Assembly: GCA_025526935.1 (NCBI GenBank) | Contig: JAHLKD010000047.1 | Coordinates: 62,001 to 126,000, forward strand | Reading direction: 5' to 3' | Length of the DNA: 64,000 nucleotides | Source of the DNA: Cladochytrium replicatum | Taxonomy: Eukaryota; Chytridiomycota; Chytridiomycetes; Cladochytriales; Cladochytriaceae | In this document: positions 1 through 64,000 of the stretch, one piece after another | Layout: each line of letters opens with the position of its first letter | How positions within the stretch are numbered: the first letter of the stretch is position 1 | Position numbers and translations under genes: made by a program | The notes under the pieces: model-generated | Seen by the model: the letters and a program-made list of their open reading frames with translations, nothing else | Database searches by the model: none | Told to the model about the DNA's origin: nothing

Positions 1-65
1 GTTGCTGCGACGGTTTCCTCAACGACAGGAGCGGTAGCGACCTCAGGAGCAGAATCTGCAGGCAT
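1..65 (-). CDS. N-terminal fragment of an unidentified gene
   Basis: A reading frame starts with ATG at 65 on the minus strand and runs off the left edge of the window. The visible 21 residues begin MPADSAPEVATAPVVEETVA, an acidic, Ala/Pro/Val-rich stretch of the kind seen at the disordered N-terminus of many fungal proteins. The region just upstream (66-200) is AT-rich and has no ORF, which suits a promoter. The codons use mixed third positions without stops. Too little is visible to name the gene. Confidence 0.5.
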   Translation of the reverse strand, partial: MPADSAPEVATAPVVEETVAA

Positions 66-1589
66 TTGCAATTGGAAAAAGTCTGGGACCTTGGGAAGGA
101 GGAGAAGCAGTCAGAAGGGGGTGAGTGTTGATATTTAAGAGAAAAGGTGGCTCATGATTTAATTATATTATAAGTGACGGGAGGGGGTGGCGTATGGCGG
201 AGGTGTGCACAGACCACTTGGATGGAAGATAGAACACGCTAAAAACACGACTCAGCCTCTATAAAAGTGCTAGAAAGCGAAACTGGTTTCACGTGGTGTA
301 CAACGGGGCGGGCGACATGATAATCAGTCTCAGTAGTTTGGGGGCTATTAACATTCTTGAAAACAACATCACACTTAAACACAATCTGAACGCATCATCA
401 GCGATTCTGCCTTGTCAAATACTGCTATTTGAATTACGTCAGCCAGAAACACACCCATGATTTTAAAGTTTGGGAAGTTTCTCTGATTGGCGCATGAACT
501 TCATCACTTCACCACTATTTTTTCGTTGTACGATTCTTGACTGGCACTTACGATTCTTGACTGGCACTTTCGTTGTAAAGTCAGTAATAGAATGGACATG
601 GCATGCACACAATGGATCCGTCAAATCGTCAATTGTAATTTAATAAATTTGTATGCGATCGATGGACGAGCAGTCAAACTACAGAAAAGTTCGTCACTCA
701 AACTTGATTTTATGTGCTAAGCTCATCTGAGATCAAAGATTATGTTGAGGCTGTGTCGGAATATTGGGGATGGACACGGCGATCAGTATATGGTCGTTCA
801 TTGAACGGTTTGTGCCTATTCATGATATCCACTTTGGATGTTTCCAGCATGAACTTCGACTACGGAAATTTGAAAAAATCGATCATGATTTGACCATCCA
901 CGGCCCCAGCTAAACTCGTTTCTAGTTCACTCGATTCCGCTTTTCTCTTTGGCATGCTTAGCCCAAATGCACTACCTCACCTAAGCTGAATGAGTCTCGC
1001 GGTCATGATAGGTTGGACCGGTCTGAGGGTCAGCAACAGAGTTGATTTTGAGTTCAAATAAGGCGAGTGCTCAACTACTCAGTATGAGCGGTGTGATGCT
1101 CAAGGATACGAAATCTTTCGACAGCTCCAGAGCTCCGAGCACGGCGTTTTTGAGCAGCTCTGAGATGGAGGTGAAGAAGGTCGTGGTGATCAATTCTTCG
1201 TTTATGATCCAGGATCATCAGATCAAAGATTATGTGGTTAAGAACGGGGAGTCTGGCGGAAGATCGGCAATGAGAAATACCTGGATCTTTGCTTATTCCC
1301 GTTACGATCAACTCGTGACTGCTCGATCTAAAGCCTGTTTGTCCCTTCGAAATCCTCCATTCGGATGCGAACAACATCAGCTAATACTCATCCTGCACCA
1401 TCTCAAACATTTTTCACCGTTCCTGTTTGAAGAAGGCCTCCATCCAGAAAATTGCGAAGCACTATTTTAACCCAAATTTTCAAAAGGAAGGCTCATACAT
1501 CATCGAGCGAATCCTGTTGTCTGCGAAAAACAGCAAGCGTTCATCAAAGCAACAGCCCTCTGTCTCACCCATGCGCAGATGAATTTTCT
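66..1589. other. No recognised gene; AT-rich spacer
   Basis: I see no convincing coding exon in this stretch. Open frames near 1040-1470 exist on both strands but have neither a recognisable motif nor a good ATG context. The only structure noted is the short direct repeat at 531-569. Confidence 0.5.
531..569. repeat. 20-bp tandem duplication
   Basis: The unit cgattcttgactggcactt occurs at 531-549 and again at 551-569, a 20-bp period. It lies in a spacer with no gene and looks like replication slippage. Confidence 0.8.
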
Positions 1590-3380
1590 CCCACATGCAT
1601 CCCACGACATCAACACGGAGAGCGAGAAAGGCATGGTGGAGTTGCTGGACAAGCACATTGTCTGTTCAGCACGCGAAGGCATTCCAATCGCACCCCGTCA
1701 ACCGATCTCCCGAGCACGAGGCTGTAGGGCCCTTGCACAGTTCGAATACTCCTCGCTCGCCCAACGGCCACGTACGTGTGCTGGAGTGGTGGCGGGCGAG
1801 TGGGCTGGAGCTCCGGTACAGAAAGCACGCCGTCGATAGCGCGAGCAAGAACGGACCTACAGCGGTCTTGAATGGGTGAAGCCGTTTCGGAGCGCGAAGA
1901 CGGCCAGAGCGACGGTCAGCGAGAGACCGCGGGAGGCGAAAACCAGCCGATCCAGCTGATCATGCTGGTGGCCGCCTGCTGAATATCAGGTGGTGGTCCG
2001 TAAATGCGGGTGGACTTGGCGTGTCGGAATGGACACGTTGGAGTACCGGAGTGGTGGAAGTCTTCGGCAACAACCATAGGGTCCCCGAAGGTCAGACGAT
2101 TCCGACACGTTGGAGTACCGGAGTGGTGGAAGTCTTCGGCAACAACCATAGGGTCCCCGAAGGTCAGACGAGCTCAGTGTTCCAACAATCAACCCTGCAC
2201 TGTTGACGATAGGCATCGCTGGAACTTTCTTCCGCCATACGCTTGTATCCGTCGATAGCAGTCTCCGTATCGTGCATAATAGACAAGGGACGGGCCGGCG
2301 GAACGAGACCGTTGTCCGCAATGGTCTCATTTTGAACTGGTGGAAACAAGCGGGCGTGTTGAAAGGGACAACGTGGGGAGGTCCATTGACTTGATCAACA
2401 TAGCCAGCGAGAGAGCAGACATAACCAAATTACAGTGGTTGAAAGAATCCGGGCCGAATCTTTTCCGGACAAGGCATCCTCTAAACTACGCAAGCGGGAA
2501 CGGCACTATTGAGGTCTTGGCGCCTCGAAATTAAAAGCTCCGACAACGTGATAAACGATGCAAATGGGAACGGGCACGTTGCAGTCTTGGAATGGTGGAA
2601 AGAGAGCGGAGTAGAGTTAAAGTACGACTGGAATGGATGCTGCCAGTAAGAATGGCCATGTCCCAGTTTTTGGACTGGTGGAAGCGGGGCTGCCTCAAGC
2701 TAATCTAGAGCTGGCCAAGCAATGAACGACGCAAGTAAGAATGGGCTAGTCGCAGTTTTAGATTCGTGGAAGCTGAGCGGTCTGGAGCCGGAGTACACTT
2801 ATTTTGGCGATGGACAATGTAAGTATGAACGGGCACGTTGCAGTTTTAGACTGGTGGAAGCAGAGCGGACTTCAGCTACAGTACACGGCGAATGCAATGG
2901 ACTTGGCAAGTGGGCAACCCTGAGTTGCATTACGGTATGCCAGCAGAGACAGTCAATTGCTAGGATGGTGGAAACAAAGCGGACTGGAGCCAATTAAGAT
3001 TCTGGGGCGATGGTCGATGCTAGCAAGGCCGATAGGCAGGTTTATATCTTGGAGTGGTGGGAACAGAGTGGACTGCCCCTGAAGTAATCACTCACACAAA
3101 GCCTGGTACAGTGGAAGTTGGTTTGGACGCAAGGACAGCGGACTGGACCTGATAGTGTCGTCAGATCATCTGGAATGCCCTGCGCACACTGCAGATTGGT
3201 GGACAGGGAGCGGGTACACAGTGACGTTGGTGGACTCAAAGGCTCGGGAAAGTGCAGAGAGGTGGGAATGCCAAGTCATTCTAAATCTATTTCCCATTCA
3301 GGGAGCCTTAGTACACAAGTACAAGCTTGCGAAGAGCCTAAACGTTGGACACCAATCCGTTCGGGTCTTCGAGGTTGATT
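1590..3380 (+). pseudogene. Decayed ankyrin-repeat gene
   Basis: On the plus strand, pieces of one repeat type recur in all three frames with stops between them. Examples are NGHVRVLEWWRASGLELRY near 1770, NGHVAVLEWWKESGVELKY near 2570, ASKNGLVAVLDSWKLSGLEP near 2735 and VYILEWWEQSGLPLK near 3040. The consensus NGHVxVLEWWKxSGLELKY matches ankyrin-type repeats common in chytrid genomes. No single frame stays open beyond about three repeats and there is no clean start, so this is a relic with several frameshifts. A 72-bp internal duplication lies at 2032-2171. The same repeat type occurs on the minus strand at 36.0-37.0 kb. Confidence 0.75.
2032..2171. repeat. 72-bp tandem duplication inside the ankyrin relic
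   Basis: The sequence beginning gacacgttggagtaccgg at 2032 is repeated almost exactly from 2104, a period of 72 bp, or 24 codons. The unit covers part of an ankyrin repeat (HVGVPEWWKSS). The near identity of the two units suggests a recent duplication. Confidence 0.9.
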
Positions 3381-3946
3381 TGATAAGCTCGCTCGTGGTG
3401 GAACGATTGTTTGGAATAAAATGATATCTTGTAACACCCAAACTCAGCGCGACCACTCCCCACACCAACAAAAAGAAAACAAGTACAACTCAAAACTGTC
3501 CTCCCACCCTGACAAACAAACAGAGATAAAAGGTGACGCAAGTGAGAGCGAAAGACTCAGAGTCCGGACTAACATCAAGTCCCAAATGCTTTTCCCAAGG
3601 TTTGGTCCCCGATCTTCCCACAAAAAGTCTGGATGGATAAACGAATAGAATAAACCGAATTCAAATTCCGAGAATCCAATGTACCACCAAAACGGTAAAA
3701 ATACCTTGTCCCCTCGCATGTCTCGAAAAATGCGGATGGGTTGAAAAAATGGCCGAACCTTTGTCCTCTCTCTCACTCGTCCTTTAAAGGTCCCACCATG
3801 AAGATAAACAGCGCACTAAGCGGTGTAAAATCGTATGAAATAAAAAGGTTTGACGTCGCAAAAAAAAACAAGAAAACATAAAATAAAAAAGGCTCTCGAT
3901 CAAGCGTACCCCCATCCTCCCATCAAGAGTTTCAAAACGAACGCGC
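3381..3946. other. 3' flank of the PP1 gene, no coding sequence seen
   Basis: This AT-rich stretch follows the stop codon of the minus-strand phosphatase gene and contains A-runs near 3860-3890. It probably holds the 3' UTR. No exon is supported. Confidence 0.5.
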
Positions 3947-5261
<1,315 letters not shown>

Positions 5262-5802
5262 TGCTGGGACGGAAGGGTGGAGCTGGGGGAGGCGGTAACG
5301 GATGTGGAGTGACGAGGGGTCACGATTTCAGTGGAGCGAAAAAGCAGCGACCACGGTTAGAGTGGATGGTGAATAGGGCGAGGGGTACAGCGGGCAGACA
5401 GCGGTGCCAGACAGCAAGACACACTTTGGGAGTAACGCGGTTCTTTCCTTTAGCAGCCGACGAACTCTGAATTTGAATTTGTTTTGAATTTGAATTTGAA
5501 GTCGTGGTGGCAGTGGATCGGATCGGACGGAGAGATCACACTGGAGGAAATGGGAATTCAAAAAAGGAAAGAGAGCAAACACCAGAGATTCTGCTCTTGT
5601 TTTCGTTTGCTGGTATTTATTGTATTTCCTTGTGCTGCTCTCAGGCTACCGAACTACCGCAGTTTGCCTTGCATTCTCTTAAAAAATAAAGGAATCTTTA
5701 TTATTCCCTTTTGATTTGTGATGCTAGACCGCTCACCTCCTTGCACGACGCCTGTCCTCCTCGTATCCTCTCGTATCAGAGTCCACGTCCATCATCGCAT
5801 AC
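5262..5802. other. PP1 upstream region, no gene
   Basis: This stretch lies between the PP1 start codon and the CSN7 relic. It contains duplicated aatttgaatttg runs near 5469-5500 and T-rich DNA near 5600-5710, but no supported exon. It presumably carries the PP1 promoter. Confidence 0.4.
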
Positions 5803-6645
5803 TCACGCATACCCACCAGCACCTCCTACACACCACCTGACCGCCCCGTTTTCGCTTCCTTCTTTTGCGCTCTTGACCGCCTCGACTGCCTTCTCATATT
5901 CCTCCCGCTTTTTCTTTTGGTCCGCAACGCGGCTCTGGACCATGCTCTCAATCGCACTGATCGAACTGAACACCCCATCCGTGCTGTTTGACCACGACTC
6001 CAACTGGTTCGCAAAGCTTACGGATATCGTTCGGCCGGAGATCTCGACCCATTGCGTACCCCACCTCTAAGCATCCCCGCTTCTGGTCCAATGTACCTCG
6101 AACTACGACCTAGTACATTGCTTCGATGATCAAGTCCTCGAGCTCGCGCACGTTGGCGAGCTCAAGGTATTCTAGCAGCATTGAATAGTCCACCAGTACC
6201 TATTAATTCGCCATGTCAGATACATTGGCTCACAAAGTATGAGACCCACGCTTACCCAGTGAGAGGTAGCGGAGTTTCTTGAGCTGCATTGGAGACAACT
6301 CAGGTAAATTTCCTGAGGCCCTTGTAACATCATCGTTTCAAGAACTCTCCGTAAAGCTCGTCTCTGTCACTCCTCACGCTCTCTCAAGTAATCCTGGTAT
6401 GTTCCGTATGCAAATAGCTCCAGCAAGGTGTACACTCCCATCGTTGAAGGATCTTTCTTCAGCTACATTAAAATAGGGATCTAAGGAATGTGAATCAACA
6501 AACTACGACCATCATTACCTACAGCACCAACCGAAGCGTCCTCCATTAGCTCAGGCGCCCGGCGCGTTGAGAGCATCCAGGACCAGCTGAACAGTCGCTG
6601 ATCCAAATGCGCTTTTCGACAGCAGCAGGAACGGCTCCAGTCTGT
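5803..6645 (-). pseudogene. CSN7: Broken COP9 signalosome subunit 7 (CSN7) gene
   Basis: CSN7 is a PCI-domain subunit of the COP9 signalosome, which removes Nedd8 from cullins. Colinear minus-strand blocks match the family: LEPFLLLSKSAFGSATVQLV (from about 6640), VYTLLELFAYGTYQDYL (about 6435-6385), LPELSPMQLKKLRYLSL (about 6305-6255), LLEYLELANVRELEDLIIEA (about 6180-6120), then LDQKRGCLEVGYAMGRDL and a C-terminal coiled coil. GT-AG introns join several blocks. The frame is broken at least three times: a short deletion near 6560, an in-frame TAG at 6110-6112 where the family has Ala or Ser, and a one-base shift near 6025. It could be a second, decayed copy, or carry sequence errors. No start codon was found. 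Confidence 0.75.
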
Positions 6646-8113
6646 GCGATGTGGATGTTTGGCGTGTGAACGAGGGAGAGGTGGTTGTAACATTTTCAAG
6701 ACGTTTTCACATTTTTTTAAAAAGAGCAGGTGGACGACGTCGTAGAGATAGGTTTCGTTGAAGTTGACTGAACGCAGTACAAATGGTAGATAATATTCTG
6801 GGGGGATGTGTAATATCGTCTCCATAGTGATCCCAGTCCTCGACACGGTCGTCGCACGTTGTCTTCCAGTGATCACCCTTAGTAATAGCAGTAGTTCAAT
6901 AATATCGTTCAACACCGTCATGTTTTTTGGTGTGGAGAGTTGCTGTACCGTGATTTAACATGTAAGTGCTGCTGCCACACAGCTTATTGCGCTATTCTGT
7001 ATGGTTGGAATGAATTCCAACTCCTCATCGTACGTCCCTCTTGTGAGGTGGCATTAGCGGTGGGAGTGTGAGAGTAGGGCTGAAACACGTTATGGATAGG
7101 CCAGCAAAGATCATCAACACCGCCATGGTCCAACCGATCGAGGCGAGTGTCGAAACCATTTTAACAGTAGCCTGGCTATCTACACGCAACAACTGGATGT
7201 TTGATGCTGGTGGTGTCTTTCTTGGCCACGATTCCGCTGACGCCGAGACACGACCTTCCAAGAGCAGGTTTTAGTTCTTGGTCTGAAAGGAGTTGCACCC
7301 GCAAGTGTCTTTGGCGTGCGGCACAAACGAATCAGCAGCGGCGATGTGTTGAGTTGATCTTACAACCTCAACGAAATATGGCCAACCACCCTCTCACACC
7401 TCTCACATTTATTCAAGAGTGCATACTTGTTAAAAACAGTGTGCTGGAAAGTGTCACCGGTTAGGGGTATCGGATGCATCGAGAGCGACAGAAACTGCTT
7501 CTCAAACATTGCGATGGGATAGGACCAAGTGAGAATTCAGAACTGGACTCTTCCGGGAATGTATCTGACAACCAAACGGGTGAAAATCTTTCTTGGCCAC
7601 ATATAGTTTGACAAGTATCCCGTGGAGGACAAATTCAGTGATTCGATCGCTTCTCTAGCCGCCTCGATCGACCACCGGGAAAATGGGACCTACATTGCCG
7701 TTCCGCTCAAGATGAATACTGCATCTTTTACTTATCCGCGCATGTCTGCGAGATCAGTGCGGTTTACACCCGCGGGATCAGCAGCGAGATGTTTCCACTC
7801 GTTAACGTTACCGGGGACAAGGAGAAAGCTACGATATTCGACCACCATGGGGTGATGACCGTATTTAGATATCGCGATCACGACGAGCCAGTTCTCTAGA
7901 GGGTTTTATCGAAAGCATGCTCACAATGCGAATCGAATGCACAGTTCCCCGCTGGTGGAAAGTGCCACATCGCAGATGTTCCTAACTCAACCCACTTGAT
8001 TGGGGATGCCCATGATCGCCACAAGTACTTTCTGGAGCTGTGCGTGGAGCGGATGGATGAAGTAGGGGCGTTTAGTCCCTCCTCTCTATTTGTTGCCCTC
8101 AAAATGGCTCGCA
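6646..8113. other. Unassigned DNA with weak ORFs
   Basis: Open frames at 6710-6921 (minus), 7025-7261 (minus, one hydrophobic stretch) and 7622-7855 (plus) show no recognisable family and no convincing splice structure. They may be relics of accessory genes like those on either side. Confidence 0.35.
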
Positions 8114-8758
8114 TCAACAACTAGCTTCCCAGCTGTGAAAAAATTGAATTCTCTCGTGGCCGAGCTTGTTCCTAACCTGCCGTTCGAGCAGTGTTCCATG
8201 TACCATACGATCCAAAAGCTGGAGTACCGATATGGCTCGGTATCTTCTGGACAATGATGTCTGCTTTGAAGTGAAGGTCCTTTTTTGCTGATGTAGGAGA
8301 ACGTCGCAATTCTCCTCCTTCAAAAGATTGTCGAAAACGGAAAACATCGAAAGGCTAATAATGTACTGTCTGATTTCCGTGACTTCGCGCAACGGAATGC
8401 CGAAAATAGGAGACTCCCATCTGCATACCCACTTCTGAGATTCGCAAGCAGTCACATTGAAGGTTGGGGTGTTTGGACAGAACCTCGAGCATGGCGACTT
8501 CTTTTCGATGCAACTTCGTCAGGCCTGCTTTGTTCTCAATGTCGCTCTTGCCAATCTCGTACAATAGTTCCGTTACCCATTTTGGTTTTTCATAGCAGCG
8601 TGAGTGCGCTGTGTGGCTCGATAATTGGTGTGGAACAATCGACAAGTGCATCTTAGCCGAGTGAGCGACTTCAAGTCTTGTAATCTTGAGAGATACTGAT
8701 CAAGAGTTCGGGCCGCAACTATGCTTGGAATGTCAAGATGAAAATTTTGTGGCAGCAC
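8114..8758 (-). pseudogene. Decayed F-box/ankyrin-like gene
   Basis: Three overlapping minus-strand frames share one direction but not one frame. The first has a Leu-rich head with an F-box look (LQDLKSLTRLRCTCRLFHTN, about 8690-8632). The second reads like a degenerate ankyrin repeat (KAGLTKLHRKEVAMLEVLSK, about 8535-8475). The third reaches 8114. Frameshifts separate them near 8580 and 8440. This order, a small helical head followed by repeats, is common in fungal ankyrin proteins. The assignment rests on pattern only. Confidence 0.4.
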
Positions 8759-9062
8759 AGTTCCACATTCATCGTTTCGGTTGAATCAAAAATGAAAAAA
8801 GAGAATTATAGATTTTCGTGAAAGCTGCGATTATCACTCTGCTTATTTTCTTTGTCGAAGTGCTCCAACTTATATTTGGAGTATGTGTGTGGCACCTAAT
8901 CCTGATCTGTTCACATACACGGAACTCTTCTCCTCCCATGATATGTTGATCCCTGATCTTTTACCATCCATCGCACCATCGCGAGATTATTGCATGAGCG
9001 CGCTTCTCCAACAGCGCCGTGTCTCGTCGCCCAAAATTGGCTCATCGACATCGAACCGATCA

Positions 9063-9526
9063 TGACGTGCGGTTGGACAGATGTTCTTCGTTCGTGTCGC
9101 CTTGACCGGCAGAACTGCATACCGGGCATACGGCACACTTGAAGAAGGCGCCATTTTGACACGATTCCTGTGGAAATGTTGAATTTACTCATTGAAAACG
9201 GACGCATCTGTGGTCTAGAAAGCGCCATAATAGTCCCTGAGTTGGTTTACGCCCGGTATTTCCTCGAAATGGGAGCTCCGATTACGGAAAAGGATACCAG
9301 CTCGGCCATGATCAGACATGATGACGACAGTGCCTTGAGATTCCTGATTGCGGCGGGTGGTGTTCCTGATACAGGTCACCTGCCGTGGGCGGTGCATGGG
9401 TGCAGCATTCTTGAAAATGCTTACTCGACATTCAACAACGTCCGTGATGCCATACTGCCAGATGGTGATACCGTCAATGTTGGACTGATTCATTGTAACC
9501 CCCGCATTGGCGAAGGCAGTCTTTGA
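9063..9526 (+). pseudogene. Ankyrin-like gene fragment
   Basis: The plus-strand frame ending at 9526 contains repeat-like helices, VEMLNLLIENGRICGLESAI and ALRFLIAAGGVPDTG, spaced about 60 residues apart as in divergent ankyrin repeats. There is no good start codon, and the upstream piece near 9065-9140 is in another frame. It opposes the relic at 8114-8758 and may derive from the same family by inversion. It could instead be an unrelated unknown gene. Confidence 0.35.
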
Positions 9527-10050
9527 TTCACTGGAGAAATACATGAAAGGCTCACTGCTCCGTTTCACATCGAAATTACCGAGTCAAACTCCAAGACCTG
9601 CAAAGACTTTAGCGATTCATCACTCACCAGATAAACAAAGATTTACCAGGTGCTAGTACACGTTCGGCACACTCTCGAAGGTCAACACCACGAAGTATTC
9701 TCCTCCATAAGCTTCCGCACCTTCCGACCGTTAATGCGCAGCAAAGAACTAGAAATCAGTAGATGTCAACCATTTCCGCTGTGTCAGCGCCGAGCAATCG
9801 TCCCGCCAAAGACCATGAAAACTCGAACACGTTCCAACCACCATATGAACGCAGCCATGCCCTTTTATCTGCACTAAGCGGCACCGTCAGAAAATTTTCT
9901 AAAGTTCTGTTCACGCACAGCACAATTTTTGGAACAACGTAGTGCCACAAAAATGTTCCGGTAGCCCCCGACAACCCTCCGATCGGCGCACAGATCATGG
10001 CTTCAAAAGCAGCATCGTTATCGCACTGAATCCCACCCACAGTGACAACA
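9527..10050. other. Upstream region of the monooxygenase gene
   Basis: No exon is supported here. A long minus-strand open frame overlaps the monooxygenase gene and is a shadow of it. The promoter of that gene probably lies near 9880-10050. Confidence 0.4.
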
Positions 10051-11328
10051 ATGTCAAACATGAGAGTCTTGATTGTTGGCGCATCGATCGCAGGTCCCAC
10101 AGCAGCATACTGGTTCTCCAAAGCCGGCGCGACCGTGACAATCATCGAACGGTTCCCAGCTCTCCGCACGAACGGCCAAGGTGTCGATATCCGGACTGCG
10201 GGCGTGAATGTCATGCGACGGATGCCGGGGATGGAGGAGGCTGTGCGGAGCAAGTCGACTTCGGTGCAGGGGTTCGGGTTCGTTGACGAGAATGGAAAGG
10301 CTGTGGCGACGTTCAAGCCCACCGGGGACCCGGACAAGCAGTCGCTTGTGTCGGAGTACGAGATCTTCAGGGGCGACCTGGCGCAGATCTTGTATGATAT
10401 GACCAAGGACGACGAGAAGATCAAGTATGTTTTCGACGAGCAGGTTGTGGCGATACACCAGCGCGGTGATGACGCGGATGGGGCTGTGACGGTGGAGTTT
10501 GCGAACGGGTACCCGACGCAGGAGTATGAACTTGTCGTTGCATGCGATGGATCGACGTCGAGGACACGTGCAATAGGACTTGGTTGCGGAGTGAGAGAAT
10601 ATATGGTGCCGAATGGGAGCTGGGCGGTGTACTTCACAATCGAAGGCGACATGCTCGAAGGTTCCAAAATTGCGCAGGCGTATAGTGCGCCGGGTGGCCG
10701 TTTCGTTGCGATCGGACCGGATCCTGCTGGCGTCACCCGCGTAACGATGATGGGCATCTTTGACAAGAGCAACTGCGACGCGATGGTGCCCTTCCGCGAG
10801 GCGCTGAAGGAGGGCAAAGACACGCTCAAGAAGTACGTCTACGAGCATTTCCATGGCGCAAAGTGGAAGACGGGGGAGATTCTGGAGGCGATGATGAAGA
10901 CGGATGATTTCTACGGGAGCGAGGTTGTGCAGGTCAAGCCACCAACGCTGTATAAAGGTCGGTTTGTGCTCGTTGGAGACGCAGGGTACGCGCCTGGGCC
11001 GACGGGGAGTGGGACGACGCTGGCGATGGCGGGAGCGTACTTGCTCGCTGGAGAGATTTGCAAGCACGGCATAGAGGTTCAAGCGGGACTACGGGAGTAT
11101 GAGAAGAAGATGCGGCCGATCATGGAAGAGCTACAGAGGGTTCCGCCGATGGTACCGGGGATCTTTGCGCCGCAGACGGAGTTCGGGCTGTGGTTCCGGA
11201 ATCAGGCGTTCATGTTTATTGAGTGGTCAAGGATTTTGGAGTTTGCTGATAAGTTGTTTGGAGGAGCGTTCGGGAGGACGGACGACGAAAAGTTCATGTT
11301 ACCTGAGTATGAGTGGGCGAGAAAGTGA
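10051..11328 (+). CDS. FAD-dependent monooxygenase (group A, single exon)
   Basis: The uninterrupted 425-residue frame starts MSNMRVLIVGASIAGPTAAY, a dinucleotide-binding fold for FAD with the GxSxxG variant of the glycine motif. The DG motif follows in VVACDGSTSRTR, and the GD motif for the FAD ribityl chain in FVLVGDAGYAPGPTGSGTTL. Order and spacing fit class A flavoprotein hydroxylases, which hydroxylate aromatic or polyketide substrates with NAD(P)H and O2. The substrate cannot be told from sequence. The C-terminal part has a hydrophobic stretch (WFRNQAFMFIEWSRIL) but no clear signal. ATG 10051 is preferred because the Rossmann strand follows at once. It has no introns, unlike most neighbours, and its third positions look G/C-rich, so transfer from bacteria or duplication through RNA is possible. 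Confidence 0.9.
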   Translation: MSNMRVLIVGASIAGPTAAYWFSKAGATVTIIERFPALRTNGQGVDIRTAGVNVMRRMPGMEEAVRSKSTSVQGFGFVDENGKAVATFKPTGDPDKQSLVSEYEIFRGDLAQILYDMTKDDEKIKYVFDEQVVAIHQRGDDADGAVTVEFANGYPTQEYELVVACDGSTSRTRAIGLGCGVREYMVPNGSWAVYFTIEGDMLEGSKIAQAYSAPGGRFVAIGPDPAGVTRVTMMGIFDKSNCDAMVPFREALKEGKDTLKKYVYEHFHGAKWKTGEILEAMMKTDDFYGSEVVQVKPPTLYKGRFVLVGDAGYAPGPTGSGTTLAMAGAYLLAGEICKHGIEVQAGLREYEKKMRPIMEELQRVPPMVPGIFAPQTEFGLWFRNQAFMFIEWSRILEFADKLFGGAFGRTDDEKFMLPEYEWARK

Positions 11329-12155
11329 GACTAAATTGTGTTCCTGTTTCCGAATACTTTTTGCTCGCTGGCCCAAACCATGATCGAGCTGAAGTTCTCG
11401 CTAAATTTATTGTTACTCCATCAATACATGCATAACAGTTGTCATGAGTTGTCACAACGTTTCCAAATCTCAGAGATAAACGACATAATGTCCTCTTGCG
11501 TTTCAGAATCAACTGCTCAGCAACGGGAGCTTCGATATTGACATTCCTAAGATTTTCCAGCTGATTCAAAGGGCGACGTTTTATTAGATCACTATGTGAA
11601 GGTATCACAATTGCGGGGAGTTTTTCATACTTTCGATGGCGTTTCTGCACATCAAATGGTCGCACAACGAGAAATTTTCAGTTCAGTCGTATGGTTCAGA
11701 ATCAATACCTAATATATATGTGTTTTCCAATTATCATCGACAAACCATGCTGCTCGTTGTCATGCTCGTCCAATTAAGTTTAGTACATCGCCATGACCTA
11801 AAGTTCTCGTGGACTTACCCCATTGTATGAGCCCTGATTAAGTTTGAAGACATCAAGCAATGAGTCCCATTATTTGTCACCCCGAAGTTTACAATGAACT
11901 CGTAGGCGCGAGGATTTCTGAGAAATCGCTTACTTGAGTTATAAAGTGAGGATTTTTAGCTTTTTGCGCTTATATCTCTTGACTCTCCTGGTGAAAGTCG
12001 GGCGTGCAAATCTTTGCCTTCATAACAGCAAGGACATGAAATCTCACACAATTTGTTCCACCATTTTCAAAAGAGACCCCAAATGTGTCGCTTAATCTTT
12101 CTGACTGGAGATGTGCGGGAACAATCTTTGCTTGGGGGCTGATTTGGTGTGAGGT
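11329..12155. other. AT-rich spacer, no gene seen
   Basis: Only short frames with no motif are present between the monooxygenase and the orphan exon at 12156. Confidence 0.5.
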
Positions 12156-12313
12156 TCAGGACAGCTTGCGTCTCTGCTGTTCTTTAGATTTCAGCAGGTC
12201 CCGAGCTTCTGTGAGCGCAAAACTATAGAAACGAATAAAGTCAGGATTCCCAAGATGGTCATCCAGTTTCTTATGCCTTGAATAACGACTGAGTGTGGAG
12301 TTCGGGTGGTCCG
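12156..12313 (-). pseudogene. Orphan last exon of an unidentified gene
   Basis: A minus-strand segment behind a good acceptor (tcttaattcag, ending at 12314) reads DHPNSTLSRYSRHKKLDDHL, then NPDFIRFYSFALTEARDLLK, and ends in a basic tail and a TGA stop. Composition and frame look coding. No upstream exon with matching phase was found before the PRCC gene, so this is probably the tail of a lost gene. The family was not recognised. Confidence 0.3.
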
Positions 12314-12702
12314 CTGAATTAAGAAGTGAGATGGTCAAATTGCACCATAGCGAAAATGGCCAGAATATTATGGGGAGGAGCAAGCTAGTTGTAGGGGTGC
12401 ACTCAACCAATTGTAAAAGTTTGAAACAATATATTTCCAAGATGACAGTGGTGCTCTAGCGTGTGAAGCACTGGATTCATTTGATCTCCCCCAAACAAAC
12501 TTGGCCTGTTTATTCTCGTGCATTTCGAGAAAGCCAGCTGTGTCCAGCGAGAAAATGGTGGTGGTGGACGTTATCGTGTTAAATATAACATATATTCCAA
12601 CAAATAATCAAACACTCTTCAACTCGTCAGCACTGGAGAAAGAGGGATGATCAAAAGCCTCAAGAGAAAGAGATCAGGACGACTCCATCAAGGGAAATCA
12701 TT

Positions 12703-13866
12703 CTACGAACCATATTTCATGCTGTTTGTTTTCCGGTTCATCCGCCTCTGCGCATACGCATCTTCAAGTTCGTCCCGACGACTTTGTGCCTCATGCACAA
12801 GCGACATCAAACTGTGTCGTTTCCTATCCATCTTTCCTGGTCTCACCGCCTAAAAAATTACTCGCATGAGAACGCAATATGACGGTATACATAGAATGAG
12901 CACTTACTCCTGTCATGCCTAGACCCTTTTTGTGCCGTAGACCCTCATATTGCCACTGATCGCTGAGTTGTTCTTCGAACGAGATATCTTGGATCTCTAG
13001 CTCGGCTGCACCCTTGCGGAAAGCTTTTGCACCTCCTAATTTTTCGATCTACCGTGGATATATAAAATAGTTGTGAATGATGCTGTTGTGAGCTCACCAT
13101 AGCGAAATCGACATCAGAAGGGATGGTTTGTGTTGGTTCTTCGAGGTCATCGGCTTCGGGGTATGCATTTTCGTATGATTCTGTTGAAGGCATCGAGGGT
13201 CCAACATAGGAGTACATACTGGACGGGTGTGCTGCTGTTGACGATGAATTGGATGATGGTGGCAGAGCTGGCTTTGTGAATGTGGAAGATGATGACGACA
13301 ATGAATGGTCGTACGGCTTTGATGTTTGCTGTGGTACTTGCAACATGAGTAAGATCAGATTCTGAAACAAAACAGTGACCGAGCAAAATCTTACCGATCG
13401 TGAAGAATGATTCCTCAGAATCTCCGGCATCTTCATTCGAACTACTCGGCATATCCTTGCTTGCGCTCTTCGATACTGTATCAGATGAATCGGGTTGATT
13501 CGCCTTTGCTTTTGCACTCGGCAACATCAACAAACTCTCTCGCGACACACCCGCACTCGCCGGCCCCGCGTTCTTCGGCGCCGGCAGCCAAGACAGCTTT
13601 TTCTTCACACTTCCATTCTCTACATCCGCTTTGATCTTCCCATCTCCGCCGTCTTCATCTTCACCAGCAGTCGGCAGTTCTACTCGAAACACCTTCTTTC
13701 CTCCCGCAACCGGTTTCGGCAGTGATGCGAGGAGCGAAGACACTGTCGCTGATGCCGATGATTGCGGTTGTGCTACAGATTGCCGTAGGTGTGCATGTCG
13801 CTTTGGTGGGGGCGGCTCGACGTCCTCGTCGTCGCTCTCCGAGGCGTATGAAGCAAGGAAGTCCAT
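12703..13866 (-). CDS. PRCC: PRCC-like nuclear protein (splicing/mitotic checkpoint)
   Basis: Proposed exons on the minus strand are 13866-13395, 13336-13098, 13048-12908 and 12849-12703, with introns of 58, 49 and 58 nt and all phases consistent, giving 332 residues. The N-terminus is MDFLASYASESDDEDVEPPP, followed by a disordered Ser/Pro/Lys region. The C-terminal block is the diagnostic part: after GLGMTGV a basic helix KRHSLMSLVHEAQSRRDELE and the ending RRMNRKTNSMKYG match the conserved end of human PRCC, a spliceosome-associated protein that binds MAD2B. It is nuclear by family. The second acceptor (an AAG, not the nearby CAG) is chosen because only it keeps the frame. Confidence 0.85.
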
Positions 13867-14156
13867 TTGGAGTGGCTTGTGATGTCTGTGTTGCTGTGGG
13901 GGGACAATGTTAACGGGAGAAGGGGGGCATTCAGGTGGAGAGTGCCGGACGGGTATCCGTTGTTGAGGATGGTAAAGAGGACAGAGATCAAGGAGGATCT
14001 GGAGTAGGTGGACATGTTTCGAGGGATATGATCTGAACGCTGTTGGCTATTTTGTAGAACACTCGCACAGGATACTCACACTACAGGGGTGTTTGATCAG
14101 AAATCTGGGCATGTATTGATACATGGAACTGCCGTGGATGTCGTGTACGTGATGTG

Positions 14157-14839
14157 ATGTCCATCCCAACCACTTCTTACCCACATCCTTTTCGAATCAG
14201 GAACGAGCGACTGAGCCAGATCTTCGTGCTTCCGGAGAAAAAAAGTAACAAAGCGAAGAAAATTGCGAAAGGAGAATCTCCGTATGGATGGGGTCGACCC
14301 CGGGATGCTCGTTTCATGTTGCGGAGATCACAAGCCCCCCCAGAGAATTCTGAAGAGAAAGCGGAAGGAGTGGAGGAGGAAGACCGTGAAGATGAGATAT
14401 TTGGAAGATCTGGCTCGCATTGTAAGCGTTGAACAGATGTACTACATCTTCAGATCCTAAACGTATATTTCCAAGCACCCATCCCGCCTGCGCCAGCATT
14501 TGACGATGATGCACGGGAAGTTCTCATTCCAGAAAAGGTGTGGGACTCTCGTCGGGCGAGTGACGAGCTAAACAAGGAGATGAGAAAGTGGAAGGACAGG
14601 TTTAGAGACTGCGATATTGCGCTGGAGTCACAGGTTCAAGTCTTTGATCATCAAATTTCAAGCACTTATTCCACCTTTACAGCGGATCAGGCTTAAAGGA
14701 CCAACGCTAAGAGTCTCGCAACTTCAGAAAGCATCAAGATCTTATGTTGAAGGATACCTGACTCAGATGTGTACTTGACAGTTTTGCCAGAGTGGATTCT
14801 CTTTTCAGACTACGTGCTTTGTATTCGTATCGATTTTAA
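14157..14839 (+). CDS. Unrecognised small basic/acidic protein
   Basis: Proposed exons are 14157-14421, 14476-14633, 14683-14768 and 14809-14839, with introns of 54, 49 and 40 nt and consistent phases. The product starts MSIPTTSYPHPFRIRNERLS, has an acidic stretch (EGVEEEDREDEIFG), a Pro-rich link and a charged helix (LNKEMRKWKDRFRDCD). Skipping the last splice would end the frame at 14778. It weakly resembles basic mitochondrial ribosomal proteins, but I would not assign it. Coding-like pieces continue to about 15290 and might be further exons. Confidence 0.45.
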
Positions 14840-15313
14840 TTCTTAATTGTAAATAGTCAAAGTTCGCGGCCAAAGAATTCGGAATCATCACGTCCGCATT
14901 CGGTCTCTCGCAAGCAAGATACAATAGCCGAACGAGTGGGCGGAGGTACATCTCAAAAAAGTCCAACGAAGTCATTTCACATGCGCACCACGTTCTCACT
15001 TTTCCTCTCTTCCTTTGTTTTATATTTCATGAGAGTGCATAGTTGGAGAAACGCACAACGATCAAGCAACAGGAGCACTTCAATAGAGCGAAATTAAGGC
15101 AGCGGCTATCCCTTGAAGATATTTGAAGCAGAAATGGGCAATCCGTTGAGCCTGGCGCACATGTCACAGCTTGCCGCCGCCCTACTTGCATTGAGATCGA
15201 GCTCAGTTCTTCGCATGTCGAGTGAAAAGGAACTGAGAAGACCGGGAACTGGGGAACCTGCTTACCACCAAGGTGTAGAACTGAGATCTCCGTAAGGATG
15301 GCGGAAGTTCCCA
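14840..15313 (+). other. Coding-like fragments without a consistent model
   Basis: Plus-strand frames at 14857-14995 and 15047-15115, separated by a plausible 51-nt intron, and a frame from ATG 15134 (MGNPLSLAHMSQLAAALLAL) to a gtaagg at 15292 look protein-like. I could not join them in phase to the gene before or after. They may be 3' exons of the 14.2-kb gene or remains of another gene. Confidence 0.3.
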
Positions 15314-17355
15314 ATGTCGTTTATTAAGTTTGGGGACAGCTATTTATACAGGTGCACGAGATATCCAAATATGGTAACACTTCTCTCTAACACAAGTTAG
15401 TACACCACCTCCCCCACTTCCAAAGGGAGCAGAGAGTGGACAAGTTTCGTCGAGCGCAGATGGCGGTGGGCGTGTTGGGATCAATGGAAGGAATGACAAT
15501 CATGATGATGCTGGCTGTGATCGGTCTCGAAAGGAGAACTCGCAGTAAGCCTCAACATTCGACTAGCCTTTTGCGGGAAGATCCATAAACACACCAGAAA
15601 GAAGAAGAGAATATCGCCCTAGAATTGAAAGCCATGAACGGCAATTGTTAGGTAACCTCAGTTGAATTGTTGGCCTTATCTGGTTCCAAACCACAGAGAG
15701 CAGAATGGGACCTCCCAAGAAGTGTGTGTATTCATGCTGCTTCTGGAGTACATCTTGTTTTGATGGCATCACTCCTTAGATCAGGCAGAATATTTTAATG
15801 GTGTCAGAATTATATCCTTAGATCAGGCAGAATATTTTAATGGTGTCAGAATTTTATCTAAGGGAGGTAACAGCACCGATCACGATCACGGTAACCTTGC
15901 TTACCAAGTTCCACTGTGTAAAAGGAGAAATTGACCATGAAGGAGCCGCATCAATCGCCGCAACAAATCAAAGGTCACTTCATATGGAGATCCATTCACT
16001 CCTCGCTCCGGTGTAACCAATTGTCTATCCCAACGAACATCTTAAGATCACCGCGGACTACACGACGAACTTCTAGTCTTCAACCAACACGACGCCCACA
16101 GCTCATTCGATCATCAGTCATTTGCCCCAAAGTTTACAATTGGAGGATCCATGTGGCCGATGATCCACCATGCTCCGTCATATTTGGAAGAAAGCCGCAT
16201 AGCAGCAAATCACAGAAATTTTGATCTGCTCGGATTCGGGAACGTGCAAACACCGGAGGAAAGTGATGTCGGGGAGTGGGAACAGATCAGGTTTGACCTG
16301 GCTACGAATGATGGGGATTGAAGATCATTCGGCCGATCTGTTTGGGAGGAATCGAGGGCTAGAAGTCCAAAAGTTCAGTGATTTTATTGATGGTAATGAT
16401 GAGAAAGGTCAAGCGCCACTTGCCAATCGCTCCAACTCAGCTCCGTACACGAACAAAGTGAAGTCTAATGAAACTATTTGGCCAGTACAACAGCAAAATT
16501 GCGGACCCGATGCAAAACATGTTGAAACCACACACTCTCCAAATTCTCTGCCAGTCGCGACCCAAGCTCAAAGAACACATCAGATGGGACTGTTAAGGAC
16601 GATGGGAATCCGAAGAACACACCAAGTACGACTCTTTGCGAAAATGAGAATCCGAATAGAGGAAGGTACCCCAGCGAGCCGTTCTCGCTGGATCAGGAGC
16701 AGAATGGATTTAGCGTTGTTGGGACGACTGATGACTTTCAAGGGTACTCGAACTGGCTCAATTTGGATGGGGATCCTCGAAAGAGGAGCATATACCACAG
16801 ATGGGGCCAACTCCCTAAATCAAATGCAGGTGGAAATGATACAAATACTGAGATCTCATTCAAAAGGCTCATTCTCACCTCAATAGTTTTTTTAAATGTC
16901 TGGTATGTGCCGAGGGCCTCAGAGCTCACACAACCTCCCAAAGTTCGTCAACGGACAAACGGGAAACGAATTAGACGAACTTGAAATCCACTCTTGTCTG
17001 CTGAGACAGAATCCACCTGTACATCCGTCCAGAACAAGCGTTGTAGGGGACGGCTTTTGCATAAAATGGTTGCTGCACACTTCGACGTCGGCGGGTCTTT
17101 AATTTTGATTGATCACAGCAAATCAATCAAATATTTTTCTCTAGGAGCAGAAACTAGAGTTGGATCGATTGAGGTCAGAGCAAACTGCTAAGATCGAACG
17201 CTTGCGCAGCGAAATCAGTCCCCCGGCTGTTTTTCTTTTTGTTTTCGTTTACTCAACTTCCTGTTGCAGATTACATCTGTAATTTCCAGATCCAATCGCT
17301 TGAACGACGCCATCAGCTCAAGCTGCGCGCTACCCATCGATACAAGTTCTACTAA
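15314..17355 (+). CDS. Unrecognised ten-exon hydrophilic protein with C-terminal coiled coil
   Basis: I propose exons 15314-15351, 15401-15544, 15602-15651, 15780-15917, 16047-16262, 16324-16520, 16574-16829, 16915-17042, 17145-17228 and 17290-17355. All ten joins keep phase and give 438 residues. The start is MSFIKFGDSYLYSTPPPPLP. The middle is polar and disordered, rich in Asn, Asp, Ser and Gly. The end is a heptad-like helix (LELDRLRSEQTAKIERLRSE) running into a basic tail, KLRATHRYKFY. A 42-bp in-frame duplication (15773-15856) doubles the 14-residue unit LDQAEYFNGVRIIS. It converges on the minus-strand gene ending at 17377, 21 bp away. I do not recognise the family; a nuclear or cytoskeletal adaptor is only a guess. 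The second intron acceptor is uncertain by 3 nt. Confidence 0.6.
15773..15856 (+). repeat. 42-bp in-frame exonic tandem duplication
   Basis: The block starting tccttagatcaggcag at 15773 recurs at 15815, with two units of 42 bp differing by about one base. The first unit overlaps the intron acceptor, so the duplication also copied a potential splice acceptor. Confidence 0.9.
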
Positions 17356-17376
17356 CCAACATCAGAGCTTTGGTCG

Positions 17377-18160
17377 TTACCAGAAACACGCTTGTCGGCA
17401 ATGTTGAGCTCGAGCCGATCGTTGAACACTCATTGAGTCGCAATTGTAGAGCACAATCTTCACATTATTATGGCTGATCTGAGAGGCGTGCTCGAAAATC
17501 GAAGGGTTAATTGCGTTCGTGAAGATCTCGAACACCAAGTCTACAATACTGTCACTCAGACCGAACGATCCAGCAACGCAGCTTATCACATGTTCTTTTG
17601 AGCAGTTTCTGAGCAGGTTGCGAATTTTTGGTGACTGATCGAGGTTCCGAAGGCTCTCAAACTCGTCGTCGAAGGTTTGAGAAGTCTCAGGTTTAAGAGG
17701 AAGATGCCGGCCACTGCTTGACCGAGTGGTGTCGCTTGCTCAGGTTCAGGTTCTTGAACCAACACCTGATGAAGCTTGTCGGAGTCTGACAATAATTGGT
17801 GTTTGAAAGCTTTCTGTTGCTGGCCGTGGATCGTCAAACGTGGACTATACAAGTGCGGAAGCGTTTCCAAGCACTCAACCGCTTTTTCACCGACTTAGGG
17901 CTATCTTTTAGGTTAACCTGGGTGCCCATTAGATTGACCGATGTCCCCGGAGCCAGCACACATATCTCGATCTGTGCGCCGCAGATGCCAAAGAGACATT
18001 GTTGAATAGTACGCTTCAGACCTCGAAGCACACTTTGAAAAAGATCACCGCCGTTCAAGTTGTGAAACGACGGTGACGGGTAGGGCATGTTAAGAAACAC
18101 CTCAGTTGCCGCCGAATTTCTCCCATCACATTTGAGAATCTTAAGGGAAAGATCTTTCAT
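17377..18160 (-). CDS. Unrecognised three-exon gene
   Basis: Proposed exons on the minus strand are 18160-17891, 17844-17764 and 17685-17377, giving 219 residues. The start is MKDLSLKILKCDGRNSAATE. The second and third exons carry related acidic pieces, STFDDPRPATESF and SQTFDDEFESLRN, and the third a hydrophobic helical region (FGLSDSIVDLVFEIFTNAI). The introns (46 and 78 nt) are phase-consistent but the second donor (gttggt) is weak. No family is recognised. It converges on the ten-exon gene to its left and its stop is 21 bp from that gene's stop. Confidence 0.45.
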
Positions 18161-18366
18161 CTTGCATTGATGACTGATACATATGACTTCAAACAGATAT
18201 CCTTTGTGTTTATTTAACCAACATAAGATTGGCAGTTAGCAGTAGAGCTTATAAACTTGTGAGTTTTAGAGAGCATTAACGAAATAATAAGCTAATATTG
18301 AAACCGTTCGCCAACGCAAAGAATAAGAAATAGCAACTATCGAAGGTTTCTTCCACGAAATCAGAT

Positions 18367-19636
18367 TCACAAACATAGTTCGTCCCTGTACTTGTACCAC
18401 CTCCTAAAAACCTCTTTAAATTCCGGGTGATACCCGGGCTTTGTCTCAACCTGATCGATTCCATCGACATGCCATGGTTTTCCATATCCACCCTTCGGAC
18501 CTTCGGAAAAGTGCCACACGTGAACGAGCTCGGCTGCTTCGTTCACCGTCAGCCTCAACGATTCGATGTAATGTTGACCGCCGTAGCTGAGCTCCGTATT
18601 TAGAAGGACCAATGTTCCGGGGAGGAACGACGCGGTAGATTGGAGAACTTCGTTCGCAACATCCATATCGTAAAAGACTTTGTTTTCGGCTTCGTTGCGG
18701 TAAAAGAAATCGAAAAGGTCTTTGGAGAGGCGGTGGTCAGGCTGGATGATGTAAAATTGACCATTGACGAAAGGTTGGTCAAGCCAGTACGCTCGCGCTA
18801 AAGGAGAGACGAGAGCAATGAGCACAAGGGGGGAACTGCTGTGAAATTGGAACTTACGGAAGTAAGTAAAGTATGGAGGTAAGTCAAACATCCAGTCGAG
18901 ATCACGAACCACAACCGCGTCTGAATCCATATAAATGATTCGCTCGTACTGAGTCTGGTTGAAGATCTAGCCAATGACAACATTCTCAGCGCTGACCTGC
19001 GTCAGATTCATCTGCCGAGTTTTCACTCACCAGGATTTTAGTCATGGAATGCTTCCAGTTTTCGTGGAATGGCCCTTTTGCCTGATTCTCGATGAGCTCA
19101 ACATCGATGACCTTCATCCCAAACTTTTTCAGTTTGTCCACAAATCGGTCCGAGACCAACGTTCGCACGACCATTGCCGCAAAATCAATGATCTCCGGGT
19201 CAGACCGCCCACCAGATTCCAGGATGGACCTTGCGGCGGTCAACGCCGTACATGCATACTGGTCATTAGTAACGTAGAAACCGTAAGCCAGCTTTCTGAG
19301 TTTGCCATTCTTATCATGACGCTTTGGGGTGTAAGTGTCAAATTTGTTGGTAGGTTTCAAACTGTCGAGATGTTGCGCGGCTGGAATCGGCGATGGAGAT
19401 GCGCAGGCGGGGCAGGAAGGGCATGGGGATGGTGAGGGAAGAGAAGCGTGCTGATGTGCAGCGACAGGTTTCGTTGGTGTGGCCCCTGCTTGTGCAGCAA
19501 GTTTCTCAGCTTCGGCTAATGAGAGCTCTGTTGAGCTCCATCCGGTGCTGCTCAGAGGATGGAATGCTAGTCGAGTGAGAGCAAATACTAGCAGAAGCAG
19601 ACCCCCAACTGCGAAGAAGTTGAGAGCAGGCTTCAT
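18367..19636 (-). CDS. Golgi-type glycosyltransferase, GT8 family
   Basis: Proposed exons on the minus strand are 19636-19031, 18966-18858 and 18797-18367, with introns of 64 and 60 nt, giving 381 residues. ATG 19636 is followed by a type II signal anchor (LNFFAVGGLLLLVFALTRL), then a Pro/Ala/Ser-rich stem and a catalytic domain. That domain has FYVTNDQYACTALTAARSI and, after intron 1, the metal-binding MDSDAVVVRDLDWMF with its DxD motif. Further on come VNGQFYIIQP and the LNTELSYGGQ region. This is the glycogenin/GNT1-like GT8 layout, transferring a sugar from a nucleotide donor in the Golgi lumen. The N-terminal anchor argues against cytosolic glycogenin. The donor sugar is not predictable. 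Confidence 0.85.
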
Positions 19637-19880
19637 CGGAAAGTTTAGAGGGAGTTTGGCACTATTGTGGGGGCCCAAATGTTAGTAGAGTGCAAGAAAA
19701 ATTTGAAGGTCGACTAAAAAAGTTTGCTATGCGCATGGGCATAAGAATCATGTCCGAAAGCCACCGACATGGGTTGGCCGCTTCGTATGCTAAGCGATCG
19801 CGGCCGGATCGGATACTTGCAGTTCTTGGTCAATGGAAATCAACTCGAAACACCTTCCAACGTAAGCAAATCTATTCATT

Positions 19881-22800
19881 TTAATCCACTTTTCTTCTCT
19901 TTGAACTCATCTGCCCCTTTCCAGACGATGATGATCCTCCCGTCCCTCCCGCTTTCCGTTTCCCACCCCCAACTCCACTCATCCCCTTCCTTCTCTCCCC
20001 TGAAGCCGCCAACGACGGATCATATTTGAGAGGGTGAATCACCACACCCATACGTGTCGCAACTCGCGGCTTGATTGCGCTCTCGTGCGTTCTAAGCGTC
20101 GTCCATTCTTTACCCATTGGCCGTTTCAGCACCGCCTCGTACTGCTGCCGAGTCTCGAAGGTCGGTGGGACGTCGGGAAGGAGGTACTTTGCGACTTTTC
20201 GGATGCGTTTCTCGTTGATGATGACGTGCTGGAGATGCGAGTCCTTGCGTTCGGTGGCGGAGACACCCGCAAGGCCTGGTTGTGTGACGACGACTTTGTT
20301 GGCTTTGGCTTTCAGTCCAGCGCCAGCCCAGGAACCCTAGTGGTGTTTTAGTAAGAATGAAATCCACGTGAAAAAGACTCCTCACCCATCCAGGTAAAGT
20401 CATGTCCACTTCTCGTGGTGCATCTTCCTCTATCACCCTCTGCTTCTCTTCTTGGAAGTCCTGTTGAACCCAAATCAGACAAAAGAAAATTCCCTCTCAG
20501 TGTTTAATATACCTTTGCAACTTCATCGTTTGCAAAAGCAAGTTGCATCACCTCCCTCCGGCTCAACCGCTTCCCAACGTCGTCCACATGCATCATCCAC
20601 CCGTCATCCTCTATCTCGTCGTCGGAATCACTATCAATCCCATCCCTGCTGACTTTCGATGCTTCTGAAGGTGAAGGAACTACGGCCGTTTGATTTTTCA
20701 TTTGTGCCTGATCCGTGCTGCGTGCTGCCTTGTTTAACGCAAAGACTCCTTTCACCACTACTAGCGGATCGCGCGCACCGGTATCTTCGTGTACATCATC
20801 GTCCTCTTGTTGTGCAGCTGCAGTCGCCTTCGACAATCTTGCAACAGACTTGGCTTCCTTAGATGCGTTCTTCTTTTGGCTATCAGATCCTCCTGCATTT
20901 GTCGAGCGCGCGGATTTGGAGGATGTGGCAACAAGCCAAGGGTTTTCCTCCTCTTCGTCGTCCGAGATCTCATCGTCGACTTTTGAAACCGGCTTTTCGG
21001 CGACCTTTTTGGGCTCACTCTGTGTTTTCTGTTTCTTTCTTTTGCCAAGTTCTTCCGGTTCTCTTTGAACCTCTGGCGCAGCAGATGATTGAGCCAGCAA
21101 AGGCTTTGCTTCTTCCATATGTGTGGTAGTAGGTTCACCAGCGATTCGAACAGCCGCAGCCGCACCCTTCTTGACACTCGTCCCCTTTTCGCTCGGCTTC
21201 GATGGTCCGGAGCGGAGAGTCACAGGTGCAGTTAGTTTTACATCAGCCACTAGAATGATTGGAATAGTCAGCAATGTGAAGCGCTTGAGCTCGCAAGATT
21301 CCAACCTGGAAGTTCTGGAATTTCGAAGAATGGCTTCTGCTCGATCACAGGCACCATTGTGGCTGCCTTCTTTCCGACATGGAGACCCATGTCAATAGAA
21401 ATCGGCGCAGAAACTCTCAACCCATGTGCCGTATCCATCATCGACATACTCTCGCTCAGTTTCGCTTCCGCGCGTTCTGAAGCCGCGATGTGTGCCTTCG
21501 ATTCCACCTTTACAGGTCGAGCGGGCTTCAAAATGCAAAAAACTCAGAGAAAACCCTCGCAAAAAACTGACACATAACTCTAGGGCTCACCTGTCCATCC
21601 GGACCAAATCTCATTCTCAAAGATCCATTCACAGCCTTCGTCTCTCCCTTCTCCGCCACAACTTCATCATCCTCCGCCATCTCATCCCTCCAGTCCCCTT
21701 CCTCCAACCCCTTCCGCGCTTTCCCAACCGCCTCGATCGCGCTCTGCCGCTCCTTTTCCACATTCCTCTGCATAAATTTCATCGCCATAACGCCCTTCTT
21801 CTTCCCGTCGAGCTCGCCTTCATCCTCGCGCATCGACACCTCGAGAGCCTCGAGCTCACGCATGGCGGCGTCGCGCGGGTCGTCTTCGCCATCTGAGGAG
21901 GCTGCGTCTGAAGAGTCGTCTGAATCTGAGAGGCCTTGTATCTTTCGTTTGAGTTTGTCGTGGAGCTGAAGTTGCTCTGCAATTGCCCTTTGGGTCTGCA
22001 GTAGCGAAAGGGAAGTAAATAAAATGAAAAAACTACGCGAAATAAGAACGGTACCTCAGGATCTTGTCCCTTGTGTGCCAAAAGTTGCCTGGCCCATTTG
22101 CCGCGGTTTTTATGTCGTAAGCTCATTCGTTCCTGTATGACCATCTCATTGAACCAAAGTAAAAGTGTGCGCACGCACTTGCTCACCTCTGCACGACTCC
22201 GCTCCATCTTTAAAAGCTTGGCTTTCGCCTCCTCAGGATCCAATTCATTAAGCTCCTCCAGCGTAAGCTCCTCACCCTTCAACTGCCTCTCCTTGTCCCT
22301 CCGCCGGATCTTGCGGTAGGTTTTGCTCTTGATTTTTGCCATCTGTTTGAGCTTCTGCTCCTCATAGAACAACAGGCTACGCATCTTCGCAAGCTCACGT
22401 TGACGGCCGAGAACCTGTTAAAAATCAGAATCAGAATCAAGAAAAGAAGGATACAATTTTACTCGGATCGTACTTCCTCTTTGGATATTTTGTTCAGCTT
22501 CAACGACTCTTCTTTTCTCTGGTCCTTTTCGTTGAGTCCGGAGCTCTCGAGTGCCTGCTGGATTTCTAGCTCGAAGTCTGTTTCGGGCTATTGAAAAAAT
22601 AAGTGATGATCGATGACTGATAGCACGCAACTTTACCTTGAAGCTCTGAACCAAGTTGGACGGCATTGTTACGGGTTGGTGCTGAGCCATCTCCTGAAAC
22701 TCCAAAACATCCGCCTCACGATTCTTCTTCACAATCGGTTGCCACTTGGTGACCTCCTTCTTTGCAATTTCAAACGCTGCCTTCCTGTCCATCTTCCGCT

Positions 22801-23845
22801 GAAGCATCGTGGGCAGCGGTGCAGACACTTTCTGCGCACCTTTATTGTCGTCGAGGTCATCAAGTTTAGCGAGCTGTTTTCGAAGATCCGAGAAATCGTC
22901 TGCATCTCCCACAGCGGCAACGAGAGACGAAAGGTCCAGCTTTTTGCCTGTGCTTGCTGATCTGTGGGCCGAGACGTTAAATTCTGAGAGGTCTGCACCT
23001 TCTGTGCGTTCGGGGATAGAAGAAGAGGTGGGCTTTGCGCCGCGCCGGCGATGGTTTGCGATCAATGAGTCGACGAAGCTGGAGAGCTTTGTCATTTCCT
23101 CGTCATTGCCGTCATCGCTTCCATCTTCACTTTCCCCTTCGTCGGAATCATCGTCGTCTTCGTCATCATCTTCAGCGAAGCCATGATCACCGTCGTCATC
23201 ATCGTCGTCGGCAGTAGGAAGAAGTGCAGACACATCAAGCTTTGGTTTGACTGCGGAAGGACCACGTTTCTGAGAGTTCGATCCCGACGATTTTGATGAC
23301 GAAGATTTCGACGGACCCAATAGCTCTGACAAGTCCATCATGTCATCATCGTCATCCTCATCCTCCTCTCCTTCATCTGCTTCATCCTGCTCCTCCTCAT
23401 CGCTCTCCTTGCTCTTGCCTGCGCGACCTCCGCTCCTTCCCCTCTTTTCCTCAAAGAACTGGCCGTATTTCTTTTCATCTTCAGAGTCAAACGCATTGTC
23501 TTCCGAAATCTCCTCGTCCTCGTCGTCGTCTCCAAAACCTTTTGCTGTAGGATCCATTTCGTTCGTCATCTCTTCGAGCTCCCGGTCAAACTTTGCACCA
23601 CGCTTGTTGTTGATTCGTCGCTCATCGTCAGATTCAGATGCCTCGTATATGTCCGTGGCAACCTGCTTTCCATCTCGCTTCGAATCCCGTTGTTTTCTTC
23701 GTGCTCGAGCGAAATCACGAGCTGTTTTGAGAGGACGGGATGAATTCGAGTTCAAAGTGTTCTGCTGCTCTCTTCCAGCGTTGTTTTGGGCTCGTTCCCC
23801 CAGTGCATTGCCCGATTTTCTCGTTCCAATTTTCTTGTTTTTCAT
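19881..23845 (-). CDS. UTP14: U3 snoRNP / SSU processome protein UTP14
   Basis: UTP14 activates the helicase DHR1 in the small-subunit processome in the nucleolus. Proposed exons on the minus strand are 23845-22637, 22587-22474, 22414-22187, 22132-22055, 21995-21591, 21525-21306, 21249-20513, 20460-20386 and 20336-19881. All are in phase, with introns of 49-65 nt, giving 1173 residues, longer than yeast (about 900) because of acidic linkers. The start is MKNKKIGTRKSGNALGERAQ. Family blocks include KIKSKTYRKIRRRDKERQLK, SLRHKNRGKWARQLLAHKGQ, ENPWLVATS, GSWAGAG and a C-terminal region with PMGKEWTTLRTHESAIKPRV. Several runs of Asp/Glu (8-14 residues) lie near 23.1-23.4 kb. It shares a short divergent promoter with PER1. 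Confidence 0.93.
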
Positions 23846-23962
23846 GTTGAAAAAGTGACAGGAATTGGTCACATGTGTGGCTGCCATCCACCCACCAAAA
23901 TGCAAACCGGGAGGTGTTCGAACACGCGGCGGTTGACGCAACAACCACCGCAGATCGCACGG
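23846..23962. promoter_or_regulatory. Divergent promoter of UTP14 and PER1
   Basis: Only 117 bp separate the start codons of UTP14 (minus, 23845) and PER1 (plus, 23963), so both must start transcription within or near this segment. An in-frame ATG for PER1 at 23873 would shorten it to 27 bp, but the signal peptide follows the later ATG directly. No TATA-like motif stands out. Confidence 0.6.
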
Positions 23963-24919
23963 ATGCTGGTCCTGCTGCTGCTCGCTGCCGCTGTGTCTAC
24001 CGTAGCAGCATCCGCTGGAGACCGCGACACCTTGTTCCTCCAATGTCTTTCGAAATGCAAACGATCCGAGTGTACTGAGCCACAGTCCACTCGACCACCA
24101 TCGAATCCTCTCCCCTTCGACCAAAGACTGACCTTTTGGAGCTGCCCAGATGATTGCGCGTACACCTGTATGCATTCAATCACCGAGATGCGCAAAGCTC
24201 ACGGAGAGGAAATTGTGCAGTACTATGGCAAGTGGCCGTTCATTCGCCTCTGGGGGATCCAAGAACCCGCCTCCGTTGCTTTCTCGATTGCAAATTTCGT
24301 CGTCCACCGCGCGGGGCTTTCGGCGGTCCGAAGGCGGATTCCACAGCGATACGAGTTGCTTGGATGGACGGTGGCGATACCTTGGATCGCGATGAACGCA
24401 TGGGTGTGGTCGGCGGTGTTCCACACTCGGGACAAGCCATGGACGGAGAAGGCAGACTACTTTTCTGCGATCTTGTACATATTATACCTTGCTTGCTTTG
24501 CTGTGGTTCGACTATTCCACCTGAATCGAGACCGGGTGGGCCTGGTGGTGGTTGCAGCGGTTGCGGGGCTCTTTTACACCGCACACGTCACATACCTTAC
24601 AGTGTTCCCTTTTGATTACACATACAATATGATTGCTGGAGTCGTGATCGGTGTTAGCTCCAATCTTCTCTGGGTCGGATGGGCGGTGCTGAATTGGAGA
24701 AAGAGAACGTATGTGTGGAAGATTGTGGCGACAACGCTGGGACTTTCGCTGGCCATGGCGCTCGAGTTACTTGATTTCCCACCGCTCTGGGGAACGTTCG
24801 ACGCTCACTCGATGTGGCACGCCGCAACGGTTCCACTTACCGTCTTGTTCTACCGCTTCTTGATTGATGACGCTGTTTACGAGCATCGGCTGATAAAAGG
24901 AAAGATGGCAATAAGATGA
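23963..24919 (+). CDS. PER1: GPI-phospholipase A2, PER1/PGAP3 family
   Basis: PER1 removes an unsaturated acyl chain from GPI anchors during lipid remodelling in the ER. The intronless 318-residue frame starts with a signal peptide (MLVLLLLAAAVSTVAASAGD). A Cys-rich lumenal part follows (FLQCLSKCKRSEC, then SCPDDCAYTCMHSITE) with the conserved GKWPF and GIQEPASVAFSIAN segments. The rest has about seven membrane helices containing family His/Asp residues, such as WVWSAVFHTRD and ELLDFPPLWGTFDAHSMWHA. Length and order match yeast Per1 and human PGAP3. ATG 23963 is chosen because it places the hydrophobic signal at the very N-terminus. It is head-to-head with UTP14. Confidence 0.95.
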   Translation: MLVLLLLAAAVSTVAASAGDRDTLFLQCLSKCKRSECTEPQSTRPPSNPLPFDQRLTFWSCPDDCAYTCMHSITEMRKAHGEEIVQYYGKWPFIRLWGIQEPASVAFSIANFVVHRAGLSAVRRRIPQRYELLGWTVAIPWIAMNAWVWSAVFHTRDKPWTEKADYFSAILYILYLACFAVVRLFHLNRDRVGLVVVAAVAGLFYTAHVTYLTVFPFDYTYNMIAGVVIGVSSNLLWVGWAVLNWRKRTYVWKIVATTLGLSLAMALELLDFPPLWGTFDAHSMWHAATVPLTVLFYRFLIDDAVYEHRLIKGKMAIR

Positions 24920-24963
24920 TTTTTCAATTTCAACTGTTTTGGCAGAATGTTGCAGTGCTGGAA

Positions 24964-25126
24964 TCAAACCAGGCCTAGAGTGACCATGTATTTGGATACA
25001 AAGTCACTTGTCTTGTAGCTTTGGACAATCTCATTCATGAGTGTTTCATGATTGGCGATTTCTGGTTTGTTTGTTCGTTTGGCTTGACGCTCCCACAGAA
25101 ACATGTCAGGATCAAAGACGCGAAAA
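24964..25126 (-). pseudogene. Orphan last exon of an unidentified gene
   Basis: Behind an acceptor (gatatag, ending at 25127), the minus strand reads FRVFDPDMFLWERQAKRTNK, then ETLMNEIVQSYKTSDFVSKY, ending at a TGA. Composition looks coding, and 163 nt give a clean phase. Upstream exons were not found. The HMG-like relic on the other strand overlaps the place where they should be, so the gene is probably truncated. I do not recognise the family. Confidence 0.35.
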
Positions 25127-25164
25127 CTATATCAGTCGCTGAAGCCCTTTAACTGGATGCAGCT

Positions 25165-25700
25165 ACAAGGACCTCGGCATCGATATTGACTCAAATGATC
25201 TCCCGAAGATCATTTCGCAGATGTGGCAATCGGAACGACACTCGATCAAATGTCGTTACTGCGGACCGCTGAGGAAACAAGGACGCATCGCCGCTGCCAA
25301 AGCGCCCGCTGGAAAGACACCTCCGGCTAAAGGGTGATCGAACAAGAAAACCCGGGAGGATTCGGCGTCTGCTTCTACAGCCGTAGAAGCGAATTTGATT
25401 GGTGAAGACTTTACACCTTTGCTGGTGGGAATGTTAAGATCACCACCGTCTTCCCAAGCTTTTGTCGTTGGCAATGCATCAGACCGGGTTCATTCCTTCG
25501 TATGATACCACTGTCAACAATACCATTCCTGTGGACCTGTCCACCACCCAATCGTCTATTCGACCCCGCTCCACTTCGCACACGACAATATGTTCCGTCG
25601 ACCCAACTGCTTTGACTGAGCATTACAGAGTGCGAATGAAAAATGGCTCGAAAGACAATTTTTCAGATGTGAAAGAGTATTTGTTATTAAAATCTTGATA
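25165..25700 (+). pseudogene. Possible decayed HMG-box gene
   Basis: A plus-strand segment has SNDLPKIISQMWQSERHSIK followed by CRYCGPLRKQ, resembling the last two helices of a MATA-type HMG box (usually NxEISxxxxxMWxxEPxxVKxxY). A TGA at 25336-25338 interrupts a Ser/Thr-rich continuation, and the frame shifts again near 25500. The N-terminal helix of the box is missing. HMG-box genes are numerous in chytrids, which makes a relic plausible, but the match is short. Confidence 0.35.
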
Positions 25701-26375
25701 TACCGTCGGTACACACAGTAATATTTGTAAGGGTTTCAGGTTGTACACCACAATCATGCAAGAGTACGAACGTTCTGAGCGACACAGTTCATTCGGTGAT
25801 GCAGAGTGGATCATAGAACCATTGTTTGATGTGTTATTTTTCAACAACTTTAAACGCACCCTTGAACTTGCTGTCCAATCAGCGTCGAGCCATGCCGACG
25901 TAATATTTCCCAATATTGTGTATTTACTAGCAACGCGTACAACCTGCCTTATATGGTAGTATGGCACCGCGTGGTGCTTAGCGGCCACCATGCGTTGATA
26001 TTGGCTCCACGAGCAATCACTCAGGGAAAATCAGCTCAGGGGACAGCCAATTGTTGGCCGTATCGGCTGTTCGACTGTTACAGCTAAGTAGAGAGGTGTA
26101 GGCTTACGTGATCTCTATTGATGACAAGTACAAAGCAACTCGACCCTGCGGTGTTATCAGGCAGCGAAATGCTTCGGCTGCAGTGGTCACCAATGCTTCG
26201 AATCCGGTGCATCACCACCGCCCCATGACCATGCTCGCAAATTACACATGATTAAAGAAAATTCTTCTGCCGCATGTTCCTTTCCTTTTAAAAGGCCTGC
26301 AGAACTTGAGCGGAAATCCAGTCCTCAAACACCACCTTATCCGTCTATTACCACAGCTATCGCTAACTTACCGCT
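25701..26375. other. Upstream region of the sugar transporter
   Basis: No exon is supported. The frame at 25741-25959 lacks motifs. A short AT-rich segment and pyrimidine runs near 26260-26370 may be the transporter promoter. Confidence 0.4.
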
Positions 26376-27989
26376 ATGGGCAAAGAAGAAGTCGTCGTTT
26401 CCAGCGCCTTCAACAACTCTGATAACCTTAACTGGTACTCGCCTGAGTTCTTGCACCTGTACTTCGCATGCTTTATTGCATTCTTGAACTCGGCGATCAA
26501 CGGTTATGACCTTTCTCTCTTGGGAGGTCTCTCCATTGTGCGCCCCTTCCTCGACACTTTCGCCGGTGTCGGTGCTAAGGAGTTCCCCGCAGCCGACAAC
26601 GCCCTGTTGTTCTCTCTCCTCCAGATTGGTTCCATTGTTGGTTGCTTTGTTTGCTACATCCCCATGGACTACTTCGGTCGTCGCGGTGGTATGATAACCG
26701 GTTCGGTTTTCATTATCATCGGTGCTTTGGTTTCCACCTTCACCTCCTCGCTTCCCGTCTTCATGTTTGGTCGTTTCGTCATCGGTTTCGGTGTCGTATT
26801 CGTGACCACTTCTGCCCCTGTGAGTATAACTGGGATTGATGCAAAGAAAACACCTTCTGATTGCGATCTATCGTAGGTTTACGCTGCTGAGGTCGCTCAC
26901 CCCGTTTTCCGTGGTCGTGCTGCTGCCTTCTACAACACTGGTTGGTTCGTCGGATCTCTCCCCGCCTCCGCTGTCGTCTACGGTCTCAGCTACCTCAAGA
27001 ACGACTTGTCGTGGAAGGTCCCCGTCGGTCTTCAGGCTGTGTTCTCCGGTATCGTGCTTCTTGGTTCATTCCTAATCCCTGAGTCCCCACGTTGGCTCGT
27101 CTCTAAGGGAAAGATCGACCAGGCTAAGGCTTTCTTGATCAAGTACCACGCCAACAACAACCCCGATGCCGAGATCGTCGCCATTGAGCTTCGGGAAATC
27201 ACCGAATCCATTGAGGATGAGAAGGCCCAGAACGCCTCCAGCTTCTCCGCCCTCTTCGCCACTCGCGCTGCCCGCTACCGCATGTTCTTGATGCTTTGCG
27301 TTGCGTTCTTCTCGCAGTACGCTGGTAACTGGCTCGCCGGCTACTTCCAGCCCCAGATCACCAAGTACTTCGGTATCGTCGGTGACGACCAGGCTCTCCT
27401 CCTCAACGTTGTTACCGGTATTATCTCGTTCGCTGCTGCTCTTGGTGGTGCCTCGCTTGTTGACAAGTTCGGTCGTCGCCCCTACTTGTTCTTCGGTCAC
27501 GTTGGCTACTCTCTGTGGTACTTGCTCATCATCATCTGCTTGGCTGTCTACTACCAGGGTGACGCGCCCGAGCCCGAGAAGGCCACTGGTCCCATTGCTG
27601 CCGGTATCGCCGCGTTCGTCTTCCTCCAGATCTTCGCCATCAACTACTCGATCTGCTGGACTCCTCTCAACGCTTTGTACCCCGTTGAGTGCTTGAACTA
27701 CGGTGCTCGTGCTAAGGGAATGGCTATCTGCCAGCTTCTCATCAACGCCGCTAACGTCTTCCAGTCCTACGTGCTCTCGTACGGTATCAACGCCTTCCGC
27801 TGGAAGTTCTTCTCGTTCTTCTTGCTCTTCAACATCCTCGCCGCCACCGTCGTCTACATCTTCTTCCCGGAGACAAAGGGTCGTACCCTTGAGCAGCTCG
27901 ACGAGGTTTTCGAGGCGCCCAACGTTGTCAAGGCTTCGCTCACCGCCCCCGTGTTGTCGGCTGACGTTGCTACCGCCGAGAAGGCATAA
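26376..27989 (+). CDS. MFS sugar transporter (hexose/disaccharide type)
   Basis: Exons 26376-26819 and 26877-27989, separated by a 57-nt intron, encode 518 residues with about twelve membrane helices in the plasma membrane. Sugar-porter signatures are present: INGYDLSLLGGL in helix 1, DYFGRRGGMITG (the R-x-G-R-R loop), the PESPRWLVSKGKIDQAKAFL segment after helix 6, FGRRPYLFFGH in the second half and FPETKGRTLEQLDEVF at the end. The family carries hexoses or disaccharides with protons; lactose-permease-like fungal members are close in layout. Codon use is strongly biased to C-ending codons, unlike neighbouring genes, which suggests high expression. The substrate is not predictable. Confidence 0.93.
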
Positions 27990-28324
27990 GTGCGTTCACA
28001 CCAGCAGAAAACAGGTCTTTCTCATTTTCTTTCCTTTCAACATCCCTTCGGGTCGAAGTTATTGGACTGGAAATCAGGAATAGTGTTCACTTTTAATCCC
28101 GGGCCCTACCCTTGACAAGACTTTCTCTATGAACTTACTCTTTTAAACGCTAGCGCCAAACTACTCACTAATTTGTGCTATTGCTATGACATACGATAAT
28201 ATAATGCGCTCCTTATGCGACCAAACTACTTGTGAGAAGAACATACATTTTTTTTAGTTTTTTGGTATTTTACACTTGCGACAGTGGGAAAACTCACTAT
28301 CACGTGCTCAAGTGATTCGAAAGC
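27990..28324. other. Intergenic region between transporter and ankyrin-YLSL gene
   Basis: Contains the transporter 3' UTR and the promoter of the next gene. A T-run lies at 28249-28262. No gene seen. Confidence 0.5.
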
Positions 28325-31300
28325 ATGAACTCAACCGGATCAGAACGACAAAGATCAGGCCTCCGAGTTGCACTAGATCCCTCTTCTCTCTTCCTCCAAA
28401 TCTGCACGGAGTTTGATCCCTCTGACCTCCCGACGCTCCGGCGACTCTTAAGCCTCGTTCATACACCAGAGATTACAAATCCCTCCATAGACATCAACAA
28501 CGTCTGCACGCCACACCAATGGCTCACAGGCCTCCACCTCGCCTGCACCAACGGCCACACAGAGATCGTGAGGATACTCCTCGGCGACGAGGTCCGTGCG
28601 ATGGTGAATGTCCGGGACAAGGAAGGATGGACTCCTCTCATGTGCGCGGTTGCAGAGGGGCACACTGAGATCATCGAGATGCTGGGACGCTGCCAGGGAA
28701 AGATATGCGAGGATGGGAAGAAGGAAGGCCCCAACACTGACGGGGAATGGTTCTACTCGCCTGATGGACCCATTGATTTCACACTTGCGAACGACGATGA
28801 TGAAACTGCAGAAGATCTTGTGTTTGAGGGCAAGGAAAGGGAGATCAAGAGCATTCTGAAAGGTAACGAGCTCGAAATGTCGAATCCTCTTGGTTGTGAT
28901 GGAGATTGATCGCGGGAAATCAACAGATCTAAGGAAGAAGTTCCCTCCTGTCGCACGCAATGACATACCCTGTCACATCACCGTTGAAGATGAGTGCGAG
29001 GAAGATTGTGATGAAGAGGAGTCTGCTTCTGGGAACGACGATGCCAAACAAGTCTCTAACGACGAAGTCGATGAGGAGATCCCTGTTTCAAAGTTCTCGA
29101 TGCTTAACATGAAAGATAAGACGGCTTCAAAGAACGCCAGCGCAACCAATTCAGTCAGGTTGACATTAGAAGACGAGGTGAGTTGCTCTCTGAACGGCCA
29201 TTCAGCATCTGATCTCCAAGAACTAGAACATTGCAGTTCCATTGGACAAAGATTGTAACATACCCCAAACTGACACAATGGAGACATGTGAGAGTTCTAT
29301 ACTCAGCTGCCAAGATGAATCCGTTACCGAACGTGACCCGTCCGGCAACGATGTCAGTCAAGGCAATGTTTTCGCATCAGTTAACGATCCCGAAGACGGC
29401 GAAGAGTCATCGAAGGAGCAGGAGTTGATAACCGAATCAACATATTCTGAATGTGTAAGAGCCAAAGCTTCACTTCCTTTTGCATTTCTAATGCTGCGCT
29501 CAGCAGGGTGTTACCAACAACGCGGTCCACGAAGTCAGGCAAATGGTCATTGTGTCAGAACAAATACTCTATGGAACTCTTGAGGGCTTCGTATACCTCT
29601 CTCTCGACGAATCTGAGCAGAGTACCTCAACTTATGTAAGCTCAGTCTTGCAACACTCTATATCGACCACTAATCTTATCCATTCTGTAAAAGCCGATCC
29701 CCGATCCTGCCATCGCCGACACAGTCTCGGTGCAACCACTCTACGGAACCCTTGATGGCACGGTATACTTGTCTCTCAACGAGCTGGAACTGGATACCGG
29801 AGCCAGAGCTTCCGTGACAAAGTTCTACGTACACTTCGATGGTAGCGTTTACCTCTCCCTCCATGAGGCAGAGCAGGAGGATACCTCAAAGGTCAGTGAT
29901 TGACAGCACGATTATAGTTATCTGACGGGCCATCCTCTTTAGAATGACATTGAGCTTGCTTCCGTGGTTCCAACGAACGACAGAGCTTGTGGTCCAACTT
30001 TTTACCGAACCCGATACGACTTTGGTAACCTTTCACTTGATGACTCCGGTCCTGCCGTGCTTCCTATTGCGGAGGGTGGATCCGACGTGAAAACCACCCC
30101 AGACGTAAGTGCGATCGCAGCAGCACCACACTCACCCTGACGAATCAAAACTTCGGTAGAGAGGAGCCGAGTGCGCTAGTACCACCAAAGTACGTGATCT
30201 GACCCTTTACGGGACACCCGACGGCGTCGTGTGCCTGACTCTGGAGGAGTCGAGCCCTGAAGCGCTTCCATGGTCAGAGGATCTTGCACCAGCGGCTGAC
30301 TGCGAGACGCTCCAAGTATATGAAGATGAAGACTGCCCGCTCTCGGACCAAGCATGTGAACACCTGCCTGAGCGATACACTGTGCAAAGTGTGGTGCTCG
30401 GATCCTATGAGATGAACCCTGTGGGCATTCAATATACCTCGACAAACGATATTCACAAGGAGACACTAATCTTCAAAGAAACGGGCTGCGATCAGACATC
30501 AAGGGCTTGCCATATCTCGAAGGAGATAGAGCGTATCCTCACCCGTATCAATGGCAGCACCAACCAACACGTCGACAGTAGCCCCTGCATCATCAAAATT
30601 CATGACGAGATTAAAACCGAAACTGGAGGAGCAGAGAGCTCGTCCCAGTGTGACCCGATAGGAGACGATCAAGTCAACCGACCCGAGATCCTCACTCACG
30701 CTAATGCCAGCACACCGAGCTACTTGACAACCGTGATGTCCATGACAGCACAGGTGATATTTCAATACCTTATATTCTTTGATCTGACCTGACCGGCTAC
30801 GTTAAGGTTCATGAACAGACTAAAGAATCCGCAGAAGTTGCACTAGAACCGACACATCCGGCTGAGATCGCGGCAACCACGTTTGCGACACACAACATCA
30901 CAGAAGGTACAAAAGAGGACCTGACATTCACCAAGAAAGCTGGTCAGTTGCACGAAGAAACTGCTGCGTCATCGACTGTAAAGGTCGAATTAATCTTGTT
31001 TCCACAGATGCAAAGGACAAATCACTTGTCCAAAACTCACGCATGCCCGATGCATTCTTCAACAAGCCCGTCGAACCAACCACAGAACGTTCTGAAATCT
31101 CTGCTACTCCTAAACGGAGTTTATCGGCCAGTGCCACGATGGCAGCCACCAGAAATTGGTCAATCGATCAAGAAACAAAATCAAAGCGGTCCTACTCAAA
31201 CACCACAACGAATCAATCTCTCACTTCTCCACCATGTGAAGCTTCACATCAGCCCAACTCAAAGCAGCCTCCTGTTAAGAAAGGTCTCGTACTGGAGAGA

Positions 31301-31907
31301 GTCGCATTCTTCCAACCAAGTCCCACCGGGAAAGAAGCTTGCACCGAACCCATTCGGCGAGCTGGTAACCACAAAGATCTTCACAATTTTGTTCAACCAA
31401 AATTGACTCAATGTGTTTTGTTTAGGCTCCCTCGAAAGCATGGATGCCAAAGAGACTGAGGTAGTCCAACTCTCCCAACAATCGTCGGGAGTGCACCCAA
31501 GATCGTATCCGGCCATTCCCAAGTCGCCTAGAGGATCGCTGGTCGCAGAGAAAGTGTCGCTGTTTCAGAAAGAATCCGCGGCTCAGCCATCGCCCGGACA
31601 TCCCAAACTCAGCATCCAGCCAAAACGACCAATCCAGGAAGAAACCATTACTACCACCAGCGCTCAACACGCTGTCCCCAATGGGTTCCGCAAAGCTAGC
31701 CCGTATGTTACTACCTCCTGCACCCCGCAGTCACAACCTCAAGCTACACCCCGCTCGGTCTCCTCAGTTAAGGAGAGAGTCAGATGCTTTGAGCAGAATG
31801 CCACCCCAAACCCTCAGCTTCCTCGCAAAACCACCACAACTCACAATGGACAAAGCAGATGCATGCACACAATGCTGAAGACGTTCCTTGCGGTCAAAGC
31901 GAACTGA
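28325..31907 (+). CDS. Ankyrin protein with YGTxDGxVYLSL repeats (undescribed architecture)
   Basis: I propose ten exons: 28325-28862, 28927-29177, 29227-29454, 29504-29635, 29694-29891, 29943-30104, 30160-30753, 30807-30942, 31008-31364 and 31426-31907. All joins are in phase, with introns of 49-65 nt, giving 1025 residues. The N-terminus has two ankyrin repeats (LTGLHLACTNGHTEIVRILL, EGWTPLMCAVAEGHTEIIEM). An acidic linker follows. Exons 4-7 carry a repeat: LYGTLEGFVYLSLDESE, LYGTLDGTVYLSLNELE, FYVHFDGSVYLSLHEAE, a degenerate FYRTRYDFGNLSLDDSG and LYGTPDGVVCLTLEESS. These exons are bounded by phase-0 introns, which suits exon duplication. The disordered C-terminal third has three copies of a short motif: LERVAFFQ, AEKVSLFQ and KERVRCFE. 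No signal or membrane helix is seen. I recognise only the ankyrin part; a cytoplasmic scaffold is an inference. Confidence 0.75.
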
Positions 31908-32304
31908 AAACATTTATATTTTGCTTTGGACGGAGAAGAGCGAGAATGTACTTTTTGTGTTTTATGCTGCACAGATGTTTAAACCCCCCCCCCCCCCCCC
32001 CCCCACCACCACCACCATTTGCAGTACTTTCATCACATGGGAAAAACTTGCGGAGGATATTTCTTGGGTGCTAAGTGATCCCCCTTACACCTCTGCTCCA
32101 TCGAATAGGTAACTGTCAGCTGTAAAATGCATCGCTTTTCTTCCTTAAAACAGAGTTCATTCCTCTCAAACAGCTCAATTGTGCTTACCACGAGCCACCC
32201 AACCACACCACGTGTGATCTCCGCCACTGGCACACGCTCCCTTTTTATTCTCCTAACCGCCAAAACTTTCCCAACAAAATCATTTGATCCACCATTCCAT
32301 CGCA
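31908..32304. other. 3' UTR and promoter region before eL22
   Basis: Contains the poly-C tract at 31984-32004 and the upstream region of the ribosomal protein gene. No coding exon. Confidence 0.5.
31984..32016. repeat. Poly-C tract followed by CAC repeats
   Basis: About 21 consecutive C residues are followed by four acc units, just after the stop codon of the ankyrin-YLSL gene. The exact C count could be affected by sequencing. Confidence 0.85.
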
Positions 32305-32957
32305 ATGTCTCCCGCTGTCGCTGTAAGTGTTTACCCGTGAGAACCGAACCTGCACAATGCCACGAATGAGTAGCCCTGCGGATCCTTTTTCTCCACATGC
32401 GGGCAAAAGCCTCCAGAGGCCATACCGTTTTCTGTGTGCTTTGGAAAGGTTTCTGTCCCCATAGTGGTTTGCTCGCTGTTAGGCTTGGTGCATCCGTTGG
32501 TTCTTACTCGAGGTTCTCTTCCTCGCTGGGTCCATTAGAAGAAGGACAAGGTCAAGAAGACCCCCCTCAAATTCACTATCGACGTCTCTGGCCCTGCCAA
32601 CGACGGTATTCTTGACACCGCTGCCTTTGTAAGTTTTCATGACCTATTTGTTCTCAAACAATTCTAAATTTTTAAAAACAGGAGAAGTTCCTTCACGACA
32701 GGATCAAGGTAGCCGGTCGCACCAACAACCTCGGTGACATCATCACCATCACCCGCTCCGGCAATTCCAGCATCACCGTCACCGCTGCAGCGGGAACCCC
32801 CTTCTCCAAGCGCTACCTGAAGTACCTCACAAAGAAGTTCCTCAAGAAGCACCAGCTCCGTGACTGGTTGCGCGTCATTGCTTCCAGCAAGGGTGCTTAC
32901 GAGCTCAAGTACTTCAACATCGCCGCTGACAACGATGAGGAGGAGGCCGACGAGTAA
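32305..32957 (+). CDS. RPL22: Ribosomal protein eL22
   Basis: A protein of the large cytosolic ribosomal subunit. Exons 32305-32322, 32539-32628 and 32682-32957 encode 127 residues. The first exon holds only MSPAVA, and a 216-nt first intron follows, as is common in fungal ribosomal protein genes. The body has [40 protein letters not shown], an [20 protein letters not shown] segment and the acidic tail NDEEEADE, matching eL22 along its length. Codon use is strongly C-biased, as expected for high expression. Confidence 0.96.
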
Positions 32958-33483
32958 AATGTCTCGATAACAAAAGAAAAAGGACAAGCTCGAAGTGTGG
33001 TTGGGAATTTGATTGGCCATCCTGTCCTGTCACATCCATATCACATAAACTTAAAAGAATCGATTACATATTTGTACATACAACCGCATAGTTACATGGG
33101 AACCATCACCGAAAAACGTTCTAAATTGATGTATGCATAGTCCACGGTGGCGGAAGACAATGGATGGGGTTACACCACAACGAAAATAACGACAAACAAA
33201 CTGATACCTGATGATCAGCGTGCGCATAATGATGGATTCCTGCTCAGCCTGCTGATGGGTTAGGTGGTCCTCAGAAATTTTGTGCCGTTACTCCTTTTTT
33301 ATCACTTTGCGTGGAAAACGGCAGATTTTACCCTACACCACTCCAACTCAAACTCAGTGCCTCAGGACGGGGGGCGTGCCAATTACTCACTGTCCAGCGC
33401 TTGGCTTGTGCTTTAGCGATAATACTGCTGGGTGCGCTCCTGCAGACACTCTCCTCCACCCCTGATTTTATTCCCACCCCATC
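32958..33483. other. Intergenic region
   Basis: 3' flank of eL22 and promoter of the seven-helix protein gene. No exon is supported. Confidence 0.5.
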
Positions 33484-35298
33484 ATGGCGCTTGACGAGAC
33501 CACTCTGGCCGCCGTGTGGTGTGTGCTTGGCTTTTGCATCCTGGCTTTCATCTTCTTCATCGGCGCCTTCATCTCCAACGTCCGTCGTTACAAAGAAGCA
33601 GCTAGAAATCAACCTAATGGACGATGGACCCGCTTTCATAAGATGATGATGGTGTGTGTGCTGTTCCAACTACTCGGGGCGACGCTTGCAATTGGTATGT
33701 CATATGTATATGCTGGATATATCCGTCATATCTGATCGCATCCAAAATGCGTAGCAATGATGTTCATGATGTTGTTGTGGTTCCCGGATCATATGGACGC
33801 CAGCATTGCATGCACTCGATTGACTTTCGACCTGGGACCTGCTCGTATGGCTCTGTCAATCATGGAAGTCATGGAGCAAGTTCTCCTCGAGCTTGGAAGT
33901 GAGTGCAACACACAAAGTTCACACGATTGTCGAATACTAACCAATAGGTGGTCCCCAGACCTCTTTTACTTCATCGTACTTATGGACAGATATTATACAT
34001 TTCGCCTGTTTATACCTGGTATGAAAATTCACCCACCGTGTGTCGATGCGGTTCCTCTAATGCTTTGGCAGGCGGCAATTCTGCCATCGTTAGGAGAACC
34101 ATCTACAGCACCGGAATCTTTCTCTACCTTGTCACAATCGCTCAGATCGTTGTTGCCAACACTGGCGATCGCTCTCTAAAGCTCACCAAAAGCAATCCTC
34201 ACTGCATCGCTGCCTTCGTGATGCAGTTGGGCTTCGTCGACATGATCGGAGGAGTTGACATTATGGTCGCATATCACTTGTCCCTTGTCGCTCTGGGCTT
34301 GGACCAACATGCCAAAATTCGCTCGTGGTCGATCTTGAAAGGTTCGCGTTCAGGGTCTCGAAGCGGTGCCAGTGGTGGGAACACCGAGCTCTCCCCAATT
34401 CAAGTATGCTGTTGATAAACCGTTCAAATCGGGAAGCACAAATCTGATTAAAATCCTGTTTATCTTTTGTTCTTGAAATCAGTCGGCGGGCGAATACAAC
34501 TCCTTCAACAAACTCGCATATCCAAATTCCCCCATAACATCCGACGCCAATGGCTCCACGCAACCATTCCCACACCACCGCCCTTCGCTAACTGTCTACC
34601 AACGCATCATGTTAACACCACACCGTCGCCGCGTAGTGTTCCTCGTCATCGTCGCACTTTCGATGGACATGATAGCTCTCGCTCTCTGCATCCTCCCGCT
34701 CGTCTCGGCCTCCATCGGCCAAGTCACCCGCGCCTTCGAGCTCATCGCAGTGCACCTTGTGCTCATGCACATCCTCGCCAGTCTGTGGTTCCTCGAGTCG
34801 TTCAAGGAGGTCGTTCTGGCACCCAAACCCTGGCTCGTCGGCGCGGCCTTGTCGAGCGTCACCGTCGGTCCACAGCCAGTGGAAAAATACAGCGGATCGA
34901 CCGGGTCGCACCCGAGAGCCGAGATTCCGAAAGCGTTTGCGTTCGAGCAGCGGGCACAGGCGAGCTGGAACAGGTTTTCGAGCACCCACGGTGCGGGGCC
35001 GAAAATTTACGGTGTGGACGTTGGGTCGGGTGCCAACGGCTCGAATCATCTCGATGTGGGAGCGTCGCCGTTCGGTTCGTACCCGCAGGTGGATCCGGGG
35101 CCGTCGCCGTTCAGTGGGTACCCACAAGCGGAGCTGTACGGAGCGAACAGATACCCACGAAAGTTGTCGATAGGGAGGGAGATGAATGTCGACCCGGGAC
35201 CGTCGCCGTACAGTCCGGGAAGACAAAACATCGAGCACTATGCAGCGAGCAATGGACAACGACCGCAGGCGAACGGATTTGTTAATCATTGGGGCTAG
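33484..35298 (+). CDS. Unrecognised seven-helix membrane protein
   Basis: Proposed exons are 33484-33694, 33755-33898, 33959-34018, 34072-34403 and 34483-35298, giving 520 residues. The third acceptor is chosen because a perfect TACTAAC branch site lies just upstream and only the CCCAG site keeps frame. About seven hydrophobic helices are visible: AVWCVLGFCILAFIFFIGAF; MMMVCVLFQLLGATLA; LFYFIVLMDRYYTFRLF; TGIFLYLVTIAQIVV; AFVMQLGFVDMIGGVDIMVA; VVFLVIVALSMDMIALALCI; LIAVHLVLMHILASLWFL. A long cytoplasmic C-terminal tail has short repeats (VGASPFGSYPQ, VDPGPSPFSGYPQ, VDPGPSPYSPG). The layout resembles a receptor or tetraspan-like fungal family, but no GPCR signature was found, so no function is assigned. 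Confidence 0.7.
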
Positions 35299-36049
35299 CG
35301 ATACTCATGGTTTTGAGTTTTACTAGAGCGGACTATTGAGCTTGATTTATTCCAAAAATCGACACGTGAGAGACTCGGAATGGCAAAAGATTGGGAAGAC
35401 TTTGATCGCCTTCCTTTTGAAATTCAACATATCGCTGTGTGCTTTCTTTGTCTCCTTCTTTTTCTCACTTGGCATTCATACACTTTTGTTTCTTAGTGGA
35501 CGAGCTCCACAACTTGCCCTTTTTGCGGTTTGCTTTGCTTTGCTTCAGAACCTAAGAATAATCCCTCTTGCGGTTGAACATTACCATTCATGTCTGTGTT
35601 TGTTCGGAAACAAGTTTCAAAGAAACGATAAAGTTCCTGTGGATCTTTCTTCGCTCACAGCTCGGTTGTATGGCAAAGGTAGACTGTTCGTCAAATCCAC
35701 TCAATGTAAGTTGGACTATTGAAAAGTGTCAAGCAGACACTACTGATGATGAGCAACCAGAATACACGTTCGAACAATCGGTCCGCATCCAAAAAGGATG
35801 ATTCTTTGTACCAGTTTTGAGAACGCATTGTTTACATTCAATGATGAGGATCCCATGATTATCCATGGAACTCGTATTTCAAAGAGTTTTGTCTGGAGTC
35901 AAGTTTAGTGAACCAACCGACCAAATGCATGTAGAGCATAAACCCCTTCATCCTTTTTTGAGTATGATGTAAGTACTGCAAGAAGAGTTTAAACCGGGAT
36001 ATTATAGAATGGGTGGTCACTTCTTTCCATCGACAACATAATGAAATCC
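35299..36049. other. AT-rich spacer
   Basis: A plus-strand open frame at 35336-35722 has a hydrophobic segment but starts without ATG and has no motif. No gene is supported between the seven-helix gene and the ankyrin relic. Confidence 0.45.
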
Positions 36050-37047
36050 GGAACGCTGAAGCAGTCGGTTGGTCAATTCATTATTGTCTGGCCATCTGAG
36101 CTCCAATCCACTTTTCAGCCACCATTCAAACACATATTTCTGTCCGTTAAGAATCACCTAATACAGTGCCCAGTAGTGGTATTTGAGCTCCAGCCCGCTA
36201 AATTTCCACCATTCAAGAAGGTTAACATGCCGATTTCTGCTTGAATATTCGATCGCACTATTGCTCCACCTGATTTGTAGGCCACTTTCCTTTCACCATT
36301 CTAGCGCTTCAACGTGTCCCTCCCTGCTCGCATAATCTACAGCCCGATCAGTCCACTTGATTTGTCTTCAACATGTCCCTTCCTGCTCGCATAGTCTACA
36401 GCCCGATCAGTCCACTTTATCTCCAGCCCACTCGCTTTCCACCACCCGAGAACATTAAAGTGACCATTTTCACTCGCACATCGATGGCGGAATCACTCCA
36501 CACCATCGAAGTACGTCCAGGTGCCCGTTTGCGCTTCGGTGTGGCCCCGCCAGAGTTCCCGTTGCCTCCACAAATCAAGTACTGAAACGTGTCCATTCTT
36601 GCTGGCTAAATCCATCACTTGAGAGCAGTATATGATTTAGAGCTCAAGCCCACTGGCACTCCACCAATGCAGAACGTCGACATGGCCATTTTCGCTCGCC
36701 AGAATCAGAGCATTCTCGGTATATACACATAGCGCTCGTTGGGTGAGATAGAGTGGAAGGATTTCGACACTGCCGTACTCGCATGCCTTATCCATGGAGA
36801 TGACATGGAACAGCTCAGACTGCACGTAACGGCTTCGGAGGAGCTTTGCGAGTTTGACTGCCAGACCAGGCTTTCCGTAATGTTGACCAAGGATGAGGAG
36901 AATCCGTTCGACGATCTCTGTTGAGAGTTTGCAGGCATTATTGTCGTACGGGTTGATTTTCACTTTGTGGGCAGTAGGCAGGATAAAATGTGCTTTTGAG
37001 GAGGCAATAAATATTTGAATCACTATCTTTAACGCAATTACATTCAA
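36050..37047 (-). pseudogene. Decayed ankyrin-repeat gene
   Basis: Reading the minus strand from 37047, a helical N-terminal part leads into the repeat ASENGHVDVLHWWSASGLEL (about 36710-36650). Further repeat units in shifting frames follow: LASKNGHVSVLDLW, CASENGHFNVLGWWKASGLE, NRHVNLLEWWKFSGLELKY and YVFEWWLKSGLELRW, down to about 36070. Stops and frame changes between units show decay. The repeat type is the same as in the relic at 1.6-3.4 kb. Confidence 0.8.
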
Positions 37048-37318
37048 AACTGAAGAGGTGGGCCATCATTTTATGGTGGGACAAACAGTCAACATGATCC
37101 AGTAATAATGAAATCACAGCGGGGAAAACTTTGAAGTGATCGTTTGGAGCAAAAAATGAAAAGAACTCACATGTGGTTCTTGTAAACAAAAATAGAGGAA
37201 TACGAATAGAACGAATAGAATGGGGAGAAATGGTGCGGAGTACCCTCAAACTATTACGTTTCAGGAAACATAACTAATGAGACCCTCCCCAAGAAAATAC
37301 CCCTCAACTTCAATCATA

Positions 37319-39004
37319 TCAAGGACACATAAAGTTCATATCAAAGATTCTCCCACCCCAGTTGACCCAAGAAAACCGGCCTTCGTTGTTCCGCCTCCAG
37401 CTTTCCGCTGGACAAGCAGGTTTCATAACGTTTTTCCATTCCTGCCAATGGAACACTGCTACCTCTTGTATTGATATTCCATTGTCGGGGTACTCTCCTT
37501 CGTAGTCACGGAATTCTGCACGTCCATCGCCGAAATGAACTGCGACGGCACGGCGACGGGGCGGAAACCAAGGTGCCGGAGCGATACTAGCGCAAAACGA
37601 GTACTTTTCTGCCACCCAGAACATGCAATCCTGTCGACCACGTTTCTTGGTGAAGGGCAAAATGCTCTTTGCGTTTGATCTCGACGAAAAGTCCGGTGCC
37701 GGCGGGGCAAGCGCAGGCAGGTGCAGACGACAGTTCTCTATCGACTGTTGATTGCACACGTAAACATTCGGTCCCTCGTAGATAACGAGTGGATGATTGT
37801 AGTTTGATGATTGGAGAGTGAAGTCGACCACACGGAAGTTACCCCCTATGATTCCCTTTGCTTTGGTGTTTACTCATTATATAAATTGCTATGGCGTAGT
37901 ATCGAAGCAACTTACAAGGGAGTAACAGGCTTCATCCCAAGCTTTGTACGTTGGTAGGTAGTAAGCATCACGCATAGCCTTCATTGTCGCCATTTCGGCA
38001 CTATTCGGCAGAATATTCGGCGTTATCAAGTATAATTTCAAACAATAACTACCTTACCAGTTTCGGAAATGCATGTAAGCCGGGTAAGATGTGTACGCCT
38101 CCAGATTGTCAAATGTTGAATACATTTCGGCAAAGGGCTTGAACCGATGCTTTCTCTGTGCCCCCTGTGCCGGTGGCCATTCCTCAGTATCATCCAAGAT
38201 GATGGGATCGAACACGTTCACAGTTAGTTGCCCGTGGATATATCGTCGATCGATGTCTCCGATCCCGACAGTCCACACATCTGCGCTCCAAGCCAACGGA
38301 TTCGTCTTCGGGGAGAAAAATTTTGACAGGTCCCCGTTCACGAGATCCACGTCGACAAAAGCCCAAGAGTCGCAGTTCACAGGATTCAGCCAGTTCGCAA
38401 ACACGAGGCCCAGGAGCCCCTTTATGTCATTCATAAAGAGCTTAGTTTGGTGAAGACGTGACTCGAGCTCGGAGCATAGTTTATAGGAGGTTGTGTTTGG
38501 GCTGTATTTCATGTGGAACGCACAGAGACGTTCGGCATAGTATCCGCGGAACCCGCGTCTAGCGTAGCGGGCATCGAGTGACGCCAGATCGATATAGGCC
38601 AAGTTATCGGATGGAGAGGTTGAAGTTGCCCATTGCGTTACTGGCGCGTCATTCATTCTGTGGTGAAAGAAGTACGCCCGAAGCATAGACGGATCGTTTC
38701 GCCTGATTGAAGCGGCCCAGAGGTGTACATACTGAGGTACATGCCCTTGCCATGGCACACCGATACAGACTGCACTTCGACCGGGGAGTCGACCAGGAAG
38801 CTCAATTTCAGAATAAACTGGAGGTGGCAGCATGTGGTTAAGGGGCCCTTTGAAAATAGTTGAAGCCAAAAAGAGGGAGATCAAAGCAAAAGCAGAAGCG
38901 ACACAGTGAATGGGTCTAAGCACTCTCGATAATGCAGAGGGAAAGAGTACGCTGCTTGTGTTTTTGGTCGTGGGAAACTTGCTGTACAGTGGTCCGGGAT
39001 TCAT
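37319..39004 (-). CDS. Golgi glycosyltransferase-like protein (paralogue 1)
   Basis: Exons on the minus strand are 39004-38058, 38000-37916 and 37855-37319, with introns of 57 and 60 nt, giving 522 residues. After a short basic cytoplasmic tail there is one membrane anchor (CVASAFALISLFLASTIF), so a type II Golgi protein is likely. The catalytic-like part has CIGVPWQGHVPQYVHLWAAS, then RGFRGYYAERLCAF, and an aspartate motif in WAFVDVDLVNGDLSKFFSPK, which resembles the DxD of GT-A folds and the DUF6625-type layout (inference). The C-terminal region has several Cys (DCMFWVAEKYSFCA) and ends NWGGRIFDMNFMCP. A paralogue with the same exon structure lies at 59109-60870 on the other strand. Confidence 0.75.
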
Positions 39005-39481
39005 TCTGCCGAAGCCGTTTATCTTCCGCGAAGCACGGGCCAGTGCTTTATCGTCATGACTTAGGAATAATTATTTTAATGTATGACGATGCTGCACTCA
39101 TGCAAACATATGCTCCTTATGCCGCACAGTCTGCCTTTTTTGAGGGGGTGCAAGTGGGCAAGACAGAATTGCAGTATTTTGGCGGTACTCCAGAAAAAAG
39201 AAACAGTCACATCTTGAGGCTCTTAGAAAGACACGAGGAGTATGACATGATCATTACAACTCTTCTTCAATTTCGAAAGCCCAGCTTAAATGTGCAGCCG
39301 CACTTGAGGGGACCGGGCCAGGAAGGATCTGTGACACAGTGAAGTGTGAGTCAGTCTAAAAATTAATATCTGAAGTGTTCCACCAGACCACAATGTTCAG
39401 TGATGAGCAATCCTGATATTTTCTAATTAAAGATGAAAATTTTGCACAACGACCGGGTTTGTCAGACAGTGAACAACCATT
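39005..39481. other. Spacer, no gene seen
   Basis: Upstream region of the glycosyltransferase-like gene. A short plus-strand frame near 39082 lacks motifs. Confidence 0.4.
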
Positions 39482-40190
39482 CTATTTAATATCACAAGCT
39501 GGCTGTTGCTTCGCTTTCTTGGATGAGTTGGACTCGGCGAAGAAGACGACGAGCCTGCCGTCCACACACCCTGCAGTCCACACACCCTGCAGGAACGACG
39601 AAGCATTCATCTCTGAAGCTTGTGCAGTCGCAAGCGCAGCTGCCCAAGATCCAGATGCCGCAGATCCAACGCTCGCATGCCCGCTCACCAGTCCCTCCAA
39701 CTTTCCATGGGTCAACGTTCGCTCCGTCAGACGAAAGTACGTAATTGTATGCAGTGATAATCCGCTTGCTCAAGGAATGAATGCGGTCCAGTAAAGCGAG
39801 CTTGTGTGTAAATTAATAGTTCCACTTCAGAAAACTCATAATCACCGATCAGGTGTACCTTTCCAAGCGTATGACCTGCACCTTTGTTGAAGTCTTCGAC
39901 CAAGAGCAAGAAGTGCACTCATCACAAAAGCAGATACGTGCACAGGAAGCTCCGCCAATTTCCTGACGCTCTTCCGGAGCACATCGTACGCGAGCGTCGC
40001 AACCTCCCCCAACTTCCCCACCGGCGAATGTTGGAGGGCAGATGGTGAAAGATGTGTACGTTGGATTTGTCGGAGAAGTCAGCAAGGAACGAGTGGGATG
40101 TGGTGGACGGTCCAGTAGGTGTTGGTGATCGGATGTTCGGCGTGGGTGCATCTGGTCGTCTCGCCAATGATGAGATACATAGCTCAATTA
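39482..40190 (-). pseudogene. Unrecognised, probably decayed helical protein gene
   Basis: Minus-strand segments in different frames look coding. They include VGKLGEVATLAYDVLRKSVR and AFVMSALLALGRRLQQRC (about 40020-39870), then ALLDRIHSLSKRIITAYNYV after a plausible 60-nt intron. The end, SNSSKKAKQQPACDIK before the TAG at 39482-39484, is in a third frame. Joining them needs at least one frameshift. The amphipathic helices recall lipid-droplet or reticulon-like proteins, but this is not an assignment. A 16-bp duplication lies at 39561-39592. Confidence 0.4.
39561..39592. repeat. 16-bp tandem duplication
   Basis: The unit tccacacaccctgcag occurs twice head to tail (39561-39576 and 39577-39592) inside the decayed gene, and shifts its frame by one base. 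Confidence 0.9.
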
Positions 40191-41119
40191 TGCGTGGGCT
40201 TCTCGCCAGAGCCTACACCACGAGGGGATATTCGAAGGAACAACACGGAAATGTGATGAAGCGTGACAATGATCACTTTAACTGCTTCAAGCAAGCTTTC
40301 CAGTGCACTCTATTGTCGTCATCGCCCTCAACGTTTGTTTCTGTTTTTGACTGGCCCCGCCTCATCGCTGGGAGCCCGGACTGCTTGGAAGCAGCGAAAG
40401 GATCCAAAGCGTTAATTATAGCAGCATTTCGCATGGTGATTAACTGGAGGAGAGCCTCGGTTGGAGTGGTGTTGCCCACTAGAAGGGTCAAGCACAAAGT
40501 TTCTGCCAACGACTTACATAAAGAGAATTAAAACAGATGTGTATTAATACGCTGAGAGAAATCGATGTTCTTCAAATTAAGTGCTGCCCGCTGGCTCACT
40601 GCTTCCCATTGTCGGTGTACTACAGGAAATGACATCTGTGAATGGCCGAATCAGGTCAGCTCGACGCCAAGAAGCATTAGCGACGTTTCCTACTGTACTC
40701 TCAACGCAGATGCTTCGGCGCTGTTCTGTAGGGTTTTCACGACGAACTTGCGATGATATACAGACGACTTGCACGGTATACTGATGGCTCTAACGAATGG
40801 CAAATCTATTGAACACTTTTTAAAAGCATGTGTGCTCAACAGTGGTCTAGAAAAGAGACGCACTCGCTCAGGAGTATCCACCAATATTTTGATTTGCCCA
40901 GCGAGAGGTACAGCAATTTCTTACCTTCCTCTAATCATTCAAACGCCGGGCAAATTAATTGAACGAATTTCTTTATCCACATTTGAAATCATCTCACCGA
41001 TTCACTATCCTTTCCACGCCGAGCCCGAGCTTCTATAATACATGCTTCAAAATTTCAACTCGGTTTACCAACATCCTTTGGAGCCCATTAGTAAGCCATA
41101 GGGTTTTCAAGCTTTCGGT
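40191..41119. other. Unassigned DNA
   Basis: Several short frames on both strands have no recognisable motif and no consistent splicing. No gene is supported. Confidence 0.35.
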
Positions 41120-42123
41120 GCTCAGTTCCCAAAGTACACGGACCTGCTCAAGCTCAAGCTGCATGACATGTGGCACTGGTTGCTGAAACGACCACTACAT
41201 CCAATTTCATCGCTTCTCGCATCCCGCCCATCTCCTGTAACTCGCAGTGCGTCACCCATTCAGCAAAGCTGACGCATTTACAGCTCTCGGAAAAAACATT
41301 TCTCAACAACTTCGCAAACACCAAAGTTTACAACATCGTAAGTCTCGAGAATCTCATTCTCAACAGAGGGGATCGACCGCTCATCACATACTGCAACCAT
41401 GCAAGCACTGTCGATGATCCACGTCAGCTAACCTGCAATGACATGTTGATCGAGACTGAGTAGATCGTACCCTGTCAGTATAGCTCTATTCGGTTTGCTG
41501 CCTTGGAAAATTATTCTTGATGCGCGGTATGCGACCAGAGAAATTTTCCCTTCACAAACGAGTACATGAAGTGAACTGGAGAAGCTAAAAACAATGAATG
41601 GGTGCATGTGTTTCCTGAAGGTAGATTATCTCTCGATGGTTATAACGCCAAAATCTCATCGATCTCCAGGCGAAAGTTGTTCAGGAACCTCCGCTCCACC
41701 AGTTTCGGTGGGGCATTGCCCGGCTCATCATGGAGTCGGAAACGCCACCGCTAGTATTGCCCTTCTGGCATCAGGTAACCTTTGCTGAAAATGCTCCGTT
41801 GCGATCTATATTTACAACGAGATTGCGGGGAATGGATAAATTGATGCCGGAGTATCGCTTGATCAAGCATGTTCCCCTCCTGGTAAAGAACGTGGATGTG
41901 CTTTGCCGAGAAGCCTCTTGACTTTGCAAATGATCACAAGCTTCGAGCGCTCCTTCCTCCACCAGGGGAATTCACTCCAGAGTTCCGTGCTAAAGAGCGC
42001 GACCTGTACCTCAGCGGACCCTATGCGGATATCAAGAGTGCGGAATGGCGGAAAAGGATCACAGACGAACTGTGTGAACGTCTTGATGGACCGAGGATAG
42101 AGTCGAATCAATGTAAGAAATAG
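41120..42123 (+). pseudogene. TAZ1: Broken tafazzin (cardiolipin transacylase) gene
   Basis: Tafazzin remodels cardiolipin acyl chains at mitochondrial membranes. Plus-strand blocks follow the family order: PLITYCNHASTVDDPRQL near 41380-41430, which holds the acyltransferase HxxxxD motif; EWVHVFPEGRLSLDG near 41595-41640; then WGIARLIMESETPPLVLPFW near 41710-41775, followed by GMDKLMPEYRLIKHVPLLVK, and a tail ending at 42123. The middle between the first two blocks is shortened and contains stops, including the TAG at 41461-41463. A one-base shift near 41900 moves the C-terminal KPLDFANDHKLRALLPP into another frame. No start codon is clear. It is either a decayed copy or affected by sequence errors. 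Confidence 0.75.
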
Positions 42124-42355
42124 AAGTTCTCGGATCACGCTCTGTGGTATGTTTTCTTTGGAGAGGTCAAAAAAAAACGTCTATTAAGGTTATGCAAGTG
42201 ATCAGTGTGCACCATTAACTGGCTCCACCCACTACCTGATTACACTTAAAGTTTAAAAATGGTGGATTTAAGTTTCTACATTGTGGCGTCAACAGGATAA
42301 AATAAATTAAAAACGCCAAACTCATTCCCCTGCCAGAAGGCGGCACAGAGCAACG

Positions 42356-44552
42356 ATGGAACAGACGGCGAGCGAACCAGACAACCACGCGGGAAATAAG
42401 GACTTCGATGTATCGCTCGTGCCCATCGGATATGGTGCGCCGTTCGACACCGAAATCCCGTTACAGGTAGGCGACAATCCCCAATGTTCGATGTTCCGCG
42501 ACTTGCTTCTAACCGCGGAACGTTCCAGCGATTCGACACAGATGCCTCTGCTGCCTTTTCATACTTCTCTCGCACCGAAGGAAAGGACGATAGCAACAAC
42601 ATGAAAGCACGCGTCTACTTGACATTGACGCACCCGCGATCCAGCCGGTCAGCACGATACGCCCACATGTTCCTTGGATGTATATCGATATGCTCCATAG
42701 TATTGATGGGTGTTCAGACAATGCCCGAGTTCATCAATGCAACTGTCGACCTTCGCATCTGGAATATCGTTCAAGCGGTGTTGAGTTCAATTCTACTTGT
42801 CGAGTGGACTGTTCGTTTCTTTTGCTTTCCTGAACCACGGAAGCTCGACTTCTTCAAGAGAACGCTCAATGTTACCGACCTTATCGGAAGCTTGTCTATC
42901 GTTGTGGAGCTTGGCGTTTTGTTCACGTCATCCGTCCATAGCGGGTTCGAAGTGATCGGTTTGCTCCGCCTGTTTCGGTTAGTGAGATTGGCTGAAATGA
43001 GTGGCCAAGTGAGGTATGAATTCGTCACTGTCTGGAGCGTTTGGCGCTGATGGTCTTATTTTCTTCAGGTCCCTAACTCGAGCTCTTTCCAAATCGCGCG
43101 ATGCTTTCGTGCTCATGGTCGCGGTTTACTTCATTGGCGTTTGGTTTTGGGCTAGCGTCATATATTACACCGAACGGCCGTTTTGTCGTGTCGACGACAA
43201 AACAGGCGGTTTGGTTTACATCTGGGGTAACAAGTAAGCTGAAATTTAACAAATTGCTTCGATTATGATTAACATTCCGCCTGCGCCTAGTGAAGGAACA
43301 CCTTGCTCTTTGTAAGTTTCGTCGATACATAATTTCCACTTCGATTTTGCTGATATTCTTCGCTGTAGCCAAAGCATTATCGATGCTACCTGGTGGGCAG
43401 TCGTGATGATGTCAACTGTAGGCTTTGGCGACGTCGTTCCAAAGACATGGGCTGGAAAACTCGTTGCCGGCTTTGGTATCATCGTAAGTTGCTAAACAAA
43501 CTTCTCTTGGTTGTGTGAGTTGATGTGCATTGTCAAGTTCTCTGTCATGGTCCTCTCTATTCCCCTCACAATTGTCGGAAGCGCTCTCAACGAAATCATG
43601 TCAAAGAATGCCGCCCGTGCACGTGAAAGGGAAATGCGAAAGCAGCTCCAACAACTCCAGAGTGGGCGCAATGTTATTCAGTTCACCCACACGGGAGGAG
43701 CAGGCCCGCGTGCGGGAATCCTTGCAAAGGCTACTTCCTTCTTGCCGACGTTTCGGAGCAGAGGGAACAATGACAATATCCCAAGCATTACCAAGATCTT
43801 TGGCGGTGCAGCTGCCGACCCTTTGTCACCAAATAAAACAGAAGCGGCACCCCTGCAGTCCCCCAATACCCCAGCTCCAGCGAATCGCCAATCGTCGTTC
43901 CCAGTTGGCCCACCGCTATCTCAGCTTCGTGGAGCGACTTCGCGTGCTGGCGGTACTGGCGACAAAGACCTTTCTCAGTCACAGATCCAGGCACTGGAGC
44001 AGCTTCTTAACAACGCCGCACCTCGTTTCCAACCGGGCAGCCCTCCAATATCTCCTCTTTCGTTGCCGAACCAACAGGAACCTGCAGGACCACGATCTGC
44101 ACTGACAGAGGCTCTGCGAGGGACAAACCAAGTTGCCATACCAGCGAACGACGCCGCGTCTGCACAAGTCTCGATAGGATCAGCACCAGCTCCTGCTCCC
44201 CGCACAATCGTCCAGTTTACATCGATGGGGGATAGCAGTTTGACAATGACGCAGCGAGATATCAGTCCGGGGATCGGATATGCTTCCAATGCTGACGACG
44301 CTATCACAGAAGGGGAGTCGGCCGTCGAGTTCACGATTCGAAGGCTTGTGCAGTGAGTGCACATTTTGAGTGGGTTGCGCATTATTCTTCTCTAATGGAC
44401 ATTCCTTCGGCAGACATACGCATCTTTGGGAGCAGGAGATGCGTACGAATTCGAGACGCATTCTCGAACTGCAGGAGCAGAACGTTCGTCTTCAGCAGCT
44501 CATCAACGCGCTTCAGGACTCTGCAATTGTGCTCATGCGATGCGCGTCATAA
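42356..44552 (+). CDS. Voltage-gated potassium channel
   Basis: Exons are 42356-42466, 42529-43013, 43069-43233, 43291-43311, 43369-43483, 43538-44352 and 44414-44552, all in phase, with introns of 54-62 nt, giving 616 residues. After a disordered N-terminus come S1 ([19 protein letters not shown]), S2-S3, and an S4 with three regularly spaced Arg ([14 protein letters not shown]). S5 contains [19 protein letters not shown]. The pore has [18 protein letters not shown] with the K+ filter TVGFGD, and S6 ends [10 protein letters not shown]. Exon 4 is only 21 nt. A long Pro/Ser/Gln-rich C-terminus ends in a coiled coil ([20 protein letters not shown]), likely for tetramer or partner contact. It is a plasma-membrane channel opened by depolarisation, by family. 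Confidence 0.93.
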
Positions 44553-44797
44553 ATACATCTGCATCTATCAGTTCTTTTCACCAGCAAGTCATCAGTATCG
44601 TGTCTCTTCTGTGGCCCTTGTATATCAGCATTATATTCTGTGATTACTTTCTTTTCTGTCATCTCTTTATAAGCCTCTAACTTTATTTTTTGGATTTACG
44701 TGCTTTTCGAATTCCCAAAACATGCTTCTACGAACGGTTGTTCCTTCCCAAAAATCGATTGAATATTGAGTTTCCTTCCACACTTCCACGGTGTTAG

Positions 44798-45352
44798 CTA
44801 CTTTCCGATCGGCAAAGCACAGTCGCATGCCTGCTGCCCCTTCTTTCCAAACACGTCGCACCCTATCGGGCCGACAAGAGCTTGATAGTACGTCCACGCG
44901 GCAGCATAACACCCCGGCTTCCCAATCACCGCCCACCCCGTTAACGAGTCACACACCGCAGTTGTGCAGTTTTTAAAGGCCTCGTTGCACTGGTCGAACG
45001 TCGAGTCACATTGATCTGAAAGAAATCTCGTCAATTGTAAAGCTCATCAACACATTTAGAGTTACTCACTGTAGCAAAATCCCTGAGTCTCACAGCACTG
45101 CTCGAACCCAAAGTCTGGGACAATAAAGTCGCCGACCGGGCCAAGGGAGTCGGGTCCGCATCCGCCGTTTCCGCTCCCCAATGCTGGGAAGTCCACAGCT
45201 GGTTTCGGAACAGGGATTCCGGTACACCCTGGAATCTTCTCACAGGTCCAGTCCCGCTTCTTAATAAGATCTCCTGCGCCCGGCAGCGAGTGTGCATGGA
45301 TTGCTGCAACGTACAAGATCGCCCAGATCACAGTGGTAGCGAATGAGGTCAT
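44798..45352 (-). CDS. Secreted PLA2-like protein (group XII type) without catalytic His/Asp
   Basis: Exons 45352-45070 and 45015-44798, separated by a 54-nt intron, give 166 residues. A signal peptide (MTSFATTVIWAILYVAAIHA) precedes a Cys-rich domain. GNGGCGPDSLGP, then VPDFGFEQCCETQGFCY, and after the intron NQCDSTFDQCNEAFKNC follow the group XII secreted phospholipase A2 pattern. In active enzymes the second segment reads CCxxHDxCY, with His and Asp catalytic. Here it reads CCETQGFCY, so both are replaced (Gln, Gly), as happens in the inactive vertebrate PLA2G12B. It is probably a lipid-binding or structural secreted protein. The tail ends in CDCALPIGK. It converges on the K+ channel gene. 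Confidence 0.8.
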
Positions 45353-45437
45353 GATCGTGGGAAAACTTTCGCGTTGCTCACGTGGCCTCAACCCCTACAA
45401 ATGAAACGATCGCAAAATTTGTCGGTTCTTTGAAACG

Positions 45438-46371
45438 ATGGACAGGATTAAGCAGATTCAAACCCACCTGGCGAAATCCAAAGACGATCTGAAGAAGGAG
45501 GCGAAGGAGGAGACAATGAAGCGAGTCTGGGCGATGCTGGATTACAATGAGGAAGGCTCAAGGGATTACAACAACTTCTTGCTGGATGCTTGCAAGATTG
45601 TGGATGCTTCGGTGACGGAGGGTAGAGCCGTGTTCGAGGTGAGTCTTGATATAGGAATATTTTCAATTTTGACGCTCATTCACTGTTGCTATATTATCGA
45701 AATCTCTCCAGTTTACAGTGACGAAAGATTATGCGAATGGATACGGAAGTGAGTTTCAATGTCGTGGGACTGATGATTTTTCCTGAAGTATGGTTTTCCC
45801 GATGCCTTATATCCCCCTTCCAGCACTTCATGGTACGATGGACAGATCGGTGATTGCGCCAAAATTGATTCGGTTTGATTTACAGGTGGTGTGACAGCGT
45901 ATGTTTAGCTTTCTCAAGTAAACTTGGCGCTTCCGTTGAATTTTTAACGTACACAGCTCATTAGTGGACCTGATTAGCACAGGAGCCATTATTGCGCTAA
46001 CGAACAAACACTATGGAGTATGTTACCAAGTGAAACAATTCCTGTTTCTCTTTGCTCATCAAACAACTGCTATTGATAAGGTGAGCCTCGAGATGGCTAT
46101 CACATATATCTCCGCAGCGCAAATTGGTGACACCATTCGAGTGGAGTCGGTGTGCCAAAAAGCTGGAAGGTCCCTTGCGTTCACGAATACTCTGATCTAC
46201 GTTGGTACGGATATGAACAGAATTCTTTTTAGACAGATTCTAACTTTGTGCTGTCGAATAGGTGATAGGCTTGTCGCGAAGGGAAAGTGAGTAAACCTTT
46301 ACGGCGGTTTTTGGTTTCTGGACTTACGTGTAAATGAAAGCCATACCAAGTTCAATGTTGGTCTACAATGA
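45438..46371 (+). CDS. Hotdog-fold acyl-CoA thioesterase, ACOT13-like (array copy 1)
   Basis: Eight exons: 45438-45638, 45712-45748, 45824-45832 (9 nt), 45886-45898 (13 nt), 45957-46017, 46081-46204, 46262-46286 and 46341-46371. All joins keep phase, giving 166 residues. The start is MDRIKQIQTHLAKSKDDLKK. The core motif TLHGGVTASLVDLISTGAII corresponds to the HGG and LVD active-site segment of ACOT13/PaaI enzymes, which hydrolyse acyl-CoAs as tetramers. The strands SLEMAITYISAAQIGDTIRV and SLAFTNTLIYVGDRLVAKGK complete the hotdog fold. The two microexons break the HGG motif. It is the first of five copies; the others share the same exon boundaries. Confidence 0.9.
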
Positions 46372-46486
46372 GATTTGGCTCTATGGCAGTGTTCTCTCGC
46401 ATTCTATGGATGTATCTTAGATTCGTTTTGAGACTACGATAAAACTATGCCAACTAAACAAAATTGATCGACACACAACTTTTGAG

Positions 46487-47040
46487 ATGATAGCCTCGGC
46501 TTCTCAAGCAATCACCGGCCTCATTATCGTCTTAAATGGATTTCCAGCAGCTAGAGAGTACACCTTCCTCCAAAACGGCAAGTCGACTCTTCCATCTAAA
46601 CGCACCAGCATCGAACCCGCGACTGCCCTCGATCCCAACCGCGCCGCAAAGCACCATGCCCTGCACGCAAGCATCCGTGCTCTCCTATTCCAGTCCTTGC
46701 GCTCGCCCGTAAATTCGGGCCACATTGTGTTGACGCCGGCGAGCTTGGCGGCCAATGATGATTTTGACAGGGCGATTCTGATGGAGCACATTGAGATCGT
46801 GCGTGGGACCGAAGTGCCGTTTGTGGTGGATCAACGCCGAATGCCCGCTGGAAAATTGCATGAGAGGGTTCGGAGCAGGTAGAGAGTTGGCGGACAAAAT
46901 CGAATCTGACGGACGCAGGCGTTCTCGAGCGACTATGCAAGGAAAATACACTTATTGAACCGCCTGAAATGTTGCGGGGAAGGTCATTTTGGGACGATTT
47001 ATACTGTGGAGGTTGGCGAGTCGGTTAAGCGTTTGAAGTC
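46487..47040 (+). pseudogene. Relic of a P-loop kinase-like gene
   Basis: From ATG 46487 the frame reads LIIVLNGFPAAREYTFLQNG, which sits where fungal AAA/shikimate-kinase-like proteins have a Walker A (NGxPGxGKxT). Here the Gly-Lys pair is gone. HALHASIRALLFQSLRSPVN and ILMEHIEIVRGTEVPFV match the later part of that family. The frame stops at 46880, and a continuation in another frame (TDAGVLERLCKENTLIEPPE, about 46920-46970) shows a frameshift. It lies between thioesterase copies 1 and 2. The nucleotide-binding residues are lost, so it is not a working kinase. Confidence 0.5.
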
Positions 47041-47180
47041 CATCATCTACCCGACAATGGTTTTGAGATCAACAAGTCGAATAGATTCGGATTTCGATAT
47101 CGTTGGGGGCAACTGCGAAACCCTTGCATTTTGTCCCAAGTCACTCATCAGGGTCTGCTGGCATAGCAACGGAAGGCCCC

Positions 47181-48063
47181 ATGGAACGAGTCAAGAAGAT
47201 CGCATCCCACCTTTATGGCGAGCCTACGATGGTAAAAACTCAAAACTCTGCTACGGAAAGCGTGCAGGCAATGATGCAGGTCTTGAGGGGAAAGTCCGAC
47301 AGAACTCTCTTGGATGCCATGACACTAGTGAGTGCAAACTACGACGGCCGAGTCGAAATCGATGTGAGCTTATTATTAAAATCAGCACTTTCCTTGACAT
47401 TGACTATATTGTTTCAAGTTTCTTGTAAACGATCAGCACTTGAATGGTTATGGAAGTGAGTAGGGTTTCGGACGAACTGTATCATCACACACACTCACTG
47501 GCCCATTTCTCCGTCGGGACGCATTGATCAGCTCTTTATGCTATGTGCACGGGCGACTTCAGCACATTGCAAAGGACTTCCTCTGAAACTAATTACAGGC
47601 GGTGTTGTAGCGTAAGACCAACTCAAGATCTCCTGTAACATTTCTGGTGCCTTAATACTTCTGTACAGCTCTCTGATCGATCTGGTTGGGAATGCATCAG
47701 CCGTGGTCAAGAGTGATGTGTTTTATGGAGTAAGCATCATTTGTCTCCCTCAATGAATGTATACGTACTCATATGTATAGACGACCGTTGATATTTCAGT
47801 CAACTACATCTCAGCTGTCCCAGAAGGAGCGAAGGGTCGAATGGTCGGTGTTTGCCACAAGACTGGAAAGTCCCTCGCATTTATTACTGTGACGCCATCA
47901 GTCGGTTTGTGAGATGAAAGGTGGAATTCAGCCTTTATTGACCTTCCAAACAAGGTGGCAAACTCATTGCCAAGGGCAGGTGAGAGAAACTTTGCACTGC
48001 CCGCAATTTGGTGTGATGAATCGTACCACTAGCGTCACTATGTTCAATACAGCAACTGTCTGA
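47181..48063 (+). CDS. ACOT13-like thioesterase (array copy 2), microexon donor lost
   Basis: Exons are 47181-47363, 47419-47455, 47532-47540 (9 nt), 47599-47611 (13 nt), 47669-47729, 47781-47904, 47955-47979 and 48033-48063, with the same lengths as copy 1 from exon 2 on, giving 160 residues if all are used. The start is MERVKKIASHLYGEPTMVKT. The core has SLIDLVGNASAVVKSD and VDISVNYISAVPEGAKGRMV. At the 9-nt microexon the donor reads CT in place of GT (47541-47542), and the encoded motif is LYG in place of LHG. Skipping this exon keeps the reading frame but removes the His of HGG. The protein may therefore be made without its motif, or the gene may be in early decay. Confidence 0.75.
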
Positions 48064-48142
48064 TATCAGGCTCCTGCAGCCCTGTGGTATGGTTTCTTAA
48101 CTCATTCACGGCAATGAGTTGGTGTGTGGACGTCGTTTGATT

Positions 48143-49094
48143 ATGATCAATATACAATATCTGTTGTCTGCTGTAAATTTTTGGGCAGGTGCTGTGTACA
48201 GCTCAGGGTCCATTGAACGTGTGAAGAAGATTGCCTCCCATCTCTATGGCCAAACTCCGGAGAAGGTCGAAACGCAAGATGCCACGATGGAAAGAATGAG
48301 GGGTCTGATGAATGCCTCAGGAGGAAAGTTCGATAGGGCCCTCTTGTATACAATGAGCCTTGTAAGTGCAAACTCCGATGGCCGGATCGAAGTCGATGTG
48401 AGTTTCATCTGCCGCTTTGCATGGCATTCATAACAAATTCAACGAACCTGTTGCAAGTTTGTCGTTGGGGACCAGCATACGAATGTATGGACGTAGGTCC
48501 CAAAAAAGCGAAACCAAGTTCTCTCCACACTAACAGATGTTCCTCCCGATTGAATCAACCCAGACCTTCATGGTATGTGCAAGAAGATCACATGAATCTC
48601 CCATGAATCTTTATGGAATTGTGGTGGCGTTATTGCGTAAGATGGGTATCTCTCTAACGCTTTACTTGCTTTACTTGCTCACTTTAATCCAGCTCGCTTA
48701 TTGATCTCATTGGAACTTCATCGATCGTAGTTAAAAGTGATGTATTTTACGGAGTAAAATTCTGGTTCATCCCCATGAAGGATAGAAACTCACTACTCGA
48801 TGTAGATGAGCGTTGATGTTTCAGTGAGCTACATCGCAGCTGCACCAGAATATGCGAAGGTTCGAATCGTTTCAGTCTGCCACAAAGCTGGGAAATCACT
48901 TGCGTTTATGACCGTGACGCTTTCCGTCGGTATGTGAGATATACATCTGAAGGTCAATTTTTGCTTGACTTGTTGAAACAAGGAGACAAACTCATTGCCA
49001 AGGACAGGTGAGCGAACCCGACATCTGTGAGGAAAATCAGTAATCAATTCACCACCAAACTAGCGTCACCATGTTCAACACTGCGTCTATCTGA
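48143..49094 (+). pseudogene. ACOT13-like thioesterase (array copy 3), pseudogene
   Basis: All eight exon equivalents can be found between 48212 and 49094, but with several lesions. The start codon is ATT at 48212-48214; an upstream in-frame ATG near 48143 is unlikely to be used. Exon 2 has a 2-base deletion near 48485, before the tatgga. The acceptor of the 13-nt microexon lacks AG (ttgtg before gtggcgttattgc, about 48611-48630). Later exons are intact: SLIDLIGTSSIVVKSD, VDVSVSYIAAAPEYAKVRIV and the end SVTMFNTASI. It is closest to copies 2 and 4. Confidence 0.85.
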
Positions 49095-49162
49095 CTCAGC
49101 CTTCCGTTTGACGCATCATCAGAGCTCGCAGTTTTAAGTACAACACTTGCAAAAGGCTGAAT

Positions 49163-50258
49163 GGTATAATAACTACTTTGGTTAAACTTTCCTCCCCCAA
49201 CCTCCAGCATTGCCTGCACTCTTTCCATAGTTGTATCTTGAGTTTCCTTCGCTGGTGCTTCGCCTTCAAGATGGGAAGCGATCTTCTTCACTCGTTCCAT
49301 ATTTCAGTATGCAGGACCCTGAGCCGCAATAAATGGCTGTTGGAGTACAATCACTCGACTAAAGATTTCCTAACTTTGGACCTCATACACAATTACACCT
49401 AGCTTGAGTGTGCAGTTCAACTAGCCAACAATCGTTCATTTATTAATAAATCGATTGTACTCAGCATGTTCTGTTCATTAATGTATAATGTCCCCAAGGG
49501 CTTTTGGAAGCAATGACCCTCGTCAGCGCAAACTCGGATGGGCGCATTGAGTTTGACGTGAGTCGACATTTGCCACCTTCTCCATGGTTGATAGTAAAAA
49601 CCTGCATTAAGTTTGTCGTGGGCGAACAACACATGAATGGCTACGGAAGTGAGTTTACTTTAGTCTGAAAAGCACGCAAATGTTGACCCTTCCTTGTCTG
49701 CACCTGAACGATGTAGCCCTTCACGGTAAGATTTTGTATCTACACAATTGACGTTGCTGCCACGAAGTCTCACAGAGTCGGAGAATAGGCGGCGTTATTG
49801 CGTAAGTCTGTATGTTTCATTGATCCGCACCTAATCCTTTATTATAAACAGCTCGTTGATTGATCTGGTCGGGTCTACCGCAGTCATTGCCAAAAGCGAC
49901 ACATTCTACGGGGTATGAGTATCTTGGACCACCATGGCAGTGTGTTGACGGCAATTTGCAATAGACGAGTGTCGATGTTTCAGTCACGTATGTATCTTCG
50001 ACACGGGAAGGATCAACTGTTCGGCTTGTCGGTGTCTGCCACAAAGCAGGAAAGTCTCTTGCATTTATGACCGTAACAGCTTCCGTTGGTATGTGTCAGT
50101 GCCTAACTGATTTTGCAGATCAGCTAAACTCATAATCTTAGGAACCACACTTATTGCCAAGGGCAGGTAAGTCAAAATCCAACGCACATTGAAGTTGAGA
50201 ATCAGCTATCAACTGTTTGATCTTCAGTGTCACCCAGTTTAACCAAGGTTCAATCTGA
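49163..50258 (+). pseudogene. ACOT13-like thioesterase (array copy 4), exon 1 split by inversion
   Basis: The 5' half of exon 1 lies on the minus strand, from ATG 49300 (MERVKKIASHLEGEAPAKET) down to about 49163, with an unrelated tail after GGGKFN. The 3' half lies on the plus strand at 49501-49557 (LLEAMTLVSANSDGRIEFD). The rest is intact and colinear: 49612-49648, 49717-49725 (9 nt), 49789-49801 (13 nt), 49852-49912, 49965-50088, 50142-50166 and 50228-50258. An inversion of a few hundred base pairs, with one breakpoint inside exon 1, explains this. The downstream body keeps LHGG, SLIDLVGS and the strand motifs, so the inversion looks recent. Confidence 0.85.
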
Positions 50259-50930
50259 GAAAGTTCATTCCACAAGACGCTTTTGATATGCACCGATATT
50301 GTCTCCATGTTGATATGACCGGTTTACCAGTAGTCGTTCCATAAAACAACCAAAAAAGCCGTACCATATTGCTGCATATTAATTGGGTCAAAATACGAAA
50401 TACATTGAACCATTCCCGATAATTCAATACTCCAGACGCTTCTTTCGATGGCCAGTCGGTGAAAAGTAGCCATACCATGTCGTTCATTCGTAAGCGCAGT
50501 GAACGAATCACCCAGTGTGTCGCGCAGTCTGTGCAGAACGGTTCTCGGGGTTCTGAGCTGTCGGGCGGGGCCATGATGCCAAAAGAACAGTAGTCATATT
50601 TGTAGAACCCGCTCGATACAGGCATATGGCAGTGGCACATCGGACACCGGCTTTTGTGACTGTCCAGGAAAAGATCAAAGATTTTGCCCCTCCATGGAAC
50701 GATCGATCACCTTGTCAAGTTCGATGAGAAAACCCTTGGAAGAGCAGCGCTGACGTTTTCAGACATACTATTTGAGAAAAGCCTCTCGGTGCACTCTCCA
50801 CACAGATTCAGGGCCAATTCGACTATTCAGTTGTGGTGCTGGGTACCAAACACAACCCTCCTAGGTCCAGTCTCACTTGTCACATCAACCAAATTTCCTC
50901 CACCAACAAATCTACCTCGCGCAGTATAAG
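50239..50930 (-). pseudogene. Decayed copy A of an unrecognised Cys-containing gene
   Basis: Minus-strand pieces match copies B and C downstream. They are VTSETGPRRVVFGTQ (about 50890-50845), LNLCGECT, FDLFLDSHKSRCPMC and PVSSGFYKYDYCSFGIMAPP (about 50620-50560), then EPFCTDCATHW. Frames change several times. The 3' end overlaps the last thioesterase exon of copy 4 by about 20 bp. Paired Cys (CPMC, CTDC) could bind metal. The family is not recognised. Confidence 0.55.
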
Positions 50931-51529
50931 TACAAAGAACACAACAGCACCTTGCTGAACTTTGTAGTGGGCAAAAGTCATCCATTATCCAAAATCCTTC
51001 CTCCGCAAATAAGGCGTTGCTGATCCCGTGGAGTTCCTCGCCATTCTGTATATTCCCTCAAGATCATCAACGGTCATGGTCTGTATCGAGATAGGTTACT
51101 TCGCAGTACCTATTGAGTGATGTGTTTTGTTTGCTCGTTCTAAGGAAGCTGCAGATTGTTGACTGTCAATAAAATGACTTCACCACTAGTTTATTGAACT
51201 TACCAAAAACGTCCTTTGAACACAAGACAAAAAAGGAGTCAAGAAGCCATGCGGCGACCCAAGACAAAAAGTGAAAGAAGACGCAAAACAAAAGTTCCTG
51301 CAAGCGTTAAAAGAGCTTATTCCTTGTGGCGAAAGTGCCACACAGATCAACTGTGATCCTCATGATCCACACTCAACAGTCTGCTTGACTAGAAAGCTCA
51401 GGGCCTTTCCCGTAAGGGATTTGACAGCAATGTTCAGATGTTTAGAGCCAGTGTACACCTTTAGATCACGAAGTTTCGAAGCAAGTTGAGATATAGCTTA
51501 TTCAGTTTAACTGAACCATCCCTTCCCAG

Positions 51530-51928
51530 ATTGGGGGCCCCTTCAAGTTCTGGCTGTAGACTTGAGTATCAAGCGCGACTCGCTTCCCAAGACTTGATGT
51601 TTCTCCCCGCTGCAGATTCAATGGGGTAAAATCCCGAGATTTCTATAAACGAGGGCATAACGTTTCGAGCCTGTGTGAACGCAGTGACCGACTCCCAGTG
51701 TGCTTTAGCCCACTCCGTGCAAAACGTTTCTGGCGCAATGGTGCTGTCGAAAGGAGTCTTAATCTCAAAGGAGCGGTATGTGCAGCTATAGAATCCTCAC
51801 GACGTTGGCTTCACATGTTCCACGCTGCTGGACACAATTATTGTTTTCCGGGCAAGCTCAATGGTTCCAAATTCAGATCCGGCTTTCCCAATTGTTTCTT
51901 TAACCACACGTACACTTGTAATGGTCAT
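51530..51928 (-). pseudogene. Decayed copy B of the Cys-containing gene family
   Basis: The minus strand starts MTITSVRVVKETIGKAGSEF at ATG 51928. It continues to SSSVEHVKPTS, where a TGA interrupts, then GFYSCTYRSFEIKTPFDSTI, APETFCTEWAKAHWESVTAF and TQARNVMPSF, and later DTQVYSQNLKGPP in another frame. The order of blocks is compressed compared with copy C, so internal deletions are likely. Start and motifs align with copies A and C. Confidence 0.55.
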
Positions 51929-52142
51929 TTGATCGGAGGAGACCGAAAACTGAAGACCGAGGCACGGATGTCACCAAGCTACTTGGTTATCACATCATTA
52001 ATGTTTATGTTCTATTAACAGAGACACGAAGGTGCAAAGATTCAATGGATGGGTGCATCGAGCACAGAAGCAAGATCAGGAACTAATCGTTTGATCTTAA
52101 ACTCTTTTTATGTAGACATATACATTGTACTTGGGATAATTC

Positions 52143-52971
52143 TCAACAATTTATCGGGGTTAAATTCCGGGTTTCGACGACCAACCGCTCGAACGAGGCC
52201 ATTCCGTTTCTTTCCTGTGTAAACGCAGTAAACGAATCTTCCGGTGCATCTGCCCACACTGTGCAAACCGGTTCTGGTGCAATCGCGCTATCAAATGGAG
52301 GTTTGACCGAAAGAGCGATAACGTCATTATAGAATCCGGACACAGTTGGCTTCACATGCTTCTCGCACATTGCCGATTTCTGTGACTGTCCAGGAGTAGA
52401 TCAAAGACACTCTCCTTCCAATTGGTATACACCTACGAGATTTGGCACGAGAAGACAGTGCTTTGTGATAAATGCAGAGGGAGCTACCATTTCATCAAAG
52501 GCCTGGCATTCAGGATTGGTGCACTCCCCGCGTAAGTTCAGTCAGGGTTCGACCGTAATCCACGCTGGTACTGTGAAGCTAAACTCCAATCTCAATGGCC
52601 CAGCTTCACTCGTAGCATCGACAAAGGGGGGCGAAGAACGAGGATCAACAAATTGCCATGCTCAATATTGTAATCTGTAAGTGTTCTACCGTCTTCCAGT
52701 ACTCCATAGCTAGGTTTCTGTTATGGAGGGTTGTCATTCAGCTGCACAGAGTGGCCTAAATCAGAAAGCATCCCGAAACGACCACCGTCCATGTTGGAGA
52801 CTTTGAATGTCTGACTATAGACTTGGATGGTATCTAGTGCAGCCGGTCCCCCAAAGCACCATTTATTCACGCTGAAGCTGCGGTTTCTCTATCAACTTCC
52901 ATATATCCAAGGATCACTTGCGATCCGGGTTTTGCGATGCTCTCTTTGACCACGTACACACTTGTCGCCAT
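52143..52971 (-). pseudogene. Decayed copy C of the Cys-containing gene family (most complete)
   Basis: The minus strand starts MATSVYVVKESIAKPGSQVI at 52971. It continues in several frames: ALDTIQVYSQTFKVSNMDGG, TSEAGPLRLEFSFTVPAWIT, NLRGECTNPECQAFDEMVA, VFDLLLDSHRNRQC and KHVKPTVSGFYNDVIALSVK, then PPFDSAIAPEPVCTVWADAP and SFTAFTQERNGMASF, ending at 52143. The CxxxxC and RQCxxCxxH arrangement suggests a metal site. Stops near 52870 and 52560 and frame changes show decay, although some gaps could be introns. I do not know this family. Confidence 0.55.
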
Positions 52972-53250
52972 ATTTTAGCAAGAGGAGTGCTCTGAAAACG
53001 GCGGTCAAAATTTGTGCATCGTAATGCCTGGCTGCTGCTGGTGGCACTGGAACGCCGACTTCCCAAAATGTTTATCAGTTTTCATTTTGTGAAAGTCGGT
53101 GAAGAAAAATTGCAATTGGGAAAATGTGCAGCGGGTTGTATCGTTCTGGGTATCGGATCAATAACAATAGCTGTACTCAGTCGTTGTTTGCAAGAAACGA
53201 ATGGATCGCTGTTGTGGCTAAAACGGAAACACTTTCAGCCGTTCTCACGG

Positions 53251-54182
53251 ATGGATCGAGTCAAGCAAATAGGATCGCACTTGGACCCAGACCATCCGAA
53301 ACCATGGAAGACTGAAGGGCGAGAGAAAACAGTGAGGCGTGTGTGGAAGTTCCTGACCTACAACCGAGAGAAGGACTACACAACATTTCTACTTGACTCG
53401 ATGAACATCGTGGATGCATCTTCGGTCGAGGGAAAGGTATCGTTCGATGTACGCAAGAAACTCACACCTTCAGTAGCAGTGATATTAATTGCACCGTCAT
53501 CGTTGGTAATGACAGTTTACGGTGAAGAAAGAGCACACAGATATCAACAGAAGTGAGACAAACAAACAAATATGCAAACGATTATGGCTTAACATTTTAC
53601 TTTTTTTAACCAATCTATAAATGAAAAGAACTGCATGGTGAGTGAGCTGAGATAATGTTCTGACTCCAACAAGCCTGATATTAGTATTGGGCACAAGGCG
53701 GAATCATTGCGTAAGCTCACAACTTCACAAACAAATTGTTAACTCAGAAACGTGTCTATATCGTTGTTCAACAGAGCGTTGGTGGACTTGGCAGGGTCGT
53801 CAGCTGTCATTGCTCTGACAAATCACCCATTTGGGGTACAGCATCAAAGAGAACTGTAATCATTCCCTTACAGACAGTTCATTAGGTCAGCGTTGATATA
53901 TCAGTCGCATACTCCGGGCAAGCGGATGAAGGTGATATCGTCAGAGTAGAATCTGTGTGTCACAAAGCCGGTAAATTACTGGCATTCACAACGACCTGGA
54001 TCTACGTCGGTGGGTTTAGAATGCATCCATTCCCAAAAGTGAGTACTAATGTAGATGTATTGAATCCAGGGGACCGTTTGATCGCCAAGGGAAAGTAATT
54101 GAAAGGAGTTAAAAAGTAGATTTACTCTGATGGAGCTGGTATTTACTGTAGCCACACCAAATTCAACAACCTCAACCGTTGA
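53251..54182 (+). CDS. ACOT13-like thioesterase (array copy 5)
   Basis: Eight exons: 53251-53448, 53516-53552, 53629-53637 (9 nt), 53698-53710 (13 nt), 53775-53835, 53886-54009, 54070-54094 and 54152-54182, giving 165 residues. Exon 2 onward has the same lengths as in copies 1, 2 and 4. The start is MDRVKQIGSHLDPDHPKPWK. The core reads KLHGGIIAALVDLAGSSAVI with HGG and LVD intact; then VDISVAYSGQADEGDIVRVE and AFTTTWIYVGDRLIAKGK; the end is HTKFNNLNR. With copy 1 it belongs to the MDR subgroup, while copies 2-4 form the MERVKK subgroup. It converges on the aminotransferase-like gene ending at 54282. Confidence 0.9.
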
Positions 54183-54281
54183 GAAAGCAAGCAAACAAGC
54201 TTTGGGGCGATTATATCTACGTGTTTGTGTCAGCTGGGATATCAATCCTCATTGTTCATTGAACGATAAAATTGAAGTGGC

Positions 54282-55444
54282 CTATATCTCGACAGAGTAC
54301 TGCAAATCGTTGATACTTTCCTCGTAGTCGCGCACGATTTGGTCCATCAGCAGGTGAGTTGGAAGGGAGAGAACCCTACCACTTAAAGGTAGGTTGTGAA
54401 AGTTTTGTGAGCAACAGATAAACTTACCTTTGCTGCGAAGGAATATGCACAGCCGTGATCTTCCAGATTTTGTTTACACCTTAAGCGTGACACCAAGTTT
54501 CAGCACAACTTACAAGAAAGCAATCAAAACCACCACTCACTCAAAACAATGGCAGCCACCCATTCTCCAGCCTGTTCCAGCGCCGGGGAACTCCGTTCTA
54601 CGCAAATATTCTCGCCCATCCCATTCCCTGTTTCAGCCCACACGCTGCTCGAGTTCCACCATTTCCAGTTTCTGCTAATAACGTGATGCAGCAACCCTTG
54701 CATCGAAGTTCCTTCTAGGACCAAGTCCGATGGTGCAGTTTGAAGGACCCAAAGGCCAGCCGTGTGTTTGAGGACAATAAAATTGGTCGTGAGACCTTCG
54801 AGAAGTAGCGTCAAAGCTCCATCTTGTTTCGAGAGAATGACTTCGTGGGCGGCAGCTGGTTTCGATCTCTCAACGGGGATGCGATCACTATTTGAGAGTG
54901 AGCGAATCATTAAAACGATTTGCTTGACTTGAAACTTACGATACCCATTTGGTGTCTTTGATTTCGGGTTGTGTGCGTCCAACGAATGGAGGAGCAATGG
55001 AGACCTCACACTCCTTCTGTTGTGCAGGCACAAATGGGATGAAAACGGCTGACATCCAAGGTTCATTCTGAGGCTGGGATGATCATGAGAACTTTTTCGC
55101 TGTCAAAATCCTTAACTTCGCACTTGATTGTCCCTGGCAACCCAGATGCACACAGTCCAGTTGCGAGTTTCCCAATGCTGTTTGCCAAGATGGCAGAGTC
55201 CGTTCCTGAGAGTCTCCAGTGCATAATTTCGAACGTTTTCGACGGTTTCAGCTACTCCCGCACTTAGTCTGTCCAAGTGGTGATCCAGAAGAACAACCCT
55301 TGGTTGTTCGTTTGGGTTAGTTGCTGCACGCAGCACCGTGTACGTTCCTCTTGGCAGTGTCAGTATGAATGCTCTAGGCCCGTCCTCAGTCTGTGATCTT
55401 CTCGTCTCTCCATCCAGACAAACCACATCCAGTCTCAGTCCCAT
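54282..55444 (-). CDS. Class IV aminotransferase-like (PLP fold) protein
   Basis: Exons on the minus strand are 55444-55124, 55067-54940, 54887-54541, 54479-54428 and 54381-54282, in phase, with introns of 46-61 nt, giving 315 residues. The start is MGLRLDVVCLDGETRRSQTE. Family features include FILTLPRGTYTVLRA and LLDHHLDRLS near the N-terminus, IKDTKWVS in the middle, then TLLLEGLTTNFIVLKHTAGL (the EGxxxN loop of class IV enzymes) and TAPSDLVLEGTSMQGLLHHV. This fits the D-amino-acid/branched-chain aminotransferase-like group found in fungi and plants. The Lys of KDTKW could be the PLP Lys but I cannot prove it. Its ATG lies 39 bp from the ATG of the divergent coiled-coil gene. Confidence 0.75.
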
Positions 55445-55483
55445 TGCTAAAAGTCTCAAATTTTTCGCGTGTGGTGTTCCATC
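55445..55483. promoter_or_regulatory. 39-bp gap between two divergent start codons
   Basis: The start codons of the aminotransferase-like gene (minus, 55444) and the coiled-coil gene (plus, 55484) are separated by 39 bp. The two 5' UTRs must be very short or the transcripts must overlap. Confidence 0.7.
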
Positions 55484-58400
55484 ATGTCGGTTCCCCTCGT
55501 CCACAGCACAACCTCCCCGGCATTGTCGGCATCAGCTCCCCTGCTGGCAAAGCTGGTCGCTGAGAACGCTCGTCTCAACTCACAGCTCACGTCGCTGAAA
55601 CGCGAAGTCTTGGAAAAGGATGCGTCGCTCGAAGACCTGCGCTCGCGCGAAATGGCATCGCTAGACGAAATCGATCGTTTGGGCGCTGAACTTCGATCTC
55701 GTGCGTCCTCAGAAGACCCGCTATCGGAATCTATACCGCTATCACAACATACCTCCCTTGTATCTCTATGGAACTCGGCGGCGCAAGCGGTGGCACATTC
55801 TGGATCTTCAACGCCCTCGTCTACAGAGTGGCTCTCGTTGCAGTTATCTCAAGCACATACCCACGTACTGGAGCTGCAGGCACTCAAAGACGCGGAGGCC
55901 GAAAGTGTGAGGATAAGGATGGAGGAGCTCAGGGTCTCGCATGGGGCGAGCTTGAAGGGCGTCATGGAGGACGTGAGTGCGTGGGCGGAGGCGCAGGAGG
56001 GCGTGAGGGAGGAGCTGTATCGCAGGATCGCAGTGTTGGAACAGGAACTTGGTGAGCAGAGGAGGATAGCTATCGACGGAGGTAAGAGCTTGAAAGCGAT
56101 CACAAATGGACACGGGGAGAACGCTGTCACCAGCTCTTCAAGGGATCTTGAGATGGAACAGGTAGGGGACAATGATCATCGCTACTTCAAACTGACTTGT
56201 GCCTGTCAGATACAAATGGTTCAAACGATCAAGAAACTAGCGGATCAGCGCGAAGATCTTCGAAGAGTAGTGCAACATCTCATGAGAACAAATCTCCGTC
56301 AGCGCAATAGCCTGAAAGAAAAGTCGGCTCTGATCAAATCCCTCGCGTCGCAGGGTTCACAATCGCAGTCTCGACGACCCAGTGCAGCGGCAAATCACGA
56401 AAATGAGCGCATAACTTCAGAGCTGCAAGAAAAGTTGGAATCCTCTGAAGCTAAGATCGAGCAGATGGCAGTGAATTTCCAAAAGGCAATGGACTCCGCA
56501 CAGCTTGAGATGGCTGCGCTCACTGTGGAGCTGGAGAAAGTGGCTGCGGAGAGTAAGCGTGCTGCTGGTGAGAAGGAAGTGATTGCAACAGTGCGCGAAC
56601 AAGAATTGCGAGAAGCAGGAAAGCAGATCGAAGCATTGAAGTTGGCAAATGCGGTGGCAGAGGATATGAAGAACCGTGCCATGTTAGAGTCGGCGGAACT
56701 GAATGATCGGATAAGAATTCTCACTGTTGAACGTTTGACTGCAGAAGAAATTCAGCGTAGGGCGGAAACGGCCCTTGCATCCTTATCAGAACTGCATTCG
56801 ACTCAATCTAACAGGCTAAACGAGGCTGACACCAGAATTGCTGAACTGCATGACCAGCTTCAGAAAAGCGCAACTGACAACGAACTCAATTCTGTTGAAC
56901 TCCATTCTGTTCGATCACTTCTTGAAAACGAGCGAAAAATCTGTTCTCAGCTTACAACACAAATTCAGCAACTGACACGAAAGATTGACCAGCTCACCTC
57001 TCACTACGAAAAATCGTGTGCAGAGCGGGACACATTAGCTTCCGCCGACGACCTGATTAAGATGACTGCAGAAATCGAACGACACCATCTGCAGCAGCTC
57101 CGCGAACTTGCTCCAAACGCGTCCACAATACCGGACGCGTTGGAATCTATCCGAAAGCAGCAGCGCGCCTTGTCTGATAATCATGCCATCCTCGCGAAAC
57201 TAACAAAGGAACTCGGAGAGAAAGACCGGCTAATCGCTGCAGAGCGGCAAAGCTTTGAGGCGACGCGTGCAACGATGAAGGAGATCCAGGAAGGAGTTCG
57301 GATTGGACAGGATGGGTTACTTCAAGAACTGCAGGCTTCGAGGGCGAGCTTGTTGACGATGCAAGTGGATCACGACCATGTGCTCGGGCTGATCAACGAA
57401 ATTCTCGCTCCAGCCGTTTTTGCAGAAGTGGGTCCTGGAGCAGATGAACTACGCTCCCGGTGGCAAGAAGTAATCTCTCAGAATAGTGCGACCTTCAAGG
57501 AGCTGGAAAGCATGCGTGGACAGCTGGAATACACTGAGCAGCGTTGGTTGCGCATGATGGACGACAAAGCCGCCGCTTCAAACGAGGCTGCAGACCTCCG
57601 CATGCAGCTCGAAAAAGCACACCAGCTTCTTCAAGATCACATCCGGACATCTGAAGGCGAGAAATCGAGTCGTGACCTTCGTGAATCTGTCGCAGTTGGC
57701 GCGTTGAATGTTTTCCTGCCCAATATACTCGTGAACGGGCTCGATGACCTTGTTCCCGAACTTCAGAAAGCTTGGAAGACGATGGTGGACGACCGCAACG
57801 AGGCACAGAGGATCGCCCGGACGTGCGCTGAGAATCTGGAGCGAGAGAAGGTGAATGTCGTCGTTGCGACGGAGAGGTTGCAAGTTGAAAGGGCGAGAGC
57901 AGAAGCTGCGGAAGGTGCGCTTGTCGGACCGGAGCTTCGGGATGCATCAGTTCAAGTTGAGGTTGTGTCTCGTGATGTCGGGATCGCTGTAGTTCCAGAT
58001 ACGAACGACCGTGACACAAGCACGTCGATCCTGGCGACCACCGACTCTTCCCAGCAGACTGGTGATCTTGCAGTAGATTTGGTTGCATCCGCACGAGACG
58101 CTGAAATCTTCCAGCCAGTCTCGAACGAGAGCGTGGATCTTGACCTTGCCATCATGCAGTTCGCCGCGCGGTTGTCGGAGACCGATGCACCGCGTATGGC
58201 GCGGACGCAGAGCGCTTCCTCTGGATTACGGATTGATGGTCACGCGACGACTACAACGACTACGACAAAGACTTATATACTTGAACCCGTGCAGGATAAT
58301 TCGTCGAGCAGGAGTGAGGAAGATGTTGACCTTCTGTTGGCGTCGTTGGCGCAGATGGTTGCACAACGGGAGAATGGGAATGCTGCTATAGGCGCAGATC

Positions 58401-58945
58401 GAGGGGATCGATTGAGTGAATTGCAGGCGTTGCTGAAGCGGGTTGAGGAGGCACCGCCGCCACCGATGACCGCTGCAGAACCCTGGGGGCTTTATGGCGA
58501 TCCAAATGGGCAAGGGTATCAGTATGCGATGCCACCCGGAAGTGACATTGTGAACCAAGGGTATGTCGGTGACTGGTTACATTCGCAGCGAGCATCACAA
58601 AGTTTGTACTATGAAGATGAAATCTCGCCTCGTGCGGAGCCACAGTTGCATGACGACCCAGACGAACGTGCACGCTATGCAGCATTGTTTGAATCCCAAG
58701 GGTATAATCAGAGTGGGGAGTTTGAAGGGGACTTTTTGGATATCGAAGCTGTGAGGAATGCAACGATCAGCTCGTTTGCGGGGACTGCGGAGACGCTTCG
58801 GAACGTGTATGGTGTGACTGCAGGAGATATCAATGAAGGTGGTGGGGATGAGAGTGCGGTGATGGCGAGGGAGTTGGATCGGTTGCGGCAACTAACCACG
58901 CAGTCGTTGGTGCAGACGTCTATGCTGCTTTCTTCGAGGAGGTGA
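55484..58945 (+). CDS. Long coiled-coil protein, family unknown
   Basis: Exons 55484-56161 and 56210-58945 give 1137 residues. The 48-nt intron has no stop and is a multiple of three, so read-through would add 16 residues, but it has GT-AG ends and interrupts a heptad region. The start is MSVPLVHSTTSPALSASAPL. Most of the protein is heptad-rich (LLAKLVAENARLNSQLTSLK; QTIKKLADQREDLRRVVQHL), with helix breaks near residues 65-100 and 190-230. The last 250 residues are acidic and less regular and end LTTQSLVQTSMLLSSRR. This layout resembles centrosomal, kinetochore or trafficking tethers, but I see no defining domain. It diverges from the aminotransferase-like gene. Confidence 0.85.
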   Translation: MSVPLVHSTTSPALSASAPLLAKLVAENARLNSQLTSLKREVLEKDASLEDLRSREMASLDEIDRLGAELRSRASSEDPLSESIPLSQHTSLVSLWNSAAQAVAHSGSSTPSSTEWLSLQLSQAHTHVLELQALKDAEAESVRIRMEELRVSHGASLKGVMEDVSAWAEAQEGVREELYRRIAVLEQELGEQRRIAIDGGKSLKAITNGHGENAVTSSSRDLEMEQVGDNDHRYFKLTCACQIQMVQTIKKLADQREDLRRVVQHLMRTNLRQRNSLKEKSALIKSLASQGSQSQSRRPSAAANHENERITSELQEKLESSEAKIEQMAVNFQKAMDSAQLEMAALTVELEKVAAESKRAAGEKEVIATVREQELREAGKQIEALKLANAVAEDMKNRAMLESAELNDRIRILTVERLTAEEIQRRAETALASLSELHSTQSNRLNEADTRIAELHDQLQKSATDNELNSVELHSVRSLLENERKICSQLTTQIQQLTRKIDQLTSHYEKSCAERDTLASADDLIKMTAEIERHHLQQLRELAPNASTIPDALESIRKQQRALSDNHAILAKLTKELGEKDRLIAAERQSFEATRATMKEIQEGVRIGQDGLLQELQASRASLLTMQVDHDHVLGLINEILAPAVFAEVGPGADELRSRWQEVISQNSATFKELESMRGQLEYTEQRWLRMMDDKAAASNEAADLRMQLEKAHQLLQDHIRTSEGEKSSRDLRESVAVGALNVFLPNILVNGLDDLVPELQKAWKTMVDDRNEAQRIARTCAENLEREKVNVVVATERLQVERARAEAAEGALVGPELRDASVQVEVVSRDVGIAVVPDTNDRDTSTSILATTDSSQQTGDLAVDLVASARDAEIFQPVSNESVDLDLAIMQFAARLSETDAPRMARTQSASSGLRIDGHATTTTTTTKTYILEPVQDNSSSRSEEDVDLLLASLAQMVAQRENGNAAIGADRGDRLSELQALLKRVEEAPPPPMTAAEPWGLYGDPNGQGYQYAMPPGSDIVNQGYVGDWLHSQRASQSLYYEDEISPRAEPQLHDDPDERARYAALFESQGYNQSGEFEGDFLDIEAVRNATISSFAGTAETLRNVYGVTAGDINEGGGDESAVMARELDRLRQLTTQSLVQTSMLLSSRR

Positions 58946-59108
58946 CAACGCAGAATTCACAAAGAAAAAACAACCATTATCCTACGCTGAATATCCAAGC
59001 TACTGTATTCTCCAACTACCTTCTCATTTGTTTCATAATTATTCAAGTACTTAGTCTTAAAAAATAACCGTTTTTGTGTTCCATCTCTTAGCGTTTTCAA
59101 GTTAGCCG

Positions 59109-60870
59109 ATGGACGACTTTGGCCTGCGCTGGGAGAAGCGCACGTCGTCAGTGCTGCCGACGGCAGCTCCCCCAGAGCCCTCGAAGTACGACAAGCGTCC
59201 CTACAACCGTAGGAACCCATCCCACTTCCTGTCCCTCAGCGTGCGACGCAGAATTAACCAATGCCTCGCCATCCTCTTCCTCCTCCTAATCGTCTACCTC
59301 GGTAGTGGGATATACACCCGCTTCACCCTGATCAAGAAACCTCCTCCGGGCCACGACCTCCCTTCGCTCCCTACCACAAGGAGCAACATGTGTCTCGTTG
59401 TTCCCTGGGAAGGCCCTGTTCCAGAATACACTCGTCTCTGGGCCAACTCCGTCCGACGCAACGACCCCTCCCTCCTCCGCGTCTACTTCTTCCACCACCG
59501 CCGCAACAACGCCGCCGTTCCCCAATGGGCCTCGACCGAAAACTCGGCCAAGAACAACCTCGTCTACATCGACCTCGAATCCGTTTCCCCGCGCTACTCA
59601 TCCCGCGGCTTCCGTGGCTTCGTCGCAGAGCGTCTCTGTGCGTTCCACAAGCGCTACAGCCCAAAGACGACGTCGACATGGCAGTGCGCGGAGTTGGAGC
59701 TGTACTTGCAAAAGACAAACTTGTACCAGAACGATCTGAAGGGGTTGATTGGACTCATTTATGCGAGCTGGGTGAACCCGGCTGCGTGCGACGCTTGGGG
59801 ATTCACGGATGCGGATTTGGTGTTCGGAGATCTGGACAAGTTTTTCTCGCCAAAGAAGAATCCGCTTGCGTGGAGCGCGGATATATTTACGGTCGGACCG
59901 GGCGATATCAATAGGCGGTACTTGCATGGACAGCTGACCCTGCATGTGTATGAACCGGTGGTTATGGAGGATCCGGAGGAAGGACCGCCAGCGCGGGGTG
60001 CGTTGAAAAAACATCCGAAACCGACGATGGAGATGTATCATGATTTCGGCAACCTTGCGGCGTACACGGAATATTTGGCTTTTATGCACTTCCAAAACTG
60101 GTATGCAACTAAACTGGAGTTTCTTGTGTAGTTTGTTTGATTCGGAACATTCTTTAAAGCTCGACGACCGCAACCATGAAAGCCCTTAGAAATGATTACA
60201 GCAGGGACAAGTACAGAGCCACGGACGAAGGATGTTACTCTTTTGTAAGCAAACACTGATTTATTCCTAACAATCTCAAAACTCACTTTCGAAACTACAG
60301 GCGGCTCATACAGGAAAGGGTATCAGGATCGTTGACTTCACCAAGCAATCCTCCGACCACAAAACCGTGTCCGTGATCTACCGCAACAACAACGTCTACA
60401 TGTGCTCCCAGAACTTGACGGACCTCTGCTTGCCCCAATTGCCCCCCGTCGCCGCCCCAGCGCCAGACTACTCCTCCCGCAAGAACATTATCAGCACCCA
60501 ACACATCACGCGCCAGCGCCGCAAGCCGGACTGCATGTTCTGGATTGCGGAGGAGTACTCGTGGTGCGTGCTGAACATGCCGTGGCAGTGGTACCCACCG
60601 CGGCGGCAGACCGTGATTGTTCACTATGGAGACGGACGGGTAGAGTTTAGGGACTATGAGGGGGAGCTGGATGTGAATGATGAGAGTCTGACGATGAAGG
60701 AGTTAGCGCTGTTTCATTGGCAGGGTTGGAAGAAGGTGATGGTGCCGGAGTGTCCGGCTTCGGATTGGAAGGAGAACAGCGGGGTGGATAGACCTCCCGG
60801 GAAGGGATGGAAGGGTTGGGTGAGCTGGGGGGAGGAAAGGCTGATTGATATGAACTACATTTGCGCGTAG
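59109..60870 (+). CDS. Golgi glycosyltransferase-like protein (paralogue 2)
   Basis: Exons are 59109-60100, 60160-60244 and 60301-60870, with introns of 59 and 56 nt, giving 548 residues. It is a full-length paralogue of the gene at 37319-39004. The intron positions are the same, and the middle exon is 85 nt in both. There is a type II membrane anchor (CLAILFLLLIVYLGSGIY), then CLVVPWEGPVPEYTRLWANS, RGFRGFVAERLCAFHKRYSP, and the acidic motif WGFTDADLVFGDLDKFFSPK. The C-terminal part has MFWIAEEYSWCVLNMPWQWY and ends DMNYICA. The conserved TDADL/VDVDL motif argues for a metal-dependent GT-A-like enzyme. The sugar and acceptor are unknown. Confidence 0.8.
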
Positions 60871-61072
60871 GCTTGCGGAAGAGGTATTTCTGGTGGTTTT
60901 CATTTTCGATCTCATTTTTGCACTTTTGGAACAACTTGAACAATCAGCATTTTATCCTGTAACGAGGGGACTTACGCTGTTTGTTTCTTTAAAGTTGTTG
61001 TTTTTTCTGCTTCAAAATAGAGCGAGAAGATTTAAAGATATTCCAAAAAGGGGTCTTAGTAATTCTGGATTC

Positions 61073-62944
<1,872 letters not shown>

Positions 62945-63378
62945 TGTATGATCTTAGTTTTCCACCGAAAGGTTTGGCAGCCGAAGCAACGGGAAGGGGT
63001 GTGGCACAGGGATTGGAGAGGATCAGAAATGGATCTGGATAAAGATAGAATGGGGGAAGGGAATCGGGGGAAGCAGCGAGACAATGAGTACAAGCGGAGA
63101 AGGATGCAATGATCTGCACAGGAAATGGCTTTGATCCATAGCCCACGCTTGATGGTTGCATGTTCAAGTTGCAAGAGACTTTGACAACTCCATTATTACC
63201 AACCATTTTATTTTAAAGAGCACACTACTATCTTCCCTACACACTCTCTCTGTAATTTGCAACTCTTCCATCCATCCCATAATTCTTATTTTTTAGTGAC
63301 GGTGTGTTTTTCCAATTGCTCCACGTACGGATCGAAAATTTCGACGGCGCTGAACACTTCTGCGTGTAGACTTGCAAA
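62945..63378. other. Promoter region between GCDH and SEC23
   Basis: A divergent intergenic region of 434 bp. Open frames on the minus strand here lack motifs. It must contain the promoters of both genes. Confidence 0.5.
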
Positions 63379-64000
63379 ATGAGTTCTTTCGAGGAGATCG
63401 AGGACCGCGATGGTCTGAGACTGTCTTGGAATGTCTGGCCGGCAAATCGTGTTGATGCTACCCGTCTGGTCGTGCCCATTGGTGCCCTTTACACACCTCT
63501 CAAGGAGCGGGAAGGTTACCAGCCGCTCGCCTATGAGCCAGTCGCCTGCAAACCTCCCTGCAAGGCTATTCTCAATCCTTATTGGTGAATTTCATTTTTC
63601 TATGCAGCTTATCAGCAATTATTTGACCGTTTGAACATCGGCAGCTCAATCGATGTGCGCGGAAAACTCTGGATCTGCCCATTCTGTCTCCAGCGCAACC
63701 AATTCCCGGTGCATTACAAGGATATCTCGAACACCAACCTCCCCGCTGAGCTTTTGGGCCAATATACAACGATCGAATACATCCTGTCGAAACCGCCCAG
63801 CCTTCCACCCGTTTTTGTGTTCGTTGTTGATACCTGCCTCGAGGAAGCTGAGTTGAAGCATCTTAAGGATTCGCTCATTGTCAGCATGAGCCTGTTGCCT
63901 CCCCAGGCTCTCGTCGGACTCGTCACTTTCGGAACTATGGTCTGCAAGAGATAATCGTGCGAGATTGATACAATATTCACTTATTCTGCATTTTTTTGAA
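63379..64000 (+). CDS. SEC23: COPII coat GTPase activator SEC23, N-terminal part
   Basis: SEC23 is the inner COPII coat subunit that activates SAR1 GTPase in ER export. Exon 1 is 63379-63584 ([20 protein letters not shown], then [14 protein letters not shown]). A 60-nt intron follows, and exon 2 is 63645-63939. The zinc finger Cys pairs are visible: [13 protein letters not shown], with the last Cys built across the intron, and [13 protein letters not shown]. The trunk start reads [20 protein letters not shown]. After VTFGTM the sequence gtctgcaag with a stop soon after indicates a donor, and the gene continues past the right edge. Confidence 0.95.

Follow-up and report, generated by a model that had tools for sequence, protein, structure and literature searches.

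The gene at positions 28325-31907 (plus strand) of the window, i.e. the whole 64-kb stretch of Cladochytrium replicatum DNA analyzed here, encodes a real array of a short motif, which so far has been found outside this gene (the window gene) only in a decayed sister copy, and which is most likely a docking array. In our model, the window gene has ten exons and encodes 1025 residues; the C. replicatum genome containing the window comprises 50.5 Mb.

The repeated unit is 17 residues long with the consensus LYGTxDGxVYLSLxExE. There are four clear copies, all on the plus strand: U1 (LYGTLEGFVYLSLDESE, 29567-29617) in exon 4, U2 (LYGTLDGTVYLSLNELE, 29739-29789) and U3 (FYVHFDGSVYLSLHEAE, 29823-29873) in exon 5, and U5 (LYGTPDGVVCLTLEESS, 30205-30255) in exon 7. 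A fifth copy on the same strand, U4 (FYRTRYDFGNLSLDDSG, 30000-30050) in exon 6, is doubtful. For each of U1, U2, U3 and U5, the leave-one-out score was matched in none of 2000 shuffles of the tail, whereas that of U4 was reached in 247 of 2000. All five units, U4 included, rank first among the 941 positions of the real protein. The best internal 17-residue match in the protein scores 64, as compared to a mean of 32.7 and a maximum of 44 in 200 shuffles. A sequence-only reading of this DNA had assigned one or two units to each of exons 4-7 and had graded them as three close copies, one diverged copy and one that keeps only the SL/D core; this assignment stands for exons 4, 5 and 7 with their four copies clearly above the shuffles, and falls for exon 6, the copy of which is chance-like. 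The units are irregularly spaced (38, 28, 42 and 50 residues from start to start), and in exons 4-7 the first unit starts at exon residue 16-22. In a looser form, the motif reads [LF]Yxxx[DE]GxVxL[ST]Lx[DE].

Exon 1 (28325-28862) encodes a degenerate RVxF motif (LRVALDP), downstream of it the ankyrin repeats of the head (Ank_2, E 4.2e-13, residues 62-121), and a conserved WFYSPDGPIDF element. Exon 2 (28927-29177) encodes DLRKKFPP followed by an acidic linker and is homologous to the paralogue on contig C98 (P0034). Exon 3 (29227-29454), also acidic linker, lies outside the deposited model, and we judge the intron 2 acceptor in front of it (AACTAG) to be weak. The unit exons are exon 4 (29504-29635, with the acceptor at either 29504 or 29507), exon 5 (29694-29891), which holds two units, exon 6 (29943-30104) and exon 7 (30160-30753); exon 8 (30807-30942), exon 9 (31008-31364) and exon 10 (31426-31907) follow, all on the plus strand. 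Introns 2-7 are six consecutive phase-0 introns, which bears out the earlier claim that phase-0 introns bound the unit exons, and introns 1, 8 and 9 are in phase 1. By a codon score trained on C98 and nine long open reading frames of the window, in which other frames are penalized for stops, the model frame outscores the other five in all ten exons, narrowly so in exon 9 (0.064 vs 0.021). The tail is mostly low-complexity, and exons 4-6 are its most hydrophobic part (ILVFYWM fraction 0.32 vs 0.19-0.25 for the remaining parts). Further downstream, a second repeat, V-x-[ED]-[KR]-V-x-x-F-[EQ], is present in three copies at residues 841, 905 and 980, a number reached in 0 of 2000 shuffles: VLERVAFFQ in exon 9 (31289-31315), which contains the RVxF match RVAF, and VAEKVSLFQ (31542-31568) and VKERVRCFE (31767-31793) in exon 10. 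VKERVRCFE resembles the C-terminal motif of some chytrid family members, and several chytrid homologues carry a sequence akin to the second repeat, SVKDRIxxFE, close to the C-terminus.

The deposited C. replicatum protein P0001 (673 residues) is identical to residues 353-1025 of our model. It starts at the Met of VRQMVIVSEQ (model residue 353) and leaves out exons 1-3, the ankyrin exon included. Because the two are identical from this start inside exon 4 onward, the splices from exon 4 to exon 10 agree. A query with exons 1-3 found no near-identical deposited protein among the 32 matches listed (186-593 residues; best identity 53% and partial) and, as a consequence, the deposited annotation seems to be without the ankyrin exons (28325-29540). 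Taken at face value, the deposited model would place the unit exons in a gene separate from the ankyrin exon, and retention of intron 2, which leads to a stop ending at 29258, would agree with this, as does the start of P0001 within exon 4. We nevertheless regard two genes as very improbable. The paralogue P0034 is deposited as a single protein that has the head and the tail as well as the C-terminal motif; residues 14-282 of the window protein align to it in one continuous alignment (E 1.25e-62), which is weak past exon 2; and head and C-terminal motif also occur together in P0041, P0043, P0048 and P0002. When compared directly with P0034, the window gene's C-terminal motif gives a weak match (E 0.027). 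Because P0034 is one protein, and from the coding scores and splice sites, we infer that the ankyrin exon is joined to the unit exons through the likewise inferred exon 3-to-4 step. The motif exons would thus sit beside an ankyrin head as the sequence-only reading had it, in contradiction to the deposited model.

Judged from its sequence, the window gene is best explained as a diverged paralogue in a chytrid family of MYPT-like scaffolds. In this family, the head consists of an RVxF PP1-docking motif followed by ankyrin repeats, and homologues of the head are found in Synchytrium, Quaeritorhiza, Rhizophlyctis, Nowakowskiella, Boothiomyces, Batrachochytrium, Polyrhizophydium, Gaertneriomyces, Thoreauomyces and Clydaea. 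With RVxF defined as [KR]-x0-1-[VIL]-x-[FW], as given in an excerpt of PMC10731240, 15 of the 17 homologues fetched (P0047, a near-duplicate of P0046, is left out of this count) have a match ahead of the EGWTP motif and the ankyrin core, and P0046 and P0051 have none. Across an alignment of ten heads, all have V10 and D13 in this region and nine have F12; the tenth, that of the window gene, has leucine there (RVAL, where paralogue heads have RVLF), and its LRVALD does not match the pattern. The family is predicted to bind PP1 from the motif only. Some members also share the C-terminal motif SVK[ED][RK][VI]xx[FL][EQ], which is present in 5 of the 17 homologues, some of the others being short or partial models. 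MYPT proteins have a C-terminal PKG-interacting/leucine-zipper domain. The family resembles MYPT1/PPP1R12 in having RVxF before the ankyrin repeats and a long tail; however, the window copy has RVAL instead of RVxF, and Pfam searches at E 1 returned no MYPT C-terminal domain for the window protein or for P0034, P0043, P0041, P0048, P0039 and P0001. VYLSL units are not known in MYPT. PDB searches with the head were rejected as a discriminator for MYPT, as the best 60 of 360-436 hits were generic ankyrins and designed repeat proteins. A literature search found nothing joining MYPT1, ankyrin and chytrid, which says little about papers beyond those searched.

C. replicatum has two canonical paralogues, on contigs C85 and C98; our C98 model equals P0034 minus its 36 extra N-terminal residues. 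In a tree of 18 heads, C85 and C98 form a close pair, and the window copy has no firm placement, with C85 and C98 as its nearest neighbors by path. In both P0034 and the C85 model, residues 1-220 contain a second, upstream ankyrin segment that the window copy does not have. Neither canonical paralogue contains a unit by regular expression, and the unit profile scored at best 18.0 over both loci.

In the rest of the genome, a blended unit query returned three places at E ≤ 10, two in the window gene and one on contig C6; absence elsewhere is a soft result because this query recovered only two of the window gene's four clear units. A longer query returned the window gene and four weak places (C71, C61, C12 and C20; E 0.1-1.6), with C6 not listed, and the unit profile gave no score above 16.0 at these four loci. 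On C6, the segmental copy takes in the upstream neighbor (86% identical over 2386 columns), and the ankyrin gene itself, the sister copy, is decayed, its head disrupted by stops and a deletion. It retains two recognizable units, which were outside the set used to build the profile and score 38.5 and 34.8, as compared to 20.0 for the next best match in about 228,000 codon positions. Between the tails of the two genes, only two units and the C-terminal stretch match (tblastn, E < 0.001). The sister copy also has leucine at the RVxF phenylalanine position. The duplicated segment (L014) corresponds to window positions 25856-28210, 32296-32988 and 33278-35094, and the flanks of the decayed ankyrin gene are 77-86% identical. 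Together with the close pair C85/C98, the duplication makes a duplicated or hybrid genome possible.

Among deposited proteins, a loose regular expression found the unit in none of the 68 fetched besides P0001 (approximately 18 of the chytrid family, the rest mostly other ankyrin proteins), and the unit profile scored at best 20.75 among these 68 as compared to 60.75 for P0001. A protein search with model residues 340-701 returned only P0001 from 4958 candidates; it covers proteins of 0.55-1.75 times the query length that share exact words, and could therefore overlook relatives that are short or divergent. The idea of a new repeat module therefore found no backing in any spread of the unit, be it among these proteins or, with the softness noted above, in the genome. 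The lack of a known domain family with this motif was, by contrast, supported in the family libraries searched: P0001 matched no family in Pfam or NCBIfam at E 1, the only profile match of exons 4-5 was DUF6123 (E 0.035, under its cut-off), and exon 5 had no match among PDB sequences at E 10. By sequence, the units appear to fit no described family among those tested. Another family member, Quaeritorhiza P0037, has a tail repeat of its own at residues 865 and 1020 (score 66 vs a maximum of 45 in 30 shuffles), which is likewise 17 residues long, and its sequence, EAQPLKPVKSDETSRQD, is unrelated to the window units. In two of the 17 tails tested, from which P0040 was left out as too short, the score is higher than in any of 30 shuffles.

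Over the 14-codon core of U1, U2, U3 and U5, pooled pS is 0.67 and pN 0.26, and pN was equal to or above pS in 0 of 2000 column bootstraps; the test is partly circular because the units were picked by their amino acid likeness. Low pN beside high pS shows constraint or convergence, and does not show which. Only U1 and U2 retain synonymous likeness (pS 0.32), while the other nine unit pairs have pS of 0.66-0.97. Comparison of introns with each other gave no clear likeness, two of 36 pairs standing at 3 of 200 shuffles. Starting at the end of the head, two phase-1 introns interrupt C98, which has a single 1008-base exon where the window gene has several; in the window gene, six phase-0 introns lie between exons 2 and 8. 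This difference fits exon gain or duplication, which is a plausible origin of the unit exons. The exon duplication proposed earlier agrees with the shared position of the unit starts in exons 4-7, but gains no clear support from the introns, and the synonymous likeness is confined to U1/U2. We do not claim that the units derive from YxxDGPIDL, a conserved element behind the ankyrin repeats: it is the top-scoring place in 12 of 13 related heads, the exception being P0037, where the top place follows directly behind the element, but in 12 of the 13 heads the score is not above 60 shuffles.

What, then, might the array do? We tentatively favor, as quite possible, the view that the window-gene tail carries an array of short docking motifs, beta-forming and specific to this paralogue, that is predicted to bind a partner. 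In this model, the lineage of the window gene and its sister lost the canonical RVxF phenylalanine and gained a tail array of a new short motif. Each unit would be a short hairpin or strand with a Y arm, a DG turn, an alternating V-x-L-x-L face and an acidic end; it would dock onto the partner by strand addition, and four copies would give avidity. A single-sequence structure model of exon 5 alone has strands at residues 13-18, 24-28, 38-46 and 52-58, i.e. two per unit, in weak agreement with the hairpins suggested by the sequence-only reading, with low confidence (mean pLDDT 60.2, pTM 0.32). The same four strands, and the hydrophobicity of exons 4-6, would suit four or five hairpins that pack as one small beta domain instead of acting singly, which we consider improbable given the irregular spacing, the low pTM and the lack of PDB (exon 5, E 10) and Pfam (P0001, E 1) matches. 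Equally, we think it improbable that the units bind Atg8 as LIR/AIM motifs or SUMO as SIM motifs, which would tether the protein to targets of autophagy or of SUMO. U1-U3 share a YLSL core with an acidic flank, and the tail contains three matches to the xLIR pattern (taken from an excerpt of PMC5119064) as compared to a shuffle mean of 0.73, with 73 of 2000 shuffles reaching three. However, xLIR fits only U1 and U3 of the five units, and the aromatic position (Y, Y, Y, N and C in U1-U5; Y and H in the sister copy) is lost in U4, U5 and one sister-copy unit; EVYLSL of TBC1D25 is an xLIR match in the excerpted iLIR table, where it is not verified (PMC5119064). The V-x-L-x-L strand with its acidic end, in several copies, also resembles SIM, which binds by strand addition according to an excerpt of PMC12751080. 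Yet a strict SIM core (our pattern: four residues, at least three of them V/L/I, acidic flank) is present only in U5 and missing in the other four units, the conserved Y and DG turn lie ahead of the strand, and strict matches are not enriched in the tail (3 vs a shuffle mean of 3.56). A loose SIM-like pattern gave six matches vs a mean of 0.83, but was fitted to the units post hoc. As far as sequence can tell, neither xLIR nor SIM accounts jointly for the conserved Y, DG and L-S-L, and no tested known motif seems to fit every unit.

It is unlikely, but deserves consideration, that the units are tolerated remnants of small tail duplications in a relaxed paralogue and have no present function. 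The decay of the sister copy, the degenerate RVxF in both genes and the unrelated tail repeat of P0037 would be expected if so; on the other hand, the motif is held in four copies despite wide synonymous divergence, and the frame is open across ten exons. Even for the docking array that we prefer, constraint may be weak, given how little of the motif is left in exon 6 and that the sister gene has decayed. More specific, and rather unlikely as a whole, is that a PP1-targeting-like scaffold, after duplication, lost its phosphatase-docking phenylalanine, evolved a multivalent beta-hairpin motif de novo and was rewired to a new partner; because C98 has one 1008-base exon there, the exons and phase-0 introns would have come along with the motif.

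It is known that motifs are gained and lost following duplication (PMC4654906, in excerpt). The window gene also draws attention to a family of MYPT-like proteins in chytrids, and its two canonical paralogues and one decayed sister provide reference copies for the birth of a motif. If our interpretation is true, the birth and multiplication of a short motif would be traceable within one fungal genome, together with the disappearance of an older docking motif.
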